NCBI RefSeq assembly: GCF_003350405.1
Contig: NZ_QQAW01000002.1
Coordinates: 248,001 to 312,000, forward strand
Length of the DNA: 64,000 nt
Reading direction: 5' to 3'
From: Gluconacetobacter liquefaciens
GTDB lineage: Bacteria; Pseudomonadota; Alphaproteobacteria; Acetobacterales; Acetobacteraceae
The notes below the pieces were generated by a model. It searched no databases. It had not been told where the DNA came from and saw only the letters and a list, made by a program, of their open reading frames with translations. This document shows, in pieces, positions 1 to 64,000 of the stretch. Position 1 is the stretch's first letter, and every line of letters starts with the position of its first letter. The position numbers and the translations under genes were made by a program.

Positions 1-36
1 AGCCGTTTCATTGGCTCGTGATGTGGGATTAATGCA

Positions 37-1275
37 TTGAATAATAATAATTTGTCTGAGATTTCCGCTGCGGCGACCCGTTCTGGGCGTCTCTCTGACC
101 GGATGTCGCGCGTTGGGGCGTCGCCGACGGCTGCGGTTTCGGACCGGGTGCGTGCGGCCGCGGCGCAGGGAATCGCCATCACCAATCTGGGCGAGGGAGA
201 GCTGGATTTCGCGACGCCAGCGCATGTCGTGATGGCGGGGAAGTGCGCGATCGACCGTGGAGAGACGAAATATACCGCAGTTTCCGGAACGGTGTCCTTG
301 AAGGAAGCGATTCGGAAAAAATTCGAACGCGACAACGGCATTTCGTTCCGGAATGCGGAGATTATCGCGGGGAATGGTGCCAAGCAGCTTATTTTCAATG
401 CATTTCTGGCGACGCTCGATGATGGTGACGAGGTGATCCTGCCTGCGCCGTATTGGGTGTCGTATCCCGATATGATCCGCCTGACCGGGGGGCGGCCGGT
501 TGCGGTGGGTACGACCATGGCGTCGGGATGGAAATTACAGCCCGAAACGTTGCGATCTGCCATTACGCCGCGTACGCGCTGGTTGGTGCTCAATTCCCCC
601 GGCAACCCGACGGGGGCGGTGTACACAGCCGCGGAGCTGCGTGCGTTGCTGGAGGTCCTGGACGGGTTTCCCGATATTCTCGTGCTGGCGGATGATATTT
701 ACGAGCCGCTGCGCTATGGGGTGCCATTCTCCACGCCGCTGCAGGTAAGGCCGGACATGCGTGAGCGTGTTCTGACGGTCAATGGCGTGTCGAAAAGCCA
801 TGCCATGACGGGGTGGCGGCTGGGCTATGCAGCGGGGCCGGAATGGCTGGTGCGGGCGATGGATATTCTGCAGTCGCAGAGCACGTCGAACCCCAGCAGT
901 ATCAGCCAGGGCGCGGCTATTGCGGCACTTGTCGAGCCGCCTGTCTTTCTGGAGGGGTGGCTGGAAACGCTGGCAGCCCGCCGGGCGATCGTCATGGATA
1001 TGGTCGCACGGATTCCGGGCCTGCGTGCCTGGCGGCCGGAGGGTGCTTTTTATGTCTTTATCGACGTGAGGGAGTGGCTGGCTGGCTCGGGGCAGCCGCT
1101 GGGCATTGTCGATGATGTCGGCATGGCGGCATGGCTGATCGGGTCCGCACGGGCGGCACTGGTGCCGGGGACGGCGTTCGGGGCACCGGGGCATCTGCGA
1201 CTGGCCTTTGCCATCGAGACCGATACGCTGCGGGCGACCTGCGAGCGCATCGTCGCGGCGTGCATCCCCGTCTGA
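37..1275 (+). CDS. PLP-dependent class I aminotransferase (aspartate aminotransferase-like)
   Basis: A fold-type I aminotransferase of 412 aa, the normal family length, probably cytosolic. The Schiff-base lysine lies in VNGVSKSHAMTGWRLGY, the NSPGNPTG loop and ADDIYEPL strand are present, and the C-terminal RLAFAI arginine should bind a substrate carboxylate. The longest frame starts at TTG 37, because an in-frame TGA at 19-21 excludes anything earlier. The next ATG is at 103 and would remove 22 poorly conserved residues, so the start is uncertain. It lies just before the GntR regulator and the amino-acid importer, so it may supply the transamination step of that cluster. The substrate cannot be read from sequence. 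Confidence 0.85.
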   Translation: MNNNNLSEISAAATRSGRLSDRMSRVGASPTAAVSDRVRAAAAQGIAITNLGEGELDFATPAHVVMAGKCAIDRGETKYTAVSGTVSLKEAIRKKFERDNGISFRNAEIIAGNGAKQLIFNAFLATLDDGDEVILPAPYWVSYPDMIRLTGGRPVAVGTTMASGWKLQPETLRSAITPRTRWLVLNSPGNPTGAVYTAAELRALLEVLDGFPDILVLADDIYEPLRYGVPFSTPLQVRPDMRERVLTVNGVSKSHAMTGWRLGYAAGPEWLVRAMDILQSQSTSNPSSISQGAAIAALVEPPVFLEGWLETLAARRAIVMDMVARIPGLRAWRPEGAFYVFIDVREWLAGSGQPLGIVDDVGMAAWLIGSARAALVPGTAFGAPGHLRLAFAIETDTLRATCERIVAACIPV

Positions 1276-1372
1276 CGGGCCCCGTTGCCGGCGGACGCCG
1301 TTTGGCAATGCATACCGGCATGCTTATGATAGCATGTCGGGCGTCGCCTCTCCGACATGTCGCATTGCAGGA

Positions 1373-2299
1373 ATGACAGTGAATACGAGTGCCTTGCTCC
1401 CCGTGCGGTCGAGTGTCCATCGGCAATATACGATAGCCAACGCGATCGTCGACCTTCTGAGACGGGAGCGGGCGGAGCGGGGATACCATCTGCGCGAGCA
1501 ATGGCTGAGTGATCAACTGGGCCTTTCGCGTACGCCGGTGCGGTCCGCATTGCAGATCCTGGCGTCGCGCGGGATTGTCCAGGCGCGGCGCAACCAGGGA
1601 TATTTCCTGGAAATGGCGCTGGATTCGATCAACGAGATCGCGCTGTCGCCTCCTCCGACGCCTGACCAGGATCTTTATATCCGTCTGGTCCGGGATCGGC
1701 TGGCCGGGCGGATTACCAACGACTTCACGCAGAGAGACCTTGCCGCGCTTTACAAGGCTGACCGGACCGTGATGCTCCAGACGCTTCGGCGACTGACGGA
1801 TGACGGGTTGCTGCAATCGAACGGGGCGCGGAACTGGTCGTTCGTGCAGGCACTGGATAACGGGGCGGCCCTTGAAGAAAGCTTCCAGTTTCGTCGCATG
1901 TTCGAGCCCCAGGCGATTCTTCTACCCGGTTTCCGGGTCGATCATGCGCAACTGGAGCTGAGCATCCAGCAGCATCGACAGATTGCGTGCGCCGATGTCG
2001 ATGCGCTGGAGCCTCGGGTCCTGTTCGAAGCGGACAGTCGTTTTCATGAGATGGTTGCGGAGTTTTCTCATAACACTTTCGTCGTCCAGGCGATGCGACA
2101 GCAGAGCCGTCTGCGTCGGCTGCTGGAGTTCGGCGGTTACTCGAACCGCGCGCGTGTGCATCTTTGGTGCGAGGAGCATCTGGCCGTCATGGCGGCGTTA
2201 GGTGAGGGGAAATTGCAACGCGCCTCCATTCTTATGTCGTTGCATCTCGATCAGGCCCTCAGTGCGGCCCATGTGCTGATCGATATCCCAAACGCCTGA
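1373..2299 (+). CDS. GntR/FCD-family transcriptional regulator with two winged-helix segments
   Basis: A cytosolic DNA-binding regulator of 308 aa. A typical GntR winged helix is seen at residues about 20-80 (QLGLSRTPVRSALQILASRGIV). A second helix-turn-helix-like segment follows at about 100-158 (FTQRDLAALYKADRTVMLQTLRRL), and then an FCD effector domain (about 170-300) whose likely metal ligands are D221, H225, H269 and H291. The open frame extends upstream to 1208, but that part is arginine/serine-rich and overlaps the preceding gene in another frame. ATG 1373 or ATG 1334 is more plausible. It probably controls the importer and catabolic genes starting at 2458. The effector is unknown. Confidence 0.83.
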   Translation: MTVNTSALLPVRSSVHRQYTIANAIVDLLRRERAERGYHLREQWLSDQLGLSRTPVRSALQILASRGIVQARRNQGYFLEMALDSINEIALSPPPTPDQDLYIRLVRDRLAGRITNDFTQRDLAALYKADRTVMLQTLRRLTDDGLLQSNGARNWSFVQALDNGAALEESFQFRRMFEPQAILLPGFRVDHAQLELSIQQHRQIACADVDALEPRVLFEADSRFHEMVAEFSHNTFVVQAMRQQSRLRRLLEFGGYSNRARVHLWCEEHLAVMAALGEGKLQRASILMSLHLDQALSAAHVLIDIPNA

Positions 2300-2376
2300 T
2301 TTTCTTATACTTTAGAGACAATTTTCCGACTTCGGCAAGCAGGGTACGGGGTGAGGGACGCCTTCTCATTTCGTGC

Positions 2377-2426
2377 TTGACATGATCGTGCGAAAGGAGT
2401 TGTCTTAATTTATAAAAAAAAGACAA
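2377..2426 (+). promoter_or_regulatory. Candidate promoter/operator of the amino-acid importer operon
   Basis: The 158-bp gap before the importer holds a consensus-like -35 TTGACA at 2377-2382 and an AT-rich inverted repeat, TTGTCTT at 2400-2406 and AAGACAA at 2420-2426. The repeat overlaps the place where a -10 would sit. Its position just downstream of a GntR gene suggests a regulator site, but the match to a GntR operator is not established. Confidence 0.4.
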
Positions 2427-2457
2427 TCCTGCACGTATCCAAACGCTCTGGAATCTC

Positions 2458-4014
2458 ATGTCGCTGCGTGACCTCAGGTCTTTTGTTTTGCCTCTTCTGT
2501 TGTTCGGTGCGATCCTGCCCGCGCGGGCTGAAGGTCTGGCTGTGGCCGGGAAGCTGACCTACGGGACGGCTGCGACGTTTGCGCCGTTCGAGTTCGTGCA
2601 GAATGGAACGCTGACGGGGTTCGACATCGACCTTGCCCAGGTCGTGGCCGGAAAGATGGGGGTGCAGGCCGACGCTGTAAACATGGAGTTCGGTGGCCTT
2701 ATCCCGGCATTGCAGGGCGGTCGGATCGATCTGATCAATTCCGCCATGTATCTGAGCCCCGAGCGGGAGCAGGCGGTGGAATTCGTTCCGTACATGACCA
2801 TCGACAACATGGTGCTGGTCCGGGCGGAGGGGATATCGGCGATTACCGGTTATGATCTGAGCCTTTGCGGAAAACGTATTGCGGTCACGCTTGGCGGGAT
2901 CGAGGAACGCGATGCTCATGTCGCGGATCGCACATGCCGCGACGCGGGGCGGCCGCCCCTGACGGTGCTGGCCTATCCCACTGCGCAGGATACGGCCCTG
3001 AATCTGTTGCAGGGGCGTGCCGACGGTGCGTTTACGTCGCGCTTCGGAGCCGCGGTGCTGGAGGCGCAGGTACCGGGCGGATATCGCGTCGTCGGTACAC
3101 CGTTCGGAGAGAACGCCCGGATCGGGTTCGCCATTCGCAAGGGGGATGGCGAACTCCATGCCCGCCTGCAGCAGACATTGGACAGGCTGCATGCCGACGG
3201 CACGTTCGACCGCCTGTTGCGCAAGTGGCATCTGGAGGCCGACCGGTTGCCCGGCGGGACGGGGGAGGCTGCCAGGGTGGTCCACCCGGTGTGGGATGGG
3301 CTTGCCTATATCGGTGACTTTGTCGTCTCCGCGCCCTTCCTGCGCGGTGCGGGCATGACGATGCTCCTGACCGTCGCCTCGCTGGTGCTGGGCAGTTTCG
3401 TCGGGGTGCTGGCGGCACTGGGGCAACTCGGGCAGGCCGGTCGTTTCCTGCGTGGGCCGATCTTTCTGTATTTGTGGCTGTTCCGGGGTACGCCGGTGCT
3501 GTTGCAAATCGTCTTCGTGTACAATGTGTTGCCTCTGCTGGGCGTGCGCCTGCCGGCGTTGACCAGCGCCATCGTCGCGCTGTCGCTCAACGAAGGTGCC
3601 TATATGGCTGAAATCGTGCGCTCGGGCCTGGATGCCGTGCGACCGGGTCAGCGGCAGGCTGCGCTGGCGCTAGGCATGTCGCCGGTATCGGTGTTTCGTC
3701 ATGTCGTGGCGCCGCAGGCATTTCGGGTCGTGTTGCCCATGCTGGGCAACCAGGTCATCGGGATGTTGAAGACCAGTTCTCTCGTCTCGGTCATTGCCGT
3801 GCAGGAACTTCTGCTGGTCGCGGACCAGACTGCCAGCGCCAATTTCCGTTATCTGGAAGCGTTGAGCGCCGCCGCGCTGTATTATCTGGCGTTCACGACC
3901 CTGTTCATGCTGCTTCAATACAGGTTGGAGCGATATTTCTCGCCCCGCCGCAGGAGCGATAACGGACGGGGATGGCTGCGTCATCTTCTGCCGGCCGGGG
4001 GGGATGTGCGATGA
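2458..4014 (+). CDS. Amino-acid ABC transporter, substrate-binding protein fused to permease
   Basis: A 518-aa polar amino-acid (PAAT family) importer component. An N-terminal signal/anchor segment (about 1-25) is followed by a periplasmic binding domain (about 28-265; TYGTAATFAPFEF, TGFDIDLAQVV, LNLLQGRADGAF). A HisM/GlnP-type permease domain follows (about 290-490) with the EAA loop around EIVRSGLDAVRPGQRQAALALGMS. Both functions in one chain is the GlnP-like arrangement. The stop overlaps the ATPase start (ATGA at 4011-4014), so the two are translationally coupled. Ligand specificity cannot be told. The downstream hydrolases suggest an N-acylated or cyclic amino acid, or a small peptide. 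Confidence 0.92.
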   Translation: MSLRDLRSFVLPLLLFGAILPARAEGLAVAGKLTYGTAATFAPFEFVQNGTLTGFDIDLAQVVAGKMGVQADAVNMEFGGLIPALQGGRIDLINSAMYLSPEREQAVEFVPYMTIDNMVLVRAEGISAITGYDLSLCGKRIAVTLGGIEERDAHVADRTCRDAGRPPLTVLAYPTAQDTALNLLQGRADGAFTSRFGAAVLEAQVPGGYRVVGTPFGENARIGFAIRKGDGELHARLQQTLDRLHADGTFDRLLRKWHLEADRLPGGTGEAARVVHPVWDGLAYIGDFVVSAPFLRGAGMTMLLTVASLVLGSFVGVLAALGQLGQAGRFLRGPIFLYLWLFRGTPVLLQIVFVYNVLPLLGVRLPALTSAIVALSLNEGAYMAEIVRSGLDAVRPGQRQAALALGMSPVSVFRHVVAPQAFRVVLPMLGNQVIGMLKTSSLVSVIAVQELLLVADQTASANFRYLEALSAAALYYLAFTTLFMLLQYRLERYFSPRRRSDNGRGWLRHLLPAGGDVR

Positions 4015-4787
4015 GCGGATCGGCACCCGTACTGTCGCTGCGCGGCCTCTGCCTGACGATCGGGACCCATCGGATTCTGCACGATTGCACGCTGGATCTG
4101 GCAGAAGGGGAAACCGTGGTCATTCTCGGGCCATCGGGCTCGGGCAAGTCCACGCTGATGCGATGCCTGAACCTGCTGCTCCGTGCCGATAGCGGGCAGA
4201 TCCTCTTTCGGGGACGAGACCTGATGGCTCGGCATGTGTCGGCCACCGAGGTCCGGCGGATGATCGGCATGGTCTTTCAGGATTATTGCCTGTTCGAACA
4301 TCTCGATGTACGCGCCAATCTTCTGCTGGCGCCCCGGACAGCCGGGGCTGGGTTTCTGGCGGATGCCGATGTGCGGGCAATGAATCTGCTGGCGGCTGTC
4401 GGACTGGCGGACAAGGCGGACCGCTATCCGCATGAACTGTCGGGTGGCCAGCAGCAGCGTGTCGCGATTGCGCGCGCGTTGGTCATGCAGCCCGAACTGA
4501 TGCTGTTCGACGAACCGACATCAGCTCTCGATCCGGAATCGATCGAGGCGCTTCAGGCACTTTTCCGGTCCGATGCCCTGGTCGGAATGACCAAGATCAT
4601 CGTGACGCACGACATTGCCTTCGCCAGCAAGGTCGCGGATCGCATCGTCTTCATGGAAGGCGGGGAAATCGTGGCCGAGGCTGCCGCCGGCCAGGCTTTC
4701 TCCGTGGATGCCAGTCCCCGCCTGCGCCGGTTCCTGACGCATGCGATGCCCCATGCGGGTGCATTTTCTTCTTCAACCGATCTGTAG
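4011..4787 (+). CDS. Amino-acid ABC transporter ATP-binding protein
   Basis: ATPase subunit (258 aa) of the importer encoded just upstream. Walker [10 protein letters not shown] is at residues 40-48, signature LSGGQQQR at 143-150, Walker B LMLFDEP at 163-169, and the H-loop in IIVTHD. The start is the ATG that overlaps the permease stop by ATGA. An upstream in-frame extension to 3972 would lie inside the permease gene and is not needed. Length and motifs match the GlnQ/HisP family. It should energise uptake by the fused permease as a homodimer at the inner membrane. Confidence 0.93.
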
Positions 4788-4800
4788 ATGGTTTTTTACG

Positions 4801-5970
4801 ATGAGCTGTAGTCCGGATATCAACAGGCTGGTTTCCGATCTGGCGGAAATGATCGCCATGCCGAGCGAGAATCCGCCTGGACATGAGACGGAAGTGGCGC
4901 GTTTCGTCGCACGGGAACTGGAGCCGCTGGGCTTCGAAATCGCCATTGCCGAATATGCGCCAGATCGGCCCAATATTTCCGCCACCTTGCGCAATGGCCC
5001 TGGCCCCGTCTTCGCCTTCAACACGCATATGGACACCGTGCCCGTCGGATCGGGGTGGACGCATGAGGCGCTGCGCATGACGCGCGAGGGCGAGCGGCTG
5101 TATGGGCGTGGCGCATGCGACTGCAAGGGCTCGCTGGCCTCCATGCTGGAGGCCGCGCGTATTCTTGCGACCTCGCGCGCGGCGTGGTCTGGCACGCTGA
5201 TTGCCGTTTTCGTGGCGGACGAGGAGGTTTCCAGCCAGGGAGCGCGCTTTTATACCCGCGACTGTCCGGCGATCGATTTTGCGATTATCGGCGAGCCGAC
5301 CTCGAATGCCGTCTTTACGGCGCACAAGGGAAGCCTGCGCCCGATCGTGCTGGTCGAGGGTGTGACCGCCCATTCGGGCACACCGGAACTGGGCCGGAAC
5401 GCGATTTATGACGCGGGGCGGTTGATGGCACGGATCGAAGCGCATCATGGCGGGGTGATCCGCCATATCACGCATCCATTGGTCGGCAATGCCAGCCTGT
5501 GTGTGACGCGCATCGGCGGCGGCAAGGCCGACAATGTGGTGCCGGACGCCTGTGAATTGCTGCTGGACCGCCGCCTGGTGCCGGGCGAGGACGAAGAGGC
5601 AGCCAAGACCGATATCCTGGCCCTGCTGGAGCGTGCCCGGCAGGAAGAGGGTATCGTGGCGAAGGTGATCGGTTACAAGCCGACCACGGGGGGCGCGACG
5701 CAGACCGCGCCCGACGCGCCCCTGAGCGTGGCCGCTCTGGCCGCGGCGTCGGCGGCGGATATTGCCCGGCCGGGGCCGTTCGGCTTTCAGGGTGCATGCG
5801 ATCTCGTGCATTTTCGCGAGGCTGGCGCATCAGGCGTGGTGATCGGTCCGGGCGACCTGGCCAATGCGCACAAGCCCGACGAGTTCGTGACCATCGGTGA
5901 ACTGGCCGATGCCACGTGCATTTATGTCGATATCGTCTGCCGTCTGATGCCGCCGGTGGTGAAGGGATGA
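4801..5970 (+). CDS. M20-family peptidase/deacylase (ArgE/DapE-like)
   Basis: A di-zinc amidohydrolase of 389 aa. The expected ligands are visible: H76-x-D78 (FNTHMDTVP), D107 (RGACDCKG), catalytic E141 with E142 (ADEEVSS), E165 (IGEPT) and H357 near the C terminus. The dimerisation insert lies about 180-290. Members remove acyl groups from amino acids or split dipeptides, as in acetylornithine or succinyl-diaminopimelate deacylation. ATG 4801 follows the ATPase gene by 13 bp, and the next gene overlaps its stop, so it belongs to the import operon. A role in hydrolysing the imported compound is inferred. It is unlikely to be the housekeeping argE or dapE, given this context. Confidence 0.87.
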   Translation: MSCSPDINRLVSDLAEMIAMPSENPPGHETEVARFVARELEPLGFEIAIAEYAPDRPNISATLRNGPGPVFAFNTHMDTVPVGSGWTHEALRMTREGERLYGRGACDCKGSLASMLEAARILATSRAAWSGTLIAVFVADEEVSSQGARFYTRDCPAIDFAIIGEPTSNAVFTAHKGSLRPIVLVEGVTAHSGTPELGRNAIYDAGRLMARIEAHHGGVIRHITHPLVGNASLCVTRIGGGKADNVVPDACELLLDRRLVPGEDEEAAKTDILALLERARQEEGIVAKVIGYKPTTGGATQTAPDAPLSVAALAAASAADIARPGPFGFQGACDLVHFREAGASGVVIGPGDLANAHKPDEFVTIGELADATCIYVDIVCRLMPPVVKG

Positions 5971-7073
5971 GCCTGCGCGCCACCCTGCGACGCGCGCAAC
6001 TGCACTATGCGGGTGGGATGGCGGTGCATACCGCGTCCTCCGGCGCGGTGCAGGCGCTGGACGCGCTGTATCTTCTGCTGGACGACGGCGTGCATCGGGG
6101 CGTCGGCGAAGTCCGGCTGAACATAGCCTATCTGACCGGTCTGGCGCCGCAGGAGGTGCTGGATGCGGCACGGCGCTTCGTATCGCAGAGCGACTGGCCC
6201 GAGGCGAGCGCGGATTTGCGGGCCTTTGTCGTGGGACTGCCTCTTTCGGTGCCGGCGCCCGTGCGGATGCTGGTCGATCTGGCCGTCCATGATCTTCTGG
6301 CCCGGCGCGAGGGCGTTCTGCTGGCCCACATGCTGGGTGGGACCGGGGTGGTTCGTTATCCGACCAATCAGACCCTGTTCTTCAGCGGTATGCCGACCTT
6401 TCAGCGTCGCTGCATTGCGTATGTAGCGCGGGGATTCACGCAACTGAAGATTCGCATCGGAGCGGATCTGGATGCCGATCTGGAACGGTTGCGCTGGTTG
6501 CGCGACCATTTCGGTACGGAGATTACGCTGTCGGCTGACGCGAACGGGCAGTGGGACGAGCCGGCGGCCCTGACTGCGCTGGACAGGTTGGCGGCGTTCC
6601 GTCTCGACTATGTCGAGCAGCCTGTCGCGGCAGGGGACTGGGCCATGCTGGAGCGTGTCGCGGCGCGCAGCCCAGTGCCGCTGATGCTGGATGAAAGCCT
6701 GGCCGACATGGCGGCCTGCCGCAGGCTGGCGGAGATGACACGCCCGCCCATGGCGCATCTGAAACTGGTCAAGCTGGGTGGGCTGGCCGCGCTGCTTTCG
6801 GCCGCGCGGATGCTCCAGGCTGCCGGTGTGACGCTGATGATCGGACAGATGAACGAAGGGGCGATTGCCACGGCGGCCGCGCTGCATGCCGCGTGCGTGC
6901 TCACCCCGCGCTTTGCGGAACTGTATGGCGCGGACGGTCTGGCGGACGATCCGGCTTCCGGCCTCGTCTACCAGGATGGTGCGGTGGGTCTGGCCGGGAT
7001 GGAGCGGTCGGGCTTTGGCCTTGCGTTCGATGCGACCCTTACTCAACCCCAATTGTTCATGGAGACCTGCTGA
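5967..7073 (+). CDS. Enolase-superfamily enzyme (mandelate racemase/muconate lactonizing subgroup)
   Basis: A 368-aa protein with the capping domain (about 1-120) and TIM-barrel of the MLE/MR group. Metal ligands D191 (SADANGQW), E217 (YVEQP) and D242 (LDES) are present. Acid/base candidates are K161 and the lysine of HLKLVKLGG (K266 or K269). The second-strand motif reads K-I-R (161-163) where the epimerase/racemase families usually have K-x-K. Family reactions include amino-acid or dipeptide epimerisation, dehydration and cycloisomerisation. The substrate here is unknown. The start overlaps the M20 stop (ATGA 5967-5970), implying coupled translation. Confidence 0.82.
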   Translation: MSLRATLRRAQLHYAGGMAVHTASSGAVQALDALYLLLDDGVHRGVGEVRLNIAYLTGLAPQEVLDAARRFVSQSDWPEASADLRAFVVGLPLSVPAPVRMLVDLAVHDLLARREGVLLAHMLGGTGVVRYPTNQTLFFSGMPTFQRRCIAYVARGFTQLKIRIGADLDADLERLRWLRDHFGTEITLSADANGQWDEPAALTALDRLAAFRLDYVEQPVAAGDWAMLERVAARSPVPLMLDESLADMAACRRLAEMTRPPMAHLKLVKLGGLAALLSAARMLQAAGVTLMIGQMNEGAIATAAALHAACVLTPRFAELYGADGLADDPASGLVYQDGAVGLAGMERSGFGLAFDATLTQPQLFMETC

Positions 7074-7074
7074 C

Positions 7075-8250
7075 ATGATGGCAGCACAGGACGTCACGTC
7101 TGGAATGGAAGCGACGTTTACCCGGGACGAATTTACCGGACGGCAGGACCGGGCCCGAAAGGCCATGCAGAAGGCGGGCCTGGATGCCATGCTGGTGACC
7201 AGCCCGGAGAACATCTATTATCTGACGGGGCAGCAGACGCCGGGATATTATACGTTCCAGTGTCTGCTTCTGCCGGTTTCCGGCGAGCCGTCATTCGTCG
7301 TCAGGCAACTGGAATATTTCAATCTGGTCGCCAATACGTTCCTGACCGATATCCATCCTTTCGGCGATAGCGACGACCCGATGGCCGTGCTCAATGCGCT
7401 GCTCCAGCAGAAAGGATTGAAGGGCCGCAGGGTCGGTGTGGAGAAGAGCGGCTGGTTCTTTCCCGTAGCGGTCTATGACCGGATGGTTGCCGCCCTGGGG
7501 ACGCTGCATGATGCAGGGGGCATTACCGAATCCCTGCGCGCGATCAAGTCGCCCGCCGAGATCGCGAAGCTGGCGCGTGCCGCGACTTATGTCGATGCGG
7601 GCATGAAAGCCGGCCTGGGCCAGGTACGGGCCGGTGGAACGGAAAACGATCTCGTCGCCGCCATGATGCATGACGCTATTGCCGCCGGTTCGGAATATAT
7701 GGGGATGGAGCCTCTGGTTTCCGCAGGGCGGCGCAGCGGTGTGCCGCATGGCACGTGGCGCCGCGGGCCGATCGCGTCCGGTGACGGCGTCTTTCTGGAA
7801 ATGGCGGCCTGTCATGACCGTTATCACGCGGCTCTCATGCGCACCGCATGGGTCGGGACGCCACCGGAGCAGGCGCGTGAAATGATGAAGGTCTGCCAGG
7901 ACGCCCTGGCGGCGTCACTGGAGGCGATCCGTCCGGGAGTGACCTGCGAGACGCCGCATAATGTCTGCCAGCGCATTATCGATGCGGCAGGATATACGGA
8001 GAATTTCCGTAAACGTCTTGGGTACAGCGTGGGAATCTCGTTTGCCCCGGACTGGGGCGAGGGGGGTATCCTGAGCCTGAATGCCGGGGTTGAAACCGAG
8101 CTTGAACCCGGAATGGCTTTTCATCTTCCCCCGGCATTGCGGATCTACGGCCGTTTCACGGTCGGGGTCAGTGAAACGATCGTCGTGACGGAGACCGGCC
8201 ATCGCGTGCTGGGAACGCTCGATCGCGGAATGGTGCTGCGTCCTGCGTGA
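7075..8250 (+). CDS. M24 'pita-bread' hydrolase, DoeA/EutD (ectoine hydrolase)- or creatinase-like
   Basis: A 391-aa protein with an N-terminal creatinase domain (about 15-155) and an M24 domain (about 165-380). PHG (H225), GYSVGISFAPDWGEG and ELEPGMAF are recognisable. The two metal-binding aspartates expected in the D-x-G...D-x-TRT segment are absent: the stretch reads FLEMAACHDRYHAALMRT (241-258). That matches metal-free relatives such as creatinase and ectoine hydrolase rather than aminopeptidase P. It starts at ATG 7075 or 7078 behind GGAG, 1 bp after the enolase-family gene. It likely opens a C-N bond of the imported compound. Ectoine is possible but is not supported by neighbouring doeB- or eutABC-type genes. 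Confidence 0.8.
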   Translation: MMAAQDVTSGMEATFTRDEFTGRQDRARKAMQKAGLDAMLVTSPENIYYLTGQQTPGYYTFQCLLLPVSGEPSFVVRQLEYFNLVANTFLTDIHPFGDSDDPMAVLNALLQQKGLKGRRVGVEKSGWFFPVAVYDRMVAALGTLHDAGGITESLRAIKSPAEIAKLARAATYVDAGMKAGLGQVRAGGTENDLVAAMMHDAIAAGSEYMGMEPLVSAGRRSGVPHGTWRRGPIASGDGVFLEMAACHDRYHAALMRTAWVGTPPEQAREMMKVCQDALAASLEAIRPGVTCETPHNVCQRIIDAAGYTENFRKRLGYSVGISFAPDWGEGGILSLNAGVETELEPGMAFHLPPALRIYGRFTVGVSETIVVTETGHRVLGTLDRGMVLRPA

Positions 8251-8320
8251 TCCCTTGCGGGTCCGATGCGCAAGTCGCCTTTGACCCGCGTTTTTTTCTT
8301 CTTTCAGGATAAATATATCA

Positions 8321-9244
8321 ATGAAAACGCTCGAGGAGAGCCGTGCGCGCCTGCGCGGCCTGTTCAACATCACCATGACGCCGTTTACGGCCGACCATGC
8401 GATTGATTTTCCGGGGCTCGCGCGCAATGTCGAGCGCGTTCTGGACTTGGGATTCGATGGTCTGCTGATCGGCGGGACCTACGGCGAGTTTCCCGCGCTT
8501 TCCACGCAGGAGCGTGCGGATGTCTTCCGGCATGTGATGGATGTCGTGGGGGACAGGGTGCCGGTCATGCTGTGCGCGGCAGGGTCGGACCCGCGGGTGG
8601 TGCGGGAACTGACGGGCCTTGCCGGTGATCTTGGGGGTATTCCCATGGTGACGCCGCCTTTCGTTTCCGAGGTGACGGACGAGCAGATCGTGGCGTTCTT
8701 CCGTGAAATGGCGCCGCTGTCCCGAACCGGTATCCTGGTCTACAACGCGCCGGGGATCGGTATTACGCTTTCGCCTGCCACGCTGGAGCAGATCGCCGAC
8801 CTGCCGGGAATGGTGGCGATCAAGCAGGGAGACCTGTCTCCTGCGGCAATCGATCGCATCGTGGGCCGGCTGAAGGACCGTATCCGCCTGTTCTGTGCTT
8901 CGGACCTGGCATTTCTGGGCCCGATGGCGGCAGGGTTCGACGGTATCAGCTCGACCAATAGTGGCGCGTTTCCGGAATTGCTCCTGCAGAGCTATCGCGC
9001 GATCGAGGCCGGGGACAGCGCTCTGGCGGGTCGGCTGCATCGGCTTTGGTACGAATTCCGTGCCCTTGCACGGCAATATGGCCAGCCTCAGACGGTGAAG
9101 GCGGCGATGACGATGCGTGGTTTTGACGGAGGGGCCGTCCGGCCGCCGTTGCAGGACCTGGACGCGCAGGAGAAAACGGCGCTCGCGTCTGTCCTGCGTG
9201 ACATGGCACGGGACCCGGATTGTCGCCTGACACTGGCGGACTGA
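8321..9244 (+). CDS. Dihydrodipicolinate synthase/N-acetylneuraminate lyase (DapA) family protein
   Basis: A TIM-barrel aldolase/lyase of 307 aa that forms a Schiff base with a 2-oxo acid. The lysine K168 (VAIKQGD) and tyrosine Y141 (LVYNAPG) are in the family positions. The 2-oxo-acid loop reads GGTYGEF instead of the canonical GTTGE, so it is probably not the biosynthetic DapA. It is last in the cluster, 70 bp after the M24 gene, with an AGGA ribosome site. By analogy with other family members it may cleave or deaminate an intermediate to a keto acid. The substrate is unknown. Confidence 0.83.
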   Translation: MKTLEESRARLRGLFNITMTPFTADHAIDFPGLARNVERVLDLGFDGLLIGGTYGEFPALSTQERADVFRHVMDVVGDRVPVMLCAAGSDPRVVRELTGLAGDLGGIPMVTPPFVSEVTDEQIVAFFREMAPLSRTGILVYNAPGIGITLSPATLEQIADLPGMVAIKQGDLSPAAIDRIVGRLKDRIRLFCASDLAFLGPMAAGFDGISSTNSGAFPELLLQSYRAIEAGDSALAGRLHRLWYEFRALARQYGQPQTVKAAMTMRGFDGGAVRPPLQDLDAQEKTALASVLRDMARDPDCRLTLAD

Positions 9245-9338
9245 GTACGGTCCGGGTGGGGTAGGGTCGATAGAGTCTTTTCCGGAAGGGGGAGGGGATG
9301 ATATGGCCCGGCCTCATGCCCTCTGAAGGAAACGCACC

Positions 9339-10226
9339 ATGCCGCCGGAACTGATCGCGGTGCTGATCGCGGTCAGCGATGACCGGCCGATGGTGCTGAC
9401 GCTGGACGGTGGTCGCCTGCTGCCGTCCGGACCGCTGGAGGCCGGCCATCGGTCGCTTCAGACCGGTTTGCGGCTGTGGGTTGAACACCAGACCGGTCAT
9501 GCTCTGGGGCATGTCGAACAGTTATATACCTTTGCCGATGCGCCGGTGGATGGGGGACCTGACGAGCGGCGGGTCATGATTTCCTACCTGGCGCTGACCC
9601 GCATCCGCCGGGGGGAGCGTGGGTGGCGCGGCTGGTACGATTATTTCCCGTGGGAGGACCAGACCGCGCCCGAAGGGCGTGACCTGGTGGTGCGCATTGC
9701 GGGGCTGCTGGAGGGATGGGCCGGTCGTGCCCCGTCCGCCGCCAGGCAGGAGGCCCGGCGCCAGCGCGTGGCCCTGACCTTCGGGCTGGAAGGGTTGGGC
9801 TGGGACGACGAATTGGTGCTGCAACGCTACGAACTGCTGTGGGAAGCCGGACTGGTGCCGGAATCCGCTCCGTCGGGGGAGGCGGTGCTACCCGGCATGG
9901 GCATGGCGCGGGACGAGCGGCGGGTGCTGGCCACGGCGATGGCGCGCCTTCGGGCCAAGATCCGCTATCGGCCGGTGATCTACGAACTGATGCCCGACAG
10001 TTTCACGTTGCTGCATCTGCAACGCACGGTGGAAGCCGTGGCCGGCCAGCCGATGCACAAGCAGAATTTCCGCCGGCTGGTGGCCCAGCAGGGGCTGATC
10101 GAGGAAACGGGTGAGGTGGCGCCGGACACGCGGGGTCGACCGGCGCGGCTGTTCCGCTTCCGGCGTGAGGTGATCGGCGCGCGGCGGATTGCGGGGTCCA
10201 AGCTGCCGCTGGCGCGCGCTATCTGA
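9339..10226 (+). CDS. nrtR: NrtR-type Nudix-related regulator of NAD metabolism
   Basis: A 295-aa regulator. The N-terminal half (about 1-150) has a Nudix-like fold, but the Nudix box is degenerate (RLWVEHQTGH in place of the REUXEEXGU segment), so it should not hydrolyse pyrophosphates. The C-terminal part (about 200-285) holds a winged helix typical of NrtR (LLHLQRTVEAVAGQPMHKQNFRR). NrtR proteins repress NAD genes and bind ADP-ribose or related products. It lies directly upstream of nadABC on the same strand, with a palindromic site between them. No such palindrome is seen in front of nrtR itself, so autoregulation is not indicated. Confidence 0.88.
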   Translation: MPPELIAVLIAVSDDRPMVLTLDGGRLLPSGPLEAGHRSLQTGLRLWVEHQTGHALGHVEQLYTFADAPVDGGPDERRVMISYLALTRIRRGERGWRGWYDYFPWEDQTAPEGRDLVVRIAGLLEGWAGRAPSAARQEARRQRVALTFGLEGLGWDDELVLQRYELLWEAGLVPESAPSGEAVLPGMGMARDERRVLATAMARLRAKIRYRPVIYELMPDSFTLLHLQRTVEAVAGQPMHKQNFRRLVAQQGLIEETGEVAPDTRGRPARLFRFRREVIGARRIAGSKLPLARAI

Positions 10227-10373
10227 GGGCGATGTTCACGGATATGTTTTCATAAGCCAATAAACTGGAACTGTGCCGTTTTTTTCGTGATGCGGAGCAG
10301 GCTGCTTGCCCTCATGGCTTGACGCGGCCTGTGGGCGGGTTGAACAGCACGAGTGCGACGTTATATAGCCGTA

Positions 10374-10394
10374 TTATGCTCAACATGAGTATAA
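10374..10394 (+). promoter_or_regulatory. Palindromic operator candidate for NrtR upstream of nadA
   Basis: A 21-bp near-perfect palindrome: arm TTATGCTCA (10374-10382), 3-bp spacer, arm TGAGTATAA (10386-10394). Eight of nine arm positions are complementary. It ends 18 bp before the nadA ATG, where a bound repressor would block transcription. The neighbouring NrtR gene makes it the obvious target. Binding is inferred. Confidence 0.65.
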
Positions 10395-10412
10395 AGGTCG
10401 AAGGAGACCGTG

Positions 10413-11396
10413 ATGTCCGAAACCCTTGCTGCTCCGTCTCAGCTCGACGCGCTTTATGATCGTGTCGCCCGCGTCGTCCCGCGTCTGGAGTGGGATCTGT
10501 TCGCCGACGATATCGCGGCCATCCTGGAGCTGAAGCGCCGGCGCAATGCGGTGATCCTGGCCCATAATTACCAGACGCCCGAGATCTTCCACTGCATTGC
10601 CGACATCCGGGGCGACAGTCTGGCGCTGGCGCGCGATGCGCAGGGGCTGGATGCCGAGGTGATCGTGATGGCCGGCGTGCATTTCATGGCCGAGACCGCC
10701 AAGCTGATGAACCCCGACCGCACGGTGCTGATGCCGTCGCTGGAGGCCGGGTGCTCGCTGGCCGATTCGATCACGGCCGAGGACGTGTGCGCCCTGCGCC
10801 GCGCGCATCCGGGCGTGCCGGTCGTGACCTATGTGAACAGCACGGCGGAGGTGAAGGCGGAAAGCGATATCTGCTGCACCTCGGCCAATGCGCGGCGGAT
10901 TGTGGAAAGCCTGGGCGTGCCGCGGGTGATCATGATCCCCGACGAGTTTCTGGCCCAGAACGTGCAGCGCGAGACCGGCGTGGAGATCATCACCTGGCGC
11001 GGTCATTGCGAGGTGCACGAGCGTTTCACGCCGCAGGAAATCCGCACTTGGCGCGCCGACAATCCCGACGTGGCGGTGCTGGCGCATCCGGAATGCCCGC
11101 CTGCCGTGGTGGCGGAGGCCGATTTTTCGGGCTCGACCGCGGCGATGTCGGATTTCGTCTCCAGCGGTGCGCATCGCAAGGTGCTGCTGGTGACCGAATG
11201 TTCCATGAGCGACAATCTGGCCGCCACGCATCCTGACGTGGAGTTCGTCCGGCCGTGCAATCTGTGCCCGCACATGAAGCGCATTACGCTGCGGGCCATC
11301 CGCCATGCGCTGGAGACCATGAGCCACGAGGTGACGATCCCTGAGCATCTGGTGGCGGGCGGCCGTCGCGCGGTCGAACGGATGCTGGCGGCGTGA
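10413..11396 (+). CDS. nadA: Quinolinate synthase
   Basis: Condenses iminoaspartate with dihydroxyacetone phosphate to quinolinate, using a 4Fe-4S cluster with three cysteine ligands. At 327 aa the cluster candidates are C114 (LEAGCS), C228 (HPECP) and the C282-x2-C285 pair (CNLCPHMKRI). AHNYQTPEI near the N terminus is a family hallmark. ATG 10413 has a strong AAGGAG at 10401-10406 and is preferred over the adjacent GTG 10410. The stop overlaps the nadB start by GTGA. First gene of nadABC, probably repressed through the palindrome at 10374. Confidence 0.97.
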   Translation: MSETLAAPSQLDALYDRVARVVPRLEWDLFADDIAAILELKRRRNAVILAHNYQTPEIFHCIADIRGDSLALARDAQGLDAEVIVMAGVHFMAETAKLMNPDRTVLMPSLEAGCSLADSITAEDVCALRRAHPGVPVVTYVNSTAEVKAESDICCTSANARRIVESLGVPRVIMIPDEFLAQNVQRETGVEIITWRGHCEVHERFTPQEIRTWRADNPDVAVLAHPECPPAVVAEADFSGSTAAMSDFVSSGAHRKVLLVTECSMSDNLAATHPDVEFVRPCNLCPHMKRITLRAIRHALETMSHEVTIPEHLVAGGRRAVERMLAA

Positions 11397-12934
11397 CCGG
11401 TTTCGCCGCCCTGGCCGGGCAGCCGGTCATTGCCGGGGGCGGGCTGGCCGGTCTGGCGACCGCGCTGCTGATGGACCGGCCCTCCGTGCTGCTGTCGCCG
11501 GCCCCGCTGGGGCAGGATGCCGCCAGCGCGCTGGCGCAGGGCGGAATTGCGGCGGCGATCGGGGCGGATGATTCGGTTTCCCTGCATGTGGCGGACACGC
11601 TGGTGGCGGGGGCCGGGCTGTGCGTGCCGGACGCGGTTGCGGCGATTGTCGGGGCCGGGCCGGATGCGGTGGCGGGACTGCGATCGCTGGGCGTGCTGTT
11701 CGATCTGAGCGCCGACGGGGCGCCGGACCTGCATCTGGAAGCCGCGCATTCCCGCGCCCGCATTGCCCATGCGCTGGGGGATGGAACGGGGGCCGAGATC
11801 ATGCGCGCGTTGGTGGCGCGAGTGCGGGCCACGCCGCGCATTACGGTAATGGAGGGTGCGCGCCTGCGGCGGTTGATTGTGCGTGACGGGCGGGTGGCCG
11901 GTGTAGAGATCGTGCGCGGTGGGGTGATGCTGACCCTGTCGACCGGTGCCTGCGTCATTGCCACCGGTGGGGTGGGGGCGCTGTTTCCCGCGACGACCAG
12001 CCCGGTGGGCGGGCAGGGGCTGGGACTGGCCTGCGCCGCGCGGGCCGGCGCGGTGTTGCGGGACATGGAGTTCGTCCAGTTTCATCCCACGGCGCTGGCC
12101 GATGGGCCGGCGGGGGCGCCGCGGGCGCTGGTCAGCGAGGCGGTGCGGGGGGCCGGGGCGGTTCTGGTGGACGAGACCGGCGCGCGCTTTACCGACGAGC
12201 TTGCACCGCGCGACGTGGTGGCGCGGGCGATCCAGGCGCATCTGACGGCCGGACATCAGGTGCTGCTGGATGCGCGGGCGGCGACGCATGGGGCGTTTGC
12301 GCAGCATTTTCCTGGCATCGCGCGGGCCTGCGCGGCGCGGGGGCTGGACCCCGACCGTCAGCCTCTGCCGGTGCGGCCGGCGGTGCATTATCATATGGGC
12401 GGGATCGAGACCGATCTGAACGGGCGAAGCACCGTGCCCGGCCTGTGGGCATGCGGCGAGGCGGCATCGACCGGGTTGCATGGTGCCAATCGGCTGGCCA
12501 GCAATTCGCTGCTGGAAGCCTTTGTCTGCGCGGGGTTCGTGGCGCGGGATCTCGATGCCGTGTCGTTGCCCGCGCCCGGCCCGGTCGGTGAACCGGTGCC
12601 GGATGAAGGGGACGGGGTGGGGCTGGCCGACATGCATGCCTGCCTTGGTCGCGCCGCCGGTATTTTGCGCGATGGGGCCGGGCTGGCGCGCGCCGCGCGG
12701 GCGCTGGTGCCCCATGTGGCCACCGATGATCGTGCGCTGGTGGGCGCGATGGTGTGTCTGGCGGCGCTGGAGCGGCGGGAAAGCCGGGGTGGCCATTATC
12801 GCACCGATTATCCGCTGACCGCCGCGACTGCCGTGCATTCGCGCCTGACGCTGGCGCGGACGTTGACCATGCTGGATGCGCTGTCGTCCGGCGCGCCTGT
12901 TTCCACTCCTGCCGATGGATTGACCGTGCCATGA
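11393..12934 (+). CDS. nadB: L-aspartate oxidase
   Basis: FAD enzyme (513 aa) that oxidises L-aspartate to iminoaspartate for NadA. The dinucleotide-binding motif AGGGLAGL (about 14-21), ALAQGGIAAA, the HPTAL loop and the C-terminal WACGEAASTGLHGANRLASNS are typical of the fumarate reductase/aspartate oxidase family. It starts with GTG 11393, overlapping the nadA stop (GTGA). Its own stop overlaps the nadC start (ATGA at 12931-12934). Cytosolic and part of the nadABC transcript. Confidence 0.96.
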   Translation: MTGFAALAGQPVIAGGGLAGLATALLMDRPSVLLSPAPLGQDAASALAQGGIAAAIGADDSVSLHVADTLVAGAGLCVPDAVAAIVGAGPDAVAGLRSLGVLFDLSADGAPDLHLEAAHSRARIAHALGDGTGAEIMRALVARVRATPRITVMEGARLRRLIVRDGRVAGVEIVRGGVMLTLSTGACVIATGGVGALFPATTSPVGGQGLGLACAARAGAVLRDMEFVQFHPTALADGPAGAPRALVSEAVRGAGAVLVDETGARFTDELAPRDVVARAIQAHLTAGHQVLLDARAATHGAFAQHFPGIARACAARGLDPDRQPLPVRPAVHYHMGGIETDLNGRSTVPGLWACGEAASTGLHGANRLASNSLLEAFVCAGFVARDLDAVSLPAPGPVGEPVPDEGDGVGLADMHACLGRAAGILRDGAGLARAARALVPHVATDDRALVGAMVCLAALERRESRGGHYRTDYPLTAATAVHSRLTLARTLTMLDALSSGAPVSTPADGLTVP

Positions 12935-13788
12935 CCCCTTTGCCCGACCTGATGCTGGAACCGCTGGTGCGTGCGGGATTGCTGGAGGATCTCGGCTGCG
13001 GCGGCGACCTGACCACCGATGCGCTGGCCTTGCCCGGCCAGATGCTGCGCACGGCCCTGGTGGCGCGCCAGCCCGGCGTGGTGGCGGGGCTGGCGATGGC
13101 CCGGCTGGCCTTTACGCTGATGGACCCATCGGTGCGTTTCGAGGTCGAGCGGCCGGATGGCAGCGTGGTGGCGCCGGGGGACCGGATTGCGCGCGTAACC
13201 GGGCCGGCGCCGGCCATTCTGGGCGGCGAGCGGGTGGCGCTGAATTTTCTGTCGCATCTGTGCGGGATTGCCACCGCCACCGCCGGGATCGTGCGGGCCG
13301 TTGCGGGCACGAAGGCGCGGGTGTGCTGCACGCGCAAGACGCTGCCGGGGATGCGCGCGATCCAGAAATATGCCGTGCGGGCGGGTGGGGGGGCGAATCA
13401 TCGTTTCCGCCTGGATGATGCGATCCTGATCAAGGACAATCATATTGCCCTGGCCGGCGGGGATGTGGCGCATGCGCTGGCGGCGGCGCGGGCGCGGGCG
13501 GGGCATCTGGTCAGTATCGAACTGGAAGTGGATACGCTCGACCAGTTGGCCCAGGCGCTGCGCGCGGAGGGAGCGGATGCCTTCCTGCTGGACAACATGA
13601 CGCCCGACCAGTTGCGCGAGGCGGTGGCGATGGTGAACGGGCGTGCCGTGACCGAGGCCTCGGGCGGGATTACGCCCGATAGCGCGCCGGAGATCGCCGC
13701 GACGGGGGTGGATATCCTCTCGGTCGGGTGGCTGACTCATACGGTGCGGGCGTTGGATATCGGCCTGGATTATGAGGCGGCCGCCTGA
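12931..13788 (+). CDS. nadC: Nicotinate-nucleotide pyrophosphorylase (quinolinate phosphoribosyltransferase)
   Basis: Converts quinolinate and PRPP to nicotinate mononucleotide, the last step of the de novo quinolinate branch. At 285 aa it has the usual length. RKTLPGMRAIQKYAVRAGGG and HRFRLDDAILIKDNH carry the PRPP and quinolinate-binding residues. The start is the ATG overlapping the nadB stop. A longer in-frame upstream extension lies wholly within nadB and is ignored. It closes the nadABC operon, and no clear terminator follows. Confidence 0.97.
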   Translation: MTPLPDLMLEPLVRAGLLEDLGCGGDLTTDALALPGQMLRTALVARQPGVVAGLAMARLAFTLMDPSVRFEVERPDGSVVAPGDRIARVTGPAPAILGGERVALNFLSHLCGIATATAGIVRAVAGTKARVCCTRKTLPGMRAIQKYAVRAGGGANHRFRLDDAILIKDNHIALAGGDVAHALAAARARAGHLVSIELEVDTLDQLAQALRAEGADAFLLDNMTPDQLREAVAMVNGRAVTEASGGITPDSAPEIAATGVDILSVGWLTHTVRALDIGLDYEAAA

Positions 13789-13881
13789 AAATCGGGCTGG
13801 TGGCTCGACAGGCCGGCATATCCCTGTTCATCATGACCGGCAGGGCGCTCTGGTGCGTCCGCCGATGATGGAAGCCGCGCG

Positions 13882-14361
13882 ATGTCCCTGCGTCCCGCCG
13901 TTCTGTTTGTCTGCACCGGCAATATCTGCCGTTCGCCGCTGGCGGAGGCCGCGTTTCGGGTCGCGGCCGGTCGTTATGGGCTGGAGGTGCTGGTCGATTC
14001 GGCCGGAACCGGCGACTGGCATAGGGGCGCTGCGCCCGATCGGCGGGCGCAGGCGGTGGCGCGGCGGCATGGGCTCGATATCGGCGATTATCGCGCGCGG
14101 ATCGTCGGTGCGGACGATTACCGGATTTTTACCCATATCGTGGCCCTCGATCCGGGTCATCTGAAGATCCTGCGCGGTCGCAGGCCGATGGATTCGACGG
14201 CGGAGCTTTCGCTGCTGCTGGATCATGTGCCGGGGCGTGAGGGGCAGGGCGTGGCCGACCCGTATTACGGGGAGGCGCGGGCGTTCGACGTGACGTGGGA
14301 CGATGTGCGGCAGGGAGCCGAAGCCCTGGCGCTGAAACTGGCCCGCGCAACGCAGGATTGA
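13882..14361 (+). CDS. Low-molecular-weight protein-tyrosine phosphatase
   Basis: A cytosolic phosphatase of 159 aa. The P-loop C-x5-R is CTGNICR (C11-R17), and the general acid is D126 in ADPYYG. These are the defining residues of the low-Mr PTP family. Members act on tyrosine-phosphorylated proteins, often exopolysaccharide-export kinases, and some relatives are arsenate reductases. No kinase or arsenic gene is nearby, so the partner is unknown. It follows nadC after about 90 bp with no obvious regulatory signal. Confidence 0.9.
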   Translation: MSLRPAVLFVCTGNICRSPLAEAAFRVAAGRYGLEVLVDSAGTGDWHRGAAPDRRAQAVARRHGLDIGDYRARIVGADDYRIFTHIVALDPGHLKILRGRRPMDSTAELSLLLDHVPGREGQGVADPYYGEARAFDVTWDDVRQGAEALALKLARATQD

Positions 14362-14380
14362 CCGGCGAGGGAGACGCGCG

Positions 14381-15490
14381 ATGACGCGAGTGGGGCTGAT
14401 CGCCTGTCTGGGGGCCATGCTGGCACTGGTGATGCCGACCGTCGGGCGTACCGCGCCGCCGGTCGAGCGGCTGCGCCTGCCGGCGGGGTTTCATGTCTCG
14501 GTCTATACCGACCAGGTTCCTTCGGCGCGGGAAATGGCGGTGGGGGCGCGGGGCACGCTGTTCGTCGGCTCGATGACCGGCGGTGTGGTCTATGCGGTGA
14601 CGGGCGGGCCTGAACGGGCGGCGCGGGTGCGGATCGTGGCGCGCGGCTTGACCATGCCGGTGGGCGTCGCGTTCCGCCATGGTGACCTGTATATTTCCGA
14701 CGTGCGCGACATCGTGGTGCTGCGCGGGATCGAGGACCATCTGGACGACCCGCCGAAGCCCGAGGTCGCGGTCACGGACCTGCCGTGGCGGATGGGCGAC
14801 CATGGCTGGAAATTCATCGCCTTCGGGCCGGACGGCAAGCTGTATGTGCCGATCGGGGCACCGTGCAATATCTGCGACGTCGGCCATCGTTTCGGCAAGC
14901 TGATGCGGATGAACCCGGATGGGTCCGGTCGCGAGGATCTTGCCTGGGGGCTGCGCAACAGTGTGGGGTTCGACTGGCAGCCGGGCAGCGGGGCGCTGTG
15001 GTTTACCGATAACGGGCGCGACCTGCTGGGGGATGATATGCCCAGTGACGAGCTGAACCGGCTGAACCGTCCTGGCGAGTCCTTTGGTTATCCGGTGTGC
15101 CATCAGGGCGATATTTTGGACCCGGTTTTCGGGCGCGGGCAGGATTGCCGCGATTTTACCCCGCCGGTGCTGAAGCTGGGCGCGCATGTCGCGGCGCTGG
15201 GGATGCGATTCTATCATGGCGGCATGTTCCCCGAATCCTATCGGGGGGCGGCACTGATTGCGGAACATGGGTCGTGGAACCGCAGCCGGCTGGCGGGCTA
15301 TCGGGTCATGGCGGTGCGTTTTGGCCCAGAGGGCGGGGTGACGTCTTACACGCCGCTGCTGGACGGGTTTCAGGCCGATGAGACGCCCTGGGGACGTCCG
15401 GCGGATGTGCAGCCCCTGGCGGATGGCAGCGTGCTGGTGAGCGACGACCTGGCCGGTGCGATCTATCGCGTGACCTATAGCGCGCCATAG
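14381..15490 (+). CDS. PQQ-type sugar dehydrogenase, L-sorbosone dehydrogenase-like
   Basis: A 369-aa exported beta-propeller protein. The N terminus (about 1-25) is a signal peptide ending near GRTAPP. The rest matches the soluble glucose/L-sorbosone dehydrogenase fold: repeated blades, MGDHGWKFIAFGPDGKLYVPIGAPCNICD, LAWGLRNSVGFDWQPGSGALWFTDNG and AEHGSWNRS. Relatives oxidise sugars or aldehydes in the periplasm with PQQ, typical of acetic acid bacteria. It sits 19 bp after the phosphatase gene and may share its transcript. The natural substrate cannot be assigned. Confidence 0.85.
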   Translation: MTRVGLIACLGAMLALVMPTVGRTAPPVERLRLPAGFHVSVYTDQVPSAREMAVGARGTLFVGSMTGGVVYAVTGGPERAARVRIVARGLTMPVGVAFRHGDLYISDVRDIVVLRGIEDHLDDPPKPEVAVTDLPWRMGDHGWKFIAFGPDGKLYVPIGAPCNICDVGHRFGKLMRMNPDGSGREDLAWGLRNSVGFDWQPGSGALWFTDNGRDLLGDDMPSDELNRLNRPGESFGYPVCHQGDILDPVFGRGQDCRDFTPPVLKLGAHVAALGMRFYHGGMFPESYRGAALIAEHGSWNRSRLAGYRVMAVRFGPEGGVTSYTPLLDGFQADETPWGRPADVQPLADGSVLVSDDLAGAIYRVTYSAP

Positions 15491-15559
15491 GCTGCGGCTT
15501 GCCTGCCGGCGTCGGGAGACTGGCGTCGCAGATCAAAGCGATGATGATTTGGGAAAGGG

Positions 15560-15636
<77 letters not shown>

Positions 15637-15778
15637 ATCGGCTTGGGGTTTGTGCCCCATGTCCGTGTGTGGAGGGCGAATTAACAAAGCCCGGCGATTC
15701 TGGCAACAGGCTACACGGAAAAAAATGACGGTCGGCGAAAAACCTGCCCGGCGCGGTGGGGCGCCGGGCGGGGGAAAT

Positions 15779-16321
15779 TCAGTTCGCGCCGGCTTCGCCC
15801 AAGGCCTTGGCGGCATCGAGCGTGACGGCGATTCCGTGGACCGTGGCGGCGACCCGGACGGCCGTCTGGACCTGTTCGGCGGACAGGCCGCCCTCGCGTA
15901 CCACGCGCTCGTGGCTTTCGACGCACATGCCGCAGCCATTGATGGCCGAGACGGCGAGCGACCAGAGTTCGAAATCCAGCTTCTCGATGCCGGGGCGGCC
16001 GATGACGTTCATCCGCAGGCGCGCGGGCATCTTGGCGTAATCGCCTTCGACCATATGCACGAAGCGGTAATAGATGTTGTTCATGCCCATGATCGCGGCG
16101 GCGGCCTTGGCGGCTTCGAGGGCTTCGGGCGAGAGGACCGATTTGTATTCGGCCACGATGGCGCGCGTGACGTCCTCGTTGCGCGCGGCGAGGGCGGAGG
16201 CCACGAAGGTTCCGGCCAGTTGCTGCGGCGTCAGGGTGATGTCGTTGGCCAGGGAGCTGAGATTGAGCTTCAGATCCTTCGCGTAATCGGGAAGGCGTTC
16301 CTTTAGCGATTCGATCGACAT
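15779..16321 (-). CDS. ahpD: Alkyl hydroperoxide reductase AhpD
   Basis: A carboxymuconolactone-decarboxylase-fold protein of 180 aa with the AhpD active site C130-x2-C133 and H137 ([10 protein letters not shown]). It reduces AhpC disulfides and forms an alternative to AhpF, which is not seen here. It is transcribed leftward, 229 bp after ahpC and on the same strand. The spacer contains a long GC-rich hairpin that may tune expression. The ahpC-ahpD pair is divergent from oxyR, the expected peroxide regulator. Confidence 0.94.
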
Positions 16322-16480
16322 GGCGGCGTGACCTGCTGGGCGGAGGCGTCCGGGCGGCCATGCGGACGGTCGCGGGGAGGCTCCGGCGAATGAATAAAGG
16401 GAGACGGGCGTTTTCCGTCGTCGTTTATCGGCGCATCACCGTGTGGTGATCCGGCACCTCGTGGCGGGCGGGGCCCGCGT

Positions 16481-16507
16481 CCGCCTGTCCGGGCCCCGGA
16501 CAGGCGG
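16481..16507 (-). promoter_or_regulatory. Strong GC hairpin in the ahpC-ahpD intergenic spacer
   Basis: Perfect inverted repeat: arm CCGCCTGTCCGGG at 16481-16493 and its complement at 16495-16507, so the RNA can form a stem of about 11-13 bp. There is no U-run on the ahpC transcript after it, so it is more likely an attenuator or RNA-stability element between the genes than a full terminator. The rest of the 229-bp spacer shows no gene. Confidence 0.5.
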
Positions 16508-16550
16508 CGTGGTCCGGCCTGGTGGCTGGACCGTCCTGATCGGGAAAGGA

Positions 16551-17093
16551 TCAGGGCTTCAGGAAGGCTTCGCCCTGCTTCCAGTTGCACGGGCACAGCT
16601 CGTCGCTCTGCAGCGCATCCAGGATACGCAGGACTTCCTGCGGGTTGCGGCCGACCGAGAGGTCGTTGACGCTGACGTGACGGATGATGCCTTCCGGGTC
16701 GACCAGGAAGGTCGCGCGGTTGGCGACACCGGCCGCCGGCGACAGGACGCCCAGGGCGGTCGACAGCTCGCGCTTGATGTCGGCCAGCATCGGGATCTGA
16801 AGGCCCTTGAGGTCTTCGTGATGCAGGCGCCAGTTCAGATGCACGAACTCGCTGTCGATCGAGACGCCGTAGACCACGGTGTCACGGTCCTTGAACTCGC
16901 CGGCCAGCTTGCCGAAAGCGACGATTTCGGTCGGGCAGACGAACGTGAAATCCTTCGGCCAGAAGAAGACGAGCTTCCACTTGCCTGCATCGGTCTTGTC
17001 CGAAATCTGGACGAAATCGCCCTTCAGCCCTTCCGGGCCGCCGGGGACGGCCGCGAGATCGAATTCCGGAAATTTATCGCCGACTGTCAGCAT
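16551..17093 (-). CDS. ahpC: Alkyl hydroperoxide reductase AhpC (2-Cys peroxiredoxin)
   Basis: A cytosolic peroxidase of 180 aa that reduces H2O2, organic peroxides and peroxynitrite. The peroxidatic cysteine is C53 in DFTFVCPTE. Near the C terminus is DELCPCNW (C167, C169), carrying the resolving cysteine, with two cysteines as in AhpD-linked enzymes. It is divergent from oxyR, with a 132-bp shared promoter region, and is followed by its reductant AhpD. Peroxide induction through OxyR is expected from this arrangement. Confidence 0.95.
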   Translation of the reverse strand: MLTVGDKFPEFDLAAVPGGPEGLKGDFVQISDKTDAGKWKLVFFWPKDFTFVCPTEIVAFGKLAGEFKDRDTVVYGVSIDSEFVHLNWRLHHEDLKGLQIPMLADIKRELSTALGVLSPAAGVANRATFLVDPEGIIRHVSVNDLSVGRNPQEVLRILDALQSDELCPCNWKQGEAFLKP

Positions 17094-17120
17094 CGGTTTT
17101 GCTCCCTTGCATTAGGTGGT

Positions 17121-17149
17121 CGTGACCGTGGCCACAGAAGGCGGTCACG
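17121..17149 (-). promoter_or_regulatory. Inverted repeat in the ahpC leader / ahpC-oxyR divergent region
   Basis: CGTGACCG (17121-17128) and CGGTCACG (17142-17149) form an 8-bp inverted repeat with a 13-bp loop, 28-56 bp upstream of the ahpC ATG. Nearer oxyR, ATCTAT (17161-17166) and GATATC (17179-17184) are loosely like OxyR half-sites. Function is inferred from position only. Confidence 0.35.
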
Positions 17150-17225
17150 GCATGGGTTGTATCTATGGCTCCGAAGGCGATATCATGCCAATGAATAATT
17201 TATATCCAGATGATCGAGTGAGTCG

Positions 17226-18158
17226 ATGACGCCTCTGCCTTCGGCCCAGCAACTGCGCTATCTGATCACTTTGGCTGAGATGCGGCATTTCGGCCGTGCG
17301 GCACAGGCCTGCGCGGTGACGCAATCCACGCTTTCGGCCGGTATCCTGGCGCTGGAACGGCAGTTGGACATTCAACTCCTGGACCGCAATGTGGGCAAGC
17401 GCGTGGTCTTTACGCCCATCGGCGACGAGGTGGCGGCGCGGGCGCGATTCGCGCTGGAGGCGCTGCAGGCCGTGCAGGACGTGGCCGATGCGTCGCGCGC
17501 GCCGATGACGGGTCTGCTGCGGCTGGGAGTGATTCCGACCATCGGGCCCTTCGTGCTGCCGGGGCTGGTGGCGCGGCTGCGCCGGCATTTTCCGCAGATC
17601 CGCCTGTCGGTGAACGAGGACCTGACCGGCAATGTTCTGGACAAGCTGGCCCTGGGCCGGCTGGACCTGGTGCTGCTGGCCATGCCCTGCCCATGCGAGG
17701 GGGCCGAAATGCTGCCCTTGTGGCGGGATGAATTCATGCTTGTCCTGCCGGCCAATCATCCGCTGACGGCGCTGGACTCGATTCCGGTGGAGCGTATTGC
17801 CGGCGAGCGGATGGTCCTGCTGGAAGACGGCCATTGCCTGCGTGACCAGACCCTGGCGCTGTGCCGGCAGGACCGGGGATGGACCAGCACCGAGGGCGAG
17901 GAGGAATTCGTCGTGACCTCGCTCTATACGCTGGTCGAGATGGTGGCGGATGGGCTGGGGATTGCGCTTTTGCCGCAACTGGCAGTGGAGTCGGGTATCC
18001 TGCGCGACCATCCGTTGGTGGTGCGACCGGTGACGGGGTGTCAGGCGTGGCGCACCATCGGGCTGGGCTGGCGTGCGCGCTCGCCGCGCGCAGGGGATTT
18101 CCGCCTGTTGGCCCCGCATGTTCGCCCACCGGCGCCGGATGCCTCGGTCGAGGGCTGA
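17226..18158 (+). CDS. oxyR: LysR-family peroxide regulator OxyR
   Basis: A 310-aa transcription factor with an N-terminal winged helix (about 5-65; HFGRAAQACAVTQSTLSAGI) and a LysR effector domain. The redox pair is clear: C204 (DGHCLRDQ) and C213 (LALCRQ), spaced as in OxyR, where they form a disulfide with H2O2. It is divergent from ahpCD, its likely target, and may autorepress from the shared 132-bp region. Start ATG 17226. Length is usual for the family. Confidence 0.95.
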   Translation: MTPLPSAQQLRYLITLAEMRHFGRAAQACAVTQSTLSAGILALERQLDIQLLDRNVGKRVVFTPIGDEVAARARFALEALQAVQDVADASRAPMTGLLRLGVIPTIGPFVLPGLVARLRRHFPQIRLSVNEDLTGNVLDKLALGRLDLVLLAMPCPCEGAEMLPLWRDEFMLVLPANHPLTALDSIPVERIAGERMVLLEDGHCLRDQTLALCRQDRGWTSTEGEEEFVVTSLYTLVEMVADGLGIALLPQLAVESGILRDHPLVVRPVTGCQAWRTIGLGWRARSPRAGDFRLLAPHVRPPAPDASVEG

Positions 18159-18266
18159 AAATACCGGCCGGAAGGGCCGAAAACGGGGGTGGATGGTTGA
18201 CTCGGGGGCGCTCGACCGGTATTCGGCCCGTCTTCGCGGTTTACCGCCGCCAGTGAGGGTCGGGTC

Positions 18267-18392
18267 ATGAAGATCAGAAACAGCCTGAAGTCGGCCAAGG
18301 TTCGTGACAAGGACTGCCGTGTGGTCCGTCGTCATGGCAAGGTCTATGTCATCAATAAGAAGAACCCCCGCATGAAGGCCCGTCAGGGCTGA
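18267..18392 (+). CDS. rpmJ: 50S ribosomal protein L36 (zinc-less type)
   Basis: A 41-aa basic protein starting [20 protein letters not shown] and ending [12 protein letters not shown]. This is the alternative L36 form that lacks the C-x2-C...C-x4-H zinc motif, and only one cysteine remains. It is the usual form in alphaproteobacteria. A GAGGG site precedes ATG 18267. It is a late-assembling component of the large ribosomal subunit. Confidence 0.97.
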
Positions 18393-19106
18393 ATGTTGCG
18401 GGCGGCCTTGGCCGTTCCGTTCTTCTTTGGTGACGCGAAAACCCGTGCCTGCCCCTGGATTCCGGGTGGTTGGCGCGGGTTTTCGCGCGTACGTGTGCTG
18501 GCGGTGGCATGTTTGTGGCTGGGCTGTGCTGTGCCTGCGTGGGCCGATGCGCCTGCTGGGCGTGCCGCTCCGGCGCCTGCTTCTTCCGCTGGGGCGGGGC
18601 AAGAGACCCATCCCGACCCATCTGCGACTCCGGACCTGTCTGTTCTGACGGCTCAACTGGCGCGTGCGTCCTCCCGGGCTGCTGCGGCGGATCTGGAAGT
18701 TCGGCTGGAGCAGGCACGGCGACATGCACTTTCTCCCACCACCCGCCTGTTGCAACGCGGTGCCGTGGCGCATCTGGCCGAGGGCAAGGCGTTGAGTGCG
18801 GTCGAGGATCTGGACGATGCGCTGGTGTTGCAGCCGGATGTAGCGATCCTGTGGCGTGATCGGGCGCGGGCACGGCTGACGGCGCGCGACCTGACCGGGG
18901 CGATTGCCGACCTGGGTGTTGCTCTCCAGCGTGATGGGCAGGATGCGGTGGCGTGGCGGTTGCTGTCGGCGATCGAGGAACAGCGCGGCGACTGGCAGGC
19001 GGCCGAGCGGGCCTGGCAGCAGGTGATGGCACTCGACCCGATGGTGGAGGGCGGCCGCACCAAGGGTGAGCAATTGCACCTGAAGGCATTCGGCCGCCCG
19101 ACCTGA
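18393..19106 (+). CDS. Exported tetratricopeptide-repeat protein of unknown function
   Basis: The open frame begins directly after rpmJ (ATG 18393, 237 aa). Its first 34 residues look unlike a protein N terminus, and a signal peptide (VLAVACLWLGCAVPAWADA) begins at V35, so GTG 18495 is a plausible true start (about 203 aa). After an Ala/Pro-rich linker, TPR-like helix pairs follow (about 110-225), for example ALSAVEDLDDALVLQPDVAILWRDRA and WQAAERAWQQVMALDP. It is probably periplasmic and protein-binding. No specific role can be given. Confidence 0.75.
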   Translation: MLRAALAVPFFFGDAKTRACPWIPGGWRGFSRVRVLAVACLWLGCAVPAWADAPAGRAAPAPASSAGAGQETHPDPSATPDLSVLTAQLARASSRAAAADLEVRLEQARRHALSPTTRLLQRGAVAHLAEGKALSAVEDLDDALVLQPDVAILWRDRARARLTARDLTGAIADLGVALQRDGQDAVAWRLLSAIEEQRGDWQAAERAWQQVMALDPMVEGGRTKGEQLHLKAFGRPT

Positions 19107-19220
19107 GGGGCAGTGCTGCGGATATATGCCTCGCACATATGTCTGGGGCGTGGGTGTGAACTGCCCGCGTTGTGTGACGTAACTGTCGCGATTCCTGACA
19201 TTTTATGGCATGCTGGCTGT

Positions 19221-19892
19221 ATGAGTGATCAGGCCGTACGTGGAACGACGACGGGTGGGCGCCGGGCGGTCGGGCCGGTGCCGGATCGTGCGCTGCTGCG
19301 TGCGACCGCGCTGGCGCATCTGGCCCGCTTCGGCACGACCCGCGTCGGGTTGACGCAGGTGCTGGAACGCCGCGTGCAGCGCTGGGCGCGGCGGGCCGTC
19401 GAGGGCGGCGAACTCTCGGAAGAGGTGGAAAGCCGGGCGGCGCCGCTTGGGGCCGTGATCGCGCAGGTGGTGGCCGACATGGTGGAGCTGGGCGCGGTGG
19501 ATGATGCGGCCTTTGCCGGGTCGCGCGCCCGGTCGCTGACGCGCTCCGGCCGGTCGCGCCGGGCGGTGCAGGCGCATCTGGCCGCGCGCGGGGTCGAGGC
19601 GGAAACGGTTGGAGCCGTGCTGGATGACGCGCTGGGCGAGCGCGGGCAGGATGGCCAGGACGTGGAGTTGGCGGCGGCGCTGATTTTCGCGCGGCGGCGC
19701 CGTGCCGGGCCGTTTGCCCCCGCGCGGGAGGGGGACGAGGACGCGGTTCCAGGTGACGAAGTGGCGGTGCGGCGCCGCAAGGTGCTGGATGCCATGGCGC
19801 GGGCCGGTTTTGGTCGCGCGACGGCCGAGGCGGCGCTGGATATGGACCCCGAGGAAGCCGAGGACCGGATCATTCGGATGAAATCGGCGTGA
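19221..19892 (+). CDS. recX: RecX-family regulatory protein
   Basis: A 223-aa basic, helical protein with the three-helix repeats of RecX: ALLRATALAHLARFGTTRVGLTQVLERRV; LGAVDDAAFAGSRARSLTRSGRSRRAVQAHLAARGV; RRRKVLDAMARAGFGRATAEAALD. RecX binds RecA filaments and inhibits recombinase activity. It is not next to recA here. ATG 19221 begins the conserved part. An extension to 19113 lacks family similarity. The stop overlaps the next gene's GTG (GTGA). Confidence 0.85.
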   Translation: MSDQAVRGTTTGGRRAVGPVPDRALLRATALAHLARFGTTRVGLTQVLERRVQRWARRAVEGGELSEEVESRAAPLGAVIAQVVADMVELGAVDDAAFAGSRARSLTRSGRSRRAVQAHLAARGVEAETVGAVLDDALGERGQDGQDVELAAALIFARRRRAGPFAPAREGDEDAVPGDEVAVRRRKVLDAMARAGFGRATAEAALDMDPEEAEDRIIRMKSA

Positions 19893-20380
19893 CGGTTCGC
19901 GACATGCTCGTGCGCTGGCTGATGCTGTGCGGCCTGTTGCCGCTGGCGGCCTGCGGCGGTGGAAGCGGCCGGGGCTGGAACGGGCCGGTGCAGTGCGCGC
20001 CCTATGCGCGTTCGGTGACCGGGTTGCGGTTGAGCGGTGCCGCCGCCGGCTGGTGGCGGCAATCGGAAGGGGCGTATGCGCATACGCGGGTGCCTGCGCC
20101 GGGCGAGGTGCTGGTGTTCCGCTCCACCCGTCGGCTTCCGGACGGGCATGTATCGGTTGTGCGGCAGGTGCGTGGGTCGCGCGCGATCCTGGTCGATCAG
20201 GCGAACTGGGTGCCGGGGCGCATTGATCGGGGCATTCCGGTGGTCGATGTCTCGCAGGCCAATGACTGGTCTGCGGTGCGGGTCTGGTGGCAGCCGGTTC
20301 ACAGCATGGGTAAAAGCGTCTATCCCACATATGGGTTCATCTCGCGCGACCTGCCGGATCGTCCGTCGCCGGACGCTTGA
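19889..20380 (+). CDS. CHAP-domain lipoprotein (putative peptidoglycan amidase/endopeptidase)
   Basis: A 163-aa protein with a lipobox (LPLAAC, C22) followed by a CHAP/NlpC-like domain. The candidate catalytic pair is C36 ([12 protein letters not shown]) and the histidine of DGHVSVV (about H86), with an Asp/Asn (DQANW) after it. Such enzymes cut peptidoglycan amide bonds. Lipid anchoring suggests action at the periplasmic membrane face. The start is GTG 19889, overlapping the recX stop, or ATG 19904. Activity is inferred from these residues. Confidence 0.75.
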
Positions 20381-20523
20381 CCGGGTGCGGGACGGGGCGC
20401 TTGCATGGCGGGCTTCCCGGTTCCATGTCTTATCGGGGTTCATGTGATGTCGGGATTGTCCGGGCGGATCGGGGTCGGTCCGGAAGCCGACGGCGCCACG
20501 GCGCGGAAACGAGGGTGTGTGTT

Positions 20524-20790
20524 ATGGGTAGCTTGAGCATCTGGCACTGGCTGATCGTTCTGGCCGTCGTGCTGGTTCTGTTTGGCGGCGGCGGCAAGAT
20601 CAGCACGCTGATGGGCGATGTCGCGCGCGGCGTGAAATCGTTCAAGAAGAACATGGCCGACGACGAGAGCATGGAAAACAGCAATCCGGGGCAGGGCGGC
20701 CATATCGCTCCGCCGGGGCCGGCGGCCGGCGCGCAGCGCGATGCCAGCTTCTCGGCATCCGGTCGCCCCTCTGGTTCCTCGACCCCCTGA
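20524..20790 (+). CDS. tatA: Sec-independent translocase subunit TatA
   Basis: An 88-aa protein with one N-terminal membrane helix (about 5-23, [19 protein letters not shown]), a hinge, an amphipathic helix ([14 protein letters not shown]) and an acidic then Pro/Gly-rich tail: the TatA design. It forms the pore of the twin-arginine pathway for folded, cofactor-bearing proteins. TatB and TatC are not adjacent. ATG 20524 is used because the frame upstream does not look like protein. Confidence 0.93.
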
Positions 20791-20830
20791 GGCTGCGGCC
20801 CGGGCGAACGATTCAGGATCATTTTCCGAT

Positions 20831-21457
20831 ATGGACCAGATGACGACGACGGATCTGTGGGCCGGCGCGGTGCAGGATGTCATCGCCGCCGGCCGGCGGA
20901 TGGACCGGTTTGGCTGGGTGCCGGCCACGGCGGGCAATATCAGTCGCCGCCTGCCGGACGGGCGGATCGCGATCACGCGGTCGGGCGGGCACAAGGGCTG
21001 CCTGACGCAGGATGGCGTGATCGAGGTCGGGATGGACGGCAGGGCCGTGCATCCGGGCGACCGGCCCAGCGCCGAGACCCTGCTGCATTGCCAGCTTTAC
21101 GCGCATGACCCGGCCATCGGCGCGGTGCTGCATGGTCATTCCGTCGCTTCGACGGTGCTGTCGATGGCGACGGCCGATGGGGTCCTGACCCTGGCGGACT
21201 ATGAGGTCCAGAAGGTGTTCGAGGGGCAGACCACCCATGACGCCAGCGTGCGTGTGCCGGTGTTCGACAATGACCAGGACATTGCGCGGCTGTGCACCGT
21301 CGTGGCGCCCGACCTGGGGCGGATGCCGGCGGGATACATCATTCGCGGCCATGGCGTTTATGTGTGGGGCGCCACCATGGACGTGGCTCTGGCCCGGCTG
21401 GAGGGGCTGGAGTTTCTGCTGGCCTGCGAACTGGAAAAGAGGAAGCTGCGCCGATGA
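20831..21457 (+). CDS. mtnB: Methylthioribulose-1-phosphate dehydratase
   Basis: A class II aldolase-fold enzyme of 208 aa in methionine salvage. It dehydrates 5-methylthioribulose 1-phosphate. ATAGNIS, the zinc histidines in LHGHSVAS and RGHGVYVWG, and the position of E84 region (PSAETLLHC) fit MtnB. The stop overlaps mtnD (ATGA at 21454-21457), so mtnB-mtnD-mtnC form one unit. ATG 20831 gives the family length. Confidence 0.9.
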   Translation: MDQMTTTDLWAGAVQDVIAAGRRMDRFGWVPATAGNISRRLPDGRIAITRSGGHKGCLTQDGVIEVGMDGRAVHPGDRPSAETLLHCQLYAHDPAIGAVLHGHSVASTVLSMATADGVLTLADYEVQKVFEGQTTHDASVRVPVFDNDQDIARLCTVVAPDLGRMPAGYIIRGHGVYVWGATMDVALARLEGLEFLLACELEKRKLRR

Positions 21458-21993
21458 GTCGCCTGACCGTCTATCGCGATGACGATCCGGGCCGCGTCGT
21501 GTTGCGGACCGACAGCGCGCCGGAGATTGCCGACACCCTGAGGGGGATCGGCGTGCGGTTCGAGCGCTGGGACAGTCCGGTGGTGCCGCCGTCCGACGCC
21601 TCGCCCGAAGCCGTGCTGGACGCCTATCGCCCCTATCTGGACGAGCTGATGGGGGAGACCGGGGCGGGATCGGCCGATGTGGTGCGGATTACGACCCAGA
21701 CCCCGAACCTGGCCGAACTGCGCGCGAAATTCCTTTCGGAACACATCCATAGCGAGGATGAGGTCCGGTTCTTCGTCCATGGCTGGGGCAATTTCGTGCT
21801 GCATGTCGGCGGCAGCGTCTATGACGTGCATTGCGTGGCGGGCGACCTGATTTCGGTGCCTGCCGGCATTCCGCACTGGTTCGATGCCGGGATGGAGCCC
21901 GATGTGGTGGCGTTGCGGATCTTTACCGACAAGACCGGCTGGATCGCCCAATATACGGGCGACGATATCGCCCGGCGCTTTCCAGCAGCCTGA
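21454..21993 (+). CDS. mtnD: Acireductone dioxygenase
   Basis: A 179-aa cupin that oxidises acireductone to the 2-oxo acid precursor of methionine (Fe form), or off-pathway to methylthiopropionate (Ni form). Metal ligands are in EHIHSEDEVRFF (two His, one Glu) and IPHWFD (His). It is coupled to mtnB by ATGA and is followed after 7 bp by mtnC, whose ribosome site overlaps the mtnD stop. Confidence 0.95.
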   Translation: MSRLTVYRDDDPGRVVLRTDSAPEIADTLRGIGVRFERWDSPVVPPSDASPEAVLDAYRPYLDELMGETGAGSADVVRITTQTPNLAELRAKFLSEHIHSEDEVRFFVHGWGNFVLHVGGSVYDVHCVAGDLISVPAGIPHWFDAGMEPDVVALRIFTDKTGWIAQYTGDDIARRFPAA

Positions 21994-22000
21994 GGAGCGG

Positions 22001-22726
22001 ATGACGGTGGCCGAAGCGGCGACGCATGCGGACGGGGGGATCGACTCCGTTCTGCTGGATATCGAAGGCACGACGATTCCGGTCGCCTTCGTGCATCAGG
22101 TTCTCTTTCCCTATGCCCGCAAGGCGTTGCCCGAGTTGCTGGCGACGCGCGGTGACGAGCCGGCGGTACGGGACGCCGTGGCCGACATTGCCCGGCTGGC
22201 GCCCGGTGTGGCGCCGCTGGTGCAGTTGAATGCCTGGATGGACCGGGACGAGAAGATCGGGCCGCTGAAGGCGTTGCAGGGGCTGGCATGGGCGGAAGGC
22301 TACCGCACCGGAGCCTTGCAGGCGGCGCTATATCCCGACGTGCTGCCGGCCTTGCGGCGCTGGCATGAAGGCGGCCTGCGGCTGGCGGTCTATTCGTCCG
22401 GCTCGGAGGCGGCGCAGCGCCTGATCTATGGCCATACGACCGAGGGCGACGTGCGCGGCCTCTTCGACGGGTTTTATGACCTGCGGATCGGCGGCAAGCG
22501 CGAGGCGGACAGTTATCGCGCCATTCTGGCCGAGGCCGGATGGGAGGCGGGGCGCACGCTGTTTCTCTCCGATATCGTGGCCGAACTGGATGCCGCCGTG
22601 GCGGCGGGGCTGCGGACCTGCCAGCTTGCCCGGCCGGAGGATGGCACCCGCCCCGGCGAGGGGCATCCGGTGGCCGCCACGCTGGATGAGGTGGCGCGCC
22701 TGTTTGCTTTGCCCGGCACGCCATGA
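22001..22726 (+). CDS. mtnC: Enolase-phosphatase E1
   Basis: A HAD-superfamily bifunctional enzyme of 241 aa that enolises and dephosphorylates 2,3-diketo-5-methylthiopentyl-1-phosphate to acireductone, the substrate of MtnD. The DIEGTT motif replaces the common DxDxT, as in the MtnC family. YSSGSEAAQRL, GGKREADSY and FLSDIVAELDAA are motifs II-IV. GAGGAG lies over the mtnD stop and sets ATG 22001. The stop overlaps ribF by ATGA. Confidence 0.94.
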   Translation: MTVAEAATHADGGIDSVLLDIEGTTIPVAFVHQVLFPYARKALPELLATRGDEPAVRDAVADIARLAPGVAPLVQLNAWMDRDEKIGPLKALQGLAWAEGYRTGALQAALYPDVLPALRRWHEGGLRLAVYSSGSEAAQRLIYGHTTEGDVRGLFDGFYDLRIGGKREADSYRAILAEAGWEAGRTLFLSDIVAELDAAVAAGLRTCQLARPEDGTRPGEGHPVAATLDEVARLFALPGTP

Positions 22727-23670
22727 GGGCGCATCTGCATACGGGTTGGCTGCATATCCCCGACGAGGCGCGGGGCATGGCGGCGGCGCTGGGCAATTTC
22801 GACGGGGTGCATCTGGGCCACGCCCATCTGTTGCACACGCTGCATACCGCGCGGCCCGATCTGGGGTTGGCGGTGGTGACGTTCGAACCCCATCCGCGGG
22901 AGATGTTCCGCCCGCAAGACCCGCCTTTCCGCCTGACCCTGGCCGAGGAGCGGCTGGCCGCCCTTTCTGCTCTGGGTGTAAGGCATGTCTTCCAGATTCC
23001 TTTCGATGCCGCCTTCAGCGCCATGACCGCCGAGCGGTTCGTGACCGAGGTGTTGCATGAGGGCTTCGGCCTACGGCACCTGGCCTGCGGCACCGATTTT
23101 GCCTTCGGTCATCGCCGGGGCGGCAATGCTGCCTTCCTGGCCGAGCGGGCGGAAGAACTGGGGATCGGGATGACCACTGTGCCGGCTCTGGCCGACGCGG
23201 GGGGGCCTTATTCCTCGACGCGCATCCGCAGGCTGTTGCAGGACGGTTATCCTGAGCGTGCGGCCGAGGAACTGGGGCGGCCCTGGGCGATCCGGGGTGT
23301 GGTGCAGCATGGCGACAAGCGCGGCCGCCTGCTGGGCTTCCCGACAGCCAACGTGCCGCTGGGCCGGCATCTGGAGCCGGCGCGCGGTGTGTATGCCGTG
23401 ACGGTGCGGCTGCCGGGTGGGCAGGCGTGGCCGGGGGTGGCCAATATCGGTCGGCGCCCGACCATCAATGACGGGCAGGAAAGCCGGCTGGAAGTCCATC
23501 TGCTGGATTTCGAAGGGGATCTGTACGGCCAGACGCTTTCCGTCGCGCTGCATACGCTGTTGCGCGACGAACGGCGCTTTGACGGGCTCGATGCGCTGAA
23601 GACGCAGATTGCCGAGGATGCGGCGACTGCCCGGGCATATCTGGACCGCCTGACGCGGACGGGCGTGTGA
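22723..23670 (+). CDS. ribF: Bifunctional riboflavin kinase/FAD synthetase
   Basis: A 315-aa enzyme making FMN and then FAD. The N-terminal adenylyltransferase domain has GNFDGVHLGH (about 26-35) and SSTRIRRLL. The C-terminal kinase domain has GDKRGRLLGFPTANV, GVYAVTV and NIGRRPTI. It starts at an ATGA overlap with mtnC, which places FAD synthesis in a transcript with methionine salvage. ileS follows 119 bp later, giving the common ribF-ileS-lspA order. Confidence 0.96.
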   Translation: MRAHLHTGWLHIPDEARGMAAALGNFDGVHLGHAHLLHTLHTARPDLGLAVVTFEPHPREMFRPQDPPFRLTLAEERLAALSALGVRHVFQIPFDAAFSAMTAERFVTEVLHEGFGLRHLACGTDFAFGHRRGGNAAFLAERAEELGIGMTTVPALADAGGPYSSTRIRRLLQDGYPERAAEELGRPWAIRGVVQHGDKRGRLLGFPTANVPLGRHLEPARGVYAVTVRLPGGQAWPGVANIGRRPTINDGQESRLEVHLLDFEGDLYGQTLSVALHTLLRDERRFDGLDALKTQIAEDAATARAYLDRLTRTGV

Positions 23671-23789
23671 TCCTGCCTGCCAAGCTTGACCATCTGGCGT
23701 GCGGCTCCGCATAAGGTTGGGTCCGCGAGGGGAATAATCTTTCCGTCGCATCGTTGTTCATTGTCGTCAGTAGCCAGAAATTCAGGGTC

Positions 23790-26681
23790 ATGACCGAGTC
23801 GAAGTCACAGGATCTCTATCGGGATACGGTATTCCTGCCGAAAACCAGCTTCCCCATGCGGGGCAGCCTGCCGAAGCGGGAGCCGGAGATTCTGGCGCAC
23901 TGGGCGGCGAGCGGCCTGGACGGGCAGTTGCGCGCGCAGGCCGAAGGGCGGCCGTCCTTCATGCTGCATGACGGGCCGCCTTATGCGAACGGCAACCTGC
24001 ATATCGGCCACGCGCTGAACAAGATCCTGAAGGATGTGGTCAATCGCGCCCATCGCATGGCCGGTTTCGCGGTGCATTACCGCCCCGGCTGGGACTGCCA
24101 CGGCCTGCCGATCGAATGGAAGATCGAAGAGGAATATCGCAAGTCCGGGCGCGACAAGGATTCGGTGCCGGTTCTGCAGTTCCGCGCCGAATGCCGGGCC
24201 TATGCCGCGAAATGGGTCGAGATCCAGGCTGCCGAGTTCCGCCGCCTGGGTGTGCAGGCCGAGTGGGACGAGCGCTATGCCACGATGGATTTCTCCTCCG
24301 AAGCTACGATCGCCGAGGAAATCGGCCGCTTCCTGCTGAACGGGCTGCTCTATCGCGGACTGCGCCCGGTGATGTGGAGCCCGGTGGAGAAGACGGCGCT
24401 TGCCGAGGCCGAAATCGAATATCGCGACCATGAATCGACCACGATCCATGTCGCGTTTCCGTTCATCCACGACCCGACGCCGACCGGGGCGCTGCAAGAC
24501 GTTTCGGCCGTAATCTGGACGACCACGCCCTGGACCATTCCCGGCAACCGCGCCATCGCCTTCGGGCCGGAGATCACCTACGCGGTGCTGCGCGTCGACG
24601 GGGTGACCGACAATGCGTTGCTGGAGCCGGGCGCCCGCCTGCTGGTAGCCGAGGCGCTGATCGCGCCGTTCTGCGCCGCCGCCGGGATCACCGAGCATTA
24701 CGTGCTCTACACCATGCCGGGCGAGGCGCTGACGGGGGCGATCTGCGCCCATCCGCTGCGCGGGCAGGGCTACGATTTCGACGTGCCGCTGCTGGGCGGC
24801 GATTTCGTGACCACTGATGCGGGCACCGGGCTGGTTCACATGGCGCCGGCCCATGGTGAGGACGATTTCGCGCTGACGGTGGCGAACGGGATCGAGGTGC
24901 CGGAACTGGTGCTGGATGACGGGCGCTATGCCGACTGGGTGCCGCTGTTCGCGGGCGGGCATGTCTTCAAGGCGGCCGAGCCGGTCTGCGTGGCGCTGAC
25001 CGAGGCGATGCAGAAGGCCAATGATGCTGGCGATGCGCCGGCCGGACTGGTTGCGCGCGCGAAGCTGGTGCATTCCTATCCGCATTCCTGGCGGTCGCGC
25101 GCGCCGGTGATCTATCGCGCCACGCCGCAATGGTTCATCCGCATGGATGGCGAGGGCCAGTTGCGCGCCCGTGCCCTGCGTGCGTTGGAAGACGTGACGT
25201 TCGTGCCCGCCCAGGCGCGCAACCGCCTGACCTCGATGGTTGCCGGGCGCCCGGACTGGTGCATCAGCCGCCAGCGGGCGTGGGGTGTGCCGATCGCGGT
25301 GTTCGTCGAGAAGCGGAGCGGCGAGGTGCTGCGCGATCCGGTGGTGATGCAGCGCATCGTGGACGCCTTCCGCACCGAGGGGGCGGATGTGTGGTACAGC
25401 GCGCCCGCCAGCCGGTTCCTGGGCAACGATCGCAACCCCGACGATTATGAACAGGTGTTCGACATCGTCGATGTGTGGTTCGAGAGCGGATCGACCCATG
25501 CCTTCGTGCTGGGGCGTGACGGCATGCCGTTCCCGGCCGATTTGTATCTGGAAGGGTCCGACCAGCATCGCGGCTGGTTCCAGTCCTCGCTGCTGGAAAG
25601 CGTGGGCACGCGCGGGATCGCGCCCTATCGTGCGCTGGTGACCAACGGCTTCGTGCTGGACGAGCAGGGCCGCAAGATGTCGAAGTCGCTGGGCAATGTG
25701 GTGGCCCCGCAGGACGTGAACGACTCGCTGGGCGCGGATATCCTGCGCCTGTGGGTGATGAATTCCGACACCAACGAAGACCTGCGCATCGGCAACGAGA
25801 TCCTGAAACAGCAGGGCGAACTGTATCGCCGGCTGCGCAATACGCTGCGCTGGCTGCTGGGCGCGCTGGACGGGTTCACCGACGCCGAGCGCGTGCCCTA
25901 CGAGCAGATGCCCGAACTGGAACAGTGGGTGCTGCACCGGCTGACCGAACTGGGCGCGCAGATCGACCGGGCGGTGAAGACCCATGAATGGGTCGGCGTC
26001 TATGCCGCCGTGCATGGGTTCTGCGCCACCGACCTGTCGGCGTTCTATTTCGACGTGCGCAAGGATGCGATCTATTGCGACGGCGCGGACAATCTGCGTC
26101 GTCGGGCCGCCCGTACGGTGCTGGACCAACTGCATCGTTGCCTGTGTGCATGGCTGGCGCCGGTGCTGGTCTTTACGGCCGAGGAGGCGTGGACCGCGCG
26201 TTTCGGCGAGGCCGAGAGCGTGCATCTGCAATACTTCCCCGCGCTGCCCGAGGAATGGATCCGCCCCGATCTGGCCGATCGCTGGATGACGCTGCGCGGC
26301 GTGCGCCGGGTGGTGACGACCGAGATCGAGGCGGCCCGGCGCGGCGGCATCGTGGGGTCGTCGCTTCAGGCGTCGCTGGAACTGAAACTGTCGGAGGAAG
26401 AGGCCGGACGCTTTGCCGATGTCGATTGGTGCGAACTGGCGATTGTGTCGCAGGCATCGATCACGGTGGAGCCGGGGGCGGCGTCGATCTTCCTGGCGGG
26501 TGAGGGCGAGGAGCGTGACGGTGGGGCTGTGGGTGCCCATGGCGCGCCGGTCATCTCTGCGGCGTCGGGGCATAAATGTGCCCGCTGCTGGAAGGTGCTG
26601 GACGAGGTGGGTAGCCAGACTGCCCATCCTGAATTGTGCCTGCGCTGCGTCGCGGTCGTCGATGCGCGGGCCGGCGCATGA
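23790..26681 (+). CDS. ileS: Isoleucyl-tRNA synthetase
   Basis: A class I aminoacyl-tRNA synthetase of 963 aa. HIGH (71-74, in PPYANGNLHIGHALNK), the editing domain, KMSKS starting at residue 629 and a C-terminal zinc finger (C930-x2-C933...C950-x2-C953) are all present, marking the zinc-containing bacterial type. ATG 23790 is taken rather than one 36 bp upstream, since the conserved N terminus begins there. The stop overlaps lspA by ATGA. Confidence 0.98.
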   Translation: MTESKSQDLYRDTVFLPKTSFPMRGSLPKREPEILAHWAASGLDGQLRAQAEGRPSFMLHDGPPYANGNLHIGHALNKILKDVVNRAHRMAGFAVHYRPGWDCHGLPIEWKIEEEYRKSGRDKDSVPVLQFRAECRAYAAKWVEIQAAEFRRLGVQAEWDERYATMDFSSEATIAEEIGRFLLNGLLYRGLRPVMWSPVEKTALAEAEIEYRDHESTTIHVAFPFIHDPTPTGALQDVSAVIWTTTPWTIPGNRAIAFGPEITYAVLRVDGVTDNALLEPGARLLVAEALIAPFCAAAGITEHYVLYTMPGEALTGAICAHPLRGQGYDFDVPLLGGDFVTTDAGTGLVHMAPAHGEDDFALTVANGIEVPELVLDDGRYADWVPLFAGGHVFKAAEPVCVALTEAMQKANDAGDAPAGLVARAKLVHSYPHSWRSRAPVIYRATPQWFIRMDGEGQLRARALRALEDVTFVPAQARNRLTSMVAGRPDWCISRQRAWGVPIAVFVEKRSGEVLRDPVVMQRIVDAFRTEGADVWYSAPASRFLGNDRNPDDYEQVFDIVDVWFESGSTHAFVLGRDGMPFPADLYLEGSDQHRGWFQSSLLESVGTRGIAPYRALVTNGFVLDEQGRKMSKSLGNVVAPQDVNDSLGADILRLWVMNSDTNEDLRIGNEILKQQGELYRRLRNTLRWLLGALDGFTDAERVPYEQMPELEQWVLHRLTELGAQIDRAVKTHEWVGVYAAVHGFCATDLSAFYFDVRKDAIYCDGADNLRRRAARTVLDQLHRCLCAWLAPVLVFTAEEAWTARFGEAESVHLQYFPALPEEWIRPDLADRWMTLRGVRRVVTTEIEAARRGGIVGSSLQASLELKLSEEEAGRFADVDWCELAIVSQASITVEPGAASIFLAGEGEERDGGAVGAHGAPVISAASGHKCARCWKVLDEVGSQTAHPELCLRCVAVVDARAGA

Positions 26682-27214
26682 GTGAGGCCGTGCTGGGGGG
26701 CGGCGCTTTCCGGCCGGCCCTGCGTTGCCGGGTCATCGGCGCGGCGCTGTTTCTGCTCGTACTGTTGCTGGATCAGGGCAGCAAATACTGGATTCTGTAT
26801 GGGCTGGACCTGCCGAACCGGGTTTCGGTTCCCGTGCTGCCGTTCTTCAGTCTGACCATGGTGTGGAACCACGCCATCACCTTCGGCATGCTGGGCGGCA
26901 TGGCTGGGATGGGGCGGATCGTCTTCACGGTCGTGGCGCTGGCGGTGGTGCTGGTGCTGACGATCTGGCTGGCGCGCACAACCCGCCCGTGGGTGGCCGC
27001 GGGGCTGGGTGCGGTCATGGGCGGGGCGATCGGCAATGTGATCGACCGCCTGCATTATGGCGCGGTGGTCGATTTCGTGCACCTGCATGCCTACGGGCAC
27101 AGTTTCTATGTGTTCAACCTGGCGGATGCCGCGATCGATTGCGGCGTTGCCATTTTATTGTTCGACAGCCTGACCGAGCGGCGTGGCCTTGCCGGAACCG
27201 GGCAGGAGCGGTAG
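26678..27214 (+). CDS. lspA: Lipoprotein signal peptidase
   Basis: A four-helix inner-membrane aspartic protease (178 aa) that cleaves prolipoprotein signal peptides. Catalytic aspartates are D123 (GNVIDRL) and D150 (FNLADAAI). LDQGSK and NHAITFG are further conserved segments. ATG 26678 overlaps the ileS stop (ATGA). It directly precedes a lipoprotein gene, a probable substrate. Confidence 0.97.
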   Translation: MSEAVLGGGAFRPALRCRVIGAALFLLVLLLDQGSKYWILYGLDLPNRVSVPVLPFFSLTMVWNHAITFGMLGGMAGMGRIVFTVVALAVVLVLTIWLARTTRPWVAAGLGAVMGGAIGNVIDRLHYGAVVDFVHLHAYGHSFYVFNLADAAIDCGVAILLFDSLTERRGLAGTGQER

Positions 27215-27224
27215 AAAGCGAAGC

Positions 27225-27752
27225 ATGGCGCCCCTATTCCCTCGTCTGGTTCCGTTCGCACTTCTGCTGTCGAGCGGAGTCCTTCTTGCCGGTTGCTCCG
27301 GCTCGGACCTCAATCGGGCCTTCGGCCTGGAACGCGATTCGCCGGACGAATATACGGTGACGACGCGCGCCCCGCTGTCGATGCCGCCGACGCAGGAACT
27401 GGCGGTTCCGCACAGCGATTCGTCGCGCCCGCAGGACGAGAGTCCGAGATTGCAGGCGCTGGAAACCCTGTCGCCCAACGTCGCGCTTCAGGGTGCCGAT
27501 GGCACGCCGAGCGCCGGCCAGGCCGCGCTGGTGAACGAGGCAGATGCGGCTTCGGACAGTTCGGACAAGGGTGAGCTTGGTCCGGCCGGGCAGGGTTTTA
27601 TCAACCAGTTGATGTTCTGGAATGGCGGGGGAGCCGGCGGCGAGGTGGACGGCGAGGCCGAAAACCGCCGCCTGCGCCAGAATTCGGCACTGGGCAACAG
27701 CCCGACCCAGGGCGCCACGCCGACCGTCAAGAGCAAGGCTCCCAGCAAGTAG
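27225..27752 (+). CDS. DUF3035 family lipoprotein
   Basis: A 175-aa lipoprotein with a signal peptide and lipobox LAGC (about residue 21-24). The segment FGLERDSPDEYTVTTRAPLSMPPT is the signature of DUF3035, known from alphaproteobacteria and of unknown function. The C-terminal two thirds is Gly/Ala/Ser-rich and probably disordered. It follows lspA by 10 bp and ends the ileS-lspA unit, closed by a strong terminator at 27795. Confidence 0.85.
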   Translation: MAPLFPRLVPFALLLSSGVLLAGCSGSDLNRAFGLERDSPDEYTVTTRAPLSMPPTQELAVPHSDSSRPQDESPRLQALETLSPNVALQGADGTPSAGQAALVNEADAASDSSDKGELGPAGQGFINQLMFWNGGGAGGEVDGEAENRRLRQNSALGNSPTQGATPTVKSKAPSK

Positions 27753-27794
27753 AACCAGGGATGGCCTGGCCGGGTTTCCGGCCGGCATGGATTA

Positions 27795-27823
27795 AGGGGA
27801 CCAGCCTTGGCTGGTCCTTTTTC
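27795..27823 (+). terminator. Rho-independent terminator of the ileS-lspA-DUF3035 unit
   Basis: GGACCAGCC (27798-27806) pairs with GGCTGGTCC (27809-27817), followed directly by TTTTT. The stem lies 45 bp after the DUF3035 stop. It is a textbook intrinsic terminator. Confidence 0.9.
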
Positions 27824-27893
27824 ATTTTGACCTTGGTTTCCCTCCACCGAAAAGGATTTCGCTCCGTTGGGGCGGATGGTTTAGCCTGCGCCC

Positions 27894-29780
27894 ATGAGTG
27901 ATTCGTCCAGCCTGCCCGCCCGACCGGTGATCCGGCGTTTGTCGGAACAGGTGGTCAACCGCATTGCGGCGGGCGAAGTCATCGAACGCCCCGCCGCCGC
28001 GTTGAAGGAACTGGTCGAGAACGCGATCGATTCCGGCGCGCGGCGGATTTCGATCCTGCTGGAACAGGGCGGGATCAATCGGATCGAAGTGGTCGATGAC
28101 GGGTGCGGCATGACGCCAGACGACCTGATGCTGGCGGTCGAGCGGCATTGCACCTCGAAACTGCGCGACGAGACGCTGGTGCGGATCGAAACCCTGGGGT
28201 TTCGGGGCGAGGCGCTGCCGTCGATCGGGGCGGCGGCGCGGCTTTCGGTGACCTCGCGCCCGCATGGGGCCGACAGCGCGTGGCGGGTTACGGTGGAAGG
28301 TGGGCTGGTGGGGACGCCCGCGCCCTGCGCCGGCACGGCAGGAACCCGCGTGGTGGTGGAGGACATGTTCTTCGCCACGCCCGCTCGGCGCAAGTTCCTC
28401 AAGAGCCCCCGGGTCGAGGCCGGACATGCCGATATTACGGTGCGGCGGCTGGCGCTGTCGGTGCCGCATGTGGCCTTTCGCCTGCAACTGGACGAACGGG
28501 TGGTGTTCGACCTGCCGTGCCAGGACATGGCGGAGCGGGTCGCCGCCATTCTGGAGACCGAGGGCGCGGACGGCATGCTACCAGTCGAGGGGGTGAAAGG
28601 CGACCTGGTGCTGAGCGGGTTTGCCTGCGGCCCGTCGGTGCACCGGGCGACGGCGGCGGGACAGATTCTGCTCGTCAATGGCCGGCCGGTGGTCGATCCG
28701 GTGCTGCGGACGGCGGTGCGCGTCGGCTACCGGCATGTGATCGAGCATGGGCGGCATGCGGTGGTGGCGCTGTCGCTGACCATTCCGCCGGACATGGTGG
28801 ATGTGAACGTCCACCCGGCCAAGACCGAGTTGCGTTTTGCCGATCCGGCGGCGGTGCGGGGGCTGGTGATCGGTGCGTTGGGCCGGGCGCTGGGCGGCGG
28901 TGCCGGCGTGGCCGGGGTGCGGCCGGGGCTGTTGCAGTCGCGCACGGCGGGGCCGGCGCGGATCTGGTATCCGCCATCCGATCCCTCACCCGCTCCCGCG
29001 CGCCCGGCGGTACCGGTCTTTGCGGCGCCTGGCCCGGCGGCGTTTTCCGGCGGACGACTCGATCTGGGGGATCGGCCGGCCGCGCGCGTCCTGGACCCCG
29101 TGTTGCCTGTTGCGCCACCGGGGCCGGGGGCCGGTTCGGGGCCGGTGGAAGAGGACCGTGCCGTTCTGGCCGATCCGGCGGATTATCCGCTGGGGGCTGC
29201 GGTGGCGCAGGTGATGGGCACCTACGTGATCGCGGTGTCGGGCGACGGGGCGCTGGTGCTGGTGGACCAGCATGCCGCGCATGAGCGCCTGACGCATGAA
29301 CGGCTGCGGGCCCAGTATCTGGACGGTACGCTGCGCGCCCAGCGCTTGCTGTTGCCCGAAGTGGTGACGTTGCCGCGTGGCGGGGCGGAGGCAGTGCTGG
29401 CCCGTGCCGGCACGCTGTCGGCCCTGGGGGTGGAGATCGAGCCGTTCGGGGGGGATGCGGTGCTGGTGCGGGCGTTGCCGGTGCTGCTGGGGACCGATGA
29501 TCCGGCCGGGCTGCTGCGCGACATGGCCGAGGAAATGGCCGAGGACGACCTGGCCGACGCCGATGAGGTGCAGGCGCTGGATGGGCGGCTGGATGCCATT
29601 CTGGCCCGCATGGCGTGCCATGGCAGCGTCCGGGCCGGGCGTAGCCTGACGCGGGAGGAGATGGATGCGCTGCTGCGCGACATGGAACGCACCCCGCGGG
29701 CCGGCACCTGCTCGCACGGGCGCCCGACCTGGGTGAAGCTGAGTCGCGCGGATCTGGAGACCCTGTTCGGCCGGCGATAA
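27894..29780 (+). CDS. mutL: DNA mismatch repair protein MutL (with endonuclease motif)
   Basis: A 628-aa protein. The N-terminal GHKL ATPase has ELVENAIDSG (E39, N43), DDGCGM and GFRGEALPSIG. A Pro/Gly-rich linker spans about 335-410. The C-terminal domain carries the nuclease motif DQHAAHERLTHE from D458 (DQHA-x2-E-x4-E), ACHGSVRAG, and a CSHGRPT metal site at C606. It should therefore be a nicking MutL rather than the E. coli-like form without endonuclease. It is monocistronic, 70 bp after the upstream terminator. Confidence 0.96.
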   Translation: MSDSSSLPARPVIRRLSEQVVNRIAAGEVIERPAAALKELVENAIDSGARRISILLEQGGINRIEVVDDGCGMTPDDLMLAVERHCTSKLRDETLVRIETLGFRGEALPSIGAAARLSVTSRPHGADSAWRVTVEGGLVGTPAPCAGTAGTRVVVEDMFFATPARRKFLKSPRVEAGHADITVRRLALSVPHVAFRLQLDERVVFDLPCQDMAERVAAILETEGADGMLPVEGVKGDLVLSGFACGPSVHRATAAGQILLVNGRPVVDPVLRTAVRVGYRHVIEHGRHAVVALSLTIPPDMVDVNVHPAKTELRFADPAAVRGLVIGALGRALGGGAGVAGVRPGLLQSRTAGPARIWYPPSDPSPAPARPAVPVFAAPGPAAFSGGRLDLGDRPAARVLDPVLPVAPPGPGAGSGPVEEDRAVLADPADYPLGAAVAQVMGTYVIAVSGDGALVLVDQHAAHERLTHERLRAQYLDGTLRAQRLLLPEVVTLPRGGAEAVLARAGTLSALGVEIEPFGGDAVLVRALPVLLGTDDPAGLLRDMAEEMAEDDLADADEVQALDGRLDAILARMACHGSVRAGRSLTREEMDALLRDMERTPRAGTCSHGRPTWVKLSRADLETLFGRR

Positions 29781-29960
29781 TCGGTGCGCACGACGGCGCG
29801 TGATGAAAAATGCGGGGCTGCTTCAACGTCAGCGCGTGGCCCCGGTTGCGTAAAGTGCGGAAAACCGGTGCCGCTCGGGAGAACGTGATGCGGCGCCTGG
29901 GTAGTCTCGTTGCCGGAACAGGGATAGGCTTCGCCATCTTTCACGGACGATGAGACCGAC

Positions 29961-31469
29961 GTGCATCCCATCCTGCTTTCCCTGGTCACGTATCTGCCGC
30001 TGGGCGGCGCGCTTGCCATCTTCATGATGCGCGGCACCTCCGAGGCGATCGAGACCGCGTCGCGATGGGTGGCGTTGTGGACCAGCCTGCTGGTCTTTGC
30101 GCTGTCGGTGGTGATCTGGGCCGAGTTCGACCCGCGGGTGCCGGGCTTTCAGTTCGTGCAGCAGGCGGATTGGGCCGCGTCGTTCGGCGTGTCGTACCAT
30201 ACAGGTGTCGATGGGATCAGCCTGCTGTTCGTGCTGCTGTCCACCTTTCTGACGCCGCTGGCGGTGATCGGCGGGTGGAAGCTGGTGACGACGCGGGTGC
30301 GGGACTACATGGTGGCGCTGCTGCTGCTGGAAACCACGCTGGTCGGCCTGTTTTCGGCGCTGGATCTGGTTCTTTTCTACGTGTTCTACGAAGCGACGCT
30401 GATTCCGGGCAGTCTGATGATCGGCATATGGGGTGGGCCGAAGCGGGTCTGGGCCTCGATGCAGTTCTTCCTGTTCACCTTCGGCGGATCGCTGTTCATG
30501 TTGCTGGCGCTGCTGGCGATGTGGACCATGACGGGCACCACCGACATTCCTGTGCTGATGCACGCGAATTTCGCCCCGGCCATGCAGTGCTGGCTGTTGC
30601 TTGGCTTTATCCTGGCCTTTGGGGTGAAACTGCCGCTGTTCCCGCTGCATGCGTGGCTGCCCGATGCCTATACCGAGGCGCCCACGCCGACGACGGCGCT
30701 GCTGTCGGGCGTGCTGTCCAAGGCCGGCGCTTATGGGCTGCTGCGTTTCGGCGTGCTGATGTTCCCCGATGCCGCCCGGCTGTTCGCGCCCTATGTGTTG
30801 ACGCTGGGGGTCATCGCCGTAATCTATGCCGCCATCATCGCTCTGGCGCAGACGGACATGAAGCGGCTGATCGCCTATTCCTCGTTTTCGCATATGGGGG
30901 TGATCGCGGTCGGGCTGTTCACCCTGACGCCGGAGGGCATCGACGGCGCGATTTTCCAGATGCTGTCGCACGGCGTGATCATTACCGCGCTGTTCTTCTG
31001 CGTGGCTGCAGTGTCCTGGCGGGCGGAGACGCGGTCGATCGACGCCTTCTCGGGCGTTGCGCACAAGATGCCGGTGCTGGCGACACTGGGCATGCTGTTC
31101 GTCATGGCCAATATCGGCCTGCCGGGTACCGGTGCCTTCGTCGGCGAATGGCTGGTGATGGTCGGCGCTATCCATGTTTCGTTCTGGATCGCCTTCCTGG
31201 CGGGCAGCAGCATGATCCTCGGTGCGGTCTATATGCTGGTGCTGTATCGCCGGGTGATGTTAGGTGCGCCGGGACGTGGCGTGGTGGCGATGCTGCGTGA
31301 CCTGACCGGGCCGGAACTGGCGGTTCTGGTGCCTTGCGCGCTGGTCACGCTGTGGATGGGCATCCATCCCACCAGCTTTCTGCGGGTGTTCGATCCGGCG
31401 GTGGTCAATGCCGTTTCGGCGCCTGCCGCCCAGGCGGCCCTTGCACCGGTCCATCTCGCTTTCCGCTGA
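29961..31469 (+). CDS. nuoM: NADH:quinone oxidoreductase subunit M-like protein, isolated
   Basis: A 502-aa polytopic membrane protein of the proton-channel family. The signatures GVDGISLLFVLLSTFLTPL, FYVFYEATLIP (essential Glu), GVKLPLFPLHAWLPDAYTEAP (channel Lys) and IAYSSFSHMGVI point to NuoM rather than NuoL or NuoN. The start is GTG 29961. No other nuo gene is within the window: mutL is upstream and a chemoreceptor downstream, with a terminator after it. It may be the complex I subunit encoded apart from the rest, or an extra paralogue. Confidence 0.85.
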   Translation: MHPILLSLVTYLPLGGALAIFMMRGTSEAIETASRWVALWTSLLVFALSVVIWAEFDPRVPGFQFVQQADWAASFGVSYHTGVDGISLLFVLLSTFLTPLAVIGGWKLVTTRVRDYMVALLLLETTLVGLFSALDLVLFYVFYEATLIPGSLMIGIWGGPKRVWASMQFFLFTFGGSLFMLLALLAMWTMTGTTDIPVLMHANFAPAMQCWLLLGFILAFGVKLPLFPLHAWLPDAYTEAPTPTTALLSGVLSKAGAYGLLRFGVLMFPDAARLFAPYVLTLGVIAVIYAAIIALAQTDMKRLIAYSSFSHMGVIAVGLFTLTPEGIDGAIFQMLSHGVIITALFFCVAAVSWRAETRSIDAFSGVAHKMPVLATLGMLFVMANIGLPGTGAFVGEWLVMVGAIHVSFWIAFLAGSSMILGAVYMLVLYRRVMLGAPGRGVVAMLRDLTGPELAVLVPCALVTLWMGIHPTSFLRVFDPAVVNAVSAPAAQAALAPVHLAFR

Positions 31470-31492
31470 CCGAGCCCGCATCCGGGAAGGGA

Positions 31493-31530
31493 ACAGGGCG
31501 CGGCGTATTTTCGCCGTGCCCTGTTTTCGT
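31493..31530 (+). terminator. Rho-independent terminator after nuoM
   Basis: A 13-bp stem with one G-U pair: ACAGGGC...CGGCG (31493-31505) against CGCCG...GCCCTGT (31512-31524), loop TATTTT, followed by a T-rich tail. The remaining 300 bp up to 31832 shows no gene. It contains one small GC hairpin (31768-31783) and presumably the chemoreceptor promoter. Confidence 0.85.
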
Positions 31531-31832
31531 TTGATGGCGGCCGGCGATACCCACATGCAGGGCATGGTGTCTGCGACCGGATAGCGGATATGCCGATCAC
31601 GCTCTTGCGAGGTGTTGCGGGTATTGATACCACTACCGGTTACCGATGAGAGCGCGTGTGTAAAGACGACGGGACGAATTGCCGTTCGTTCGACGTTCTG
31701 CTTCGGGTGTGAAGAATGCCGATCATCCCATTTCGCCGCGATGCGTGATTTTCCTGCAGGGGTTTGTCCGGGCCGGAGCCCGGTGGCTGGCGGGGGCGAA
31801 CTGATCTGGTCGGGGTTGAGGAATGAGTGCGA

Positions 31833-33539
31833 ATGTTCGGCTTTCTGAAATGGCGTCTGGGAGATTCACGAGCGACGCTTGCCGCGCTTGATCGTTCGCT
31901 GGCCATTATCGAATTCGATCTTGCCGGCCGGATTCTGACCGCGAACGAGAATTTCTGTAGGGCGCTGGGCTATCGGCTGGACGAGATCCGAGGGCGGCAT
32001 CACAGCATTTTCGTCGATCCCGATTACGCAAGGAGCCCCGAATATAAGGCGTTCTGGGACAAGTTGCGCCGGGGTGAATTCGACGCCCGTGAATATGTGC
32101 GCATTGGAAAGGGCGGGAAAGAGGTCTTTATCCAGGCGTCCTACAACCCTGTGCGCAATTTTCTTGGCAAGCCCTACAAGGTCGTCAAAGTCGCGACGGT
32201 CACGACCGATGAGGCGGTAAGGATTGCCGACTTCAAGGGCAAGATGGATGCGGTTTCCCGCGTCCAGGCGATGATCGAGTTTACGCCGGACGGGGAGGTT
32301 CTGAACGCGAACGAGGCGTTCCTCTCCTCCATGGGGTACAGCCTCGACGAGGTCAGGGGGCAGCATCATCGGATGTTTGTCGAGGCGGATTTCGCCCGTT
32401 CTCCGGACTATGCGGCCCTGTGGCGGAAATTGCAGGCTGGCGAGTATGTGGCGGCCGAGTTCAAGCGGATTGGCAGGAACGGCAGGATTGTCTGGCTTCA
32501 GGCTTCGTATAATCCGATTTTTGATCATCATGGGCGCGTTGCCAAGGTCGTCAAGTTCGCGACCGATGTGACCAGCCGTGTCCAGGCGGTGGACGAGGTT
32601 GCCGGTGGCCTGGACAAGTTGGCCAGGAATGCGCTCAGCCACCGTCTGGTGAAGCCGATCGACCCTGCCTACGAAAAGCTGCGGCGCGATTTCAACGCCG
32701 CGATGGAGACGCTGGAAGCCACGATGGGGGCGATTTCGGCTTCGGCGGGCAGCGTGGGGAACGGTGCGCAGGAGATCGCTTCGGCTTCGAACGATCTGGC
32801 GCGGCGCACCGAGATGCAGGCGGCCAACCTGGAGCAGACGGCGACGACCTTAGGGGAAATCACCCGTGTGGTGACGCGCAGTGCCGCCGGGGCCAGGGCG
32901 GCCTCGACTTCCGCTTCGGACGTGCGCGCCGATGCCGCGAAGTCCGGCGAGGTGGTGCGTGAGGCCATTGTCGCGATGGAGGAGATCAAGGGTTCGTCGC
33001 AGGAGATCGGCCAGATCATCGGCATGATCGACCAGATTGCGTTCCAGACCAACATGCTGGCGCTCAATGCAGGGGTTGAGGCCGCGCGCGCCGGCGATGC
33101 CGGCCGGGGTTTTGCCGTGGTGGCGTCGGAAGTGCGGACGCTGGCGCAACGTTCGGCCGAGGCGGCCAGCAAGATCAAGGCGTTGATCGTCAGATCGGGC
33201 GGCGAGGTGACGCGCGGCGCGAAACTGGTCGAGCAAACCGGAGTTGCGCTGAACGCGGTGGTGACGAAGATTTCCGAGATCGACGCGCTGGTTTCGGAAA
33301 TCGCGCAGTCGACCGAGGAGCAGGCGATGGGGCTGACGCAAGTCAACGAAGCCGTTACCCAACTGGATCAGGTGACCCAGCAGAACGCGGCAATGGTGGA
33401 GGAGGCGACGGCTGCGGCCTCCAGCCTGAGCCATGAATCGCAGGAACTCATGCGGCTGATCAGCCGGTTTGAGACGCGCGACAAACCGCAGGTTCTGAAG
33501 GCCCTTTCGCCGGTCATGGCATCGCGTTCGGCCGCCTGA
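31833..33539 (+). CDS. Soluble chemoreceptor with two PAS domains (methyl-accepting chemotaxis protein)
   Basis: A 568-aa protein without membrane segments, so probably cytosolic. Two closely similar PAS/PAC domains lie at about 20-125 and 140-245, both with GY-LDE-RG-HH--FV and (V/L)QASYNP elements. A short linker and a methyl-accepting signalling domain follow (about 300-550), with hairpin tip residues FAVVASEVRTLAQRSAEAASKI. It is an Aer/energy-taxis-like design that may sense redox state or a bound cofactor. GAGGA at 31818-31822 serves ATG 31833 or GTG 31827. No che genes are nearby. Confidence 0.88.
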   Translation: MFGFLKWRLGDSRATLAALDRSLAIIEFDLAGRILTANENFCRALGYRLDEIRGRHHSIFVDPDYARSPEYKAFWDKLRRGEFDAREYVRIGKGGKEVFIQASYNPVRNFLGKPYKVVKVATVTTDEAVRIADFKGKMDAVSRVQAMIEFTPDGEVLNANEAFLSSMGYSLDEVRGQHHRMFVEADFARSPDYAALWRKLQAGEYVAAEFKRIGRNGRIVWLQASYNPIFDHHGRVAKVVKFATDVTSRVQAVDEVAGGLDKLARNALSHRLVKPIDPAYEKLRRDFNAAMETLEATMGAISASAGSVGNGAQEIASASNDLARRTEMQAANLEQTATTLGEITRVVTRSAAGARAASTSASDVRADAAKSGEVVREAIVAMEEIKGSSQEIGQIIGMIDQIAFQTNMLALNAGVEAARAGDAGRGFAVVASEVRTLAQRSAEAASKIKALIVRSGGEVTRGAKLVEQTGVALNAVVTKISEIDALVSEIAQSTEEQAMGLTQVNEAVTQLDQVTQQNAAMVEEATAAASSLSHESQELMRLISRFETRDKPQVLKALSPVMASRSAA

Positions 33540-33599
33540 AAGGGGCGGCGCGCTGGCAATGCGCGCAGGGTCGCCGAACTGGCTTTCGGTCGAAATGCT

Positions 33600-34496
33600 T
33601 TAGAGAAGACCATTTTTTGCCGCCGTGACGACGTCGCGCGTCAGGGCGTCCAGCAGTCGGGTGCCGATGCGCGCGTGCTGCCAGTAAAGCGGTACGTCCA
33701 GATGGTGATTCGGCGTCAGGCTGACCAGCCGGCCGGTGCGCAGATGTGCTGCGACCAGTGGGATCGGGTTCATGCACCAGCCCATCCCCGCCAGAGCGGC
33801 GTCGATGAAGCCGTGGGTGGAGGGAATCCAGTGGGTCGGCATCTCCGGTTCCGGTCCGAAGAGGGTGCGGGCCCAGCGGGCGTGCAGATCGTCCCGCCGG
33901 TCGAAACGCAGGACCGGTGCCCGCGCCAGCGATGGGGCATCGACGCCGCTTGCGAACCATTGCGCCACGAAGGCGGGTGACGCCGTCGCGGCATAACGCA
34001 AGGCACCCAGTGGCACGGTGCGGCAGCCCTGGACGGGTGCGTGGTCGGTGGTCACGGCGGCCAGGACGTCGCCCGAGCGCAGGCGTTCGGCCGTATGGTC
34101 CTCGCCGGCTATGACCAGGTCGACCAGCCGGTCGCCGCGCCCGGCAAAGGCGGCGATGGCGGGAATGAACCAGGTGGCCAGGCTGTCGGCATTGACCGCG
34201 ACGCGGATCGTCGGCGGCCCGGATTCGGCGATCTGACTGGCCAGCCCCGGCAGGGCGGAGGCCATTTCGCCTTCCAGCAGGCGCACCCGTTCGACATGGG
34301 CGCACAGCCGGGTACCGACCGCCGTGGCAGTGCAGGGTTGTCCGCGAGCGATCAGCACGGCGCCCAGCCGGTCTTCCAGCGTGCGTACGCGCTGCGAGAC
34401 GGCCGAGGCCGTGACCCCCAGTGCCGCTGCCGCGCGTTCGAAACTGCCTTCCCGTGCGACGGCGGCCACGGCGGCGAGGGCGGCGTAGTCGAGCAT
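33600..34496 (-). CDS. argP: LysR-family regulator ArgP (IciA)
   Basis: A 298-aa LysR regulator. MLDYAALAAVAAVAREGSFERAAAALGVTASAVSQRVRTLEDRLG is the typical ArgP DNA-binding start, and the effector domain (about 90-295) has NADSLATWFIPA. ArgP responds to lysine and arginine and activates the exporter gene argO. Here it is divergent from a LysE/ArgO gene with only about 60-75 bp between them, the classical pair. It ends 60 bp from the convergent chemoreceptor gene. Confidence 0.92.
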   Translation of the reverse strand: MLDYAALAAVAAVAREGSFERAAAALGVTASAVSQRVRTLEDRLGAVLIARGQPCTATAVGTRLCAHVERVRLLEGEMASALPGLASQIAESGPPTIRVAVNADSLATWFIPAIAAFAGRGDRLVDLVIAGEDHTAERLRSGDVLAAVTTDHAPVQGCRTVPLGALRYAATASPAFVAQWFASGVDAPSLARAPVLRFDRRDDLHARWARTLFGPEPEMPTHWIPSTHGFIDAALAGMGWCMNPIPLVAAHLRTGRLVSLTPNHHLDVPLYWQHARIGTRLLDALTRDVVTAAKNGLL

Positions 34497-34509
34497 GGGA
34501 TTTAGTTCC

Positions 34510-34535
34510 GCTTAATCAGGTAAAGGGAATTAAGC
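34510..34535 (+). promoter_or_regulatory. Inverted repeat between argP and argO (candidate ArgP site)
   Basis: GCTTAAT (34510-34516) and ATTAAGC (34529-34535) form a perfect 7-bp inverted repeat with 12-bp spacing in the divergent promoter region. The A/T-centred interrupted dyad suits a LysR-type regulator. Binding by ArgP is inferred from position. Confidence 0.5.
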
Positions 34536-34571
34536 TGGATTACGCGATGATCCCCCGGCATGGAAGCGGCC

Positions 34572-35228
34572 ATGTTGATTCCTTCCGGCTTTGCCAGCGG
34601 GTTCGGCCTTGCGGCCGCCCTGATCGTCGCCATTGGCGCCCAGAACCTGTTCGTCCTGCGTCAGGGGCTGCTCCGCCGGCATGTCGTGCCGGTGGTGATG
34701 TTCTGTACCCTGTCCGACATGTTGCTGGTCTCGGCCGGCGTGTTGGGGATGGGCGTGATCGTGCAGCGGATGCCCGCGCTGATCTGGGTCATGTCGTTGG
34801 GTGGCGCGGTGTTTCTGGCGTGGTACGGGCTTGGTGCCCTGCGGCGCGCGTTTGCGCCCGCTGCCATGGTGGCCGATGGGCATGAAGGGCAGCATAGCCT
34901 GGTCGGTACGCTGGGGCGGGCGGCGGCGTTTACCTATCTGAACCCGCATGTCTATCTGGATACGGTGCTGCTGATGGGGGCGGTGGGCGGTGGCCTGCCC
35001 GGCGCGGCCAGGCCGCTGTTCGTGGCGGGGGCGGCGACGGCCAGCGCGCTGTGGTTCACCGGACTGGGATTTGGCGCGCGCCTGCTGCGCCCGGTCTTTG
35101 CCCGGCCTGCCGCGTGGCGCGTGCTGGACGGTCTGGTGGCGGCGGTGATGCTGATGCTGGCCGGGATGCTGGCGGTGCGGGGTGTCGGCGGTGCTGCCCC
35201 GTACCTGGCAGCGCTGCACTGGTTCTGA
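34572..35228 (+). CDS. argO: LysE/ArgO-family amino-acid exporter
   Basis: An inner-membrane exporter of 218 aa with about six helices. GFGLAAALIVAIGAQNLFVLRQGL, the central FTYLNPHVYLDTVLL and the C-terminal hydrophobic helices match LysE/ArgO, which export arginine and lysine. ATG 34572 has GGAAG 5 bp upstream, while ATG 34560 has no ribosome site, so the shorter form is chosen. It is divergent from and probably activated by ArgP. Confidence 0.9.
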   Translation: MLIPSGFASGFGLAAALIVAIGAQNLFVLRQGLLRRHVVPVVMFCTLSDMLLVSAGVLGMGVIVQRMPALIWVMSLGGAVFLAWYGLGALRRAFAPAAMVADGHEGQHSLVGTLGRAAAFTYLNPHVYLDTVLLMGAVGGGLPGAARPLFVAGAATASALWFTGLGFGARLLRPVFARPAAWRVLDGLVAAVMLMLAGMLAVRGVGGAAPYLAALHWF

Positions 35229-35348
35229 GTTGTAAACGGTGGCCGCTCGCCCGGCGGCGTTTTGACGCGGCGACCCAAGGCTGGTCATGGCCGGCGGATA
35301 TGTGCTTCGATCGTTGCATGACAGAGACGAGATGAGGAGAATGTCCGG

Positions 35349-35618
35349 ATGCCAGCCCCGCCGTCAAAGCCATGGTTTGCCGCGAAACGTTATGGGGTCG
35401 GGTCGGGCCTGCCGATCGCATGGCAGGGATGGGTGGTGATGCTTGGGGGCTTCGCGGTTCTTTCCGGCGTTTCGGCGCTTTCTCTCTTCCTTCATTCCGC
35501 CAGTATGGTTTTTATCGAAATCCTCGTCGATTCCGTTGTCCTGGTCGTGATTCTCGTGATCTGCGCGGCAAAGACGGAAGGAGGATGGAGATGGCGCTGG
35601 GGCGGGCAGGACACATGA
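35349..35618 (+). CDS. Small membrane protein of unknown function
   Basis: An 89-aa protein with a short basic N terminus and two predicted membrane helices (about 25-47 and 52-75), ending in a tryptophan/glycine-rich tail. ATG 35349 lies 8-9 bp after AGGAGA. I do not recognise a family. The next gene, an MFS transporter, begins 8 bp after its stop, so they may be co-transcribed. It could also be a chance frame, but codon use is like its neighbours. Confidence 0.55.
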   Translation: MPAPPSKPWFAAKRYGVGSGLPIAWQGWVVMLGGFAVLSGVSALSLFLHSASMVFIEILVDSVVLVVILVICAAKTEGGWRWRWGGQDT

Positions 35619-35625
35619 GGGCCGG

Positions 35626-36975
35626 ATGGCCGCGTGCGCCTGTGCGCGGCGGCAGGGTGCGGCGATCGTGAGGGCAGGCGAAGGCGACGCGAGGAAGGTT
35701 TCCATCGGCGGTCCGGCGGGAAGCTATGGCTGGTCGCCGATCGTCATCATGGCGTTGCTGTTCTTCAGCATCGGCTTCGTGACCTGGCTGAACGGGCCGC
35801 TGATCACGTTCGTGCAGCTTGCTTTCAGCCTGAGCGATGTCGCGGCGTTTCTTGTACCATCCTGCTTTTATCTGGCTTATTTCATTTTCCCATTGCCAGC
35901 CACGCTGCTGGCGCGTCGGACCGGCCTGAAGGCCGGCATGGCGATTGCGCTGATGGTGATGGCGGCCGGTACGGCCCTGTTCGGCGAATGCGTGACCGGG
36001 CGCTGGTATTCCGGTGCGCTGGCCGGGCTGGGGGTGATCGGGGCCGGGCTGTCGTTGTTGCAGGTGACGGTGAATCCTTACGTCACGCTGCTGGGGCCGC
36101 ATGAACGTGCGGCGCAACGGATCGCGATCATGGGGACCGCGAACAAGTTCGCCGGCATTCTGGCGCCGCTAATCTTCGCCGCCCTGGTGATGCGCGATAT
36201 CGGCGGCATTGCGACCCTGGTGCAGGCCGCGCCCTCGACCGCGGCGCGCGAGGCTATCCTGTCGCAGTTTACCCGCGCCGTGCATGCGCCCTATCTGTTC
36301 ATGGCCGTGCTGCTGCTGGTGATGGCGGTATGGGTCCTGCGGTCGCGCCTGCCGGCGATCGGGATCGGGGGGGAGGTAGATGGGCCTGTCACGGGGCGTG
36401 ACGGGGGCCTGTTACTGCTGGCCCTGGGGGTGTTCAGCACGTTTCTGTATGTCGGCGTGGAGGTGATGGCCGGGGATGCGATCGGGCTGTATGGCCGGTC
36501 CTTCGGCCTGTCGCTGGACGTGACCAAATATTTTACCGCCGTGACGCTGGCGGCGATGCTGGCGGGATATCTGGCCGGGATGGTGATTGTGCCGCGCCGG
36601 GTGTCGCAGGAGCGTTATATGGCGGTCTCCTGCGCCATGGGGTTGGCCCTGTGCGGGGCAGCGTGGATGACGACGGGCCTGCTGTCCGTGCTGTGCGTGG
36701 CGCTGCTCGGCTTTGCCAATGCGATGATCATGCCGGCGCTGTTCCCGGTGGTGATGCGGGCGATGGGCCGGCATGCCGACCATGCCGCTGCCCTGCTGGT
36801 GATGGCGTTTTGCGGTGGGGGCGTGCTGCCGCAGGTTTTCGTGCATCTGGCGCGATCCTGCGGGGTGCAGGCGGCCTTTGTCGGGGTCGCGGGGCCGGCT
36901 TACCTGGTCATTCTGGCTTATTGCGGCCTGATGCTGCATCGGCGGGAGCGGTTGCCGGAGAGTCTATCGGGGTGA
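35626..36975 (+). CDS. MFS transporter, FucP/GluP (sugar:H+ symporter) family
   Basis: A 449-aa carrier with about 12 helices. ALLFFSIGFVTWLNGPLITFVQLAF is characteristic of the fucose/glucose-galactose permease family, and LLQVTVNPYVTLLG plus the RIAIMGTANKFAG loop support it. The substrate is probably a hexose or deoxyhexose. The N-terminal 40 residues are not conserved, so GTG 35671 is an alternative start. Its 3' end overlaps the convergent retropepsin gene by 68 bp. Confidence 0.85.
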   Translation: MAACACARRQGAAIVRAGEGDARKVSIGGPAGSYGWSPIVIMALLFFSIGFVTWLNGPLITFVQLAFSLSDVAAFLVPSCFYLAYFIFPLPATLLARRTGLKAGMAIALMVMAAGTALFGECVTGRWYSGALAGLGVIGAGLSLLQVTVNPYVTLLGPHERAAQRIAIMGTANKFAGILAPLIFAALVMRDIGGIATLVQAAPSTAAREAILSQFTRAVHAPYLFMAVLLLVMAVWVLRSRLPAIGIGGEVDGPVTGRDGGLLLLALGVFSTFLYVGVEVMAGDAIGLYGRSFGLSLDVTKYFTAVTLAAMLAGYLAGMVIVPRRVSQERYMAVSCAMGLALCGAAWMTTGLLSVLCVALLGFANAMIMPALFPVVMRAMGRHADHAAALLVMAFCGGGVLPQVFVHLARSCGVQAAFVGVAGPAYLVILAYCGLMLHRRERLPESLSG

Positions 36976-37879
36976 ACGGGCCGGTTGGCTGGACGAAGAT
37001 TTCGTTCCGCGCTCGGGGAATCCAGACCCGGTGACGGCGGAGGAATTCCGCACCCAGCAGGCTGTGATCGGTCTCGCTGACCGACATGACAGGATGCTCG
37101 AAGTGAAAGGGACCGATCTGGAAACTTTCGAAGCGATGCATGAACCGTACCAGCTTTTCGTCGTCGATTCCGAAGCCGATCCCTTTGTGGTCTTTGGCGA
37201 GATCGGCTTTCGTCACACCCGCGCCGCCTGCGTCATCGGTGGTGATCAGGGTGTGTTGCGCGCCGCTGTCGAGAATCGCGTCCATGGGATGACCGTCGAG
37301 TTTGACGCGGACGATGATCTTGGTCTGGTCGATGTGGTCTTCATCGGTGGGGACGCTGTAAAAGCCGCCGCTCCAGCGTGGGATGAGTCCCTTGCATCCC
37401 CGGACATCGTACAGATTGACCTGATGGTTCGGCAGGTCGAAGACGACATCGTAACTGGACAGAAAATCCGCTCCGAGCAGTCCGGCGACGGGAATTCCGT
37501 TGATTGCGCGGCCATCCATCATCTTGCCCACGGAGACGAAGGACACATCCGACACGGTGGCCGCGCCTAGCCCCATCGCGCGGGCCGTGACGACCGTGCC
37601 CAGGGTGTCGCCGCCCACGCCGCGCAGTTGGACCTGGCGGAATGTTGAATACAGGCCGAGCTTGTCCACCTGCTGCGGCCAGATGGCGGTGATCAGCGAA
37701 CCCGTATCGACGATGAATGCCACCGGGTGCCCGTTGATGGACGCCTTGACGATGGGGGAACCCTGCTCGTTCAGAACCGGCATATCGCCGACCGATGCGA
37801 TGGTGCAGGAGCCGTTCTCGGCACACGCGCTGAGAACGAAGGGGATGCAGAGCAGCGACCAGCGCAGGGAGCGAAGCAT
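36908..37879 (-). CDS. Lipoprotein with two tandem retropepsin-like aspartic protease domains
   Basis: A 323-aa predicted lipoprotein (signal peptide with lipobox LSAC, C19). Two retroviral-protease-like units follow: the first has FIVDTGS (D58) and LLGADFLSSYDVVFDL, the second AILDSGA (D204) and SLLGAEFLRRHRV. Each has the DT/SG catalytic loop and the later hydrophobic-Gly element of the family, so one chain could form a complete active site. An ATG 36 bp upstream is less likely because the lipobox sequence fits the shorter form. Periplasmic function unknown. Confidence 0.8.
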   Translation of the reverse strand: MLRSLRWSLLCIPFVLSACAENGSCTIASVGDMPVLNEQGSPIVKASINGHPVAFIVDTGSLITAIWPQQVDKLGLYSTFRQVQLRGVGGDTLGTVVTARAMGLGAATVSDVSFVSVGKMMDGRAINGIPVAGLLGADFLSSYDVVFDLPNHQVNLYDVRGCKGLIPRWSGGFYSVPTDEDHIDQTKIIVRVKLDGHPMDAILDSGAQHTLITTDDAGGAGVTKADLAKDHKGIGFGIDDEKLVRFMHRFESFQIGPFHFEHPVMSVSETDHSLLGAEFLRRHRVWIPRARNEIFVQPTGPFTPIDSPATAPADAASGRNKPE

Positions 37880-37938
37880 GCAGCCATAGTAGGGCCAGTC
37901 GGGAAATCCTGACAAGCCGCCGGCACCATGCCGCGCGT

Positions 37939-39084
37939 TCAGTCGGCCGCCTTGCCGGCGCGGGCGAACCAGGGGACCATGCGTCGCAGGGCCTCTTCCA
38001 GCCGGTCGGTCGAGACCGCGAAGCTGAAGCGCATGAAGCGGTTGCCTTCGACGGGATCGAAATCCAGTCCCGGCGCGGTGGCGACCCCGGTATCGGCCAG
38101 CAGCCGGGCGCAGAAGGCCAGGCTGTCATTCGTCAGGTGTCCGATATCGGCATAGATGTAGAAGGCGCCGTCGGGTGGGGCGATCCGCTCGATCCCGAGT
38201 TCCGGCAGGCGTTCCAGCAGCAGGTCGCGGTTATGGCGGTACATGCGGACATGGCCTTCCAGTTCCTCGCGGCAGTCGAAGGCGATGAGACCGGCATGCT
38301 GGCTGAGCGAGGGCGGTGTGAGGAACATGTTGCCCACGCGCGTCCGCACGGCCTCGATCAGCGATGGAGGGGCGACCAGCCAGCCCAGCCGCCAGCCGGC
38401 CATGCTGAAATATTTGGAGAAGCTGTTGACGACCAGGGCCTCCGGCTCGTCCTGCAGGATCGAGCGGACCGGGCCGACATAGCTGAGTCCGTGGTAGATC
38501 TCGTCGGACACGATGCGGATGCCCCGGTCCCGGCAGACGATGACGATGGCCTGCATCTGGGCATCCGACAGGATCGTGCCGGTGGGGTTGGCCGGGCTGG
38601 CGAGGATGATACCGTCGGGCGGCGGGTCCAGCGCCGCGATGGCGGCGGCTGAAAGCTGGAACCGCTCGGCCGGGCCGCAGGGGATTTCGACCGGTTCCAT
38701 ATAGAGCGCCCGCAGGGTGTTGCGATAGGCGACGTAGCCCGGTCGGGCCAATGCGATCCGGGCGCCGGGCGTGAAGGCGCTGTTCAGCGCCAGCACGAAG
38801 GCCGGCGAGGCGCCGCAGGTCAGCCAGATCTGCTCGGGCAGGACGGTGGCGCCGTAGGTTTCCAGGTAATGGCGGGCGATGCGCGCCTTCAGCGGCGTGC
38901 TTTCCCAATAACCCATGCCGTCGCTGTCGAGGATGCGGTGGGCTTCGGCGATCGCGGCTTTCGGTGCGCCGGTCGAGGGCTGGCCGAATTCCATATGCAC
39001 GATATCGCGCCCTTCCGCCGCCATCTGGTGGGCCAGCGTGCTGAGGCCGACGGCATGGAAGGGATCGATACGGGGGACGGTCAT
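37939..39084 (-). CDS. PLP-dependent class I aminotransferase
   Basis: A 381-aa fold-type I aminotransferase. The PLP lysine is in NSFSKYFSMAGWRLGW, with ASPANPTGT, SDEIYHGLSY and the C-terminal RFSFAVS arginine. ATG 39084 is preferred because GAGG lies 8 bp upstream. The frame continues to 39303 without family similarity. It resembles broad-specificity aspartate/aromatic aminotransferases. It sits downstream of the sugar porter on the same strand with an 80-bp gap, and no pathway is evident. Confidence 0.87.
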   Translation of the reverse strand: MTVPRIDPFHAVGLSTLAHQMAAEGRDIVHMEFGQPSTGAPKAAIAEAHRILDSDGMGYWESTPLKARIARHYLETYGATVLPEQIWLTCGASPAFVLALNSAFTPGARIALARPGYVAYRNTLRALYMEPVEIPCGPAERFQLSAAAIAALDPPPDGIILASPANPTGTILSDAQMQAIVIVCRDRGIRIVSDEIYHGLSYVGPVRSILQDEPEALVVNSFSKYFSMAGWRLGWLVAPPSLIEAVRTRVGNMFLTPPSLSQHAGLIAFDCREELEGHVRMYRHNRDLLLERLPELGIERIAPPDGAFYIYADIGHLTNDSLAFCARLLADTGVATAPGLDFDPVEGNRFMRFSFAVSTDRLEEALRRMVPWFARAGKAAD

Positions 39085-39166
39085 GGGCGGGGCCTCGTCC
39101 GGAGTGGCGAACCCTGTCGGCATAGTCGCCATGCCGGCCTCCGGCAAGCTGTCGGATCGGACGCCG

Positions 39167-40558
39167 TCAGCGCGCCCGGCCGAGCCGGTGGCCGCTGGCC
39201 GTGCGCAGGAAGGTGCCTTCGCGGAGCCGGCCCTCGATTTCCTCCAGCGACAGGCCGCGCGTTTCGGGGACGAAGCGCAGCACGAACAGGAAGGCCAGCG
39301 CATTGACTAGGCCGAACAGCAGAAAAGTGCCCCCCGCGCCGAAGCTCTGGACCATCGACAGGGTGGTGAGCGAGATCAGCAGGTCGGCCGCCCAATGCGC
39401 GGCCGCCACCAGGCCCATGCCCTTGCCGCGCACCGACAGCGGAAAGACCTCGGCCCCGATGATCCAGATGGTGACCGACAGGCTGCCGACATTGAGCACC
39501 GCATAGCCGAGCAGGGCCGCGACCATCAGCCAGGGATGGGATGTGCCCGTGGCCTGCATATGGAACAGTTCGGCCAGAACCAGCAGGCACAGGCTGGCGC
39601 CGGGCAGGAACCACAGCAGCAGGGCCCGTCGGCCGATCGCCTCGACCGCCCAGTTGCCGAACAGCGTCGCCACGATGATTGCCACGCCCACTGCGACCGA
39701 GGTGAGGAGCGCCGAGCCCTCGCCGAAGCCAGCGCCGGAGAAGATGGTGGGGGCGTAATAGAGGACGGCATTGATGCCGCTGAGCTGGCAGAGCAGGGCG
39801 ACGCCGACCGCCGCGACCAGGGCGGGGCGGATCCAGGGGCGGGCCAGTTCCGACCACGGGGCCTGCCGGTCGTGCGCGTCGATGATGCTTTGCAGTTCCT
39901 GCTCCGCCGTGCGGTGGCTGGAGCGGACCCGGCGCAGGACGGTGCGCGCCCCGTCGAAATCGCCCCGCATGGCCAGCCAGCGCGGACTGTTGGGCAGGAA
40001 GGCCATGCCCAGCAGCAGGATCACGGCGGGAATGATCCCGAGGCCGAACATGAGCCGCCAGCTTTCATGGCGCAGCAGGTAGCCGGCGATGTAGGAGACC
40101 AGGATGCCGGAGACCACCGCGAACTGGAACAGGCCCACCAGGCGCCCACGCCGGTGGGCCGGAGCGAGTTCGGAAATATAGAGCGGCACGATCTGCGACG
40201 CGGCCCCCACCGCCAGGCCCAGCACGAAGCGCGCCACGGTGAGCATCGAGGTGCTGTCGGCCAGGGCGGCGACGAGCGTGCCGATGATGAAGATGGCGGC
40301 CGCCACCATCACGGTGCGTCGGCGGCCGCAACGGTCGGACAGCGGCGCCGCCCCCATGCAGCCGACCAGCGCGCCGGCGATGATGGCCGAGGTGACGATC
40401 TGCTGGCCGCCGATATCCAGGTGGAATTGCGGGGTGATCTGCAGCAGGGCCGCCGAGATGATGCCGGTATCGTAGCCGAACAGCAGGCCGCCCGCGGCGG
40501 AAATGCCCGCGATGACGTTGATGAGCAGCTTTGACTGCGGATTTTCTTTTTCATTCAT
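39167..40558 (-). CDS. MFS sugar porter (GalP/XylE type)
   Basis: A 463-aa carrier with 12 helices. The sugar-porter signatures are present: GGLLFGYDTGIISAAL, SDRCGRRRT, RFVLGLAVGAASQIVPLYISELAPAHRRGRLV, and PETRGLSLEEIE at the C terminus. GINAVLYYAPTIF is typical of hexose/pentose:H+ symporters. The gene is transcribed leftward from a 279-bp region shared with pckA, in which a 13-bp palindrome (GATAA TTT TTATC, 40645-40657) lies 87 bp upstream of the start. Confidence 0.9.
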   Translation of the reverse strand: MNEKENPQSKLLINVIAGISAAGGLLFGYDTGIISAALLQITPQFHLDIGGQQIVTSAIIAGALVGCMGAAPLSDRCGRRRTVMVAAAIFIIGTLVAALADSTSMLTVARFVLGLAVGAASQIVPLYISELAPAHRRGRLVGLFQFAVVSGILVSYIAGYLLRHESWRLMFGLGIIPAVILLLGMAFLPNSPRWLAMRGDFDGARTVLRRVRSSHRTAEQELQSIIDAHDRQAPWSELARPWIRPALVAAVGVALLCQLSGINAVLYYAPTIFSGAGFGEGSALLTSVAVGVAIIVATLFGNWAVEAIGRRALLLWFLPGASLCLLVLAELFHMQATGTSHPWLMVAALLGYAVLNVGSLSVTIWIIGAEVFPLSVRGKGMGLVAAAHWAADLLISLTTLSMVQSFGAGGTFLLFGLVNALAFLFVLRFVPETRGLSLEEIEGRLREGTFLRTASGHRLGRAR

Positions 40559-40644
40559 CCAATTATTTTATGAAGAGATTGGACAAAAATCAAAGAAAAG
40601 CCGGGTGGCCGTTATAAAAAGACAGCAATCCCAGGCGGGTTTGT

Positions 40645-40760
40645 GATAATTTTTATCGTCCTGCAAGAAACTTTTCGGACGGATGGCGTGCAGTCGGAAG
40701 GGTGATAACGGGGAAGGGGGAGATATAGTTGGGGATGATCAATCACGTATTTGTGATTGA
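40645..40760. promoter_or_regulatory. Two palindromes in the divergent sugar porter / pckA region
   Basis: The 279-bp AT-richer spacer holds GATAA-TTT-TTATC (40645-40657) and, nearer pckA, a perfect dyad TCAATCAC (40739-40746), 6-bp spacer, GTGATTGA (40753-40760). The second lies 78 bp before the pckA start. Both look like transcription-factor sites. No regulator gene is adjacent to suggest which protein binds. Confidence 0.5.
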
Positions 40761-40837
40761 GAGATCTGATGTCGATCAGGAAGTTGCCATGCTGATCGGG
40801 TCACACTTGTCATTCCGGGGCGACACACCGGGGAACA

Positions 40838-42478
40838 ATGATCAGGAAACGGAAAAGAATGAACAGCAATAAGATCTTCCGGCCTGCGGATTCAGAAGAC
40901 GCGATAGCGGGAACCGGCCTGCGCCATGCCGGGGCAGTTCATGCCAACCTTCATGCGCCCGAACTGATCGGGCATGCGATCCGCCGGGAGGAAGGCGCGT
41001 TGTCCTCCGGTGGGGCGCTGATGGTGCGCACGGGCCTGCATACAGGTCGTTCGGCGCAGGACAAGTTCATCGTCGACGAACCCTCGACGCGCGACGGTGT
41101 CTGGTGGGGGAGCATCAATGCCGCCCTGCCGAGGGAGGCGTTCCAGCGGGCCTGCGATTATGTGCGCGGCTATCTGGAAGGGCAGGAGTTGTTCATCCAG
41201 GATCTGTACGCGGGGGCCGATCCGGCCCATCGCATCCGGGTGCGTCTGGTGACGACCCATGCCTGGCACGCGCTGTTCGCGCGCAACATGTTCATTCGGC
41301 CCCCGACGGCCGAACTGGCGGCGTTCGTGCCGGATTTCGTGATCCTGCATGCGCCCGACCTCGCGCTCGACCCGGCGACGCATGGGGTGCGGAGTTCCAC
41401 CGGCGTGATCCTGTCGCTGGAGCAGCGGCTGGTGGTGATCGCGGGCACCCAATATGCCGGGGAGATCAAGAAATCCATTTTCACGGTCATGAACTGGCTG
41501 CTGCCGGAACAGGACGTGATGCCGATGCATTGCTCGGCCAATATCGGGCCTGGCGGCGAAGTGGCCCTGTTCTTCGGCCTGTCGGGCACCGGCAAGACCA
41601 CGCTGTCGTCCGACGCCGCGCGCCAGTTGATCGGCGATGACGAGCATGGCTGGTCGCGGGACGGTGTGTTCAACGTCGAAGGGGGCTGTTACGCCAAGGT
41701 GATCGGCCTGGCGCGGGAAGCGGAGCCCGAGATATGGGACGCATCGCACCGGTTCGGCACCGTGCTGGAAAACGTGATGGCTGCTCGCGATGGTGTGCCG
41801 GACTTCATGGATGGTGGCCTGACGGAGAACACGCGCGCCTGCTATCCGATCGATTTCGTGGCTAATGCCAGCCCGGACGGGCGAGGCGGCGTGCCGCGCC
41901 ATGTGGTGATGCTCACGGCCGATGCATTCGGCGTGCTGCCGCCCATCGCGCGGCTGACGCCCGCGCAGGCGGTGTATCATTTCCTGTCGGGTTATACGGC
42001 GCGGATCGCCGGGACCGAGAAGGGGCTGGGCAAGGAGCCGCAGGCGACCTTCAGCGCCTGTTTCGGCGCGCCGTTCCTGCCGCGCCCGCCGGAACTGTAT
42101 GGCGCGCAACTGGCGGCCAGCCTGGCGCGGACGCCGGTGACGTGCTGGCTGGTGAATACGGGCTGGACCGGCGGCCCCTATGGGACCGGACGGAGAATCG
42201 CGCTGGCGCAGACGCGCGCGCTGGTCAACGCCGCGCTGGACGGGCGGTTGGACGACGTGCCGTTTCGGGTGGAAGAGCATTTCGGCCTGTCGATTCCCAC
42301 CCATGTGCCCGGCGTGCCCGACACTCTGCTGGACCCGGCTTCGACCTGGGATGATCCGGCGGCCTATGCCCGTGCGGCGGCCGATCTTGCGGCGCGGTTC
42401 GCGCAGAATTTCGAGACCTTCCGGGAGGGGTGTGCGCCCGAGGTTCGGGAGGCTGCGATCCGTCCCCGCGCATCGTGA
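40838..42478 (+). CDS. pckA: Phosphoenolpyruvate carboxykinase (ATP)
   Basis: A 546-aa gluconeogenic enzyme that decarboxylates and phosphorylates oxaloacetate to PEP with ATP. GLSGTGKTTLSSD is the kinase-1a P-loop. FNVEGGCYAKVI and the ENTRACYPIDF region complete the metal and nucleotide site. ATG 40838 gives the longest form and ATG 40859 is an alternative, with neither having a strong ribosome site. A perfect 22-bp palindrome upstream suggests carbon-source regulation. Confidence 0.95.
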   Translation: MIRKRKRMNSNKIFRPADSEDAIAGTGLRHAGAVHANLHAPELIGHAIRREEGALSSGGALMVRTGLHTGRSAQDKFIVDEPSTRDGVWWGSINAALPREAFQRACDYVRGYLEGQELFIQDLYAGADPAHRIRVRLVTTHAWHALFARNMFIRPPTAELAAFVPDFVILHAPDLALDPATHGVRSSTGVILSLEQRLVVIAGTQYAGEIKKSIFTVMNWLLPEQDVMPMHCSANIGPGGEVALFFGLSGTGKTTLSSDAARQLIGDDEHGWSRDGVFNVEGGCYAKVIGLAREAEPEIWDASHRFGTVLENVMAARDGVPDFMDGGLTENTRACYPIDFVANASPDGRGGVPRHVVMLTADAFGVLPPIARLTPAQAVYHFLSGYTARIAGTEKGLGKEPQATFSACFGAPFLPRPPELYGAQLAASLARTPVTCWLVNTGWTGGPYGTGRRIALAQTRALVNAALDGRLDDVPFRVEEHFGLSIPTHVPGVPDTLLDPASTWDDPAAYARAAADLAARFAQNFETFREGCAPEVREAAIRPRAS

Positions 42479-42594
42479 CCGGTGCGGGCGGGTCGAGGGG
42501 ACGGCCCGCCCGTCGCGCGACAATGTGACGTGCCGTATGGCCCGGCGATGCGGCTTGCTCTTGACCCCGGCCCTTGGGGCAGGATTAAGATCGC

Positions 42595-42697
42595 GCCGTT
42601 CTCCGGGGAGTCGCATGCGAGCGGCTGAGAGAGGGGTGTTTTCCCCCTGACCCGTCGAACCTGATCCGGGTCATGCCGGCGAAGGGATGGGAATTGA
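42595..42697 (+). promoter_or_regulatory. TPP (THI-box) riboswitch
   Basis: The thiamine-pyrophosphate aptamer is recognisable: CGGGGAG near the 5' side, CTGAGA at 42625-42630, GACCC with GAACCTGATCCGGGTC, and the closing AAGGGATGGGAA. It lies about 75 bp before the thiC start. It should lower thiC expression when thiamine pyrophosphate is plentiful, probably at translation, since no terminator follows it. Confidence 0.95.
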
Positions 42698-42727
42698 GCG
42701 CGGTGCTGCGATGTGCCGCCGTCATGA

Positions 42728-44653
<1,926 letters not shown>

Positions 44654-44660
44654 GATTTCT

Positions 44661-44682
44661 GTTCTTTTTTGAAAAAAAGAAC
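44661..44682 (+). terminator. AT-rich hairpin after thiC
   Basis: GTTCTTTTTT (44661-44670) and AAAAAAAGAAC (44672-44682) form a self-complementary element 8 bp after the thiC stop. It has long A and T tracts instead of a GC stem. It sits in the 78-bp gap between convergent genes and may stop transcription from both sides. Confidence 0.6.
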
Positions 44683-44731
44683 CAAAAAACTTTTGATCTG
44701 TTAAAGGTTGTCCTGCGGGCGTCGTAAAACC

Positions 44732-46234
44732 CTAAATGGATAAAAGTCTTTTTTCTTCTTTTTCTTCAGAAAAAGAAGATTTTCCTGCCGCCGCACGAAA
44801 CCGGGCGGTGGCAGGATCCGCCTCGTAAAAATCGGCCATGGGGTAGGGCGCCCGGGCCAGTTCGTCCACTGCCGCGATGATTTTTGCCGCTTTCGCGTCA
44901 TCCATCAGCACGCTGAAATTCAGGCGTGTCCAGCCGGGTTTGCGCATTTCCTCGCCCGACAGGATCGCGGCGCGCAGGGCGTCGGACGCCGTACGATCGA
45001 TCCCCAGCAGGCGGTGGGCGTAGGGGCCGGCGCAGGCGCAGCCGCCCCTGGCCTGGATGCCGTAGCAATCGGACAGCATGCGGGTGAAGAGTTGCTGGTG
45101 GATCATGCCGCCGCGCTGCCGGTCGTGGATCTGCATCGAGAAGATCGGCAGCCGCCGTGCGGCGGCCGGGTTGCCGAGGATGACGAGATTGGGGTTGTGG
45201 TCCCAGACCGCGCGGGCTGCGAGATAGAGCGTATCATTGCGGGTGTTCATGAAATCCTGCCCGATCGCGTCCTTGACCAGGAAGGCGAGGGCGGCGCGGA
45301 TATCGCCGACCACGTTGGGGGTGCCGGCTTCCTCGCGTGTGGCGATGCCGTCGGCGTAATCGTGGCCCCAGGGGGAGACGAAGCGCACCGTGCCGCCGCC
45401 CGTCACGACCGGACGGGTCAGCGTCACGGCCGCGTCGCGGATGATCGTGATGCCCGAGGCGCCCGGACCGCCGATGAATTTGTGCGGCGACACCACGATG
45501 GCGTCTTTTTCCCAAGGCGTGTTGGGCTTCATGTCGATGGGCAGATAGGGGCCGCCGCCGGCATAGTCCCAGACCGCGAGGGCGCCATTGGCTTTCAGCA
45601 GCGCCGTGACCGCGTCGATGTCGGTGATGATGCCGGTGACGTTGGAAGCGGCCGAGAAAGCACCGATTTTCAGGCGTGACGAGCCGGCTTCCGCAAGGGC
45701 TGCCGCGAGATGGGCGAGATCGGGTCCGCCCTCCGGGGCCTCGTCGATTTCCACGATCTCGGCACCGCTTTCGCGCCACGGCAGGATGTTGGAATGGTGC
45801 TCGTAAGGGCCGATGAAGACGACGGGGGCGGAACCGTTGCGCACCGCCTCCGGCACGCCCAGCAGGGACACCAGCCGGTTCAGCCCCGCCGTGGCGCCGG
45901 CCCCGGTGAAGATGGTCGAAAATCCTGCGTCGGCGCCGCATAAAAGGGCGATGGTAGCCCGCGCCGCGTGGCGCAGGCGGCTGACATGCCGGCCGCAGAA
46001 CGAGGCTTCGGTATGGCTGTTGGCGTACCAGGGGAGGACGTGATTCATCACGAACTCCTCGACCTGGCGCACGGCCCGGCCCGAGGCCACGTAATCGGCA
46101 TAGATCAGCTTTTGGGTGCCGAAGGGGCCGGGAATGGGGGCGCCTTCTCCGATCAGGCCGGCACGGAGGCCGTCCAGGCCGCCCGCGCGCAGTGACATCG
46201 TGAAATCCGAGAAGAGATCCTGCCCGTCGCGCAT
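44732..46234 (-). CDS. Class V aminotransferase (cysteine desulfurase/selenocysteine lyase-like)
   Basis: A 500-aa fold-type I PLP enzyme. The lysine is in VSPHKFIGGPGASG. YADYVASGR, NSHTEASFCGRHV, FTGAGATAGLNRL and the catalytic-loop-like ARGGCACAG segment point to the class V family. It is about 100 aa longer than IscS. The last 15 residues are encoded by an AT-hairpin (44755-44778) and may be a late extension. It is divergent from an AsnC-type regulator 106 bp away. The substrate is unknown; sulfur transfer is possible. Confidence 0.8.
   Translation of the reverse strand: MRDGQDLFSDFTMSLRAGGLDGLRAGLIGEGAPIPGPFGTQKLIYADYVASGRAVRQVEEFVMNHVLPWYANSHTEASFCGRHVSRLRHAARATIALLCGADAGFSTIFTGAGATAGLNRLVSLLGVPEAVRNGSAPVVFIGPYEHHSNILPWRESGAEIVEIDEAPEGGPDLAHLAAALAEAGSSRLKIGAFSAASNVTGIITDIDAVTALLKANGALAVWDYAGGGPYLPIDMKPNTPWEKDAIVVSPHKFIGGPGASGITIIRDAAVTLTRPVVTGGGTVRFVSPWGHDYADGIATREEAGTPNVVGDIRAALAFLVKDAIGQDFMNTRNDTLYLAARAVWDHNPNLVILGNPAAARRLPIFSMQIHDRQRGGMIHQQLFTRMLSDCYGIQARGGCACAGPYAHRLLGIDRTASDALRAAILSGEEMRKPGWTRLNFSVLMDDAKAAKIIAAVDELARAPYPMADFYEADPATARFRAAAGKSSFSEEKEEKRLLSI
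44755..44778. repeat. AT-hairpin inside the 3' end of the class V aminotransferase gene
   Basis: CTTCTTTTTC (44755-44764) and GAAAAAGAAG (44769-44778) are perfect 10-bp arms around a 4-bp loop. It looks like a second intrinsic terminator, but it lies inside the coding frame and supplies the Ser/Glu/Lys-rich C terminus. Confidence 0.6.
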
Positions 46235-46340
46235 CGCCGTTTGCCTCCTTCAATGGGTGGCAAAAAATAGACGGGATCTGGTGGAAGAACTTTATCGTTT
46301 TCTTGATTGAAGCGGTCGGAATTGGGTCATATGATCGGTT

Positions 46341-46802
46341 ATGGCGGAAAAACTGGATCATTTTGATCGAGCATTGCTTCAGGCCCTGCAACGCGATGCC
46401 GGACTGTCGCAGCGCGATCTGGCCGAGCGGATCGGGCTGTCGCAGAATGCCTGCTGGCGGCGCCTGCACGCATTGCGCGAGCGCGGGATGATCCGGCACC
46501 AGACGGTGCTGCTCGATCCTGAAGCCGTGGGGCTGGGGCTGACGGTTTTTGTGATGGTACGTACACGCCACCATTCCCAGGACTGGCTGGACCGCTTTCG
46601 CGAGGCGGTGGTGTCGGTGCCGAATGTGATCGATTTCTACCGGATTGCCGGCGATTACGACTACATGCTGAAGATTGTGACGACGGACATGAATGCCTTC
46701 GACGCCATCTATCGTTCGCTGATCGCGCGGGTCGAACTGGATACCGTTACGTCGTACATGGCGATGGAGGCGATCTGCGATCGGCGGGACCTGCCGTTGT
46801 GA
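46341..46802 (+). CDS. Lrp/AsnC-family transcriptional regulator
   Basis: A 153-aa regulator with an N-terminal helix-turn-helix (about 5-55, LSQRDLAERIGLSQNACWRRLHALRERGMI) and a C-terminal RAM ligand-binding domain (about 70-145, VIDFYRIAGDYDYMLKIV). Such proteins respond to amino acids. It is divergent from the class V aminotransferase with a 106-bp gap, so it probably controls that gene. The ligand is unknown. Confidence 0.9.
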   Translation: MAEKLDHFDRALLQALQRDAGLSQRDLAERIGLSQNACWRRLHALRERGMIRHQTVLLDPEAVGLGLTVFVMVRTRHHSQDWLDRFREAVVSVPNVIDFYRIAGDYDYMLKIVTTDMNAFDAIYRSLIARVELDTVTSYMAMEAICDRRDLPL

Positions 46803-46835
46803 CGGCAGGCCCCGGAGATCTTAGATGCCTGGGGC

Positions 46836-47015
46836 TCAGACTTTGTTGATCGTGCCCTTGATGGCGCCTTTCGCCTTTTCGGCGGTGCCCTTCAGCTTCT
46901 GCGCCTCGCCTTCGGCTTCCAGGCTGGTATTGCTGGTCGCCTTGCCGACATTGCGCTTGATTTCGCCGACCACGGTGTCTGCGTGGCCTTTGATCTTGTC
47001 CTTGAATTCGCCCAT
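46836..47015 (-). CDS. CsbD-family stress protein
   Basis: A 59-aa hydrophilic protein (MGEFKDKIKGHADTVVGEIK and onward, ending GAIKGTINKV), matching the CsbD family of small general-stress proteins with no known activity. A strong AAGGAGG site fixes ATG 47015. A longer frame reaching 47126 has no family similarity. It is short, charged and probably partly disordered. Confidence 0.88.
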   Translation of the reverse strand: MGEFKDKIKGHADTVVGEIKRNVGKATSNTSLEAEGEAQKLKGTAEKAKGAIKGTINKV

Positions 47016-47138
47016 TTCCGTGCCTCCTTGGTTTCGCGCCTCTTGGGGTGGACGCGGGCATGGATTGAAACGCCACGGTTGGGGCGGGGTTGCGTGCAGG
47101 CACTGCTGGGCGGAGAACGCAGCCATGCCCTCAGCGGG

Positions 47139-47522
47139 TCAGTGCTGCTCGTCGCCGATCATGGCCTGATCGGGCGAGGCCTCGTGCATCCGGGTGGGTG
47201 TCTTGCCTTTGACATGGCTGGGCCGGGAGCAGGGTGTGGGCGGTGAATTGTCGTCCCGGCTCATGCCGTCCATGCCGTGATGCATGCCGCCACCACCCAT
47301 GCTGAAGCCGCCGCCGCCTATTCCTCCACCCATGCCTCCCCCTAATCCGCCGTCGCCCATCCCCCCGGCCATGCCACCCATGCCACCATGGTGGCCGCCG
47401 AAGCCGCCGTGCTCTCCACGTCCCGAACGGCAGGCGCTATCGGAATCATCACCGCCGCAGGCGGCCAGCAGGGGCAGGCAGGCAACGAGCAGGCAGGGCA
47501 GCAGGATTCGGGTCAACGGCAT
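47139..47522 (-). CDS. Gly/Met/His-rich lipoprotein of unknown function
   Basis: A 127-aa predicted lipoprotein: signal peptide, then lipobox LLAAC (cysteine about residue 22). The mature part (about 35-85) is built of GG-M, GGH and GGG repeats containing many methionines and histidines, followed by a short Cys/Pro segment and an acidic tail. Such Met/His clusters can bind copper or other metals, but no homologue is recognised. It is upstream of csbD on the same strand. ATG 47522 starts a proper signal peptide. Confidence 0.65.
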   Translation of the reverse strand: MPLTRILLPCLLVACLPLLAACGGDDSDSACRSGRGEHGGFGGHHGGMGGMAGGMGDGGLGGGMGGGIGGGGFSMGGGGMHHGMDGMSRDDNSPPTPCSRPSHVKGKTPTRMHEASPDQAMIGDEQH

Positions 47523-47606
47523 GGTCAGCGCCTCCATGAATGAACAGGAGACGATGATGGGCACGGGCGGCCCGAAGGGAAAGAAACAGTCTGTAACGGG
47601 TTGGCA

Positions 47607-48845
47607 TCAGAGAAGCTCTTCCGGCGTGGGTCTGGTCAGCGGGGGTATGTCCGGGGTGAGGTGCAGGGCCAGATACAGCGCGACGATATCCGCGCTGGAC
47701 CCCAGGTCCAGGCCGCAGATGCTTTCGATCCGCCGGAGACGGTAGTCGAGACTGTTGCGGTGCAGGCCGAGGGCGGCGGCGGTGGGTTGTGGGCGCATGC
47801 CGTGGGCCAGCCATGTCCGCAGCGTATGCAGCAGCATCGCGTGTCCGGGGGCCTGGAGCAGGGGGCGCAACGGGGCGCGGAGTTCCTGCGTGCGCCAATC
47901 CTGGGAGGGGGTATCGAGCAGGACTGCCAGACGCATTTCGTCATAGAACAAAAGATCGCGCGTCGCGTGCAGGCGCCGCCCGACATCCAGCGTGGCCCGC
48001 GCCGTGTGAAAGGAGCGTACCAGCCCGTCCGTCCCTTCGACGAAGCCGCCCAGTGCCAGCCGCAGGTCCAGCCCGGTGGCGGCGCGTGCCCGCGCCAGCA
48101 GGCGGTGTGCCCGCTCGCGATGCCAGTCCAGGCTCCAGGTGCCCTTGGTGGTCAGGGCCGGTTTCAGCACCGCGATTTCGGCCAGCGACAGGGGGGCGAC
48201 CAGATTGCCGCGTTCGGGCTCGCAGAGAAGGGTGATCAGTTGATGCCGCTCGCCGAGGAGCGATGCGGCGTCGGGGCCTTCGGAGCGGATTTCGATGATC
48301 GCGGCCACCCGTGGCTGTCGCAGGTCGATGCCCAGCCGTGCCGCCGACCGGGCCAGGGCCGGTGGCGTGGTGGTCTCGCGTACCAGGCTCAGCACCAGTT
48401 CCTCGCGCAGGCGGGCCTCGCGCGACAGGGTACGGTTCTGACGCGCATGTTCCAGCATCGTCTCGGCTGCCATGCGGACCAGTTCGGCATAGGGACGCAG
48501 CGTGCCAGGCGCGCCGGTCAGCCCGACGCAGCCCACGATGGAACGGCCGATCCGCAGCGGAAGGTTGACGCCTGGCCGTGCGCCGCCGAACTGCCGGACG
48601 GCGCGGGCCTCGATCTCGACCGCGCTGCTGCGCGCCAGCACCAGCAGGGCGCCGTCGTGAACCTGACCCAGCCGGTCGGGGTCGCCGCTGGCGATGATGA
48701 CGCCTCGGGCATCCATCACATTGATATTGCAGCCGGTAATGGCCATCGAGCGATCGACGATCGCCTGGGAGAGGGCGGGGTCGATGTCCGGACGGCCCGA
48801 ACCGTCGGGCGGGGCGGGCTGGGCGGTTGGGTCCGATATTCTCAT
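47607..48845 (-). CDS. cdaR: CdaR-family sugar-diacid regulator
   Basis: A 412-aa activator. The N-terminal sugar-diacid recognition domain (about 20-150; ALSQAIVDRSMAITGCNINVMDARGVIIASGDPDRLGQVHDGA) is followed by a GGDEF-like middle part and a C-terminal PucR-type helix-turn-helix (LRTWLAHGMRPQPTAAALGLHRNSLDYRLRRIESICGLDL). In E. coli, CdaR activates glucarate, galactarate and glycerate genes. Here it is divergent from an MFS acid transporter and glycerate kinase, its likely targets. ATG 48845 gives the family length. Confidence 0.9.
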   Translation of the reverse strand: MRISDPTAQPAPPDGSGRPDIDPALSQAIVDRSMAITGCNINVMDARGVIIASGDPDRLGQVHDGALLVLARSSAVEIEARAVRQFGGARPGVNLPLRIGRSIVGCVGLTGAPGTLRPYAELVRMAAETMLEHARQNRTLSREARLREELVLSLVRETTTPPALARSAARLGIDLRQPRVAAIIEIRSEGPDAASLLGERHQLITLLCEPERGNLVAPLSLAEIAVLKPALTTKGTWSLDWHRERAHRLLARARAATGLDLRLALGGFVEGTDGLVRSFHTARATLDVGRRLHATRDLLFYDEMRLAVLLDTPSQDWRTQELRAPLRPLLQAPGHAMLLHTLRTWLAHGMRPQPTAAALGLHRNSLDYRLRRIESICGLDLGSSADIVALYLALHLTPDIPPLTRPTPEELL

Positions 48846-48896
48846 GGATTGCCTGTCATCTGCCCGGAATTTTGTGCCGATTCTGGCATATTTATC

Positions 48897-48908
48897 GTGC
48901 ATATGCAC
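48897..48908. promoter_or_regulatory. Perfect 12-bp palindrome in the cdaR/MFS divergent region
   Basis: GTGCATATGCAC lies in the 189-bp spacer between cdaR and the MFS transporter, 52 bp from the cdaR start. A looser dyad (TGCC, 6-bp spacer, GGCA) is next to it. It is a candidate CdaR site by position. Confidence 0.4.
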
Positions 48909-49034
48909 CAAGACGGCGGGGCGGTTCTGCCCGTAGGGTCGATGCAAAGGCCCGAACACCGCATGGTGTCGCGCGTCCCGTCCGTATCCCGCCCCGGGAC
49001 ATGGGCGGGCAAGAAGAACAAGCATCGGGGAAGA

Positions 49035-50351
49035 ATGATGCACGTAGCCTCCGTACCCTCGCCGTCGGCCGTGGACCGGCTGGATGCGACCTTTCGCAAG
49101 GTCGCGGCCAGGGTGGTGCCCTATATTTTCGTCTGTTACCTGTTCAATTATCTGGACCGGGTGAATGTCGGCTTCGCCAAGCTGGACATGCTCGATGCGC
49201 TGCATATGTCCGAGCGCGCTTATGGTCTCGGTGCCGGGATCTTCTTCCTTGGCTATATCGCCTGCGGTGTGCCCAGCAACCTGATGTTGCAGCGCGTGGG
49301 CGCGCGGCGATGGCTGGCGATGATCATGGTCGTGTGGGGTCTGCTGTCGGCCGCGCAGATGTTCGTGGCCGGTCCGGCCAGCTTCTATCTGCTGCGGTTT
49401 GTGACCGGAGCGGCGGAAGCGGGGTTCTTTCCGGGATTGGTGCTGTATCTGACGCGCTGGTTCCCTTCCGAACGGCAGGGGCGGGCGCTGACGCTGTTCA
49501 TGTCGGCGATTCCGCTTTCCGGCGTAGTTGGTGGCCCGCTGTCGGGCTGGATGCTGTCGCATTTCGCCTCTGCGCCCGGTGGGCTGGCGGCGTGGCAGTG
49601 GCTGTTCCTGCTCCAGGGACTGCCGACCGTGGCGCTGGGCATCGGCATGGTAATGCTGTTGAGCGACACGATCGAACAGGCGGCGTGGCTGGGACCGCAG
49701 GAACGGGCGGCTGTTGGCGAGGCGTTGCGGCGCGACCGGCTGGAGCAGCCGAAGCAACTGGCCGACAATTTCGGGGCCGTGCTGCGCAATCCGGCCGTCT
49801 GGATGCTGGGGCTACTGTATTTCTGCATCCAGGCCAGCGTTTATGCGATCAATTTCTGGCTGCCCACGATCATCCGGTCCAGTGGCATTCATGATGCGGC
49901 GATGATCGGCTGGCTGAGTGCCGTGCCCTATGTGGGGGCCAGTCTGTTCATGATCGTCATGGGGCGTTCGGCGGACCGGATGCGTGAACGGCGGTGGCAT
50001 CTGGCCGTCCCGCTGCTTATGGCGGCGGCCGGCCTGGCGCTGGCGGCGCGGTTTCCGGATTCGATGCCTGTGGCACTGGGGGCACTGACGGTGGCGACTG
50101 CCGGCGCGCTGACCGGGTTGCCGATGTTCTGGCCGCTCTGCAACGGTTATCTCAGCCCGGCGGCGGCGGCCGGAGGGCTGGCGCTGATCAATTCGATGGG
50201 ACAATTGGCGGGGTTCGTCAGCCCGTATCTGGTTGGCTGGGTCAAGGATGCGACGCAGCGGACCGATGGAGCGCTGGCGCTGCTGGCGGCAATGGCGGTG
50301 CTGGGCGTGGTGTTGGTGCTGCGTATGCCCCCCTCCCGCGTCAACCGCTGA
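49035..50351 (+). CDS. MFS anion:cation symporter (sugar-acid/glycerate transporter)
   Basis: A 438-aa carrier with 12 helices. YLFNYLDRVNVGFAKLDM near the N terminus, GAGIFFLGYIACGVPSNLMLQRVGARRW, and RFVTGAAEAGFFPGLVLYLTRWFPSERQGRA are hallmarks of the ACS family (galactonate, glucarate and related carboxylates). ATG 49035 follows GGGGAAG. The longer open frame upstream overlaps cdaR on the other strand. It is probably induced by CdaR, and the cargo may be glycerate or a sugar diacid. Confidence 0.9.
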   Translation: MMHVASVPSPSAVDRLDATFRKVAARVVPYIFVCYLFNYLDRVNVGFAKLDMLDALHMSERAYGLGAGIFFLGYIACGVPSNLMLQRVGARRWLAMIMVVWGLLSAAQMFVAGPASFYLLRFVTGAAEAGFFPGLVLYLTRWFPSERQGRALTLFMSAIPLSGVVGGPLSGWMLSHFASAPGGLAAWQWLFLLQGLPTVALGIGMVMLLSDTIEQAAWLGPQERAAVGEALRRDRLEQPKQLADNFGAVLRNPAVWMLGLLYFCIQASVYAINFWLPTIIRSSGIHDAAMIGWLSAVPYVGASLFMIVMGRSADRMRERRWHLAVPLLMAAAGLALAARFPDSMPVALGALTVATAGALTGLPMFWPLCNGYLSPAAAAGGLALINSMGQLAGFVSPYLVGWVKDATQRTDGALALLAAMAVLGVVLVLRMPPSRVNR

Positions 50352-50565
50352 AAGCGTGGCCGGACATGCGCGCTGGCGGCGATCCGACGCGCGTTTCCTG
50401 CGCTCCGGTGCTCACGGCCATTGAGGCCGCTCCGCTCCGGTGCTCGGAAACACACGACGGGCGCGACCCTGGGCGGGTCGCTCTCGCTCACCAGCCCACA
50501 TGTCCGGCCACGCTTTGCTGGTATTGAGGGAATATGTGCGTTGTGGCGATCCGACGCGCGTTTCC
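50351..50565. repeat. Nested inverted-repeat element between the MFS and glycerate kinase genes
   Basis: A perfect 18-bp outer inverted repeat (AAAGCGTGGCCGGACATG at 50351-50368; complement at 50499-50516) encloses further repeats. These are a 21-bp unit at 50378-50398, an imperfect inverted copy at 50446-50468, two direct CTCCGGTGCTC, and a 7-bp hairpin (GCGACCC/GGGTCGC, 50463-50481). A second exact copy of the 21-bp unit lies outside at 50545-50565. The 262-bp gap holds no gene. It resembles a REP/BIME-type or mobile palindromic element. Confidence 0.7.
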
Positions 50566-50613
50566 AATCAGGCTTACAGGTTTGGCCGATAAGATAAAAA
50601 ACGGGGAACGGCG

Positions 50614-51753
50614 ATGAAGATCGTGATCGTGTGTGATTCCTTCAAGGAAAGCCTGTCGGCCCTTCAGGTGGCCGATGCGATCGAGGACGGGTTTCGCGAA
50701 ATTTATCCCGACGCGACTTATGTGAAGCTGCCGGCCGCCGATGGGGGCGAAGGGACAGCGGAGTCGCTGGTGTTGGCCACGGGCGGGCGGATGCTGACGC
50801 GGGAGGTGACCGGGCCGCTGGGGACGCCAGTCATGGCGGCGTTCGGCATTCTGGGTGACGGGCAGACGGCCGTGGTGGAAATGGCCGCCGCCGCTGGGTT
50901 GATGCTGGTGCCGCGTGACCGGCGCGATCCGCTGACGGCCACGACTTACGGTGTCGGGCAACTGATCCTCGCGGCGCTCGACGAAGGGTGCCGGCATGTG
51001 ATTCTAGGGCTCGGCGGCAGCGCCACCAATGACGGCGGGGCCGGCATGGCACAGGCTCTGGGCGCTTCGCTGCGCGACCGTGAAGAGGAGGAACTGGCGT
51101 TCGGTGGTGCGGAACTGGCGCGCCTGGCGTGCATCGACCTCTCACGCCTCGATGCCCGGTTGGCGGGCTGCCGGGTCGAAGTGGCCTGCGATGTCGATAA
51201 TCCGCTGACCGGCCCGTTTGGAGCCTCCGCAGTCTTCGGTCCGCAGAAAGGGGCGACGCCTGAGATGGTGGGCCTGCTGGATGGCGCGCTGGCCGGATAT
51301 GCCCGGCATGTCGCGGCCGCGACGGGACGCGAGATCGACGCCGTTCCTGGTGCCGGCGCGGCGGGCGGGATGGGGGCGGCGGCGCTGGCGTTCCTCGGTG
51401 CCACCCTGCGGCCAGGTGTGGAGATTGTCATGGAGGCGCTGGGGCTGGATGCCATCCTTTCCGACGCCGACCTGGTGATTACCGGCGAGGGCCGGATCGA
51501 CGGGCAGACCGTGCATGGCAAGGCCCCTATCGGCGTGGCCCGTGTCGCCCGCCGGCACGGACGACCGGTGATCGGCATCGCCGGGTCGTTGGGGCACGAT
51601 GCGGCAAAGGTGCATGCCCATGGAATCGACGCCGTCTTCAGCGTCGTCAACCGACCCTGCACGCTGGAGGAGGCCTTGGCCGAGGCGGCGACCAATGTGC
51701 GGGTGACGGCACGTAACGTGGCCGCCACGAGTGCAATTTTTCGGGCAAGCTGA
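50614..51753 (+). CDS. Glycerate kinase (GarK/GlxK type)
   Basis: A 379-aa type I glycerate kinase that phosphorylates D-glycerate to 2-phosphoglycerate (class II kinases of this fold). KIVIVCDSFKESLSALQVADAI, PAADGGEGTAESL, LGLGGSATNDGGAGMAQALGA and ITGEGRIDGQTVHGKAP are the family blocks. It follows the acid transporter, interrupted by a repeat element, and both are downstream of CdaR's divergent promoter. It feeds glycerate into lower glycolysis. Confidence 0.94.
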   Translation: MKIVIVCDSFKESLSALQVADAIEDGFREIYPDATYVKLPAADGGEGTAESLVLATGGRMLTREVTGPLGTPVMAAFGILGDGQTAVVEMAAAAGLMLVPRDRRDPLTATTYGVGQLILAALDEGCRHVILGLGGSATNDGGAGMAQALGASLRDREEEELAFGGAELARLACIDLSRLDARLAGCRVEVACDVDNPLTGPFGASAVFGPQKGATPEMVGLLDGALAGYARHVAAATGREIDAVPGAGAAGGMGAAALAFLGATLRPGVEIVMEALGLDAILSDADLVITGEGRIDGQTVHGKAPIGVARVARRHGRPVIGIAGSLGHDAAKVHAHGIDAVFSVVNRPCTLEEALAEAATNVRVTARNVAATSAIFRAS

Positions 51754-52320
51754 GCAAAATGTAACCAACGAGGCGAGGTTGCGGCTGAGTTTGATTTTAT
51801 TTTATGTCAAATATGACAGAATGAAGACGGTGATTTTGTGGTTAGTCTGTTCTGCTTGGATGGACCATTTTTTGTTAAGTTATTGCTTATTAATAAAATA
51901 ACGTGGAAATATGGCCTGCGGTGGTTGCGGAGAACGGGCCTTTTGCACTCTTTATGTTAACTTAATTTAACTAAAAGACCATCGTTCCTTGTAACATATA
52001 GAGCCTGAAGCGGTCGCATCCGGGCCACGGACGCGTGCAATGGGCGTGGCGGCATGTCCGCAGAGGGGGATCCGGCGGGGACGCATTCTTGATCTGGTGC
52101 CTGATTTCCCCGATAGCTTGCCAAAGGAGCAGGAGGCTCGTGGCGATCGGTGAGGATCGCATCAGGGAGTGGCGCGGTATGGCGATCGAGTGGGCCGAGG
52201 CCGCACCGCATGCCGGTACCGGGTTCTTTCAGGCGACAATGTGCGTTTTGATGCGTCGTTCGGCCGGCGGCCGCCGCGACTGTTCGTTTTTTAAGGTCTC
52301 GAAGAGGGCAGGGGAACATT
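51754..52320. other. 567-bp gene-free, AT-rich region before the inositol operon
   Basis: No convincing gene. About 51785-51985 is strikingly AT-rich for this genome. It contains TGTCA-AATA-TGACA (51805-51818), an interrupted dyad GTTAT/ATAAC (51879-51902) and a run of TTAA boxes (51957-51970). It probably carries the promoter and regulatory sites of the inositol-phosphate synthase operon and possibly a long leader or small RNA. The right half (51990-52320) is GC-rich with no clear signal. Confidence 0.5.
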
Positions 52321-53448
52321 ATGAAGACTAAGGGCGGTATCCGTATCGCGATCGTGGGTGTCGGCAATTGTGCCAGTGCCCTGATCCAGGGCATTCATTA
52401 TTACGGCCCGAACCGCCACAACGAGGAAGTCATCGGCCTGATGCACGAGAGCCTTGGTGGCTATCGTCCCAGCGACATCGAGGTGGTGGCGGCGTTCGAT
52501 ATCGACGCGCGCAAGGTCGGCACCGATGTCAGCCGTGCCATTTTCTCCGCCCCCAACTGCGTGGTGAAGTTCGAGCCGAACATCCCCGACAGCGGCGTGA
52601 CCGTGCGGATGGGCGCGGTGCTGGATGGCGTGTCCGAGCACATGGCCAATTATGACGAGAAGCGCAGCTTCGTGCGGGCGGACGCCCCCGAGCCGAGCCG
52701 CGAAGACGTGGTGGCGGAACTGCGCCGCAGCGGTGCCGAGATCCTGGTGAACTACCTGCCGGTCGGATCGGAGAAGGCCACGCGCTTCTATGCCGAATGC
52801 GCGCTGGAGGCCGGGGTCGGCTTCATCAACAATATTCCGGTCTTTATCGCCAGCGATCCGGAATATGCCGCCCGCTTCGCCGAGCGCAACGTGCCGATCA
52901 TCGGTGACGACATCAAGTCGCAGCTCGGTGCGACCATCGTGCATCGTGTGCTGACCGACCTGTTCGCCAAGCGTGGCGTCAAGTTGCTGCATACGTACCA
53001 GCTCAACACGGGCGGTAACACCGACTTCCTGAACATGAAGAATCAGGAGCGTCTGGCGTCGAAGAAGACCTCGAAGACCGAAGCCGTGCAGGCCGTCGCG
53101 AAGGCGCGCATGGAGAACGAGGATATCCATGTCGGCCCCAGCGACTATGTGCCGTGGCAGAACGACAACAAGGTCTGCTTCATCCGCATGGAAGGCCATG
53201 CCTTCGGCAACGTGCCGATGGAACTGGAACTGCGCCTGTCGGTGCAGGATTCGCCGAACTCGGCGGGTGTGGCCATCGACATGATCCGCTGCTGCAAGCT
53301 GGCGCTCGATTCCGGCGTCGGTGGTGTTCTGGCAGCGCCCAGCGCCTATTTCTGCAAGCATCCGCTGGTCCAGTACACGGATGACGAGGCGTACAAGATG
53401 GTCGAAGAATTCATCACCACCCATTCGACCGAGGCCGTTCCCGCCTGA
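52321..53448 (+). CDS. myo-Inositol-1(3)-phosphate synthase
   Basis: A 375-aa NAD-dependent isomerase converting glucose 6-phosphate to inositol phosphate. [22 protein letters not shown] is the nucleotide-binding start. [44 protein letters not shown] and [15 protein letters not shown] are Ino1 blocks of the shorter prokaryotic type. It is the first of three tightly packed genes. Its TGA overlaps the next ATG (TGATG). Together they suggest that inositol phosphate is activated and transferred to an alcohol or lipid. Confidence 0.94.
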
Positions 53449-54164
53449 TGAAGTGCCTGATCGTTGCCGCCGGGCAGGGTAGCCGCCTGCGTGACAAGGG
53501 GCCGCTCAAGCCCCTGGTCACGATCCGGGGGCGGCCCCTGATCGCCGAGGTCATCGACCGTGCCCGTCGTGGCGGGGTCGATGAATTCGTCATTATCAAT
53601 GGCTATCGCGGCGATGAGTTGCGTATGGCCCTGGACGAAATGGCGGAATGTGACGGGGTGCGCGTGACCCATGTTCATAATCCGGCATGGGACCGCGCCA
53701 ACGGGGTTTCCGTTCTCTGTGCCCGGCCGTTTCTCGACGGGCCGTTTCTGCTGACGATGTGCGACCATGTGCTGGACCCGGAGATCAATCGCCTGATGGC
53801 GGCGATCCCGACAGGCCGGGACGGTGTGACGCTGGGCGTCGACAGCAACGTGGAGCGTATGCTGAACGATCCGGACGACGTGACGCGCGTTCTGTGTCGG
53901 GACGGACGGATCGAGCGTATCGGCAAGTCGCTGGCGGAGTTCAATGCGTTCGATACCGGGATCTTCCGGTGTACGCCGGAGATGTTCGACGCGCTGGAAA
54001 GCAGCCAGGCGGAGGGCGAGGACAGTATATCCGGTGCCATGAACACGCTGGCCCGCTGGCACAAGGCGTATGTCCTCGATATCGGCGAACATTTGTGGAT
54101 CGATGTCGATGATCCGGTAGCCTACGACAAGGCTGAACGTCTGATGGCCCAAGGGCTGCTTTGA
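53448..54164 (+). CDS. Nucleotidyltransferase, probable inositol-phosphate cytidylyltransferase
   Basis: A 238-aa NTP-transferase-fold protein. CLIVAAGQGSRLRDKGPLKPL carries the G-x-G-x-R...K nucleotide-binding signature (residues 9-21), MCDHVL gives the metal aspartate, and IDVDDP is near the end. By position between inositol-phosphate synthase and a CDP-alcohol phosphotransferase it most likely makes CDP-inositol from CTP, as the IPCT enzymes of inositol-solute makers do. This specificity is inference; the family also makes CDP-choline and sugar nucleotides. Confidence 0.8.
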   Translation: MKCLIVAAGQGSRLRDKGPLKPLVTIRGRPLIAEVIDRARRGGVDEFVIINGYRGDELRMALDEMAECDGVRVTHVHNPAWDRANGVSVLCARPFLDGPFLLTMCDHVLDPEINRLMAAIPTGRDGVTLGVDSNVERMLNDPDDVTRVLCRDGRIERIGKSLAEFNAFDTGIFRCTPEMFDALESSQAEGEDSISGAMNTLARWHKAYVLDIGEHLWIDVDDPVAYDKAERLMAQGLL

Positions 54165-54165
54165 C

Positions 54166-55176
54166 ATGGACCACCCCTGCTCGTATGGCGCGGGGGATCA
54201 GGGAAACAAGGGTGCCATCGTGTTGCAGCAGACAGATCCCGTGCGGCGCACGTCGGAAATCGAAGAACTGACCAACCTGTATGTTATCCATCCGGTTTCG
54301 GGATGGCTGACACGGCATTTCGCGCGTCTTGGGGTGGCGCCCAATGCCGTGTCGCTCGGCGGGATGACGGCCGGGCTGTTGGCGGGGGTGGCCTATCACC
54401 ATGTCGGCGACTGGCGTTTCGCGGTTGCCGGGTTCCTGCTCATGGTCGTCTGGCATGTCATGGACGGGGCAGACGGCCAGCTAGCGCGCCTGACGGGCAA
54501 GCAGTCGCAGACCGGCAAGATTCTGGACGGTATCTGCGATTATGTGACGTTCGTCTCGGTTTATGTCGGGCTGGCGCTGGCGCTTTCCGCCCTGTATGGC
54601 GCGTGGGTCTGGGCGCTGGTCGTGCTGGCGGGCGGATGCCATGCGGTGCAGTCGGCTGCCTATGAACGGCAGCGGCAGGATTATAATTTCTGGGGCTGGG
54701 CGCGTGGATCGGCGCCGGTGGCGCGGGCGAAAGTTGCCTCCGGCCGGCGTGTGGGCGACCTGCTGTTCGGGCTGTATAATCGGCTTGAGGCGCTGACGGC
54801 ATCAGGCGGAGAGGCAGGGCTGAACCAGCGGCTGACGGTGTTGCTGGCCGCACATCCAGACCGGGCGCCGGTGATCCGCCAGGCCTATCGCGAGGCTTTT
54901 GCGCCGCTGCTGCGTGGCTGGTCGATCCTGTCCGCCAATTATCGGACGATCGGCATCTTTCTCTGCGTGATCTGCCGCGTGCCGCTGGCTTATTTCGTGT
55001 TCGAGATCGTGGGGTTCACGGCGATCCTGATGCTGCTGCTGGCGCGACAGCGCATGTGCGACGGGGCGTTCATGGCCGGACTGGATGGTCTGGCCGGGGA
55101 CGTGCCTTGCCCCGGTGAACGCCGCCGCGATCAGGCGGTGTTCGCGGTCGAGGCGGAAGCGTCGCTCGTACCGTGA
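54166..55176 (+). CDS. CDP-alcohol phosphatidyltransferase family protein
   Basis: A 336-aa membrane enzyme with the full CDP-OH-P motif D-x2-DG-x2-AR-x8-G-x3-D-x3-D: D100, D103, G104, A107, R108, G117, D121, D125. Several hydrophobic helices flank it (about 62-98, 126-150, 265-285 and near 290). Such enzymes swap CMP for an alcohol or phosphate. With CDP-inositol as donor it could form an inositol lipid or a di-inositol phosphodiester. An extra soluble segment (about 160-250) is unusual for phosphatidylinositol synthases. Start ATG 54166, 1 bp after the preceding stop. Confidence 0.85.
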   Translation: MDHPCSYGAGDQGNKGAIVLQQTDPVRRTSEIEELTNLYVIHPVSGWLTRHFARLGVAPNAVSLGGMTAGLLAGVAYHHVGDWRFAVAGFLLMVVWHVMDGADGQLARLTGKQSQTGKILDGICDYVTFVSVYVGLALALSALYGAWVWALVVLAGGCHAVQSAAYERQRQDYNFWGWARGSAPVARAKVASGRRVGDLLFGLYNRLEALTASGGEAGLNQRLTVLLAAHPDRAPVIRQAYREAFAPLLRGWSILSANYRTIGIFLCVICRVPLAYFVFEIVGFTAILMLLLARQRMCDGAFMAGLDGLAGDVPCPGERRRDQAVFAVEAEASLVP

Positions 55177-55185
55177 TGCGGCAAG

Positions 55186-55231
55186 GGGTTTACCCTTGAC
55201 CCACCAAAGGGCAGTCGCCCTTTGGAAACCC
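55186..55231. terminator. Nested hairpin between convergent genes
   Basis: CCAAAGGGC (55204-55212) and GCCCTTTGG (55217-55225) form a perfect 9-bp stem, enclosed by GGGTTT (55186-55191) and AAACCC (55226-55231). A further ACCCG/CGGGT pair follows to the right. It lies in the 87-bp gap between the CDP-alcohol transferase and lptG, so it probably acts as a bidirectional terminator. The sequence resembles dispersed intergenic repeats (inference). Confidence 0.65.
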
Positions 55232-55263
55232 GTTCGTTTTCGGGTGATTGGGGGCTTGGTTCT

Positions 55264-56343
55264 TTATTCTCTGGTGTGGATGAAGAGATAGGCCGCCGAC
55301 AGCATCAGCAGGATGGGAGGGGTGAGGGCTGTGATCGCCGGGTTCAGGTCCAGCAGCAGGCCCAGCCGGTTGGTGATTTCCTGCCCCAGTGAGAACACGA
55401 TGGCGATCGCGATGCCGATGGCCATGCGATAGCCAAGGCTCTGCGAGCGCGGCGGCCCGAAGACGAAGGGCGCGGCGCAGGTGATCAGCGCGATCATGGC
55501 GAATGGCGTGCTGATGCGCGACCACAATTCCTGCTCGTAGCGTGTGGCCGGCAGATGATGCCGCTTGAGATCGCGAATGTAGCGATACAGGGCGATGGGC
55601 GGTACGCTCTCGGGCGGCAGGCTGAGGAAACGGATCTGCCGCGACGACAGGAAGGCATGCCATGTCATGCTGTCCTGATGGCTCGTGTGGAACTGGTCGG
55701 CGACGATGTCCTTGCGCGTGACGTCCGTCAGAACCCAGTTGTCGTCCGCGCCGATCGTGGCGTGGGCCGCGTGCAGATAGCGTGTCAGCGCGCCCCGGTC
55801 GTCGAAACGGTAGATGTCGATGTCTTCGCCCAGCCTTTCGTTGACGAAGCGGTGGACGCCGAGAAACTGTTGGTCGCCATGAGCCCAGAAAGCCGTGTTG
55901 TCCGCGGCGTTTACCACGCCGGAGGTGAGGGCGGTGGCACGTCCCTGCTGCGCCATGTGACGCGCCGAGGGCACGACGAACTGCCCGACCAGAAACAGCA
56001 GGACGATCGTCGGTACGATCAGGCGCAGTACGGCGCCGATGATCTGCATTTCGGAGAGTCCGATCCCTTGCAGGGCCGTAAGCTCGGAATGTTTGGCGAG
56101 GCCGCCCAGGCCCAGCAGGCATGCCAGCAGCAGGGCGATGGGCGTGACCTGCATGAAGCGTGCCGGCGCCAGCAGGGCGGTATAGGCGGCGGCATCGGCC
56201 AGGCGATAATGTCCCTGGCCGACGAAGGAGAGCTGGTCGACGAATTCCAGGAGGCTGAACAGGGCCGTGAGCCCCAGTGCGACCAGGACGAAGGCCCGCA
56301 GCGTGACAAGCTGGATATAGCGGTCGAATCGTTTCAGTTTCAT
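55264..56343 (-). CDS. lptG: LPS export ABC transporter permease LptG
   Basis: A 359-aa inner-membrane protein of the YjgP/YjgQ family. Helices at about 12-35, 60-90 and 100-125 lie on one side and three C-terminal helices on the other, with a periplasmic beta-jellyroll between. RFDRYIQLVTLRAF at the start and the C-terminal GPPRSQSLGYRMAIGIAIAIVF fit. With LptF and the LptB ATPase it pulls lipopolysaccharide from the membrane. The start ATG 56343 overlaps the lptF stop (ATGA). Confidence 0.93.
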   Translation of the reverse strand: MKLKRFDRYIQLVTLRAFVLVALGLTALFSLLEFVDQLSFVGQGHYRLADAAAYTALLAPARFMQVTPIALLLACLLGLGGLAKHSELTALQGIGLSEMQIIGAVLRLIVPTIVLLFLVGQFVVPSARHMAQQGRATALTSGVVNAADNTAFWAHGDQQFLGVHRFVNERLGEDIDIYRFDDRGALTRYLHAAHATIGADDNWVLTDVTRKDIVADQFHTSHQDSMTWHAFLSSRQIRFLSLPPESVPPIALYRYIRDLKRHHLPATRYEQELWSRISTPFAMIALITCAAPFVFGPPRSQSLGYRMAIGIAIAIVFSLGQEITNRLGLLLDLNPAITALTPPILLMLSAAYLFIHTRE

Positions 56344-57482
56344 GGCGCGTCGGCCCGCCGGGACAGAAGATCGGCGATCTGGCCGCGCAGCATGAAGCCG
56401 GTCAGGATTGCCAGCAGAGCGGGCGCCCACCAGATGCCGGGGAATGCGGCCACCATGCCGTGCTGCACCCAGGTGCGGGCGGACGTATAGAGCAGGTAAT
56501 AGACGAAGAAGATCAGGATTGCGGTCCCCAGCTTGCCGTAGCGGTTCTGCCGGGGGCGACCGCGTGCCAGCGGCACCGCCAGCATCGCCAGCAATATGGT
56601 TGTGAAGGGCGTGGACAGGCGCCACTGGAATTCCGCCACGTCCGCTGGCTGGTGCGAGGCGGCGATGCTCAGGCTGCCAGTGGTCACCGAACTGTCGTCC
56701 GGCGCGTCCACCACATGGCGGTTCGGGTCCTGCGTGATTTCGCGCACGGTCATGACCTGGTCATGCGCGCCCGGCCGGGTGCCGATATCGTAGATATGGG
56801 CATTCTTCAGCCGCACGTAGAAATCGGTTCGGCCGTTGACGTCGTCGGCCACGGGATAGCCGAGTTCGGCATGGATGATCCGGGTGTCATTGGGACGGCG
56901 CAACTGGACGAAGATATCCCGTGCCGGGCCGTTGGGTCCCTGGCGTCGGGTGAGGAAGATGACGCGCGCGCCGTTCTGCACGACGTAGAAGGTACCGGGC
57001 TGCATTGCGTCGACGTCCAGCGTCAGTTCGGCGCTGCGCGAGAGGGCATGCAGGCGCTCGTACGCCCAGGGGCGCACGACCAGTGACAGGATGCCGACCC
57101 CGATGGCGACGCATCCGGCCAGTGTCATGACATGGCGGAGCAGCATGCCGGGGGTGACGCGCAGGGCATGGAGTGCCGTGATTTCGGAATTGCCGTACAG
57201 TGTGCCCAGTGCCAGCACGATGGACAGGTACAGCGCCACCGGGACCAGGACTTCCAGGCTGATCAGGAGCTTGAGCACGATCAGTTCCACGATCGTGTTG
57301 GTGGACAGCAGCCCGTTGACCGCGTCCGACAGGAAATCGGCGGCGCTGTAGCCGGCGAACAGGGCCATGCAGACCACAAGCATGGCTGCCAGGGGCTTCC
57401 CGATTTCGCGCAGAAGATAGGTGCGAATGATCAAGGTATGAAAACCGTCCGTCGGGGGCATGGATCGCGGCGGGGCGTACAA
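56340..57482 (-). CDS. lptF: LPS export ABC transporter permease LptF
   Basis: A 380-aa partner of LptG with the same fold. IIRTYLLREIGKPLAAMLVVCMALFAGYSAADFL begins the first helix, ALGTLYGNSEITALHALRV is the coupling region, and the three last helices contain GRPRQNRYGKLGTAILIFFVYY. ATG 57461 (residue 8) is an alternative start. lptF and lptG are coupled by ATGA and transcribed leftward. The 122-bp gap to the glycosyltransferase gene shows nothing distinctive. Confidence 0.92.
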   Translation of the reverse strand: MYAPPRSMPPTDGFHTLIIRTYLLREIGKPLAAMLVVCMALFAGYSAADFLSDAVNGLLSTNTIVELIVLKLLISLEVLVPVALYLSIVLALGTLYGNSEITALHALRVTPGMLLRHVMTLAGCVAIGVGILSLVVRPWAYERLHALSRSAELTLDVDAMQPGTFYVVQNGARVIFLTRRQGPNGPARDIFVQLRRPNDTRIIHAELGYPVADDVNGRTDFYVRLKNAHIYDIGTRPGAHDQVMTVREITQDPNRHVVDAPDDSSVTTGSLSIAASHQPADVAEFQWRLSTPFTTILLAMLAVPLARGRPRQNRYGKLGTAILIFFVYYLLYTSARTWVQHGMVAAFPGIWWAPALLAILTGFMLRGQIADLLSRRADAP

Positions 57483-57604
57483 GTGACTCTCTTCGCCCTG
57501 TCACGCGGGACGGGTGCGGTCTGTGCCGCATGGGAACATGCCCGTGACGGTTCGAGGATAAAAGAGAGGCCCATTTTCGTCAAACCGCAGGCGGCCCGCC
57601 GGCT

Positions 57605-58888
57605 TCAGGAGCCAGAGGGCGGCAGGATCGGCGACCCTGTACGCATCAGATGGTTCAGCCAGCGCCAGGATTGGTGCCGGTACTGCCGCCATTGGGGTGC
57701 CTTCCAGCGTTCGACCGGATCGGGTGCGGCGGCCAGGCGTTCGGAGATCGCGGTCATGATTCGCGTGGCGCGGGCTTCCCATGTCAGGGTGCGGCTTTCC
57801 GCCTGTGCGGCCTGCGCGAGGCGTGCGCACAGGGTGGGGTCGTCGGTCAGTCGTCGCACGGCGTCCGCCAGGGCCTGGGGGGAATCAGGCTGGCAGAGAT
57901 ACGCGTTCTCTTCGTGGCGCAGGATTTCCTGCACGTCCGGAGTCTTTCCGGCCAGGATCGGGCGCCCAGAGGCCAGGTAGAAGAACAGCTTGAGCGGCAG
58001 TACCGTCGATCCGAACCGCGTCAGGGGCTGGAGCGACGGCGGGATCAGCAGGAGATCGGCCGCCGCGACATACTGGCCCAGGGCCTCAGATGGCTGGAAG
58101 GGAACGATCCGCACGTTGGGCAGGGGGCGGGCCTTTTCCTCGATCGGTCCTTCGCCATAGGAGCCGACGAGGATGAACAGTCGGTCGGGCAGCAGGCGCG
58201 CCGCCTCGATCACGACATCGAGGCCCTTCTTCTGGTTGATCCGGCCCGTATAGACGATCGTCCGGGCGGTTGCGGGAATGGACAGGGCCTTTCGCGCGAC
58301 GTCCGGGGCGGGGATCGCATCCAGCCGTCCGGGTTCGAAGCCGTTATGGATGCAGCGCAGTTTTGCGGCGGGAATCCCCAGTTCGAGATATTTCCGCCGC
58401 GTATAGTCCGAATGGCAGATATGGAGGATGAAGCGCGGGTGGTTCATCAGCCGGTGCAGCCAGCGGCGGAGCGGGGGGATCTGGTCGGGCCACGGGCGAT
58501 AATGGTCGAAGACCACGCGCTGGCCGAACCGGATGGCCATCCAGGCGATCCACAGATTGCGGGTATAGACCAGGTCGGCCTGGCGGAAGGCGCTGCGGCA
58601 GACGATGGTCAGGCCGCACATCAGGTGACGCAGGGCGGCCGGGCTGGCCGGTGCCCAGGCGCGCACGATGTCCAGGCCCGTGGCCTCGGCCAGGGCCGTG
58701 CAGGAGGCCCGGTCGCGCATGGGAACGTGCAGCCGCGCGCGGGAGGTCAGGCGGGCCAGGTAGCGGGCGGTGGTGATGAAGACTTCGGCGTCGGCCTCGG
58801 CACTGGGGAGCGGATTTTCGAACGCAAACAGGATCTTGATCCCTGCATCCGGGTTTCCGGCATGGCCGTTTTGTCTCAATGGTCGCAT
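57605..58888 (-). CDS. GT4-type glycosyltransferase
   Basis: A 427-aa GT-B enzyme. The N-terminal half binds the acceptor; the C-terminal half has VYTGRINQKKGLDVVIEAARLL and the donor-site region RFGSTVLPLKLFFYLASGRPILA, in which the usual second glutamate of E-x7-E is replaced. Such enzymes add a sugar to a polysaccharide, lipid or LPS core. It lies upstream of lptF on the same strand, so an LPS or exopolysaccharide role is plausible. The first 17 residues are not conserved. Confidence 0.83.
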   Translation of the reverse strand: MRPLRQNGHAGNPDAGIKILFAFENPLPSAEADAEVFITTARYLARLTSRARLHVPMRDRASCTALAEATGLDIVRAWAPASPAALRHLMCGLTIVCRSAFRQADLVYTRNLWIAWMAIRFGQRVVFDHYRPWPDQIPPLRRWLHRLMNHPRFILHICHSDYTRRKYLELGIPAAKLRCIHNGFEPGRLDAIPAPDVARKALSIPATARTIVYTGRINQKKGLDVVIEAARLLPDRLFILVGSYGEGPIEEKARPLPNVRIVPFQPSEALGQYVAAADLLLIPPSLQPLTRFGSTVLPLKLFFYLASGRPILAGKTPDVQEILRHEENAYLCQPDSPQALADAVRRLTDDPTLCARLAQAAQAESRTLTWEARATRIMTAISERLAAAPDPVERWKAPQWRQYRHQSWRWLNHLMRTGSPILPPSGS

Positions 58889-59069
58889 CCATCAGGCTTT
58901 TGTCCGGGCGCTGGCCCGCCGATGGCGCATATGACCGGGAACGTGGGTGGGTGTCCAGAAGTGAGGCCCGCCGCGCCGGGGAGGGAATGCAACCATGGCA
59001 GGCATGGCGCGCTACGAAGACGGGTGGCCGTGTCTTTTTCGGTCCCTGTCTGGTTCGGAGGAAACGACC

Positions 59070-59381
59070 ATGGCTGATCTGACCGCCATCGAGATCCTGT
59101 CGCACCTGACTGCGCTGCGCGCCCAGGTGGCGGGGCTGTATTCGGTCTTGCAGGCGCCCCGGACCGTGCAGTCGCCTCTGCCTTCGCAGGGTATGGGAGA
59201 CGGCGAGCGCGTAACGGTTACGCTGAATGTTTCCGTTCTCCGGCGCGTCGAGGACTGGCAGGCGCGGCAGTCGGACCTGCCGAACCGCGCGATCGCGCTG
59301 GAACGGATGATCGAGGCTTTTCTCGATCTGGAGGCGTGGGCCCGGCGTCCCGGCGCGGGCACCGAGGGCGCCGGAGCCTGA
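59070..59381 (+). CDS. Small protein with a ribbon-helix-helix-like C terminus
   Basis: A 103-aa protein. ATG 59070 lies 8 bp after GGAGGAAA. The first third (DLTAIEILSHLTALRAQVAGLYSVL) is a predicted helix. The segment RVTVTLNVSVLRRVEDWQARQSDLPNRAIALERMIEAFLDL has the strand-helix-helix pattern of RHH DNA-binding proteins. The function is unknown and the DNA-binding idea is inference. An 8-bp GC hairpin (59368-59390) covers the stop codon, followed by a small GTAACC/GGTTAC dyad. Confidence 0.6.
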   Translation: MADLTAIEILSHLTALRAQVAGLYSVLQAPRTVQSPLPSQGMGDGERVTVTLNVSVLRRVEDWQARQSDLPNRAIALERMIEAFLDLEAWARRPGAGTEGAGA

Positions 59382-59407
59382 CTCCGGCGCTGTAACCGAA
59401 GAGAGGG

Positions 59408-59743
59408 TTACGGCCAGCCGGTTGCCGGAATGTCGAAATGCTGGATCAGGTCGTGTTCGGGCAGTTGCGCCAGTTCCTTGGGCACGGCCAGGATCAGCCT
59501 GTCCTGCGCGACGCCGGTCAGTTCGGCGCGGATGGCGTGCAGGAGATGACCCGGCGCGGCCAGGATGAAACGGCTGATCGTGCCGTCGGTCACGCCGCGA
59601 TTCAGCGCCTCGGCGATGGTGGCGGCGAAATGTTCGGTGGGTGCGATGTGGTCGGTCGTGTGCAGCGCATGCCCTTCGTGGCGCAGCAGGCGCGCCGTAT
59701 GCGCGTCGGCGACGACATACGTCACGGGGTCGATCGTTGTCAT
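59408..59743 (-). CDS. Host-attachment family protein
   Basis: A 111-aa protein. VTYVVADAHTARLLRHEG, the FAATIAEALNRG helix and ISRFILAAPGHLLHAIRAEL...VPKELAQLPEHDLIQHF match the 'required for attachment to host cells' family, whose biochemical role is unknown and which is related to the archaeal/eukaryal release-factor-like fold. ATG 59743 is preceded by a purine-rich GGGAGAAGAAG. It is convergent with the RHH-like gene and downstream of tyrA. Confidence 0.72.
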   Translation of the reverse strand: MTTIDPVTYVVADAHTARLLRHEGHALHTTDHIAPTEHFAATIAEALNRGVTDGTISRFILAAPGHLLHAIRAELTGVAQDRLILAVPKELAQLPEHDLIQHFDIPATGWP

Positions 59744-59778
59744 GATCTTCTTCTCCCTGTCGAAGACGTCATCATCTT

Positions 59779-60582
59779 TCACCCGAATGAATGTTCCGGG
59801 AAGGGGGATACGCCGTGCGCATCATCACTTTCCGCGATCCGGCCTGCTATGGCGCAGAATTGCCGGCGGACTGTGCGGGCATGGGGGTTGAGGTGGGCTA
59901 TGGCGTGGGAGACCTCCGGGGCATCGTTTTGCACCATGGCGGCGGCGGCGCGGATGAGGTCGAAACTGCTGGTGCTGATCCGTTCGGGCATCGGACCCAT
60001 TTCGGAGAGGATATGGGCCAACAGATGGGTCAGGCCCTGTGCCATCGCGGCGTCTCGGTCGTGGGCATCGGGCGTGGTCACGATGACGTCCAGCCCCAGG
60101 GTGCGGCGCAGGAACGCGGCGATGGGGCCCAGCCGGATGCCGCGTAGCGGGCAGAGCACGATGCGATGGCCGGCGATGCCGTTGCGCGCGCTCTGCGGGC
60201 CGAACAGCGGGTGAGTGGCGATGATGCGGACATGTGCGGGCAGTTCGCGGCACAGGATGTCCGCCGGCAGGATCTTGACCGATCCGACATCTGCGACCAG
60301 CGCATGAGGTGGCAGGTGCGGCCCGATGGCACGCGCGACCGCCTGCATCCGCGTGACCGGAATGGCCAGGATGACGATCGGGCAGCCGGCTGCGTCCTCC
60401 AGCGTCGTTGCCGTAACCCCGGGCATGACGGGGCCGGACTGTAGGACGGGATCGTGGACGCGGATGCGGCAATGGGCAGCCAGATGGGCGGCGATCAGCC
60501 GGCCGAAGGCGCCGAAGCCGAACAGGCCGACCAGGGGAAGAGGAGCCGGGGAGGGAGAGGAGAGAGACGATCCGTCTGACAT
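59779..60582 (-). CDS. tyrA: Prephenate/arogenate dehydrogenase family protein
   Basis: A 267-aa NAD(P)-dependent dehydrogenase for tyrosine synthesis. The Rossmann motif GFGAFG is at residues 22-27. VILAIPV, VADVGSVK, THPLFGPQS and the C-terminal helical dimer domain are TyrA elements. It is shorter than bifunctional forms and lacks a chorismate-mutase domain. The ATG 60582 has only a weak ribosome site. The 150-bp leader carries a Tyr-Tyr short frame and two hairpins, suggesting attenuation. Confidence 0.87.
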   Translation of the reverse strand: MSDGSSLSSPSPAPLPLVGLFGFGAFGRLIAAHLAAHCRIRVHDPVLQSGPVMPGVTATTLEDAAGCPIVILAIPVTRMQAVARAIGPHLPPHALVADVGSVKILPADILCRELPAHVRIIATHPLFGPQSARNGIAGHRIVLCPLRGIRLGPIAAFLRRTLGLDVIVTTPDAHDRDAAMAQGLTHLLAHILSEMGPMPERISTSSFDLIRAAAAMVQNDAPEVSHAIAHLNPHARTVRRQFCAIAGRIAESDDAHGVSPFPEHSFG

Positions 60583-60624
60583 GGCACTGCTTTCGGGAAG
60601 CTGCGTTGCCAGGAGGACTCTCGG

Positions 60625-60658
60625 ATGTTCGACCGCTGACGACGCAGCGGTTGAACAT
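60625..60658 (-). promoter_or_regulatory. Hairpin in the tyrA leader
   Basis: ACCGCTG (60632-60638) and CAGCGGT (60645-60651), extended by ATGTTC/GAACAT across one G-U pair, form a 14-bp stem 43-76 bp upstream of tyrA. A second stem (GCCGC/GCGGC extended by TACGC/GCGTA, about 60661-60687) overlaps the Tyr codons of the short leader frame. There is no T-run, so it may act on translation. Confidence 0.5.
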
Positions 60659-60676
60659 GATAATACGCCCCCGCCG

Positions 60677-60727
60677 CTATGAATGCGGCGCGTAATACAG
60701 TCCGGAGAGGAAGGACGGGGTGCTCAT
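60677..60727 (-). CDS. Candidate Tyr-Tyr leader peptide of tyrA
   Basis: A 16-codon open frame beginning 10 bp after the ctaG stop: MSTPSFLSGLYYAPHS. Adjacent TAT and TAC codons fall where the first leader hairpin starts, and a Phe codon precedes them. It is followed by two stem-loops and then tyrA, the tyrosine biosynthetic gene. Ribosome stalling at the tyrosine codons would favour the downstream hairpin alternative. Its ribosome site (AGGTG) is modest. It could be chance. Confidence 0.4.
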   Translation of the reverse strand: MSTPSFLSGLYYAPHS

Positions 60728-60736
60728 GCGACGCAC

Positions 60737-61477
60737 CTAAGGAGATTTGGCGGGGCCGGTCAAGGGCGGCGGGGGCTTTGCCGGGGCGGCGACCAGCAGC
60801 CATGTTCCGACCACCTGGAGCGGCAGGCCGGCGACCAGCATCACGAACCCTGCCCAGTGCTGATCTTCGAGCGGTGTCAGGTCCCATCGGCACAGCACGT
60901 CCAGATAGGGGGCGTACAGCACGCGCGGCGCCGTCATCCAGACGACCGCCACCACTGTCATCGGCAGGCTGCCCAGCAGCGCATAGGCTCCGGCCAGCGG
61001 GTTATGCCGGATGACCCGGCTGCCCGGCATCAACTGGCCCCAGAACAGCAGGCCGGCCAGCAGGTCCAGCAGGCCCAGCGGGGCGCTGAACAGGGCGTTG
61101 GCCAGCGAACGGTCGAGGATCGAGGGCAGGCCGGTGGCGATTGCCAGCCCGCCGAACAGGGCCGCTGCCACGCCGGGGTCGCGGGCCCAGCCCGCGACAT
61201 GGGCGGGGCGACGGTTTGTCGTCATGGGCATGGCGAGCAGGAGGAACGGCGGGACGACCTGGCCCAGCACCATCAGGCCGGCGGTATATTGAGTCATCGA
61301 AGCCAGAGGGTCGCGCAGGCCGACGCAGGAGGCCGTCAGCAGGGCCGTGCCGGCGCCCGCCGCCGCCAGCCGCCAGGATGGGTGCCGGTGCCGGGCGGCC
61401 AGGAGCAGGATCGCGGTGCCGGCGAGCAGCCCGGCGGTAATCCAGCCGGCCTGGAAAAGCGGACTCCAGCCTCTCAT
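60737..61477 (-). CDS. ctaG: Cytochrome c oxidase assembly protein (CtaG, caa3-type)
   Basis: A 246-aa membrane protein with about seven helices of the Caa3_CtaG family, which helps deliver copper to the CuB site. Histidines and methionines in MTQYTAGLMVLGQVVPPFLLLAMPM and DQHWAGFVML support this. It ends in a Pro/Lys-rich tail. The start overlaps the SCO gene stop (ATGA 61474-61477). Last gene of the oxidase cluster. Confidence 0.82.
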   Translation of the reverse strand: MRGWSPLFQAGWITAGLLAGTAILLLAARHRHPSWRLAAAGAGTALLTASCVGLRDPLASMTQYTAGLMVLGQVVPPFLLLAMPMTTNRRPAHVAGWARDPGVAAALFGGLAIATGLPSILDRSLANALFSAPLGLLDLLAGLLFWGQLMPGSRVIRHNPLAGAYALLGSLPMTVVAVVWMTAPRVLYAPYLDVLCRWDLTPLEDQHWAGFVMLVAGLPLQVVGTWLLVAAPAKPPPPLTGPAKSP

Positions 61478-62079
61478 CGGGACAGGACCGCGCGGATGTC
61501 GGCGGCCATGGACTCCGGAGCGTTCAGTTGCGTCATGCCGTAGCGCGCGCGCATCTGTCCGTCCGGGCCGACCAGCGTCAGGACCGAATTGTGGTTGATG
61601 TGGCCGTCGGTTCCCGTCCAGCCGATGCCCCAGGCGCGGGCCGTGGCGGCCAGTTCGGCCGGGCGGCCGGTCAGGCCGGTGGGTGCGGGCTGGAAGTGGG
61701 AGAGGTAGGCATGCAGCACGGCCGGCGTGTCGTGGGCCGGGTCCAGCGTGACGAACAGGACGCCCGTCCGCGCCGCGTCGGGGCCCAGTCGGGCGAAGAC
61801 CTGTTCAAGTGCTGCCAGTACCGTCGGGCAGACATCGGGACAGCGCACATAGCCGAAATAGACCAGTGTTGCCCGGCCGTGCAGTGTTGCCGGGTCGAAC
61901 GGGTGGCCCTGATCGTTCTGCAAGGCGAGGCTCGGGGCCGGGACCGGCGGGACTGGAGAGCCGAACAGGCTGAAGCCGCCGCTCCAGCCTGCATAGAGGG
62001 CCAGCAGCGCCACGATGGCCGCCACTGTGCAGGCGGCGCGGCGGAGCGACTGCCGGAGCGGTGGCGCGAGCGCCGTCAT
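61474..62079 (-). CDS. SCO1/SenC-family copper chaperone
   Basis: A 201-aa membrane-anchored thioredoxin-fold protein. The copper ligands are C80-x3-C84 (YVRCPDVCP) and H163 (GHINHNS). The anchor helix lies about 17-38. SCO proteins load or reduce the CuA site of oxidase subunit II, whose gene is in the same cluster. ATG 62079 starts 7 bp after the coxA stop; an upstream frame to 62121 overlaps coxA and is unlikely. Confidence 0.9.
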   Translation of the reverse strand: MTALAPPLRQSLRRAACTVAAIVALLALYAGWSGGFSLFGSPVPPVPAPSLALQNDQGHPFDPATLHGRATLVYFGYVRCPDVCPTVLAALEQVFARLGPDAARTGVLFVTLDPAHDTPAVLHAYLSHFQPAPTGLTGRPAELAATARAWGIGWTGTDGHINHNSVLTLVGPDGQMRARYGMTQLNAPESMAADIRAVLSR

Positions 62080-62086
62080 GCGCGCC

Positions 62087-63832
62087 CTACCAGAGAATCC
62101 AGCCCGGCGCGCGCGTGACATGATGCAGGAACGGCCACAGGATGGGGATGTAGGCGGCGATGGTGGCCAGCGCCGTGACGCCGGTCAGCAGCCAGATGTG
62201 ATCCAGCGCGCGGATGAGCGGCGAGGCGGACCGGGCCGGGTTTGGCGGCGAGTCGATGGTGGAACTGGCCGGGCCGCCGAAGGACTGGGCGAAGGGAATG
62301 GGCGGCGGGGCCGCGCGCCGGCCGAACAGGAGGGTGCCGAAGAAGACGGCGAAGAAACTGTAGCTGGCCACCCACAGCAGGACGCCGCCGATGGCTACCA
62401 GCGCCAGCGGGACCGACGCCGCGCCGTAGAGCGCGTGATAGGTGCCGTGCGGCAGGGCGGAGACCCATGCCCGGCGCGGCACGCCGTACAGGCCCGCCCA
62501 CGTCATGCCGATGGCGAAGATCGTCATGCCGACGAACCAGACCCAGACGGAGAACAGGGCCAGCCGCCGGCTGATCAGTTGCCGGCCGGTGAGGTGCGGT
62601 ACCATCCAGAAGGTGATCGCCATGAAGGTCATGGCGGTGACGCTGCCGACGGTGACGTGGAAATGGCCGGGAATGAAAGTGGTGTTGTGGACGATGGCGT
62701 TGAGCTGCCAGCTTCCGTTGACGATGCCGGTGGCGCCGCCGAGGATGAAGGTGATGGCCGCGAGGATCTGGCCCGCCACGCTGGGATCGCTCCAGGGGAG
62801 GGCCCGGAACCAGCCGAACCAGCCCTGTCCGCCGCGCAGGCGGCCGGCATATTCCAGACTCAGCCCGATGGTGAAGGCGGTCACCAGGCTGGGGGTCGCC
62901 ACCGACATGGTCAGCACCACCAGGATGCCGCGCCAGATCGAGGAGAAGCCGGGGTCGGAGAACTGGTGATGGGTGCCCACGGGCAGAGAGAAGATCATCA
63001 GCAGGGCGAAGGTGATCCGCGCCATCGGGTCGGAGACCAGCTTGCCGCCGACCTGGCGTGACAGCAGGCCGTACCAGGAGACATAGGCCGGCATCAGCCA
63101 GAAATAGACGATGGGGTGGCCCGTCAGCCAGAACAGCGTGCGGTTGATGATCGGGTCGACGGTGCTGATCAGCCCCAGCGACCATGGGTCGAGCTGCAGC
63201 ACCAGTTCGGCCACCACGCCCACGCCGGCGAGTCCCCACATCAGCATGGTGGTGAGCGACATGTAGGTGACCAGCGGCGTGATTTCGCCGGGGCGGTGGC
63301 GGCGCCATGTGGCGCGCATCTGCAGCAGGATCGACAGCGGCATCGTGCTGCCGAGGGCCAGGAGTGTGATGCCGATATAGAAGAATGGGCTGCCCTTGAG
63401 CGGCGGATAGAACGTCCAGAGCACCGACGACGAATTGTCGCCCATGGCATAGAGCACGCATAGCGCGCCCACGGCCATGATCGCGAAACAGGCGCGCCAC
63501 ATCGTGAGATTCGGCGTGACCCCCAGTTCGCGTGCCGGCAGGTAGACCAGAAGCCCGCAGGTGACGAAGAAGGTGAAGACGTAGCCGTTCATGACGCCGT
63601 GGATGGTCAGGCCCTGATAATAGCTTTGCAGCAGCGGGCGCAGCGCGGGATAGGCATCCACCCCGCCGTAATTCAGTGCCTGTAATGGGCCGATCGTCGC
63701 CCCGACCAGCAGGGCGCAGAAGCCCGTGATCAGGAAGGCGAGCATCAACCGCCGCGTGCTGGCAGCAACGCGCTCGGATTCTGTCTGAGGGAAAGCGGAC
63801 GGGATTGTGTCGGCTGCGATTTCGATGCTCAT
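62087..63832 (-). CDS. Heme-copper oxidase subunit I, B (ba3)-type
   Basis: A 581-aa polytopic protein that reduces O2. A heme-ligand histidine is in TIHGVMNGYVF. The CuB histidine and cross-linked tyrosine are in LTGHPIVYFWLMPAYVSWY, the CuB histidine pair in GTHHQFSDPG, and the heme histidines in NTTFIPGHFHVTVGS. The HPIVYFW...PAY pattern and missing D-channel motif point to the B family. ATG 63832 overlaps the subunit II stop (ATGA). The order coxB-coxA-sco-ctaG is a complete terminal oxidase with assembly factors. Confidence 0.93.
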   Translation of the reverse strand: MSIEIAADTIPSAFPQTESERVAASTRRLMLAFLITGFCALLVGATIGPLQALNYGGVDAYPALRPLLQSYYQGLTIHGVMNGYVFTFFVTCGLLVYLPARELGVTPNLTMWRACFAIMAVGALCVLYAMGDNSSSVLWTFYPPLKGSPFFYIGITLLALGSTMPLSILLQMRATWRRHRPGEITPLVTYMSLTTMLMWGLAGVGVVAELVLQLDPWSLGLISTVDPIINRTLFWLTGHPIVYFWLMPAYVSWYGLLSRQVGGKLVSDPMARITFALLMIFSLPVGTHHQFSDPGFSSIWRGILVVLTMSVATPSLVTAFTIGLSLEYAGRLRGGQGWFGWFRALPWSDPSVAGQILAAITFILGGATGIVNGSWQLNAIVHNTTFIPGHFHVTVGSVTAMTFMAITFWMVPHLTGRQLISRRLALFSVWVWFVGMTIFAIGMTWAGLYGVPRRAWVSALPHGTYHALYGAASVPLALVAIGGVLLWVASYSFFAVFFGTLLFGRRAAPPPIPFAQSFGGPASSTIDSPPNPARSASPLIRALDHIWLLTGVTALATIAAYIPILWPFLHHVTRAPGWILW

Positions 63833-64000
63833 GGCGTACCTGCCGGATCGACGATGATGCGCGCCACCATGGCGTGGTGGAACATGCCGCAATATTCGTT
63901 GCAGATGATGCGGAACAGCCCGGTATGGTGGAACGTGTATTTCACCGTGCCGACCACGCCGGGAACGGCCGTGAGGTTGACCGGCGTGCCCTGGATTTCG
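63829..64000 (-). CDS. Heme-copper oxidase subunit II (CuA), C-terminal part only
   Basis: The last 57 codons of subunit II, cut by the right window edge. VKYTFHHTGLFRIICNEYCGMFHHAM contains the CuA motif C-x3-C-x3-H-x2-M (CNEYCGMFHHAM), so the electron-entry site is intact. It accepts electrons from cytochrome c and overlaps the subunit I start. The membrane anchor lies outside the window. Confidence 0.93.
   Translation of the reverse strand, partial: EIQGTPVNLTAVPGVVGTVKYTFHHTGLFRIICNEYCGMFHHAMVARIIVDPAGTP

What the first reader, a model, noticed from the sequence alone, without database searches (positions are those of the whole stretch)
60583..60736. Possible tyrosine-codon leader controlling tyrA
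A 16-codon frame ending ...LYYAPHS starts 10 bp after ctaG. Its Tyr-Tyr codons coincide with the first of two mutually placed stems, and the next gene is the tyrosine-pathway dehydrogenase. Attenuation of tyrA by a Tyr leader peptide is not a standard mechanism. There is no U-run, so translational control is more likely.
Basis: partly seen in the sequence, partly recalled or inferred. Interest (0 to 1): 0.5.

Follow-up and report, generated by a model that had tools for sequence, protein, structure and literature searches.

The report
Tyrosine leader peptide controlling tyrA
A tiny reading frame with tyrosine codons sits at the start of the message for a tyrosine-pathway enzyme in many alphaproteobacteria, together with conserved RNA hairpins, and most likely works as a switch that turns the enzyme on when tyrosine runs short.

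Summary
On the minus strand of a Gluconacetobacter genome a 16-codon frame (60727-60677, MSTPSFLSGLYYAPHS) precedes a tyrA paralogue (60582-59779). The same element precedes the gene in 80 of 81 loci (the window plus the 80 closest relatives kept): TTGAC 35-39 nt before the leader start, so the leader probably begins at the mRNA 5' end; 15-17 codons (22 in one); Tyr (TAT in 79 of 80) as sixth- or fifth-last residue. Hairpins follow at the stop, after it and over the tyrA start; four helices and one alternative pairing co-vary. A background scan found none. In the 14 genomes of the genus the leader occurs in the nine with the gene (one decayed). More distant relatives of the gene mostly lack it. 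Rfam has no matching family, and ten literature searches found no description. U-runs are rare, so control is probably translational. Not shown: leader translation, response to tyrosine, and the switch itself; equilibrium folding does not reproduce it. I call it a new variant of ribosome-mediated attenuation. Looser relatives with YY, YF or WYF leaders precede frames resembling tyrS, canonical tyrA and GNAT genes.

The parts
60735..60763 (-). Promoter-like pair: TTGACC at 60763-60758 and a poor -10 after 17 nt (TTAGGT, 60740-60735), inside the 3' end of ctaG; start point expected at or close before the leader ATG
   Evidence: TTGAC lies 35-39 nt before the leader start in all 80 elements (the finder required 33-40). 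The -10 is read by eye; the consensus scan of 60400-60900 reported no promoter on the minus strand
60677..60727 (-). Leader frame MSTPSFLSGLYYAPHS, stop TAG
   Evidence: Sequence; present in 80 of 81 loci; model R1, which was built with this sequence among others, matches 60730-60628 with 94.7 bits
60692..60697 (-). Tyr codons TAT TAC; the first is the sixth-last codon before the stop
   Evidence: First Tyr codon TAT 79, TAC 1 of 80; sixth-last residue in 78, fifth-last in 2 of 80; next residue Tyr in 65 of 80
60672..60690 (-). Stem P1: 60690-60685 with 60677-60672, around the stop codon
   Evidence: Both-sided changes at 4 of 6 pairs in 51 sequences; partner-swap z -5.7
60657..60671 (-). Post-stop linker that pairs with the leader start region (P0); weak in the window (-4.8 kcal/mol)
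   Evidence: Duplex listing for 80 elements; partner-swap z -7.9, 0 of 2000
60627..60656 (-). Stem-loop P2, GTTCAACCGCTG / CAGCGGTCGAAC
   Evidence: Both-sided changes at 3 of 9 pairs, 92.5% of cells paired; partner-swap z -14.1
60580..60626 (-). Region that pairs with itself over the tyrA start (P3); its 5' part (R5) also complements the 3' arm of P2
   Evidence: Partner-swap z -6.1 for P3 and -4.5 for the alternative (the two P3 segments as cut overlap by 3 nt); paired in the minimum-energy fold
59779..60582 (-). tyrA paralogue, prephenate/arogenate dehydrogenase-like, 267 aa
   Evidence: Pfam PDH_N 56.1 bits; NCBIfam TyrA-type models hit below their curated cut-offs

Best explanation
A ribosome-mediated translational attenuator that senses charged tRNA-Tyr. 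Transcription starts at or next to the leader ATG. When tyrosine is plentiful the ribosome reads through the Tyr codons to the stop codon, where it covers the 3' arm of P1; P2 then forms and P3 closes over the tyrA start: OFF. Without leader translation P0 and P1 form and give the same OFF state. When Tyr-tRNA is short the ribosome waits at the Tyr codon, its leading edge on the 5' arm of P1 (from recalled footprint sizes); the freed post-stop segment (AGCGG/GGCGG) can pair with the 5' arm of P2 (CCGCU/CCGCC), which frees the 3' arm of P2 to pair with the anti-SD segment: tyrA is translated. SHOWN: frame, codon, spacing and helices are conserved and co-vary, and the element goes with this gene. 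INFERRED: start point, translation of the leader, direction of the response, the relay, and translational rather than transcriptional output.
For: 80 of 81 loci carry it. Model R1 finds it in 29 of 30 loci outside its training set at E 6.7e-16 or better, but 27 of those 29 are near-copies of training rows, so this mainly confirms that L021 lacks it. Background: none. Leader in the 9 of 14 genus genomes that have the gene; the other 5 have neither, apart from one 21-bit match in G009. Covariation: P1 and P2 have 38 cells with both-sided changes against 6.4 in shuffles; partner swaps for P0, P1, P2, P3 and 3'-arm-of-P2:anti-SD are all 0 of 2000. The leader label needs 2 changes on the tree, shuffles 7.7. 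When only the 5' arm of P2 has emerged, its pairing with the post-stop segment averages 0.69 with a Tyr-stalled ribosome, 0.05 without ribosome, 0 with one at the stop. Opening the tyrA start costs 1.33 kcal/mol less in the Tyr-stalled than in the stop state (lower in 47, higher in 14, within 0.5 in 19 of 80). U-rich tail right after P2 in 4 of 80.
Against: Equilibrium folding does not show the switch: the mean unpaired probability of the tyrA start is the same in all states (0.36-0.37); shuffling the post-stop segment leaves the opening energy unchanged (9.83 vs 9.79); and the 3' arm of P2 pairs with the anti-SD region less in the Tyr-stalled state (0.31 vs 0.39; gain in 15, loss in 30 of 80) while P2 itself rises (0.57 vs 0.45). 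The post-stop:P2 pairing is conserved but does not co-vary (z -0.8), and shuffled post-stop segments still reach 0.44 where real ones reach 0.69. 15 of 80 leaders have a single Tyr in place. The consensus scan called no promoter on the minus strand of the window region. In the window P0 is weak and the SD poor. L021 has the gene without the leader. No expression data.
Confidence: 0.75

Rival explanations
1. Same sensor, but the output is transcriptional: P2 or the untranslated stretch provokes termination (intrinsic without U-run, or Rho-dependent when tyrA is not translated).
For: WYF- and VYF-type relatives of the element are followed by hairpins with T-rich tails (by eye: L125, L126, L128, L129, L131), so a similar sensor may be coupled to termination.
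Against: U-rich tail after P2 in only 4 of 80 and any TTTTT between leader stop and tyrA in 5 of 80; pairing over the tyrA start co-varies, which a pure terminator system would not need.
Confidence: 0.15
2. The leader is an arrest peptide: the nascent chain, not the charging of tRNA-Tyr, stalls the ribosome, perhaps in response to free tyrosine or another metabolite.
For: Only one Tyr is invariant, at a fixed distance from the stop; Pro lies three residues after it in 39 of 53 non-redundant leaders.
Against: Residues before the Tyr vary widely; the residues after it overlap the P1 5' arm, which co-varies as RNA; looser relatives carry YF or WYF instead, which suits codon reading better.
Confidence: 0.07
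3. The RNA is a ligand- or protein-binding element and the frame is incidental.
For: Strong conservation of P2 and co-variation of P0.
Against: Frame, start, stop and Tyr codon are present in 80 of 81 loci, with an in-frame insertion in L019; no Rfam family at its gathering score here.
Confidence: 0.03

Closest known systems
Rhizobial trp attenuator (trpL / rnTrpL, Sinorhizobium meliloti; PMC10117765, passages seen)
   Same: Alphaproteobacterial; leader frame begins at the mRNA 5' end; short peptide with codons of the product amino acid (codon part recalled)
   Different: Trp and trpE; output there is transcription attenuation that yields the sRNA rnTrpL; here Tyr codons, tyrA, and pairing over the tyrA start with rare U-runs
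E. coli trp/his/pheA leader attenuators (recalled)
   Same: Ribosome position on regulatory codons chooses between exclusive helices
   Different: Transcription termination output; no Tyr member known to me
uORFC-8-2 before cysS in Rhodobacterales (PMC8632094, passages seen)
   Same: Alphaproteobacterial leader frame with tandem codons in the first stem, found comparatively
   Different: Cys codons inside the stem, U-run terminator in the consensus according to the paper, different gene
erm-type translational attenuators (recalled; PMC8274638 seen in a search listing only)
   Same: Leader stalling opens a hairpin over the SD of the next gene
   Different: Sense macrolides, not an amino acid
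Putative attenuator before hisHb>tyrA in Agrobacterium (PMC1173090, passages seen)
   Same: An attenuator predicted before an alphaproteobacterial tyrA
   Different: The operon tyrA, taken from a terminator/antiterminator database; no leader peptide described in the passages seen

Membership tests
Ribosome-mediated (leader-peptide) attenuation, general | Short frame just upstream, same strand, kept across relatives | tested here: met
   80 of 81 loci, the closest relatives kept
Ribosome-mediated (leader-peptide) attenuation, general | Codons for the amino acid made by the regulated gene | tested here: met
   Tyr as sixth- or fifth-last residue in 80 of 80, second Tyr in 65 of 80 (the finder required a Tyr followed by 2-6 residues and the stop); gene is TyrA-like, its activity untested
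Ribosome-mediated (leader-peptide) attenuation, general | Mutually exclusive helices whose choice depends on ribosome position | tested here: inconclusive
   The 3' arm of P2 co-varies with two exclusive partners, but the post-stop:P2 helix does not co-vary and equilibrium folding shows no switch
Ribosome-mediated (leader-peptide) attenuation, general | Expression rises when the amino acid is limiting | not testable with these tools
   No expression data
Transcription attenuator of trp/his type | Intrinsic terminator (hairpin plus U-run) before the gene | tested here: not met
   U-rich tail after P2 in 4 of 80; no terminator-like site in the window region
Translational attenuator | Hairpin covering the SD or start of the regulated gene | tested here: met
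   Partner-swap z -6.1, 0 of 2000; opening the start region costs about 10-11 kcal/mol on average
Known RNA family (Rfam 15, T-box included) | Covariance-model match at the gathering score | tested here: not met
   Window 60000-61200: three matches, all far below gathering; 13 related loci: none at this element

The most novel reading that the evidence does not exclude
This is one member of a modular alphaproteobacterial family of leaderless aromatic-amino-acid leaders: the same front end (promoter fused to the leader start, start codon locked by pairing with the post-stop linker, P1 around the stop) is read with YY, YF or WYF codons and is plugged into different outputs, a lid over the start of mobile tyrA paralogues and terminators before tyrS-like and GNAT-like genes. 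The start-codon lock would make it a one-shot decision by the first ribosome.
Probability: 0.4. Interest if true: 0.75.

Novelty: new variant of a known kind. Interest (0 to 1): 0.62.

Why it matters
Control by a tyrosine leader peptide was not described in any passage I saw; one comparative paper lists tyrosine operons under T-boxes (PMC1262725, passages). If right, this adds a Tyr-specific, probably translational, leaderless attenuator spread over many alphaproteobacterial families, shows an attenuator that stays with an accessory enzyme gene, and gives a simple way to look for further aromatic leaders.

Tried and rejected
Chance frame: rejected. Leader belonging to ctaG: rejected, because in L007 and in the more distant loci printed the upstream sequence is not ctaG by eye and the leader is there (the middle of the output was cut). 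Known riboswitch or T-box: no Rfam match at gathering. Intrinsic terminator: not supported. A leader at the genome's other, canonical tyrA: none in L160 by the TTGAC scan of the gene's strand. Tested and failed: equilibrium folding of the relay, with the shuffle control of the post-stop segment. Codon-position entropy over 53 leaders showed no third-position excess (1.57, 1.61, 1.48), so it gives no independent proof of coding; that case rests on frame, start, stop and Tyr codon. Of the weaker R1 matches, those read from L132 on (L132-L142, L144, L145, L147) showed no leader with the TTGAC spacing that I could recognise; I treat them as chance. The pattern search for WYF leaders is no evidence by itself: 13 matches against about 30 of its reversed control.

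Full report
What is there. The window is a Gluconacetobacter-type genome (nearest named locus G. dulcium LMG 1728, TyrA 93% identical). On the minus strand the order is SCO1-like, ctaG, leader, tyrA paralogue, then a Host_attach/baeRF-like frame. The leader frame is 60727-60677, MSTPSFLSGLYYAPHS, with TAT TAC at 60697-60692 and TAG at 60679-60677. The genome has a second, canonical TyrA elsewhere (G000:C1:24955; 326-aa frame 1407-2387 of L160), and no such leader was found in that 3.3-kb stretch.

Conservation. With the window that makes 81 loci, all examined. 80 carry the leader; L021 (Acidisoma) does not. The finder required TTGAC 33-40 nt before a start codon, 11-26 codons and a Tyr followed by 2-6 residues and the stop. 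Observed: spacing 35-39; 16 codons in 47, 15 in 25, 17 in 7, 22 in one (L019, six extra codons in frame); start ATG 77, GTG 3; stop TAG 62, TAA 17, TGA 1; leader stop to tyrA start 84-110 nt (tyrA starts chosen by a script that preferred SD-like sequence). With hexamers 17 nt apart and a usual start point the mRNA would begin at the leader ATG or a few bases before; this is inference, and the consensus scan called no promoter on the minus strand of the window region. Tyr is the sixth-last residue in 78 and the fifth-last in 2 of 80; its codon is TAT in 79 and TAC in 1; the next residue is Tyr in 65 and Arg, His, Ser, Pro or Thr in 15. A stricter form of the scan over the rest of loci L002-L081 (1,325,806 bases counted over both strands) found 14 short frames with the spacing, none with Tyr in place; in the window it found three, of which one is this leader.

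Association with the gene. In G. diazotrophicus (L007) the upstream sequence is not ctaG by eye and the leader is kept. In the 14 genomes of the genus, nine have the tyrA paralogue (eight full matches; in G011 the match covers residues 10-103 only). The same nine have the leader at E 3.7e-23 or better; the other five have neither, save a 21-bit match in G009. In 385 genomes drawn from the class, 11 have a TyrA of this kind at E 1e-30 or better (query L010); 5 of the 11 have the leader. For the six without, 330 nt upstream were read and show none. In the tree they fall outside the leader-bearing group, a fork with support 84/99 drawn open; the root is by midpoint and several of these rows have long branches. 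The label 'leader' needs 2 changes against 7.7 in shuffles (0 of 500 as low), which fits one gain and one loss (L021). Gluconacetobacter groups with rows of other families in a weakly supported part of the tree, which suggests, but does not show, that gene and leader moved together.

Structure. Of 80 cores, 27 near-copies were dropped, then L019 (insertion) and L055 (misplaced hairpin), leaving 51 in alignment A1. P1 and P2: 90.8% of cells paired; 38 cells changed on both sides against 6.4 in shuffles (0 of 500); 7 pairs with such a change against 3.7 (4 of 500); 19 further pair types against 15.9 (23 of 500); score 0.195 against 0.106 (0 of 500). Sliding the partners by 3 columns towards the 3' end still pairs 71% of cells and gives 20 further pair types, because the segments are repetitive and G+C rich; the other slides pair 26-54%. 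A second test paired each segment with its own or another species' partner in all 80 elements: leader start with post-stop linker z -7.9, P1 -5.7, P2 -14.1, 3' arm of P2 with anti-SD region -4.5, anti-SD with SD/start -6.1, each 0 of 2000 permutations; post-stop segment with 5' arm of P2 -0.8. The other eight pairings, five of them set as controls, lie between -1.0 and +3.5; the positive values show that this statistic is not free of bias from relatedness or composition. P0 has clear compensating cases (L028, L045, L051, L077) but is weak in the window and in some others (for example L036, L075, L080). The window sequence alone folds only modestly better than shuffles (z -2.16).

Output. An SD-like element before tyrA was found in 71 of 80 by a loose pattern, and the pairing over the start co-varies. 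4 of 80 have a U-rich tail right after P2 and 5 of 80 any TTTTT between leader stop and tyrA. Translational control is therefore more likely than intrinsic termination.

Does the switch follow from folding? Only partly. A ribosome with the first Tyr codon in its A site should cover through the 5' arm of P1, one at the stop codon through its 3' arm (footprint sizes recalled). With such blocks, opening the tyrA start is cheaper by 1.33 kcal/mol in the Tyr-stalled state than in the stop state (47 lower, 14 higher, 19 within 0.5 of 80; Wilcoxon p 7.4e-7, not corrected for relatedness). But the mean unpaired probability does not change, shuffling the post-stop segment does not remove the effect (9.83 vs 9.79), and without the SD transcribed the 3' arm of P2 pairs less with the anti-SD region in the stalled state (0.31 vs 0.39) while P2 rises (0.57 vs 0.45). 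When only the 5' arm of P2 has emerged, it pairs with the post-stop segment at 0.69 in the Tyr-stalled state, 0.05 without ribosome and 0 with a ribosome at the stop; shuffled segments give 0.44. So the relay is a kinetic hypothesis, not a result.

Relatives beyond this tyrA. In the class and phylum samples model R1 and a pattern also brought up elements with a similar front end before other genes: a YY leader before a canonical-type TyrA (L130, where the frame as read runs past the usual stop), VYF and YY leaders before frames that look like tyrosyl-tRNA synthetase (L131, L189), WYF leaders before GNAT-like frames (L125, L128, L129, L179) and an S4-like frame (L126), a WYF leader before a gene I did not identify (L173), a TYFWLYL leader before another GNAT-like frame (L188), and a CYF leader before a tyrA of this kind (L187). 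The gene names are my reading of the sequences; no family search was run on them. T-rich tails after the WYF and VYF hairpins are by eye. The WYF pattern (one mismatch allowed) matched 13 places in 12 of 385 genomes, against about 30 places for its reversed control; four of the 13 are the loci known already, L173 and L179 are new leaders, L176 was read and is none, and the other six were not read.

Literature. Ten searches of the open library found no description of a Tyr leader before tyrA in alphaproteobacteria. Nearest, all from passages: PMC8632094 (cysS leader), PMC1173090 (predicted attenuator before hisHb>tyrA in Agrobacterium), PMC10117765 (leaderless trpL), PMC1262725 (tyrosine listed under T-boxes), PMC11109978 (no 'tyr' term). 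Passages of PMC4117421, PMC2965389 and PMC4833913 gave nothing on Tyr leaders. The surveys by Vitreschak 2004 and Lopatovskaya 2010, seen only as references there, were not read, so a prior prediction in them cannot be excluded.

Verdict. A real, conserved Tyr leader tied to a tyrA paralogue, most likely a translational attenuator; the mechanism is inferred, not tested.

Noticed in passing
L125, L128, L129, L179, L126, L173 (match near 1501): Leaders ending ..WYFT.. with the same TTGAC spacing, before GNAT-like frames (L125, L128, L129, L179), an S4-like frame (L126) or an unidentified gene (L173); T-rich tails by eye after the hairpin. Possibly all-aromatic attenuators.
   Followed up: partly
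L131, L189: VYF and YY leaders before frames that look like tyrosyl-tRNA synthetase.
   Followed up: partly
L130 1501-1614: YY-type element before a canonical-type TyrA; the frame as read passes the usual stop, so its leader needs checking.
   Followed up: no
L161 (G011): Leader (..LAGLYYAPLS) before a tyrA paralogue whose similarity ends after about residue 103: a decayed gene with its leader kept.
   Followed up: partly
L019 3841-4015: Leader with six extra codons in frame (..ISTWSTWSTRSYYAPLI), Tyr position relative to the stop unchanged.
   Followed up: no
L046: Record titled Solirubrobacterales (Actinomycetota) carries the element and a TyrA inside an otherwise proteobacterial group; probably a mis-binned contig.
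   Followed up: no
window 59408-59782: Frame downstream of tyrA with Host_attach/baeRF family 12 similarity.
   Followed up: no
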